Origin: a virus
DNA: 20,770 nt
Reading direction: 5' to 3' (one strand)
IMG/VR virus record: IMGVR_UViG_3300037094_000142
Location: 1-20,770 of that record
Part shown: piece after piece, positions 1 through 20,770 of the stretch
Layout: every line of letters starts with the position of its first letter
Position numbering within the stretch: the first letter of the stretch is position 1
Made by a program: the position numbers and the translations under genes
The notes under the pieces: generated by a model
What the model saw: only the letters and a program-made list of their open reading frames with translations
Told to the model about the DNA's origin: nothing
The model's database searches: none

Positions 1-629
1 TTTCCGTTTGGTTCGGAGCCATACACATATCCTATGCCAGGGGTCCAGACCGTGTACTGATAAGTGCTGCCATACCCTGCGGCCACGACCAGAGCATAGC
101 TGGCTGTGTCGTTGCCGTTGTTGTCTTTGCTGCGCTCAACAGAATAATAGACTGGTTGGGTGACACCAGTGGAGTTAGTGCGCCACAATAGCATGGAGAA
201 GTTGCTGCCTGAGGAGCCGTAGAACATCAGGTCATCAAGGTTGTTGGAAGCAGCTAGAGCAGAATTGACGTTGGAGGTTGCAACTGGCACCATTCTGCCT
301 GTGCTTCCGGTCAGTGTTCCGGCCCCGTTGGTGCCTGTCCCCACCGTCAAATATACGGTCCCATTGTAGTATGAGGAATTGTATGGCCCGTAATACTCAA
401 ACTTCACGTAGATAGGAAACGTAGATGACAGAGCATCGTTGGACTTGAAAATCTCGTACACATAGCCGTTAGGTCCCGGCAGAACTAAACTGCTCCAGTT
501 CACTTGCCCGGTATCAGTGGTCTGGACCCAGCCCGCCGCTATCATGAAAGGGTTTATCAGCCCAGCCCAGCTAGTGAATCCTGCGGCAGTGGTGCTGTTA
601 GAGCTACCACGATATAGATATTTCGCCAT
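1..629 (-). CDS. Probable tail fibre tip or receptor-binding protein, 3' end cut by window edge
   Basis: An open frame of 209 codons runs without a stop from an ATG at 629..627 to the window edge, so the C-terminus is missing. It starts MAKYLYRGSSNSTTAAGF and is rich in Ser, Thr, Gly, Asn and Tyr, with few charged residues, as expected of a beta-rich fibre domain. The pattern of an aromatic GW segment, then GYVYEIFKSND, then TVGTGTNGAGTLTG resembles proteins I recall from phage tail-fibre loci; this is recollection and not a database match. Its ATG shares one base with the TAA stop of the 1340-aa fibre upstream (TAATG), so translation is probably coupled. Last in the fibre series, it may be a receptor-binding or capping subunit. 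The open frame is certain; the function is inferred from context. Confidence 0.75.
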   Translation of the reverse strand, partial: MAKYLYRGSSNSTTAAGFTSWAGLINPFMIAAGWVQTTDTGQVNWSSLVLPGPNGYVYEIFKSNDALSSTFPIYVKFEYYGPYNSSYYNGTVYLTVGTGTNGAGTLTGSTGRMVPVATSNVNSALAASNNLDDLMFYGSSGSNFSMLLWRTNSTGVTQPVYYSVERSKDNNGNDTASYALVVAAGYGSTYQYTVWTPGIGYVYGSEPNG

Positions 630-3600
630 TACGCTTCCTCAACGTCGTAATTCAATGTCACACTAATCTGCGCGCTGCTGGTGTCCATGTTGGTGACGCT
701 GTAGGCGATAGCCCCGGTCGGCGGGTTGGCCGCGTCTCCACCAATCACAGCGGGACTGAGTACCCAGGTCAATCCTGTAGTGGAGGTTAGTACTAGATCC
801 AGAAGGACACCATGGGCCGTTCCTGCCGTGGGAGGTACAGTGGCCAGACGACCTGCGTCAGCAGCGCGAGCCGCAGCCGTCGAGTACAGGCGAAGGCGAC
901 AGGGGTTAGAGACCGTCACGCTGAAGAGGGTGAAGCCTTTCCCGATGAGCCATGTATAGGTGTTCTCGGTCGCGCGCGCTACCAGCGTCGCCGTCGTCTG
1001 AAAGACGGTCGAAATCCGGGATGGCGCCGCTCCACCACTTGCTACCGTGGCCGGTTCCCAATCGTTATTGGCTGCAACCCACTTGAGAAGTTGGCCATCC
1101 GAGGGCGCGGCGACTGCGACATTGTGACCCTGGATTTGTGTGGCGTTGCTCCCGCCCGCCACCGGGGCTTTGTTCTTCCACCTGCCGGAGGCGGCGTCAT
1201 AAACCAACATCTGACCATCGGCAGGAGAACTTATGGCAACATCAGTATCGGCGGCCAACGTGGAGGAGCCTGCTGTCGGGGTCTTGTTTTCCCATTTTCC
1301 GTCCGCCGCAACATAGGTAAGCACCTGATTGTCAGCAGGTGAAGCTAGGCTGACATCGGTATCCCCGGCCAACGTGGAAGATCCGCCGCCGGGTCCCCCT
1401 GTCGGGGCTTTAGGTTCCCAGTCTCCGCTGGCTGCCACGTAAGTCAGTACGTTTCCATCTACCGGAGCTGAAGCCGAGACAGGTTTCGTCTGCAATTTGG
1501 TAGCACTGATATCCAGGCCGGCGAGATCGGCAGCGATCAGAGCTGGAAGTTGTCCGTGGGGCAATGTTCCTGTAGTAATGTCCGAAGCCGAAACAACCAC
1601 ATCAGCCGACAGAGGATGTCCGTTGACTTTTGTGGAAGTGGGTACTTTGTTGCCGAGGTCAGTGACGAGATTCGTGACCCCTGATTCAGGGATGGCTGGT
1701 ATGTCTCCAGCCAGTAGTGCTGGTAACTGACCGTGAGGAAGCGTACCCGTTGTGATGTCCGAAGCAGATACAACTACATCAGCCGATAATGGATGCCCGT
1801 TTACCTTGGTGGTCGTCGGAACCTTGGAGGCAAGATCTGTCACCAGGTTCGTTACCTGTGATTCAGCAATAGCCGGAATGTCGGTGGCAACCAAAGCACG
1901 AAACGTCGGCAGCGCCGCACTGCCGCCGGTTGGCCCGCACCAAACCAGATTCGGGTTCTGGTTCTGCTTCGTGATGGCGATCGTACCCGAAGTCGTAATC
2001 GCAGCACTGACGGCAAATTCAACCGGTACCGAAACCGCTACCGATGTCACGGTTCCCACGCCGAGAGGCATATCGGCGGCGACCAACGCGCGGAAAGTCG
2101 GGAGAGCCGCCACGCCAGAGGTCGGACCGCACCACACGAAATTAGCACTCTGCGTCTGCTTTGTGATCGCGAGTGTTCCAGACGCGGTGATCGGCGAACC
2201 GGTTATCGCGAACTCGACCGGGACTGATGCCGCCACCGATGTCACCGTGCCGGACCCTGCGCCAGTGAGCAAACCCCTTACCGTGACATAGTTGACGGCG
2301 TCCTGATAGACCTCGGCTCCTTGGCCGGTGGAAACGACCAAAGTGGCATTGCCGTCGATGGTAGAAGTCGCCGGGGTGATGGTGACGGTCCCGGCTCCGA
2401 GATTAGAAACCGCGAAGTTAAACCCGGACGGCATGGTAGCCGCAGAAGGAAGGGACACGGCCACTGCCGCGGCATTCTTGAAGGTGATCAGCTTGCCGTT
2501 GTCGCTGGCCTGGATCGCGTAACTGGTTCCAACCTGGTTATTGACCCCAAAGGCCATATCCCCGGCGGCCAGTGAACGAAAAACTGGAGCGGCGGCCGCG
2601 CCCGAAACCGGGCCGGCCATGACTGTGTTGGCTGGCACCGTCAACGGTGGAAGCTGATATCCAGTCGAAGGCCATACTCCATTCACTACGGGACCATAGA
2701 GAATACTGGTCGTGGTGCAGAGATACCAGCTTCCGTCAGCAGCTCCGGCGGGAAGACTGTTCGACGCCTTAAAGGCCGCAGACACCATGGTGGAATACTG
2801 TGCATCGTTGCCGCCGAACGACACGGTGATAGGACCTGGAGTAGCCTTTAGGGCATACTCCAAACCTAGAGATCCACCTGTATTTGTCCCAGCCTGGATA
2901 TAGACTTGAGTGGTTACCACTGGCATCGTAAAGCCAGCACCTACGGTTGGCGTATCATCCCATTCAGCGCCGAATGTGAGCCCGATTACAAGATCGTTGA
3001 TGTAGGTTGTGGTTAGGTTGGCGGAGATGTAATTACCATAGGTGGAACCGACGTTGGTAACATCTACCACGCCGGCAGATCCTGCCACTTCCAGCGCCCC
3101 GACACCCTGTATTGGTCCTCCGCCTATAGACCAACCAGACGTAAGAGTACAGGCTCCGCTGGCAGCCGCGATACCTATCCAGAGGATGCAAGACTCATTT
3201 CCAGGGGTCGTGGAGACGACTTGACTGTAGTTTGTTCCAAGGTTGTCGTGCAGTGTCCAGGGTCGGTTACCCCACTGTGCACCGCCTACACCAACCTGGC
3301 CAACAATAATGAGATTGCCCTGCGTTACCGGGTTCGGTAAAGTATAGACACAGCTAGTCGCGGTGTAGAAAGTCCCCGAGGTGAGTCCGCTATTGGCTCC
3401 TCCACTTTGAATTACAGTCGGAGTCGGAACGGGTCCTGTATAGATCGAAGTCCCGCCGGACCCTCTAACCGTCGCGTAATTGATATTATCCTGATAGACT
3501 TCCGCACCCTGGAACTGTGACAGAACCAGCGTCGTCTTCGTGTCTATGGTACTGGTCGTCGGCGTAATCGTTACCTTGCCGGCGCCGAGGTTGGCCACCG

Positions 3601-4651
3601 CAAAGTTGAAACCTGCTGGGAATGTGGCGGCTGCGGGTAAGGTCACCGCGACGGCAGCGGCGTTGTTGAAGACGATCAGTTTGGAGTTGTCTGTGACCAG
3701 GACCGTGTAGGTCGTACCGGTCTGGTTATTCACGCCGAATGACATATCGGCGGGGGCCAGGACGCGAAAAATCGGAGTTGCTGCCACTGCGCCCGAGGCT
3801 GGACCTGCATAGATCTGATTGGGAGGTGCCGTAGTGGCGGCCAAGGCCGCGGCGGCCAGCGAACTGGACATAGCGCGCGCGGCGAGGTCGGTAGTCAGAT
3901 TGGTGACCTGGCTCTGAGCAATCTGCCCAGCCAGCTCCGATCCCGCTATAGTGATATTGCTCGATAAAGGATGTCCGTTTACCGTTACGGTGATACTTAC
4001 TTTACCGGCCAGATCCGCGATCAGATTCGCGATGTCGGCTTCAACCAGCGAGACAGCACCGACCTTTCCGGCAACACTCGTAACCGGCGTTGAGACGATT
4101 GCCGGTTTGTTCCACAGATCGTTGTAATCGCCGCTGGTAGCGACTCTTGCCAACGATGCTGCATTTGCTTTGGTTGCGAGATCAGCCGTCAGATTGGGGA
4201 TATCGGATTCAGCAAGAGTGACCGCGCCGATTTTCCCAGCGACACTCGTAACCGGTACTGATGGATACGTCGGCAACTGTGCCGCAGGCACTTTACCAGT
4301 ACCGTCGAGAGACGGATACCCATTCGGTTGACTCTTGTGGGCGCTCTTTTCAGTGGCAGCCAGGTCGGCAACAAGGCCGGAAACATCAGCTTCAGCCAAC
4401 GTCACTGCCCCGGTCTTACCCGCGACCGACGTGACTGCGTCGGACGAACCTGTTGCTTCCTCTCGCCAGATCCCATCTCCGTGCAGAACATGGGTCGCAT
4501 CTCCATCGAGGGAGATGACCCCGGGTTCATTTTCGGCAGCCGCCGGCACATGGCCGGAGACGTTGCGCGGAGTACTGGCGTCTTCCTGCCATTCAACGTT
4601 GCATGCGCCAGGAGGCGCGGGTGGCGTCGAGCTGTTCAGATCTTTAATCAT
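629..4651 (-). CDS. Giant modular tail fibre protein built from several families of repeats
   Basis: This 1340-aa protein is almost certainly a virion fibre that contacts the host surface. From the N-terminus: a Pro-rich head (1-50); three copies of a TSVAGKxGAVxL module (73-98, 133-158, 190-215); a 93-aa beta module (305-397); a separate domain at about 404-628; a second copy of the 93-aa module (701-793); two GTVTSVA...FRALVA modules (801-862, 866-926); two modules around VNGHPLSADVVVSASD (930-988, 989-1046); four repeats with a Gly-Gln-Leu-Tyr...Trp signature (1063-1203); and a unique C-terminal domain (1204-1340), a likely tip. Such TSVAGK and GQ-L-Y-W repeats are common in phage fibres. 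The ATG at 4651 lies 16 bases after the preceding stop and has no clear Shine-Dalgarno sequence, suggesting coupling. The exact receptor is unknown. Confidence 0.88.
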   Translation of the reverse strand: MIKDLNSSTPPAPPGACNVEWQEDASTPRNVSGHVPAAAENEPGVISLDGDATHVLHGDGIWREEATGSSDAVTSVAGKTGAVTLAEADVSGLVADLAATEKSAHKSQPNGYPSLDGTGKVPAAQLPTYPSVPVTSVAGKIGAVTLAESDIPNLTADLATKANAASLARVATSGDYNDLWNKPAIVSTPVTSVAGKVGAVSLVEADIANLIADLAGKVSITVTVNGHPLSSNITIAGSELAGQIAQSQVTNLTTDLAARAMSSSLAAAALAATTAPPNQIYAGPASGAVAATPIFRVLAPADMSFGVNNQTGTTYTVLVTDNSKLIVFNNAAAVAVTLPAAATFPAGFNFAVANLGAGKVTITPTTSTIDTKTTLVLSQFQGAEVYQDNINYATVRGSGGTSIYTGPVPTPTVIQSGGANSGLTSGTFYTATSCVYTLPNPVTQGNLIIVGQVGVGGAQWGNRPWTLHDNLGTNYSQVVSTTPGNESCILWIGIAAASGACTLTSGWSIGGGPIQGVGALEVAGSAGVVDVTNVGSTYGNYISANLTTTYINDLVIGLTFGAEWDDTPTVGAGFTMPVVTTQVYIQAGTNTGGSLGLEYALKATPGPITVSFGGNDAQYSTMVSAAFKASNSLPAGAADGSWYLCTTTSILYGPVVNGVWPSTGYQLPPLTVPANTVMAGPVSGAAAAPVFRSLAAGDMAFGVNNQVGTSYAIQASDNGKLITFKNAAAVAVSLPSAATMPSGFNFAVSNLGAGTVTITPATSTIDGNATLVVSTGQGAEVYQDAVNYVTVRGLLTGAGSGTVTSVAASVPVEFAITGSPITASGTLAITKQTQSANFVWCGPTSGVAALPTFRALVAADMPLGVGTVTSVAVSVPVEFAVSAAITTSGTIAITKQNQNPNLVWCGPTGGSAALPTFRALVATDIPAIAESQVTNLVTDLASKVPTTTKVNGHPLSADVVVSASDITTGTLPHGQLPALLAGDIPAIPESGVTNLVTDLGNKVPTSTKVNGHPLSADVVVSASDITTGTLPHGQLPALIAADLAGLDISATKLQTKPVSASAPVDGNVLTYVAASGDWEPKAPTGGPGGGSSTLAGDTDVSLASPADNQVLTYVAADGKWENKTPTAGSSTLAADTDVAISSPADGQMLVYDAASGRWKNKAPVAGGSNATQIQGHNVAVAAPSDGQLLKWVAANNDWEPATVASGGAAPSRISTVFQTTATLVARATENTYTWLIGKGFTLFSVTVSNPCRLRLYSTAAARAADAGRLATVPPTAGTAHGVLLDLVLTSTTGLTWVLSPAVIGGDAANPPTGAIAYSVTNMDTSSAQISVTLNYDVEEA
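1043..1465 (-). repeat. Four GQ-L-Y...W fibre repeats (type E)
   Basis: Four 21-residue repeats lie at 1403..1465, 1277..1339, 1163..1225 and 1043..1105, each of the form P-x-D-x-x-x-L-x-Y/W-x-A-A-x-x-x-W, followed by linkers rich in Gly, Ser and Thr. This signature is widespread in phage tail fibres just before the distal domain. Here it directly precedes the unique C-terminal domain at residues 1204-1340. Confidence 0.82.
1514..1864 (-). repeat. Pair of VNGHPLSADVV fibre modules (type D), recoded copies
   Basis: Two adjacent modules lie at 1688..1864 and 1514..1687. Across 32 consecutive residues (1715..1810 and 1538..1633) the proteins are identical, yet by hand count 21 of 32 codons differ synonymously. 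A related NGHPLSSNITIAGS segment occurs once earlier in the same fibre at about residues 225-238. The copies are thus conserved as protein but not as DNA. Confidence 0.88.
1874..2251 (-). repeat. Pair of GTVTSVA...FRALVA fibre modules (type C)
   Basis: Two successive modules of about 61 residues lie at 2066..2251 and 1874..2056. Both read GTVTSVA, then VPVEFA, TSGT/ASGT, AITKQ, VWCGPT and ALPTFRALVA. Each carries one conserved Cys in WCGPT. The linker ending FRxL is shared with the type B modules, which shows how the fibre was assembled from recurring parts. Confidence 0.82.
2273..2551 (-). repeat. 93-aa fibre module, copy 2 (type B)
   Basis: Residues 701-793 of the 1340-aa fibre, ungapped partner of the copy at 3461..3739. 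The two copies flank a separate domain of roughly 225 residues (about 2768..3442), so that domain sits between a matched pair of modules. Confidence 0.85.
3461..3739 (-). repeat. 93-aa fibre module, copy 1 (type B)
   Basis: Residues 305-397 of the 1340-aa fibre, from FGVNNQ to NYATVRG. By my hand alignment 67 of 93 residues match copy 2 at 2273..2551 with no gaps. Conserved blocks include NAAAVAV, GFNFAV, NLGAG and QGAEVYQD. Each copy is preceded by a short GPxSG...FRxLA linker. The pattern is that of an internal domain duplication in a trimeric beta fibre. Confidence 0.85.
4007..4435 (-). repeat. Three TSVAGK-type fibre modules (type A)
   Basis: Three copies of a 26-residue module lie at 4358..4435, 4178..4255 and 4007..4084, near the N-terminus of the 1340-aa fibre. 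Each has VTSVAGK, two variable positions, then AVxL, an acidic ExD, and LxADLA. Spacing between copies is irregular (about 57-60 residues), so these are dispersed modules and not a tandem array. Similar short modules occur in many phage fibres and may nucleate trimer formation; that role is inferred. Confidence 0.8.
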
Positions 4652-4667
4652 TAGGGATATGTCGAGA

Positions 4668-5336
4668 TTACGGGTTGCCGTTGACTAGGAGTTGATCGCC
4701 GTCCTGGCCTGGCGGACCAGCGGGTCCGGTGGGACCGGGCTCACCTGATCCTCCGGTGCCGTCGCTGTACGTCGGCCCGGTGACTTCGAGGAAGGGGGAA
4801 ATGACGATTGTCTGGGTCGCACCGACGATGACGATGTGGTACGTGCCGTACATGACTTCGATCTTGGATTGCCAGGTTCCGTTGGGATTAAGTCCCGTCT
4901 GTCCGAGGGAATACGAAACACTTTGATTGCCGTTCTGCCAGTCCTGAGAGTCGAACACGTACAGAACATATTTCTCGGGAGAAGTCACCTGGGTGATCTT
5001 GAGGGCGTTAGGGGCACCCTGATTCTCGTCGAGGATTACGATCTCGCCACTACCCGACGCTTGATCTACGGAAGTCTCGATCGTTTCGACGTCTTCGATG
5101 CGAGTATCGGTTCCTGAATCGTAGATCTCAATATAATCAGATCCCACGGCGCTCGGGGTATAACTGGCGAAGTAGCGCCCGGTACCCAGCTCGGAGATCA
5201 CCATAGTGTCTGCGCAGGTTAGGGTATTACGTGTGAAAATGACGGAGAAATCCGTCTGTACCCTACCGGTAACAGCAACCCCATTGGAGTCAGCAAGTCG
5301 GAAATAGATGTATCGAATTGTCCCAACCTGCGCCAA
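4668..5336 (-). CDS. Tail protein with Ig-like N-terminal domain and collagen-like C-terminal tip
   Basis: This 222-aa protein starts at a TTG (5336..5334); GAGG at 5346..5343, six bases upstream, supports it, and the next in-frame Met is residue 45. Residues 5-90 look like a beta-sandwich of the type in phage accessory tail proteins (YIYFRLADSNGVAVTG, later GTGRYFASYTP). Residues 98-185 form a second beta-rich region. Residues 198-215 are six Gly-X-Y triplets (GEP GPT GPA GPP GQD GDQ), a short collagen-like segment that favours trimers. It lies three bases after the coiled-coil membrane protein gene and 16 bases before the giant fibre. A fibre connector or accessory fibre is the best guess. 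The N-terminal plan resembles that of the 216-aa protein at 9638..10288, so the two may be distant paralogues. Confidence 0.8.
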   Translation of the reverse strand: MAQVGTIRYIYFRLADSNGVAVTGRVQTDFSVIFTRNTLTCADTMVISELGTGRYFASYTPSAVGSDYIEIYDSGTDTRIEDVETIETSVDQASGSGEIVILDENQGAPNALKITQVTSPEKYVLYVFDSQDWQNGNQSVSYSLGQTGLNPNGTWQSKIEVMYGTYHIVIVGATQTIVISPFLEVTGPTYSDGTGGSGEPGPTGPAGPPGQDGDQLLVNGNP

Positions 5337-5339
5337 GTC

Positions 5340-5690
5340 TTACCTCTTCTCCTGTAACTTATCAACTTTGTTTTCAATACGGTCCAGGCGGTGAACGAGA
5401 TCGTCCTTAAACTGATTGAATTGATCAACCGTCACCCGCTGCCTAGCAGCAGCCTCTTTGTCTCGAACGTCTTCTCGTTCATGTTCTTGCTGCATTACTT
5501 CATGCTGCGTTTGTCGTGTTTCCAAACCGCTCAAACGGACCTGCACCACGGATAAGGCCGTACCGCCAGTCAGAAGACCGATGACGATCCAGGCCAATAG
5601 TTTCTGTACCCATTCCGGAATCTTTTTGGCTGAAATCTCGGTAATGACTTCTTCTACTGGTAGGACAGATGGGGGAGTCAGGTTGGGCAT
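5340..5690 (-). CDS. Small protein with one membrane segment and a C-terminal coiled coil
   Basis: A 116-aa protein. Residues 28-49 (WVQKLLAWIVIGLLTGG and onward) form one clear membrane segment. Residues 52-116 are charged and helical with heptad character, ending LDRIENKVDKLQEKR, a probable coiled coil. The ATG at 5690 has AAGGA at 5703..5699, eight bases upstream. Helix-plus-coil proteins of this size in phages include holin-associated proteins and inner-membrane spanins. I saw no outer-membrane lipoprotein partner, and a spanin usually has a shorter N-terminus before the helix. It lies among fibre genes, not next to the peptidase, so a lysis role is only possible. It follows a 116-base gap containing a hairpin. 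Confidence 0.78.
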   Translation of the reverse strand: MPNLTPPSVLPVEEVITEISAKKIPEWVQKLLAWIVIGLLTGGTALSVVQVRLSGLETRQTQHEVMQQEHEREDVRDKEAAARQRVTVDQFNQFKDDLVHRLDRIENKVDKLQEKR

Positions 5691-5740
5691 GTTGGATGTC
5701 CTTGAGAGATGAATTGGCGCTACAGACTTGGGGCATACAG

Positions 5741-5764
5741 AAGAAATGGCGGGGTCGACCCGCC
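5741..5764 (-). terminator. Weak candidate intrinsic terminator or mRNA hairpin
   Basis: On the minus strand GGCGGG (5764..5759) pairs with CCCGCC (5753..5748) around a 5-base loop, followed by ATTTCTT. The stem is short and the T-tract broken, so termination would be weak at best. It sits in the 116-base gap between the 100-aa and 116-aa genes, the second longest gap in the window. Confidence 0.4.
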
Positions 5765-5806
5765 TCAGGATTGTTTAGTATAGGCTGCTGACCTCGGGAC
5801 AGGTTC

Positions 5807-6109
5807 TTACGACAACGCGCCGGGCGGCAACTTGCCGTCGGCTATCAACTTCTGAAATACGCGTTGGGTTATGTCGGTGGAAATCGTGTTCCAGAAATCG
5901 AGGGCGGTTGGATCTTGCTGATAATGGAGATTGACGTTGTACCCCGAGACGGGGTCAAGGAGGATCAACGTCAGAGTAGCCTTGCCTTCGTCGGCGAGGC
6001 AAGGACTGAAGTCCAAGAGAATCGACGCCAACTCCAATGAGTTGATCGTGAGGATCTTGCCACCAAAGGGATTGCCAATTACGACCGGCGGATTCAACAC
6101 ATATTGCAT
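5807..6109 (-). CDS. Hypothetical 100-aa protein between fibre genes
   Basis: I do not recognise this protein. It starts MQYVLNPPVVIGNPFGG, has no membrane segment or signal peptide, and a predicted mix of strand and helix (SLELASILLDF, ATLTLILLDPVSGYNVNLHY, DITQRVFQKLIADGKLPPG). Its ATG lies three bases after the TAA of the 1173-aa fibre, with only a G-rich stretch as a possible ribosome site, so it is probably translated by coupling. A small protein directly after a long fibre gene can be a fibre assembly chaperone or a minor tail component, but nothing in the sequence decides this. Confidence 0.7.
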   Translation of the reverse strand: MQYVLNPPVVIGNPFGGKILTINSLELASILLDFSPCLADEGKATLTLILLDPVSGYNVNLHYQQDPTALDFWNTISTDITQRVFQKLIADGKLPPGALS

Positions 6110-6112
6110 AAA

Positions 6113-9100
6113 TTACCCCAGTTCGACGATTTGTACCATGCGATTGCTGATTTGGAGATTGGCGCCAGTCACCCCGGGGAAGTAGGCGCAGTTCACGTTG
6201 TAGTTATGGAGGCCGGCAGTTAGTCCGAAGGCCGGAGCATCGAGGGCAGTGAGTGTACAGTGCGTGAAAGACTGAGTATCATAACTGCTAACTCCAACTG
6301 TAGAGATAGCGAGGGTTGTTCCAAATGTCGAGCTTGGCACCATATCCCTTTGCAGTTCAAAGGCTGCACTGGGTGAAATGAGAGCATGGGCTATACCAGT
6401 GAGCGCCACATCGAAGTTGATGATGATAAGGAGGGGGTTAGCCCCGGTCACTGTGATGGATGGGTTAACGTAGGCAAGCCAACCACCGCCGGACGCAGCC
6501 GAGAAAACCTGCGCAGCATAGAATCCAGCATCCGTTCCCTGCCACAGGACATTCTTGAGTTTGATGTTGCCGTTGGTGTCAATTGCCTGAATCAATCCAG
6601 AACTGCTGTAAAGTTGGCCCTTCATCGTCAGATTGCCGCTGGCATCCGCAAGTAAAGCTGGACTGCCAGATGTACCGCCCACGCCTGCGGTTTTGAACCA
6701 CGCTCCTCCTGCACCGCCAATGAACCCAATTAGATTTCCGGCTCCGTCGTACACAGAGAACTGACCGGGTTTCCCGCCACCGCCCCCGACGCTGATGCCG
6801 GCCGTGGCTAGGGCGTTTGTTGTTACAGCTCCGGCGGCAATCTGTCCGGCGATAATCTGGTCAGCCAACTGAGTCGTGGAAATAGCTTCCCGACTCCAGG
6901 TGTTACCATCCGAAACATACAAACCCTTCAGAGTGCTTCCGACATTCTGGTTCAGATAAACAAACTTGCCTGCGGCATAGACCGGGACTGGTAGAGCTGC
7001 CACGACCGTCACTAAGCCGAGTGCGCTGGTGGCGGTCGCCTGTGCGGCTGTGGCATTGGCAGCAGCGGTCGCGGCGGCGGCGTTGGCAGTATCTGCGGTA
7101 GTCTGGGCAGTTTGTACAGCCGTTGCGGTACCGATGTTCTTATCGTTTGTATTTAACGATGTGACCGTCGCTGACGTTGCCAGGAATACCGGATTCCCTC
7201 CGCTATCCACGGCAGCGTTGCCGAAACGATCGCGCGGCCGGAGGCCGTACTGGACTTGCAGGTGTTCATTTTCATTTGGTATGTCATCTGACCAGTGATT
7301 CGCTTTTCCGTCTTTGTGCCCTGGGATCTCGACGACTTTTACGAAAGCAGGATCGGCGACGAACCCCGGCGCGTCCGAGGCGAGACGCTGGCGCCAGATC
7401 TCATACACGCAATTGACGTATGCAGGGTCGGTCCCGTTTACCCAATTGAGATCGAAATAACCCCATTGACCGGTGGCCTGAAACTGAGAGGTATATACTG
7501 GCGGCGCGGCCGTGTCGCTGGCGTTGAGCCAGACTGTCTTTCCGTCACCATAGGGCGTGACGCGCGGACCTTCCTCGAACTGGATGTCATCCCATAAGGC
7601 AGTTGCATTCCGATTGACCGAGTCGGAGATCAGTACGAGCTTTGCTGATACCGCAAATGCCGGTGGAAGCAGAGCAGTGTTCGTCCACTGTTGGTAGGCC
7701 ACCCCGAGTGCCAGGGGCGTGCCCGAGCTTACAGAGATCTCGGACCCATTCGCCGCTAACCAGTGGACCTCGATCAAGCAGGAGAGCCCTGTGGTTACGT
7801 CCTGGGCGCAGTAACCGCTTACGGAATACAAGGTGCCTTGCGATACCGGTACGGTCTGGGTCATTCCTGTATTGGCGGAAGCGCGTACAGCCTGTCCGGA
7901 TGTGTTCCTGCCGGGTGTCACGTACGTTGGCGCGTTACTGAAGCCCCAGGTCTCCAACGTGAAACTCGGATCGTCCAGCAGGTTGGCGCCACTGACGTTC
8001 TGACTGTTGTCGAGCGTCCGGACCCGGAAACGATACTGAACCTGGTCGAAGTTGTAGGGGTCTAACCCCGTCGCCGAGAACTGCTTCGGCCCTGGCGAAC
8101 TGTCTTGGATGGTCTGGATCTGCTCCCAGTCCAAACCGCCGGTCTCCAACTCCTCGACGATGTACCCGTAGAGATCACTGATGGTCGGAGCCAGCCAGGA
8201 AATCGTGATCGAACCGTCATTATTGATGACAGGCGTTGAAAGCGCGGGCGCAGGAGGAACGCTGTTGTCGGCGGCCCTGTAGCCGGCTAACTGGGGAAAC
8301 TGGGCTGGACCACTGGAGACAAACGTTGATTCGTTGTTCGAGGCATCGACCGCAGCAATCTCGACTTCGAATAACCCGGAAAGCGAATCGCGTGACGGAA
8401 CCAATCCGGTTGTCGGATCGATGAGCCCGTGAATAGTGTATGAAGTCCCTTCGACAAGAATCCCGGCATTGAACGTGGAATACGCCCCGATCTGGGCATA
8501 GCGCCACTGAACCAGGTAAAACTGAGTGGAAGGGTCAGGCGAAGCCTGCCACGTCACCTGTATGCATCCCAGTTGACCGAGGTATTGGATCGAATTCGGG
8601 ATCGGTAGCGGGGGAGTGGTGTCGTTCGCGGTGGCCGTGACTTGGCCGGCGGCGTCAAAGACGCTCTCAGTATTGTTGGCATCGACGGCCGAGGCAGAAT
8701 ACGCGTACTCACTGCCATTCACCGTGTCCAGATCGACGTAGGAAAATGATGATCCTGCGACCAGGGGAACGACTGTATCGAGGAGCAGCCAGCTTCCACC
8801 TGTGCGCTTGCGCCAGATATTGTAGTGCTTCAGGTTCGAATCGACCGGTGTCTCAAAACTGAAAGTAATCGTGCCGTCAGTATTCGCAACTGCGGTTGCC
8901 CCGGTCAGAGAGATTGCAGGCGGCGGAGTTTGAGACCCACTGGCACTCAAAGTGGTAGGACCGACAACAGCAGAGTCCTGAGTATTACCCGAGACGTCTT
9001 TTGCGCGCAGGAAATAATAGTACGCGCCGTCACTGGGAAGCGACTGATCCACGTACTGAGCCCCGTTGAAATGGGCACAAGGAAGTAAAGTCGGTTCGCT

Positions 9101-9634
9101 TTTAAGCGCCGAATTAGTGTCGCGATACAGGTCGTAACCAGCGAAGTCGGGTTCGGTATTGAGCTGCGCAACCGTAATCAGGGCACCAGACCCTAATACT
9201 GTGACGGCGATGGTCGGCGCGGCCGGGGGAGTCATATCGGCGATCGTTGAATACGTGATCGGGGAACTGAAGTCAGATGCCTGGCCAAGATAATCCGTGA
9301 CCGATACCCAGATCGCATACGACATCCCGGTTATCAACAGATCCAGACGCAAGGGTTCTGAAGCACTGAAAGTGCGGGTACCTGTGCTCCCATTATTCGC
9401 CGTGTACTTGACGGTGAACGCTTGAATGTACTGAGGGGCATTGGCCCAGATCGGGGTGTCCGGTGAAGTAACGGTCAGATCAAGATAGGCGTATTGATCC
9501 TGCCCGGAGATCATCAGGCCTGTTCCTGAAACAGCAACAGCCTTCGGCGGCAACGGTTTTTGGGGCCGCTGCACAAACCGAAGGTTGGATTGATTCTTGG
9601 TAAAGTATTCCGCGGCTTCGAATTGAATAGCCAT
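6113..9634 (-). CDS. Long tail fibre with fibronectin type III repeats, carbohydrate-binding-like domain and J-like C-terminal part
   Basis: This 1173-aa protein probably sits at the tail tip and binds the cell surface. Residues 28-548 hold about five fibronectin type III-like domains, bounded by Pro-rich starts such as TPPAAP (135), TPPPAI (236), TPPLPI (339) and VPPAPA (459). Residues 551-697 read like a carbohydrate-binding jelly roll (NLLDDPSF, later YSVSGY, ending WDDIQFEEG). A further Fn3-like stretch follows (708-828), then an Ala/Thr-rich helix (836-873), then a region recalling the lambda J / DUF1983 type (QLADQIIAGQIAAGAVTTNAL, about 921-941) with DG-x-GN turns, and a beta-rich C-terminal domain. 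The ATG lies three bases after the preceding stop without a clear ribosome site. It could be the central fibre or a side fibre. Confidence 0.85.
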   Translation of the reverse strand: MAIQFEAAEYFTKNQSNLRFVQRPQKPLPPKAVAVSGTGLMISGQDQYAYLDLTVTSPDTPIWANAPQYIQAFTVKYTANNGSTGTRTFSASEPLRLDLLITGMSYAIWVSVTDYLGQASDFSSPITYSTIADMTPPAAPTIAVTVLGSGALITVAQLNTEPDFAGYDLYRDTNSALKSEPTLLPCAHFNGAQYVDQSLPSDGAYYYFLRAKDVSGNTQDSAVVGPTTLSASGSQTPPPAISLTGATAVANTDGTITFSFETPVDSNLKHYNIWRKRTGGSWLLLDTVVPLVAGSSFSYVDLDTVNGSEYAYSASAVDANNTESVFDAAGQVTATANDTTPPLPIPNSIQYLGQLGCIQVTWQASPDPSTQFYLVQWRYAQIGAYSTFNAGILVEGTSYTIHGLIDPTTGLVPSRDSLSGLFEVEIAAVDASNNESTFVSSGPAQFPQLAGYRAADNSVPPAPALSTPVINNDGSITISWLAPTISDLYGYIVEELETGGLDWEQIQTIQDSSPGPKQFSATGLDPYNFDQVQYRFRVRTLDNSQNVSGANLLDDPSFTLETWGFSNAPTYVTPGRNTSGQAVRASANTGMTQTVPVSQGTLYSVSGYCAQDVTTGLSCLIEVHWLAANGSEISVSSGTPLALGVAYQQWTNTALLPPAFAVSAKLVLISDSVNRNATALWDDIQFEEGPRVTPYGDGKTVWLNASDTAAPPVYTSQFQATGQWGYFDLNWVNGTDPAYVNCVYEIWRQRLASDAPGFVADPAFVKVVEIPGHKDGKANHWSDDIPNENEHLQVQYGLRPRDRFGNAAVDSGGNPVFLATSATVTSLNTNDKNIGTATAVQTAQTTADTANAAAATAAANATAAQATATSALGLVTVVAALPVPVYAAGKFVYLNQNVGSTLKGLYVSDGNTWSREAISTTQLADQIIAGQIAAGAVTTNALATAGISVGGGGGKPGQFSVYDGAGNLIGFIGGAGGAWFKTAGVGGTSGSPALLADASGNLTMKGQLYSSSGLIQAIDTNGNIKLKNVLWQGTDAGFYAAQVFSAASGGGWLAYVNPSITVTGANPLLIIINFDVALTGIAHALISPSAAFELQRDMVPSSTFGTTLAISTVGVSSYDTQSFTHCTLTALDAPAFGLTAGLHNYNVNCAYFPGVTGANLQISNRMVQIVELG

Positions 9635-9637
9635 GAG

Positions 9638-10288
9638 TTAAGAGTGCTGGCGGGTATCGACCAATCCCGATGTCGAGTTCTGGAAGGTGGCTAGAACCGT
9701 CCCGTCTAACCTGTAGAGGGTCATTACCTGTGGATTGACACTGCGATCCAGGGACCAAGATCCCAAGGCAAAGTCGCGAACGTCGCCGATCAACGGCGCC
9801 AGAGTGTTGACCACGGTGTTCGATGCGGGATCGGAAGGCAGGTTTATGACCTTGGCGAGGATCTGCTGGATGATTGGATTGTTCGCCGGGGATAACGCCG
9901 ACAAGTCTGTGATATGCGCCACTGTTGTATCGTGCGCGACGGTCGCATCTTTGGCACAGGTGGCGTCCTTGGCGGCCACGTCCAGGATTCTACTGTCACC
10001 CACGCGGACTTTCTCCAGGAATTGATTGAGAACATTCCTTGCATTGGTCACGAAACTGCTAATTGCCACGTAATCCCCGCTCGCTGCTGTCAGAGGGATC
10101 GCCCAAGAATAGCCGTAGAGCCCATTCACTCCGGCCACGGCTACCATCGCGGTGTCGGGTACGATCGGAGTTCCCGTTAGGGCGTTGAATACGGTAATCC
10201 TGGGAGGAGTGCTTATGGTCGTCGGCAGGCTTCCATCGGAATTTGCCAGGTTGCAGAGAAACGTGTAGGAATCGCCTTGATAAATCAT
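9638..10288 (-). CDS. Tail-associated protein with Ig-like N-terminus and hexapeptide repeat
   Basis: A 216-aa protein starting MIYQGDSYTFLCNLANSDG. Residues 3-96 look like an Ig-like beta-sandwich found in phage tail and baseplate accessory proteins: a GDSY-type first strand, a DG turn, GLYGYSWAIPL, and GDYVAISSF. Residues 105-128 carry four six-residue repeats of the A-K/H-D-A/T-T type, followed by a helical stretch and a C-terminal beta segment (LGSWSLDRSVNPQVMTLYRLDGTVLATF). The ATG at 10288 has GGAGG at 10304..10300 and overlaps no gene. It immediately precedes the 1173-aa fibre, which suggests that it anchors or trimerises a fibre. A role in virion structure is likely; its exact position is not. 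Confidence 0.78.
   Translation of the reverse strand: MIYQGDSYTFLCNLANSDGSLPTTISTPPRITVFNALTGTPIVPDTAMVAVAGVNGLYGYSWAIPLTAASGDYVAISSFVTNARNVLNQFLEKVRVGDSRILDVAAKDATCAKDATVAHDTTVAHITDLSALSPANNPIIQQILAKVINLPSDPASNTVVNTLAPLIGDVRDFALGSWSLDRSVNPQVMTLYRLDGTVLATFQNSTSGLVDTRQHS
9905..9976 (-). repeat. Four hexapeptide repeats (AAKDAT-like)
   Basis: Codons for AAKDAT, CAKDAT, VAHDTT and VAHITD follow each other with an 18-base period in the 216-aa protein. Similar KDATVA strings occur in phage fibre shafts; a beta-helical or coiled shaft segment is likely. Confidence 0.75.
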
Positions 10289-10292
10289 TGTT

Positions 10293-10733
10293 CTATTTGC
10301 CTCCGGGACTTCCGGGAAACCGGTTATTACTGCGGAACGGGGTCATGCCCAACTCCAGGGCGCCATCGAGCGCCGCCCAGCCGGCGGCTGTGGAGAAAGC
10401 GCGCGCCATGGGATGATCTTCGTGGTGAGCTTTGGCCGTGGCGTACCCGGCAACGGCTCCGGTTCCAGCTCCAATACCTGCACTGACGAGAGCACTGCGA
10501 ATTCCGCCTGGTCCCCGCACACCTGGCGCAAAGACATTCAGGCCGACTTCAGTCGCGGCGTCGAATCCAGCCCAGGTTGCAGCGGTTGACGCTACCCGTC
10601 TCCAGGGATGGACATCGTGATGGGCACGGGCTTCGATGTACCCTTCAACCGCGCCGAGGCCGCCGCCGAACAAAGCACTGGTCACCACGTTGCTATCGAA
10701 AATCTGATTAAGCGGACGTCCGAAGAATGACAT
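10293..10733 (-). CDS. Duplicated-domain protein with a His-His-x2-His-Pro motif
   Basis: A 146-aa protein of unknown function made of two copies of one unit (residues 19-68 and 80-133). Each unit has a Gly-rich, small-residue stretch (GGGLGAVEGY; AGIGAGTGAVAGY), then AxAHHxxHPxxR, STAAxWA and a D-x-A-x-E-x-G-x-x-x-F end. The Gly/Ala stretch could pack as a glycine-zipper helix or cross a membrane, and the paired His could bind metal; neither is shown. The ATG at 10733 has a modest AGGTGA six bases upstream and follows a terminator-like hairpin. The open frame and its internal homology make the gene convincing; a membrane or injection-associated virion protein is one guess. Confidence 0.75.
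   Translation of the reverse strand: MSFFGRPLNQIFDSNVVTSALFGGGLGAVEGYIEARAHHDVHPWRRVASTAATWAGFDAATEVGLNVFAPGVRGPGGIRSALVSAGIGAGTGAVAGYATAKAHHEDHPMARAFSTAAGWAALDGALELGMTPFRSNNRFPGSPGGK
10335..10679 (-). repeat. Internal duplication in the 146-aa protein
   Basis: Copy 1 is coded at 10530..10679 and copy 2 at 10335..10496. The proteins align over 50 residues with one 4-residue insertion in copy 2, sharing SAL, GAG/AVxGY, A-x-A-H-H, H-P, R, STAA, WA, D, A, E-x-G and a final F. Confidence 0.85.
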
Positions 10734-10742
10734 GACTCACCT

Positions 10743-10783
10743 GAAAATGGAAATGCGGGCACCGACTATTCGCCGATGCCCGC
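10743..10783 (-). terminator. Candidate intrinsic terminator after the 127-aa gene
   Basis: On the minus strand GCGGGCA (10783..10777) pairs with TGCCCGC (10761..10755) around a 15-base loop, followed by ATTTCCATTTTC. It starts just after the TAA of the 127-aa gene (10792) and before the duplicated-domain gene. The stem is GC-rich; the long loop and interrupted T-tract make it moderate, perhaps partial read-through. Confidence 0.55.
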
Positions 10784-10791
10784 GAGTCCAA

Positions 10792-11175
10792 TTACTTCGT
10801 TGCCGGGGCAACCACGGGAACTACCGGAGCTGCCGGCAGAGTCTTCACCGCAGCAACGGCGCTCTTGATTTTGGCCAGGGCGTCGGTATCCAACTTGATG
10901 TTGATACCGTTGGCGGCCGTCGCGTCGGTGACGCCGTCGAGAGCCTGACCCATAATGCCCAGGGCATAGAACGCGCTGTCCTCAATCTCGGCAGCCTGCG
11001 GGCACACTACCCGGGTTACAGCCTCGATCACGGGCGCTTCGGCCTGAATCTTGGCCAGGGCGGGATCGAGATCGGTTTTTACAAATGCCACGAACTTCTT
11101 GGCGCCTGAGGCGATGTAATGGCCCAGGTTCTTGAAGCCGGCAGGAATAGCAGCAACAGTCGCAGTAGCGGACAT
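10792..11175 (-). CDS. Hypothetical 127-aa helical Ala-rich protein
   Basis: I do not recognise this protein. It starts MSATATVAAIPAGFKNLGHY, is rich in Ala, Val and Lys, and reads as amphipathic helices (SGAKKFVAFVKTDLDPALAKI; ALAKIKSAVAAVKTL) with a Pro/Val-rich end. No strong membrane segment or catalytic motif is visible. I chose the ATG at 11175 because GGAGG (11186..11182) stands six bases upstream; the longer frame to 11259 would overlap the previous gene and read through this ribosome site. It follows the membrane-protein genes and ends just before a terminator-like hairpin, so it closes a sub-operon. A small virion or membrane-associated protein is possible. Confidence 0.72.
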   Translation of the reverse strand: MSATATVAAIPAGFKNLGHYIASGAKKFVAFVKTDLDPALAKIQAEAPVIEAVTRVVCPQAAEIEDSAFYALGIMGQALDGVTDATAANGINIKLDTDALAKIKSAVAAVKTLPAAPVVPVVAPATK

Positions 11176-11181
11176 GGTAGA

Positions 11182-11186
11182 CCTCC
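11182..11186 (-). promoter_or_regulatory. Ribosome binding site fixing the 127-aa start
   Basis: GGAGG on the minus strand, six bases before the ATG at 11175. It supports this start over the upstream in-frame start at 11259. Confidence 0.8.
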
Positions 11187-11221
11187 AGAGGGTAGAGAAA
11201 AGTTGAAGTGGGAAGGACACG

Positions 11222-11929
11222 TTAAGGTTTCGGTCCAAAGGGAAGGAGTCCGACGCCATGGCTGTAGTACAGGGCTTCGAGTATCTTCACGGAAAGCGTG
11301 AAAGACATACCGATGTCGCGTTCTACTTTTTTCCAACCATGAACCGGATCTGGGTGAACAAGCGGGTGAATGTAATCCGAGACGTCTTTGACGATCTTGT
11401 CGCCCGAGGTCGCCATGCTGTTACCGTGACTGATCATGAGCGGGATATCGGGATTGGCAAGTAAGACTCCGGCGGCCTTGACCGTGACGGTCGTTTCTTC
11501 GATTAAAGGTTTGACCGGCTTCAGGGCTTCGTTGGCGGTATTGACTGTCATCCCCAACTGGGCGACGACATCCGTCCCCCCATCCAGGAGCTTGTTGAGT
11601 TTCGCAAAGAACTCAGGCACTTCCTTGTTGAGATAATCGCCCTGTTTTCGCGAGACCTTGGTCGCTTCAGCCGCGGCGATACCGGCCACGGTCAGTACTC
11701 GGTCGGCATGCTCTCCCACGGCTTTGACGGTAGTGCCGGCTTGTAGGATCGTCTTTTGAGTGGCGAGTCCGTTGTGATACGCGATGGTCGCAAGCTGGTC
11801 TTCAACCAATTGAGTGCGAATGGCTGTATCTCGGACTGACAGTGCGGCGAATCCCAGGCAGATGAATAGGAACGAAAGCGTGACGAACACGGTGATAATC
11901 GCGCACTCTCTGAGGTTGACATTTCTCAC
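11222..11929 (-). CDS. Membrane-anchored helical protein, possibly lysis-associated
   Basis: A 235-aa protein with one N-terminal membrane segment (about residues 10-31, AIITVFVTLSFLFICLGFAAL) followed by a long, mainly helical region (about 35-165) resembling extended coiled stalks of membrane-anchored proteins, and a C-terminal part rich in His, Pro and aromatics (HPLVHPDPVHGW). It starts at GTG (11929..11927), seven bases after the stop of the two-helix membrane protein, with only a weak AGG upstream; no in-frame ATG lies nearby. The position right after the peptidase and candidate holin suggests lysis, for example a spanin-like role, but its length exceeds typical inner-membrane spanins and I see no partner lipoprotein. 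It could also be a virion protein. Confidence 0.75.
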   Translation of the reverse strand: MRNVNLRECAIITVFVTLSFLFICLGFAALSVRDTAIRTQLVEDQLATIAYHNGLATQKTILQAGTTVKAVGEHADRVLTVAGIAAAEATKVSRKQGDYLNKEVPEFFAKLNKLLDGGTDVVAQLGMTVNTANEALKPVKPLIEETTVTVKAAGVLLANPDIPLMISHGNSMATSGDKIVKDVSDYIHPLVHPDPVHGWKKVERDIGMSFTLSVKILEALYYSHGVGLLPFGPKP

Positions 11930-11936
11930 GGATGAC

Positions 11937-12224
11937 CTACTTCTTTGTGCGCAGATCGACTGTAATAGGTTCGATCTCCGGCTGGGCCGATAACCGCATG
12001 GGTTCCGGAAACGTGGCGTAAGGAAGTGGTTTCGGATCGTCGCCGCTGACCTTCAGGGCGACCATCAAACCGGTGTTGTAACCGATGAAAACGCCCCACA
12101 ATTCCTTGCGGAGGTCCGCCAACTGAGGGAAGAAATACGATCCGATTGCGGCGACGAAGAACAAAAGATCGCCCCCGATCAGAATTGCCATGGTGGCATT
12201 ACTCGAACGAAGATCGATTTTCAT
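11937..12224 (-). CDS. Two-helix membrane protein, candidate holin
   Basis: A 95-aa protein with two predicted membrane segments, residues 12-32 (MAILIGGDLLFFVAAIGSYFF) and 42-58 (LWGVFIGYNTGLMVALKV), linked by a short charged turn, and a soluble Pro-rich C-terminal tail. Size, topology and position ten bases after the M15 peptidase gene fit a class II holin, which would make the membrane pores that let the peptidase reach the wall. The ATG at 12224 has AGGAGATCCCA directly upstream. No sequence family is recognised, so the holin call is inference from topology and neighbourhood; a generic small membrane protein remains possible. Confidence 0.78.
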   Translation of the reverse strand: MKIDLRSSNATMAILIGGDLLFFVAAIGSYFFPQLADLRKELWGVFIGYNTGLMVALKVSGDDPKPLPYATFPEPMRLSAQPEIEPITVDLRTKK

Positions 12225-12233
12225 TGGGATCTC

Positions 12234-12677
12234 CTACTGAACTTCGACTGGTTCGTAGTGCTGGCAAGCGCCGGTTCCGCCGATGTAGGCTTCGCGGCGA
12301 GGTTTATTGAGGCGGTCGACCTGAATATGGACACAGGCCGCAGATCCAGCCGAGTTCTTTTCCAGAATCACCTTGTCGAAGGGGAGCTTCGATTCCAGGC
12401 GAATCCAATCGAATACCTGAGGAAGACTTACGTGACTGGAAGCGAGATCGGCGGCACTGTGCCCGTCAGCGAATAGGTGAAACGAATTGGGCTTTCCGCC
12501 GACGCGCGCGTTGTGCGCGGGGTCTCGATAACCGCAGTGGATATCGACGGGTCCAAAGTGGGTCCTGATACCTTCCAGGACGGTCTTAGCCAGGAACTCT
12601 GCGTTGTCGATCAGTCGCGGTTCGCAACCGAGTACGCCAAGTTCTTCTTGCGTGAAATGATCAGTTAGTTGGGGCAA
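12234..12677 (-). CDS. M15-type zinc peptidase, probable endolysin
   Basis: A 147-aa single-domain protein of the D-Ala-D-Ala carboxypeptidase-like M15 fold, which cleaves peptide crosslinks of peptidoglycan. Visible features: HFTQEEL at the N-terminus, HCGYRDPAHNARVGG (47-61) typical of the segment before the metal site, then SFHLFADGHSAADL (65-78) and CVHIQVD (115-121). Probable zinc ligands are His67 (or His73), Asp77 and His117. The first motif carries about three extra residues compared with the usual S-x-H-x2-G-x-A-x-D. The start is TTG (12677..12675), supported by GGAG seven bases upstream; there is no other Met in the protein. It overlaps the upstream gene by 17 bases and precedes a candidate holin, which supports an endolysin role. 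A tail-borne wall peptidase is the alternative. Confidence 0.85.
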   Translation of the reverse strand: MPQLTDHFTQEELGVLGCEPRLIDNAEFLAKTVLEGIRTHFGPVDIHCGYRDPAHNARVGGKPNSFHLFADGHSAADLASSHVSLPQVFDWIRLESKLPFDKVILEKNSAGSAACVHIQVDRLNKPRREAYIGGTGACQHYEPVEVQ

Positions 12678-13350
12678 TGGGATCTCCGGGGAATGTCAGT
12701 TCAACGATTAACTTGTTGCCCTGGACCGTAACCGACGAGGATGTCGGAGTTGGAACCGTGACGTCAGGGTCCAGAAGAAAAGCCTCAAGCGAAACACTGA
12801 CCGCGTTCACATCAAAAGAAGTGGGATCAATGTTGTCTGGGAAATCAATCTCGATACGATGGAGATCGTTATCGATGGTCGAGCTGGGCAGGACCGTTAG
12901 ATCTCCCGGCCTTATGCGGCCGACGGCGGCCGGCAACGGATTCTGCGCCGGGGGTGTCTTTAGATTCAGAACCCCGGTCGTGAAGGAGAACGTGTAATTA
13001 CCACTGAGGGCATCTTCCGTGGCAGACAGAACTCCTGAAATCAGGACGGTATAGAGGACATTCGGCCGCAAGGGTCTCGACGGTCTGAATGTCGCAACGG
13101 TACGTGACTGAGAATCAATAGCGAAACTGAAAGTACCCTGCACGTACTCAGTGCCCTGAGTGGCAGGAGTGTTGTCAATCAGTCCCTGCGGCGATGACAC
13201 TCCGACCGTTCCAGGACCGCTCAACAGAAACGTCTGTTCGGAAAAGGTCGTGGTATCGATCTCCTGATCGAAGGTCACCATCACCGCGGCCTGAAGAATG
13301 ACGTCTGTGGCCTGGTCGGCCGGCAGAACGGAAAGGATGTTCAGAGACAT
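12661..13350 (-). CDS. Protein with bacterial Ig-like (Big_5/SbsA-type) domain
   Basis: A 229-aa protein whose first 125 residues match the Big_5 pattern: ILSVLPADQATDV, a VMVTFDQEID strand, later RPNVLYTVLISG and NYTFSFTTG. In bacterial cell-surface and phage virion proteins this fold serves as a sticky or spacer domain. Residues 130-229 are a second beta-rich region (RIEIDFPDNIDPTSFDVNAVSVSL, NKLIVELTFPG) with similar strand order, possibly a degenerate second Ig-like domain. The ATG at 13350 has AGGA upstream. Its end overlaps the M15 peptidase start by 17 bases in another frame. It lies just after capsid genes, so a head decoration or tail appendage is plausible. Confidence 0.82.
   Translation of the reverse strand: MSLNILSVLPADQATDVILQAAVMVTFDQEIDTTTFSEQTFLLSGPGTVGVSSPQGLIDNTPATQGTEYVQGTFSFAIDSQSRTVATFRPSRPLRPNVLYTVLISGVLSATEDALSGNYTFSFTTGVLNLKTPPAQNPLPAAVGRIRPGDLTVLPSSTIDNDLHRIEIDFPDNIDPTSFDVNAVSVSLEAFLLDPDVTVPTPTSSSVTVQGNKLIVELTFPGDPIAPTN
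12684..12687 (-). promoter_or_regulatory. Ribosome binding site supporting a TTG start
   Basis: GGAG at 12687..12684 stands six bases before the TTG at 12677. It lies inside the 3' end of the Ig-like protein gene. The ten bases before this start (GGAGATCCCA) also stand directly before the ATG at 12224. Confidence 0.7.
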
Positions 13351-13359
13351 GAGGGATTC

Positions 13360-14025
13360 CTAACGGAAAAGTTGTTTGAAGGCCTTGAGGATCAGAGACC
13401 AGAAGCCGGGTTCCTTACTTGCGATCGGCGGCCGGTCTTCGTCGATGTCGGAAACTGAGATTCCGCTCATCATCACGTCAGGGGTCCTCGCGGCATAGAG
13501 ACCATCAATACGACCCTTCGACATGACTTGCTTGAGGTAATCCTGTTCGGTCTTTTCGTCTTCAGGGATGGCGATGAACAGTGGTTTGGGACCAGAGATC
13601 ACTCCTTCGTGTTTCTCGCTGCCGATGAAGACCATCCGGGCATCCGGGTCGTCGGAGACCCCGACCGGGGACAGGTGATTGCCGTTGGCGTCGGAGACGC
13701 CTTTGATGTGCTGGTCGGTGACGTCGATCAGCAGGCCGGTAAGCAGGGCTTGCTGGAGGTCTTCCAGGGCGGCGTCCGGCGGCACTTTGGCGAAGGGATG
13801 GGAACGGCCGAGATAGAACTTGTAGGTTTGATACCTGGTGGCCTTGGTCCAGTCGAGCGTAAGGGTACGGCCGACGAGCGCCTGCGGCGATGCTAGGTAA
13901 GCCGGTACGGAATCTTTTGCCTCTTCCGGTGTGAGAATGACTCTGACTTCCGGCGGAGTGCGGGGATTGAGTGCATCACGACCTCGTTCACTGTGAGGTC
14001 CGGGCATGATGATCAGATCTGACAT
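13360..14025 (-). CDS. Hypothetical 221-aa protein after the capsid gene
   Basis: I do not recognise a family. The protein starts MSDLIIMPGPHSERGRD, contains RVILTPEEAKDSVPAYLASP, a charged central region (LEDLQQALLTGLLIDVTDQHIKGV), and ends in an amphipathic helix (FWSLILKAFKQLFR). There is no signal peptide and no clear membrane segment. The ATG at 14025 has AGGAG about eleven bases upstream. It is the first gene after the terminator that follows the capsid gene and sits ten bases before the Ig-like protein gene. The C-terminal amphipathic helix could bind a partner protein or membrane. A head completion or neck protein is a positional guess only. Confidence 0.75.
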   Translation of the reverse strand: MSDLIIMPGPHSERGRDALNPRTPPEVRVILTPEEAKDSVPAYLASPQALVGRTLTLDWTKATRYQTYKFYLGRSHPFAKVPPDAALEDLQQALLTGLLIDVTDQHIKGVSDANGNHLSPVGVSDDPDARMVFIGSEKHEGVISGPKPLFIAIPEDEKTEQDYLKQVMSKGRIDGLYAARTPDVMMSGISVSDIDEDRPPIASKEPGFWSLILKAFKQLFR

Positions 14026-14090
14026 CGGGAGTAGTTCTCCTCTTGAATTGAGTCTTGCCGATCAGGCAGTGCGTACCAAAGGGTGTGGAC

Positions 14091-14124
14091 AAGAAAAAGG
14101 GCAGCGCCTGTGGAGGCGCCGCCC
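14091..14124 (-). terminator. Strong intrinsic terminator after the major capsid gene
   Basis: On the minus strand GGGCGGCGCCT (14124..14114) pairs with AGGCGCTGCCC (14109..14099), 11 base pairs with one G-U, around a CCAC loop, followed by TTTTTCTT. It stands about 30 bases after the capsid stop. Such terminators after capsid genes commonly set high capsid expression relative to downstream genes. Confidence 0.9.
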
Positions 14125-14155
14125 CGTAGGTTGGCAGTCAACGGCGCGCGGTCGA

Positions 14156-15493
14156 TTACGGAGTGACCACGAAACCGGCTGGCGTGAATTCGCCACGGTC
14201 TGCGTTGACATCGATAGGTGTAGCACCGACCAGGTTGAGCGCCGACTCGTACAGAGTGTTGTCGGCACCGATCGAAACGATCGGACGCGCTTCGGGGTAC
14301 ATCGCGTTTGCACGCACCTTTACGTTACGAGCCACGGCGATTGCCTGCCCTTCATTCAGCACACCGAAACCGTATCGCTCTTCAATCGCGATGTTCTCGA
14401 TGTTGTACTGGGGATCGTCCCAGCTACGAACCTGAGGCCGCTGATCCACGATCAACGCGCCGAGGTTGCGGCTATTGAACATGATGATGTCCGTCTCTTT
14501 GGTCGTGGTATCGAACCGCAAGAACGGAGAGACCAGGATGCGCAGGTTGCCGAAGTTGGCGTAGCCGGGAATCTGGAACGCCGAGGTTGCATTCTGCGGA
14601 AGCGACTCGGGGCCTGTGATGTTGCCCTGCGTCTGGCCAAGGCCCTGGCCGAGTCCCTTGTTGTTGTAGAAGCCCTGGTACGCCTGGGCCGCTGCGTTGC
14701 CGGTGAACTGCGCGAAGAAACTTCCGCCGCCAGCTTCGCGGGCAAATTCCCTCATCACAGGATCACGCATGAAGGACATCCACAGGAGCGGGTGAACCAA
14801 CATGGTGTCGGGGATGAATCCCTGCATCAACACCTGAGCGAACATCGTGAACAGATCGTCCGCTGTAAAGCTGCCGTTGTACTGGCCCTGCGCGGTGCGG
14901 CCGGTGGTGGCGCCGTACATCGGCTTCGTGCCGACATAACCGGTGGTGCGGACAGCGGTGTTGTTATCGAAAACTACCGTGCCCAGGCTGCGGATGAAGC
15001 TAAAAATGTACTCTTCCTTGTGCCGCGCCAAAGCGTTTCCAGCCAGTCGCAACCACATTTGCAGCCAGGGATACGTGCTGTTCTGGATGAAAGATTCAGT
15101 GATGCGAAGCTGCAAGCCGTGCCGTTTGACCTGCACTCCGTAGGTGTTGCCGCCGCCGACGTTGATGTTGAAGATCGGAAGCGCCGCACCATCGCCAACT
15201 TCGCGGGCGGTCAGAATATCGAACGCCGGGAAGACGGTGTGCATACCGGGCGTGTAGTCAATCTCCTGGAGGAGACTGGTGCCGATCAACAGCGGCTCTA
15301 CGCCTTCCTGCACGATCTGGGTCAAGACCCTCGGGATCAGGAACGCAGCCTGCGGGATGTCGAGGGCATCCTTCATGCTGAGTGTACGTTCCGACTCGGG
15401 ATCGAAACCATTGCAGCGGAAGATCGACTCGACGCGGGCTAGATCTTTCTTTACGACCTTGTCCTGGAAGTCGATAGTCTTACGAGTGGACAT
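14156..15493 (-). CDS. Major capsid protein, HK97-like fold
   Basis: A 445-aa protein that should form the icosahedral shell. After a charged N-terminal helix (VVKKDLARVESIFRC) comes a typical run: DIPQAAFLIPRVLTQIVQEG, FPAFDILTAREVGDGAALP (likely E-loop), ITESFIQNSTYPWLQMWL (spine-helix region) with NALARHKEEYIFSFI, then an A-domain-like stretch with MLVHPLLWMSFMRDP and GNLRILVSPF. This order matches HK97-fold capsids. I chose the ATG at 15493, with AGGAGG nine bases upstream, over a TTG at 15520 that lies before that ribosome site. It follows protease, head protein and zinc ribbon genes and is followed by a strong terminator. No cleavage site is evident, though the preceding gene is a head protease. 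Confidence 0.87.
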   Translation of the reverse strand: MSTRKTIDFQDKVVKKDLARVESIFRCNGFDPESERTLSMKDALDIPQAAFLIPRVLTQIVQEGVEPLLIGTSLLQEIDYTPGMHTVFPAFDILTAREVGDGAALPIFNINVGGGNTYGVQVKRHGLQLRITESFIQNSTYPWLQMWLRLAGNALARHKEEYIFSFIRSLGTVVFDNNTAVRTTGYVGTKPMYGATTGRTAQGQYNGSFTADDLFTMFAQVLMQGFIPDTMLVHPLLWMSFMRDPVMREFAREAGGGSFFAQFTGNAAAQAYQGFYNNKGLGQGLGQTQGNITGPESLPQNATSAFQIPGYANFGNLRILVSPFLRFDTTTKETDIIMFNSRNLGALIVDQRPQVRSWDDPQYNIENIAIEERYGFGVLNEGQAIAVARNVKVRANAMYPEARPIVSIGADNTLYESALNLVGATPIDVNADRGEFTPAGFVVTP

Positions 15494-15502
15494 TGAACTA
15501 AC

Positions 15503-15508
15503 CCTCCT
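15503..15508 (-). promoter_or_regulatory. Strong ribosome binding site of the capsid gene
   Basis: A full AGGAGG on the minus strand, nine bases before the ATG at 15493. It fits high expression and fixes the capsid start nine codons downstream of the in-frame TTG. Confidence 0.8.
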
Positions 15509-15584
15509 CGGGTTTGGCAAAGTGGCGAGGGACCGTGTGAATGCGGGCTCGTTGGAATGAAATGGAGAGACTGGAGAAACTCGG

Positions 15585-15794
15585 TTAGGCGCGAGGTGTT
15601 ACCAGCTCGACGACAATCTGTTGGCCGCAGCGTTTGCACTTCAGGTCGCCGGCTACTTGACCAAGTGGATTGAGCTTCAGGAGAAGCGCATTACAGACCC
15701 GGGCTTGGTTGTTCTGAAGCCGGGTATTGGCGCATCGGAGGCCGCCGTCTGTGACGACGGCCTTACCGTGAGTGATGTTCAGGGGGAGCTTCAT
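15585..15794 (-). CDS. Small Com-like zinc ribbon protein
   Basis: A 69-aa protein with Cys21, Cys34, Cys53 and Cys56. The stretch VCNALLLKL...GDLKCKRCGQQIVVEL recalls the Com family of phage Mu (RC-x2-C-x-K-L-L-x-K ... I-x-C-P-R-C), zinc-binding regulators that bind nucleic acid; in Mu, Com activates mom translation. The second CxxC is intact, while the first pair is spread (C-x12-C), so metal binding may be altered. I chose the ATG at 15794 because it lies 22 bases after the stop of the 403-aa gene; a longer frame to 16040 only runs through that gene. It sits directly before the capsid gene. Function here is unknown; regulation of capsid translation or a structural zinc protein are possibilities. 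Confidence 0.72.
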   Translation of the reverse strand: MKLPLNITHGKAVVTDGGLRCANTRLQNNQARVCNALLLKLNPLGQVAGDLKCKRCGQQIVVELVTPRA

Positions 15795-15816
15795 CTGGAG
15801 CTTCCACCGGCTGGGA

Positions 15817-17028
15817 TTACCGGCAGTTGACGTGAACGAGAACGTAAGTCGCGTACTCGTTATGGACTGGCTTCTGCTGTCCGAGGGCCAGTTGGAACAA
15901 GCCATTCGTGGTGATCGAGATGGCGTAATCCATACCCTTGGTGGCCGAGCCGCCCATCTGGAAGGTGACGGGGTTGGGGTCCATGCGGGGACCGACGAAT
16001 TCGGTCGCGCGCTCGTACTGGGTACGGACGCGGTTCGCATAGTCGATAATCGGGTACATCAGTTCGACACCCATCACTCGACCGCAGATATCGTCTGCTT
16101 CGTTGACGGCCGGATCGTACGGAGCGTAATGACCCGCATCGGAACCGTTGCTCTTGGTGTTGGGAACGACAGCGCAACCCAGGTAGAAGGTGCCTTTGAC
16201 GTTGCCCTGCGCGCCGGTGAAGTGGACGAAACTGCGGCTGTAATCGGTCTGGACGTATCCGAGTACGCCATCAGTCGCAGCCAATGACGTCAACGTGCTC
16301 GGGGTTGCACCGATCCAGGGGAGGCGCAGCACGAAGCGGGTCTGAATACAGGTACCCATTTCATGCATGTAATTCGTGACCTGCATCTGGTCCGGACGCT
16401 GCGTGAGCAGGAGATACTTGATGCCGCCGGCCAACGTCGGATCGGTGATCTGAATTCCGCCGATGTACACAAAGACATCGCGAACTGCGAAGCCCACGGC
16501 CTTTGCTTTGCCGCCAGGGATCAGGGTGCAAGCATGCGCCCAGGTAACGTCGCCCGCCGAGATCGTAACCACGATGCCGTCAGGCAGAGTGACTTGATCG
16601 CCAGCGACGCCATCGGTCGGAGCAGCAAGAACTACGTGCTCGCCTGCGGCCTGAACTTTGAGACCGGTCTGAGGATTGGTGACGGTGCCCACATCGTACT
16701 GGGAGTACACGATCACGCAGTACTGACCGCCATTGGCTTTCGTACCCATATCGCCGCAGGTGTAACCGGCGGGAATCAGTGCGCCGCTCTTGTCGACGCC
16801 GATGAGGTAACCCTCGCTCAGGACGACACCGGCTGCTACCGGGTGACCTTCGGCGCGACGCCGAATCGGCAACCAGGCGGCCGGATAAGGAACCGGCATG
16901 AAGGGACGGAACTCATCGCAAGCATCGGGCGAAGGGGTAGTGTGACCCCTACGGTCAACGCCATAAGTCGTGCCGCGAAAGTCGTTGAACTGGTCGAAAC
17001 CAGGAACAGTAGTGAAACCTGAGGACAT
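15817..17028 (-). CDS. Putative head-associated structural protein
   Basis: A 403-aa protein, unrecognised by family. It is beta-rich and has the style of phage head decoration or auxiliary capsid proteins: FMPVPYPAAWLPIRRRAEGHPV, a GVVLSEGYLIGVDKSGALIPAG segment (a small beta-barrel-like hairpin), YDVGTVTNP, LPDGIVVTISAG, FVYIGGIQI, and a long C-terminal part with conserved-looking aromatic motifs (GVELMYPIIDYANRVRTQYE). It contains seven Cys, none in a recognisable metal motif. The ATG at 17028 has AGGAGA upstream. It lies between the protease/scaffold and the capsid genes, the usual place of decoration proteins, but at 403 aa is longer than most. A second capsid-like or vertex protein is an alternative. 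Confidence 0.75.
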   Translation of the reverse strand: MSSGFTTVPGFDQFNDFRGTTYGVDRRGHTTPSPDACDEFRPFMPVPYPAAWLPIRRRAEGHPVAAGVVLSEGYLIGVDKSGALIPAGYTCGDMGTKANGGQYCVIVYSQYDVGTVTNPQTGLKVQAAGEHVVLAAPTDGVAGDQVTLPDGIVVTISAGDVTWAHACTLIPGGKAKAVGFAVRDVFVYIGGIQITDPTLAGGIKYLLLTQRPDQMQVTNYMHEMGTCIQTRFVLRLPWIGATPSTLTSLAATDGVLGYVQTDYSRSFVHFTGAQGNVKGTFYLGCAVVPNTKSNGSDAGHYAPYDPAVNEADDICGRVMGVELMYPIIDYANRVRTQYERATEFVGPRMDPNPVTFQMGGSATKGMDYAISITTNGLFQLALGQQKPVHNEYATYVLVHVNCR

Positions 17029-17068
17029 TGGAAAATCTCCTAAGAACTATGGTTGGGCGGGACGGTTA

Positions 17069-19357
17069 TTACTCAGTTGCTTTCTTGAACCGCTGGCGGG
17101 CCGCATGACGTCTGGATTCTGCGGGGTCCATGACTGGGAACTTCACTGGGATCTCGATCGCGTCTGTATTCTCGACCGTCGTACCTGCGCCTTTGGCGGC
17201 GTCGTCAGTGCCGGCCTTGGGAGCCGGGTCAGTCACCTGCGCGCTGTCGGATACCTCAAGCCCGGTAGGTTCGGTGACCTTGGCGGCCGAGGCTGCTCCT
17301 GCGGGCTTTGCCCACTGAAGCTCTTCCAGGATCTCGTCGCGCATATCGGTCAGGCTGGAAAGATCCCGTCCCGCGCGCTTCGCGATCGCTTCACTGATCT
17401 GGTCGGTGGTCAGGCCTTGGAAGCCTTTTGCACCTGACAGAACTTTATGCAGAACGATCATCGTTGCCAAAGTGTCCTTGCACTGTTTCAGGATCTTCAG
17501 CTTCGAGTTCTCTTCCGCGACGACTGCGTCTCGCAATTCCTTCTCAGTCGCGTCGAACTTCGTGATCGCGTCGGTCAAGGTATCGTGTTCCGACTTCGCG
17601 ATGACCATTACGGAATCTTCATCCTTGGTCAGCCAGCGCATGTAATCGTCATGCTCTTCACGGCTGTACCAGGAACTGATCAGGGAACCGAGTGCCCAGC
17701 GGAGATGACGCTTGCGATCGTCGGGCAGGGCTGCATACTGGGTGTCCAGCGTGTTGACCGTCCCACGTACTTCTTCGTGCGCGTCTTTGCACTGCTCCAT
17801 CTCGAAGACCTTCTTCACGGCATCGGACATGACCAGGCCGTCTGCGTTATCGAGGGTGCAGCCATCCTTGCCGACGCATCCCAGGGATTTACCCTTGCGG
17901 TCGAGACAACCTTTGATCTTTGCTTTGGTCGCGGCGGAGACACTGGCCCGACCCAACAGCCGTTTTCCGGCGGTAACATGGGCGCAGTCTTCGGCGGGGA
18001 AACTACGGTTGGGGCCACAGAAGCTGGTGCCCTTCAATTTCTTCCGCGCTTCGGAACTCAACTTTGCGTCTGTCATCTGGGCATCGGTCAGGACGCCTTC
18101 GGTCTTCATCGCGTCCAATTCAACTGCCAGATCCGCGTACAGTTCGTCTTCTGTTCTGGAGAAGAAAGCCTTATCCAGGTCATCGGTCAGCGCGTCAGTC
18201 CAGTCACAGGCACCATCGGCGCAATCTGTGGTGTCGGATGTAGATGTAGGCAACACGGTTTTGGCAACTGCGGCGTCAGCGGCGGCGATCTCACTATCAG
18301 CCTTCTGACTGTCAACACTGCGGACGGGAATTACTTCCCAGTCATTTGCCTTGATCTTGGCCACAACGGTCGAGAGGAGTTTCTTGGTCTGTTTCTTGCC
18401 GGCATCGGTGTCGGCTGAGTAATCGGTGAGTTCCTTGCGAATCGCCAGGGCGCGTTCCGATGTAAGGCCCGCGGACTTGATCTCGTCGGATATTGCTTTC
18501 AGGTCGATCATCTCAACTTTGTCCTCAACTCTTTCAATGTCCGCGCTGTAAAGCGCGTCGGTCAGTACCAGGCCAGCGGCGGTGGTGCGCTCTGTCTGTT
18601 CGCGAAGCGGCAAGCCAAGGAGAAATGCACGGTGGCGGCTATCGGTCAGTCGTTCGATACTCAAGGTGGTGGCGAACGGATCGGCTGGCTGATTCACAAA
18701 ACTGCATTCGTGGAAGTCCATCGAACCGGAAATCACGAAAGCCAGTTTGCCGTCGTACTTCTTGCCGAGCTGATGATCGCAACGATCATCGACGGCCCAA
18801 TCCTGATGGCATACTGAACAAACTGCGGAGTCGGTTCCGAAACCCACCGAGACGGTCAGGAACTCTTTGCGGAGAACCTTGTCGATGGCGTCAGGCTCGG
18901 TAATCTTCAAGCCCAACTCGATGTACCCGAGTCCCCGGTAATCTTTCTGGGAACAGAGGTTCTCGACGATCCAATCAACCGTCTCCAACGTGCTCATCCG
19001 CTTCTTAGCGTCCGAACAGTAGAAGACCGAGTCGTTCAGAATGGGATAGTCGGCCTTGTACAGGTACGACAGATCCACATACTTTGCTTCCAGCACGCGA
19101 CCCAGCGGATCAGCTTCTTCATCGTGGTGAGGAAGTACCGGACGCGGGTAACAACTCATGTCCACCCAGGTCGGCGTTCCTGTCATCATCTTGTCGGGGC
19201 GGTAGAACCGCATGTTCCCGTTGATGATTCCGCTGTGCGTAGCGGCTACCCGCACCAGAAGGCTTTGGGTAAGACCTTGTTCGTCGTAACTGATAAGCCG
19301 CTTGTCGGCTGTCCTGAGGTCCAGTGTCAGGAAGTCCCGCATGTACAGGCGAGGCAT
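17069..19357 (-). CDS. Head maturation protease fused to a scaffold-like C-terminal region
   Basis: A 762-aa protein. Residues 1-235 resemble phage prohead proteases: PVLPHHDEEADPLGRV with candidate catalytic His77/His78, FLTVSVGFG with candidate Ser170, a Cys cluster C180-x2-C183-x9-C193-x-H195, then DFHECSFVNQPADPFA. These enzymes cleave scaffold and capsid proteins during head maturation. Residues 275-420 are helical and charged. Residues 442-495 hold SFCGPNRSFPAEDCAHV...C...LGC, a small Cys-containing domain I recall from phage head proteins. Residues 505-685 are helical and probably coiled; 685-762 is disordered and acidic, then basic at the end. Protease-scaffold fusions are known in phages. 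The ATG at 19357 has only a weak upstream site. It lies between portal and capsid genes as expected. Confidence 0.84.
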   Translation of the reverse strand: MPRLYMRDFLTLDLRTADKRLISYDEQGLTQSLLVRVAATHSGIINGNMRFYRPDKMMTGTPTWVDMSCYPRPVLPHHDEEADPLGRVLEAKYVDLSYLYKADYPILNDSVFYCSDAKKRMSTLETVDWIVENLCSQKDYRGLGYIELGLKITEPDAIDKVLRKEFLTVSVGFGTDSAVCSVCHQDWAVDDRCDHQLGKKYDGKLAFVISGSMDFHECSFVNQPADPFATTLSIERLTDSRHRAFLLGLPLREQTERTTAAGLVLTDALYSADIERVEDKVEMIDLKAISDEIKSAGLTSERALAIRKELTDYSADTDAGKKQTKKLLSTVVAKIKANDWEVIPVRSVDSQKADSEIAAADAAVAKTVLPTSTSDTTDCADGACDWTDALTDDLDKAFFSRTEDELYADLAVELDAMKTEGVLTDAQMTDAKLSSEARKKLKGTSFCGPNRSFPAEDCAHVTAGKRLLGRASVSAATKAKIKGCLDRKGKSLGCVGKDGCTLDNADGLVMSDAVKKVFEMEQCKDAHEEVRGTVNTLDTQYAALPDDRKRHLRWALGSLISSWYSREEHDDYMRWLTKDEDSVMVIAKSEHDTLTDAITKFDATEKELRDAVVAEENSKLKILKQCKDTLATMIVLHKVLSGAKGFQGLTTDQISEAIAKRAGRDLSSLTDMRDEILEELQWAKPAGAASAAKVTEPTGLEVSDSAQVTDPAPKAGTDDAAKGAGTTVENTDAIEIPVKFPVMDPAESRRHAARQRFKKATE

Positions 19358-19407
19358 GAAACTATTACTTACCTGGATCGAGTGGAGTTACGAGACGGCG
19401 AAGAAGA

Positions 19408-20770
19408 TTAGGATTCGCGATCGCTTGTTCCAGGGGAACCTTCTGGACGGGATTCCCGGCTGGCTTCATCGGAATGTTCGAGTTCGTTGACATTCAGGCC
19501 CTCGTAGCAGTCCCGGCTCAGTTCTTTCTCTACGAGAGCGAACATCAAGTCCGGGTCAGTTGTCTGTCCGACTTTTGATTTCAGTCGGTCAATCTGCATC
19601 CGGAGTTGGTTAGTATAGGAACTTCCGCGCTCTGCTATAAGTCGTGCGAAGAAATTGTCGATCGCGCGCGCGGAAATAGATTTCCAATTAGTCGTTTCAC
19701 CCGCTATTTGCGCGGCTTCCACGGAATCCTTCAAATGTGAGAAGAGTCCGATCTGAATTGCAGAGCTACGCGCTTTTCGTGGCGAATTGTTCTTCCCGTG
19801 TTGGTTTTCCGGACGCATCTTATTCGCCGTGGATTTCTTTGTCGGCGTGGCTTTCTTGGCGGTGGAGGTCTTGCGTCCGCTCTTACCTTTTTTCCCACCT
19901 TTCTTCTTGGCGCCGCCGGCCACCGGCCGCGGAGTATTCTTGGCAACCTTGATATCGACATCTCCCTGGGCCTTGGCCAATCCGACAACGTGCCGCTGGA
20001 AGTGCGTATCCTGGTGCTCCTCGTCCGACATCCCCTTCTCGCCTATCCGCTTGCGGTATTCGGAATGGGTGATGCCGTTATTCTGGTAAAGCTGGGTTGC
20101 GTGCGTCTCTTCCTTGATCTTGTTGTCCATGTCGATCTCTTTGAACATCAACTTGACGTCGGCGATCGCGTTCTGGACGGATAAGGTAAAGTTTGCTTCC
20201 GAGAACAGTTCCCGCAGGATTTGCATCGTCACCTGGTCGGCAAACTGGTCGAGGTCGTACTTGATCGAATCTTTCAAGGCCTGCGAGACGTTGTCGGCGG
20301 TCGAACGGTTGGCGGTATCGCCTTCGCCCATATCCAATGCGCTTACGCCCAGACCGGTGAAGATCCGCTTCTTGTAATGTTCAATGAGATTGGAAGGGTC
20401 GAGGGATTCTCCCTGAGCGCCCGTGTTCTCGACGGACACTCTTTGATCGGTTACGAAAACGCCTTCTTTTGGCATCTGCTCGATCAGGTTACGAGTGGCA
20501 TGGATCTCGCTGAGACCTCCGGGAAGATAACCGGCGGGAGCATCGTCCGTGCCAACTTTTACGTGAAGTAGCGGAAAGAGGAAGTTGAGAAACAGAAGCT
20601 CGACATTTTCTTCCAACCGCCGCAATGCAAAGATATCGTCACGTACGGCTTGCAGCCGAGGAGTACCGAAGATGTGCCCGGGCTTACGGTCCCACTTGAA
20701 ATGGATGATGTCTTCCGGTTTGTAATCGTCCCAGGGTTTAACGCTCCAGTTATAGAATCGTCTCCACTTG
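19408..20770 (-). CDS. Portal protein, 5' end beyond window
   Basis: About 453 C-terminal residues are visible. The first in-window residues read KWRRFYNWSVKPWDDY, then PEDIIHFKWDRKPGHIFGTP, ALRRLEENVELLFLNFLFPLLHVKVG, TGLGVSALDMGEG and NRSTADNVSQALKDSIK, which is classic for the phage portal family, the dodecameric ring that admits DNA. The frame is open to the window edge; a TTG at 20625 is internal and not the start. After the portal core a lysine-rich stretch (19774..19911) with AKKAT- and TKKST-like strings leads to a further helical part (NNFFAR-like, RMQIDRLKSKV) and an acidic Ser/Glu-rich end. The gene precedes the head protease, as in standard head modules. Family assignment is secure from the core motifs; the basic segment is unusual. 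Confidence 0.9.
   Translation of the reverse strand, partial: KWRRFYNWSVKPWDDYKPEDIIHFKWDRKPGHIFGTPRLQAVRDDIFALRRLEENVELLFLNFLFPLLHVKVGTDDAPAGYLPGGLSEIHATRNLIEQMPKEGVFVTDQRVSVENTGAQGESLDPSNLIEHYKKRIFTGLGVSALDMGEGDTANRSTADNVSQALKDSIKYDLDQFADQVTMQILRELFSEANFTLSVQNAIADVKLMFKEIDMDNKIKEETHATQLYQNNGITHSEYRKRIGEKGMSDEEHQDTHFQRHVVGLAKAQGDVDIKVAKNTPRPVAGGAKKKGGKKGKSGRKTSTAKKATPTKKSTANKMRPENQHGKNNSPRKARSSAIQIGLFSHLKDSVEAAQIAGETTNWKSISARAIDNFFARLIAERGSSYTNQLRMQIDRLKSKVGQTTDPDLMFALVEKELSRDCYEGLNVNELEHSDEASRESRPEGSPGTSDRES

Follow-up and report, generated by a model that had tools for sequence, protein, structure and literature searches.

A gene for a probable Com-like zinc ribbon, adjoining the major capsid protein gene of large phages from one environmental lineage, and a hairpin at the capsid Shine-Dalgarno sequence

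The stretch of DNA analysed here (the window) is a virus record of 20,770 bases, in which an unbroken open frame on the minus strand at 15585..15794 encodes a 69-residue protein, a putative Com-like zinc ribbon here called ComL, with the translation MKLPLNITHGKAVVTDGGLRCANTRLQNNQARVCNALLLKLNPLGQVAGDLKCKRCGQQIVVELVTPRA. The putative zinc ligands are C21, C34, C53 and C56; the translation thus confirmed the wide first cysteine pair (C-x12-C) described in the initial annotation and gave C-x2-C for the second. ComL is flanked upstream by a head-region gene (15817..17028, minus strand, 403 aa) and downstream, across a gap of 91 nt, by the major capsid protein (MCP) gene (14156..15493, minus strand, 445 aa), as that annotation had also placed it. 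The MCP was identified by matches to PF25209 (E 2.5e-10) and to the major head protein phrog_3922 (E 2.2e-23), and is 27-33% identical to the MCPs of the large cultivated phages ME3, KLEB27-3 and MTATph1. The 403-aa protein is a conserved neighbour with homologues upstream of ComL in relatives, variable in length (384 to 657 aa for complete ORFs, loci L005-L068), for which no significant family match was obtained in Pfam or PHROGs and the AlphaFold2 model was poor (pLDDT 50). Elsewhere in the window, a 762-aa protein (17069..19357, minus strand), possibly a fused protease, weakly matches a head maturation protease (phrog_18299, E 1.4e-5), its cysteine-bearing part matching phrog_16160 (E 1.2e-5), and a large repetitive protein of 1340 aa (629..5336, minus strand) has a tail-fibre match (phrog_23008, E 6e-10); ahead of the latter lies a 222-aa protein that ends in collagen-like Gly-Pro sequence.

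For the survey of gene neighbourhoods, 64 related loci were gathered by MCP sequence alone, and the search for a ComL frame within them demanded the cysteines. A four-cysteine homologue was found upstream of the MCP gene in 62 of the 64, immediately before it in 60 and with an ORF in between in two (L016 and L018), so that the pairing of a Com-like gene with the capsid gene envisaged in the initial annotation proved to be conserved. The two loci without ComL were L058, the contig of which begins at the MCP gene, and L007, in which the 131-nt gap upstream of the MCP gene contains no ComL-like gene; since only these two were missed and the L007 gap is empty, a homologue lacking the cysteines was not overlooked in the 64-locus set. 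Many of the 64 loci are near-identical, and together with loci from later scans they provide 36 non-identical leaders. Across 27 aligned members the four cysteines, on whose conservation the annotation had hinged, are all invariant, as are G10, L19, R20 and G49. The spacing C-x10-12-C-x18-C-x2/4-C holds in 27/27, with a motif that opens LRC and a second knuckle of C-x2-C in 19 members and C-x4-C in eight. The distance from ComL to the MCP gene is 33-91 nt, or 355 or 520 nt where an ORF is inserted.

Reverse scans with three ComL sub-alignments returned 66 further loci on contigs that overlap the first set and one another, 62 of them with an MCP gene. Three of those without (L114, L129 and L135) stop at or soon after ComL, and L112 is a true exception, with ComL near terminase genes and an MCP of this kind absent from the 10 kb seen. 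The L112 stretch (3470-8525) belongs to a different phage type and carries an HNH gene, then ComL, then a region with the terminase small and large subunits. One copy of ComL was present in each of the nine matching records among 13 searched. The capsid region of ME3, KLEB27-3 and MTATph1 likewise encodes a homologous MCP, preceded by a portal gene and one or two more, but ComL was not found in these three genomes; nor was it found in the 30.5-kb record of L007. A tblastn search of cultivated phages with three ComL members gave no match or weak ones only (35 records, best listed E 0.6), including matches in phiEco32 and in Burkholderia and Rhodobacter phages, of which the phiEco32 match was dropped because the annotated protein there has no such motif. 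Scans of genome contigs, among the family searches for ComL, returned no relative, and a description of such a gene was not found in the literature by title or abstract. ComL is a genuine and conserved gene, its tie to the MCP gene is clear, and it is carried in one lineage of large environmental phages.

The closest ComL pairs shown have dN/dS values of 0.06 to 0.2, and over 30 unsaturated pairs the median is 0.35 and the maximum 0.77, the window's own pairs being near saturation. Endonuclease genes adjoin ComL at some loci: Pfam identified an endonuclease VII gene in L017 (4283-4825) and an HNH gene in L112 (3470-3805), and endonuclease-like genes were recognised by eye only in L016 (4458-4907) and L108 (6205-6559). 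The ORFs between ComL and the MCP gene in L016 and L108 look similar, by eye, to one another and to enzymes of the HNH type, a reading that Pfam did not confirm for the L016 ORF. In the gap that follows ComL in L016, a segment similar to the normal ComL end (IEVEIAVRS) can still be read, as might result from insertion of a mobile gene into the 3' part of the ComL gene. Such neighbours would be expected if ComL were passenger DNA spreading with endonuclease genes and had no role peculiar to capsid expression. This is very improbable in our view, as nothing is inserted between ComL and the MCP gene in 60/62 loci, close ComL pairs are under purifying selection and a single loss is seen among the 29 rows of the ComL group in the MCP tree described below.

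The relation of ComL to Com was assessed with single sequences and with profiles. The window ComL alone matches Com weakly (phrog_13819 gpCom, E 0.11); it has no match to Pfam Com (PF10122) at E<=10 and no significant family in Pfam, PHROGs or NCBIfam. PF10122 matches 2/27 members at E<=1 (best E 0.018), short of the Pfam gathering score for Com of 22.9 bits, whereas six true Coms reach 36.8 to 81.5 bits (all at E 2.7e-9 or below), and for several other ribbon families in Pfam the match to ComL equals or surpasses that of Com. The PHROG most often matched is phrog_13819 gpCom (15/27 members, best E 0.001). In an hhalign comparison that covered Com among the zinc-ribbon families, the ComL and Com alignments (five or six Com proteins) were matched with a probability of 93-94, against a maximum of 47.8 for 60 shuffled Com profiles in which the cysteine columns were kept, and the aligned part comprises C-N-K-L-L ... 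C-x-R-C. Com of Mu and its relatives (PF10122, phrog_13819) and ComL have in common the four-cysteine ribbon and the letters R-C ... C-N-[KR]-L ... C-x-R-C; both are small phage proteins encoded immediately upstream of a gene that they possibly control, and in both cases the downstream start region sits in RNA structure. The main difference is the first knuckle, which is C-x2-C in Com and C-x10-12-C in ComL, with eight to ten residues inserted; the middle spacing is x16 in Mu Com and x18 in ComL, and ComL has an N-terminal strand region in place of the long C-terminal tail of Com. The gene downstream of ComL is that of the MCP and does not overlap it, whereas com precedes a DNA-modification gene. 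In the six phages examined com overlaps the next gene, which is a modification gene in Mu, B3, Chuche, Phipami28 and JD024 and is unnamed in Mcat3. Because partner gene, knuckle and tail all differ, ComL was not filed as a Com. The likeness to Com proposed in the initial annotation therefore stands as a profile similarity well above shuffles, but not as strict PF10122 membership, which is not supported: two of 27 members match, the first knuckle has been enlarged, and ComL is not followed by a gene for DNA modification. To judge from sequence comparison above cysteine-preserving shuffles, ComL most likely shares ancestry with the phage Com family.

The AlphaFold2 model of ComL is all-beta and confident (mean pLDDT 89). 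A Foldseek search with it gave nothing significant (best E 1.9 in the PDB and 1.5 in viral models), and VIA-align reported one row, 4c2m_I, which is a subunit of RNA polymerase I (Z 2.0, rmsd 1.9 over 33 residues). Its zinc ribbon and ComL may have a common geometry over those 33 residues, but sequence gives no support and the Z value lies only at the reporting threshold. RNA polymerase subunit P in NCBIfam matches 6/27 members (best E 0.0047), which was judged to be chance, as were matches to enolase among PDB sequences (best E 0.022). Taken with L112, in which ComL has no adjoining MCP gene, these weak polymerase-ribbon hints would suit a nucleic-acid-binding regulator that acts elsewhere, either as a late-operon transcription factor or antiterminator or on its own message, its place beside the MCP gene being inherited gene order. 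We regard this explanation as unlikely, as the polymerase-subunit matches are at or near noise and it would leave unexplained the covarying hairpin in the MCP leader.

That leader, from the ComL stop to the MCP start, comprises 91 nt (15494..15584, minus strand). In the fold of the identical leader of L002, the MCP Shine-Dalgarno (SD) sequence AGGAGG (15503..15508) lies within the loop and 3' arm of a hairpin, AACCC-GAGGA-GGGUU (15500..15514). No Rfam match was obtained for 15400..15900 up to E 1. Other leaders have hairpins of different sequence: AACCCU-UAGG-AGGGUU in L066, CGCCU-UAGG-AGGCG in L050, UGCCU-UAGG-AGGCA in L042, AUACCC-AGGA-GGGUAU in L010 and AACUC-UCAAG-GAGUU in L029. When hairpin arms were swapped among 29 leader clusters, the mean score fell from 10.79 (native) to 7.27 (swapped, sd 0.65), and none of 5000 permutations scored as high as the native arrangement. 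Covariation was assessed in hairpins cut by hand from 20 leaders that had loop lengths of 4 or 5, ten in each of two alignments, and excluding leaders without a good hairpin or with other loop lengths; the first alignment kept a misaligned row (L010) and the second had nine distinct rows. Cells in which both partners of a pair had changed numbered 11 against 5.1 in shuffles in the first alignment and 10 against 4.3 in the second; for this count and for the covariation score 0/500 shuffles were as high in each alignment, and all slid versions were exceeded too. Two further measures were weaker, namely pairs with both-sided change (reached by 7/500 shuffles in the first alignment and 101/500 in the second) and further pair types (175/500 and 492/500, respectively).

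Strong SD hairpins occur in a fraction of 0.57 of 42 MCP leaders as against 0.11 of 297 other leaders at the same loci, a comparison that includes some miscalled starts and three cultivated phages without ComL, and, for the upstream gene, in 0.05 of 42 leaders. Seven of the 29 ComL leader clusters score under 10, and the hairpin is significant against shuffles of its own 5' arm in only 4/29. Whole leaders are barely more stable than shuffles (mean z -0.50, 29 leaders). RNAalifold predicted zero pairs on the MAFFT alignment of the leaders, for which reason the covariance model R1 contained no base pair and was not used. A second hairpin further upstream in MCP leaders (p<0.05 in 6/27) is no more than suggestive. 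In L010, a leader called non-MCP has a near-identical SD hairpin, GGCCCTAGGAGGGTC, before another gene start and is a possible second target.

In the published account of Mu (PMC6483171), Com is described as activating translation and as binding a hairpin of mom mRNA that adjoins the translation inhibition structure, and its selected RNA motif, CC(N)2-3GAG, is placed in the loop of a hairpin. This motif is fitted by CCGAGGAG in the window hairpin. The motif is commoner before MCP genes (13/42) than before other genes (36/297), but as a mark of every MCP leader it fails; since only 13/36 ComL leaders fit it and it is present in ComL-less L007 too, the motif was not counted as evidence for a common target.

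A wider MCP scan was taken to the best 80 of 522 relatives, with 39 new contigs examined, and the counts for the sister lineage given here refer to that sample. It yielded a sister lineage of 38 loci with MCPs 38-43% identical, and ComL was not found in the stretches available of these loci (best profile E 0.55); in 38/38 the MCP gene is preceded, at a distance of 10-51 nt, by an ORF of 328-474 aa. For the hairpin contrast, 32/38 sister loci were used (six identical leaders were dropped), giving 30 clusters, and a score of 10 or more was counted as a hairpin. By this measure the SD hairpin is present in 22/29 ComL clusters and in 3/30 sister clusters among the best 80 of 522 relatives (Fisher 2.4e-7), and in leaders with AGGAGG only, in 16/16 with ComL and 3/22 in the sister lineage. 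The arm-swap comparison was null in the sister lineage, at 3.90 against 3.79. Among the four ComL-less relatives outside it, three score as hairpin-bearing: L007, which at 75% MCP identity is the nearest distinct relative, has kept the SD hairpin with a score of 12, ME3 scores 12 (A-U stem) and MTATph1 scores 10, with KLEB27-3 at 7. In an MCP tree with 15 of the 38 sister rows chosen by hand from the best 80 of 522 relatives, and with the short L054 dropped, 28 ComL rows cluster with L007 in a single group (SH-aLRT 100). Within this group the largest subgroup has a strong hairpin in 16/17 rows, and the hairpin of several others is weak. A single gain with a single loss suffices for the history of ComL over these 29 rows; because one gain suffices, the contrast between lineages comes close to a single comparison and may reflect one evolutionary event. 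The RNA structure suspected at 15494..15584 was thus found as an SD hairpin with compensatory changes across relatives that is rare in the ComL-less sister lineage (best 80 of 522 relatives). The accompanying idea of the initial annotation, that ComL controls translation of the capsid mRNA, thereby gains indirect support from the covarying hairpin; binding and the direction of any effect we infer.

ComL is basic in 27/27 members, with a net charge of +4 to +7. Pairing with the anti-SD sequence averages -4.6 kcal/mol at ComL starts (27 genes), the start codons of which were the analyst's choice, as against -9.1 kcal/mol for MCP (29 leaders), and in pairs from the same genome MCP pairs more strongly in 22/22. 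Weak initiation fits a protein required in small amounts, with which a minor virion protein is also compatible. The initial annotation had raised the alternative of a virion component, and a zinc ribbon of the virion or its assembly that cements or chaperones the capsid, with the SD hairpin as a separate, ComL-independent feature, would account for the strict linkage of ComL to the MCP gene, for its place among head genes and for the hairpins that exist without ComL in L007, ME3 and MTATph1. The weak initiation and basic charge make this alternative less likely, as they suit a regulator better than a shell protein, and the profile affinity of ComL is to a translational regulator. In addition, ComL was not found in the available stretches of the 38 sister loci (best 80 of 522 relatives), which have homologous MCPs, so that it is probably not generally required for such capsids. 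Overall we consider a virion or assembly role improbable.

The homology, the charge, the initiation strength and the covarying SD hairpin frequent in the ComL lineage together point to ComL as a zinc ribbon, related to Com, that binds RNA and adjusts MCP translation by way of the leader hairpin, a reading drawn from sequence comparison to which we give somewhat less than an even chance. On this proposal ComL, a small basic four-cysteine zinc ribbon of Com ancestry in which the first zinc knuckle was expanded, would have been gained once, beside the MCP gene, within a single large-phage lineage. It would bind zinc and the leader of the MCP message, and its binding would alter the access of ribosomes to the MCP SD sequence, held in a short hairpin in most members. 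Opening of the hairpin would amount to activation and would set the time or level of capsid synthesis; to judge by the precedent of Com, activation of this kind is perhaps somewhat likelier than repression. More tentatively, and as a possibility we rate below an even chance by a clear distance, the pair could constitute a dedicated protein-RNA switch for the MCP in a lineage of dsDNA phages, in which a Com-type ribbon with a reshaped first knuckle opens or closes an SD hairpin and so sets the timing and amount of capsid.

To our knowledge, the means by which large phages adjust the amount of capsid relative to other head proteins are mostly unexplained. If the proposal is true, a type of control known from Com in the mom DNA-modification operon would have been reused for virion assembly, and these phages would carry, adjoining the MCP gene, a regulator that consists of one gene, has an RNA target of its own and is directly testable by a reporter.
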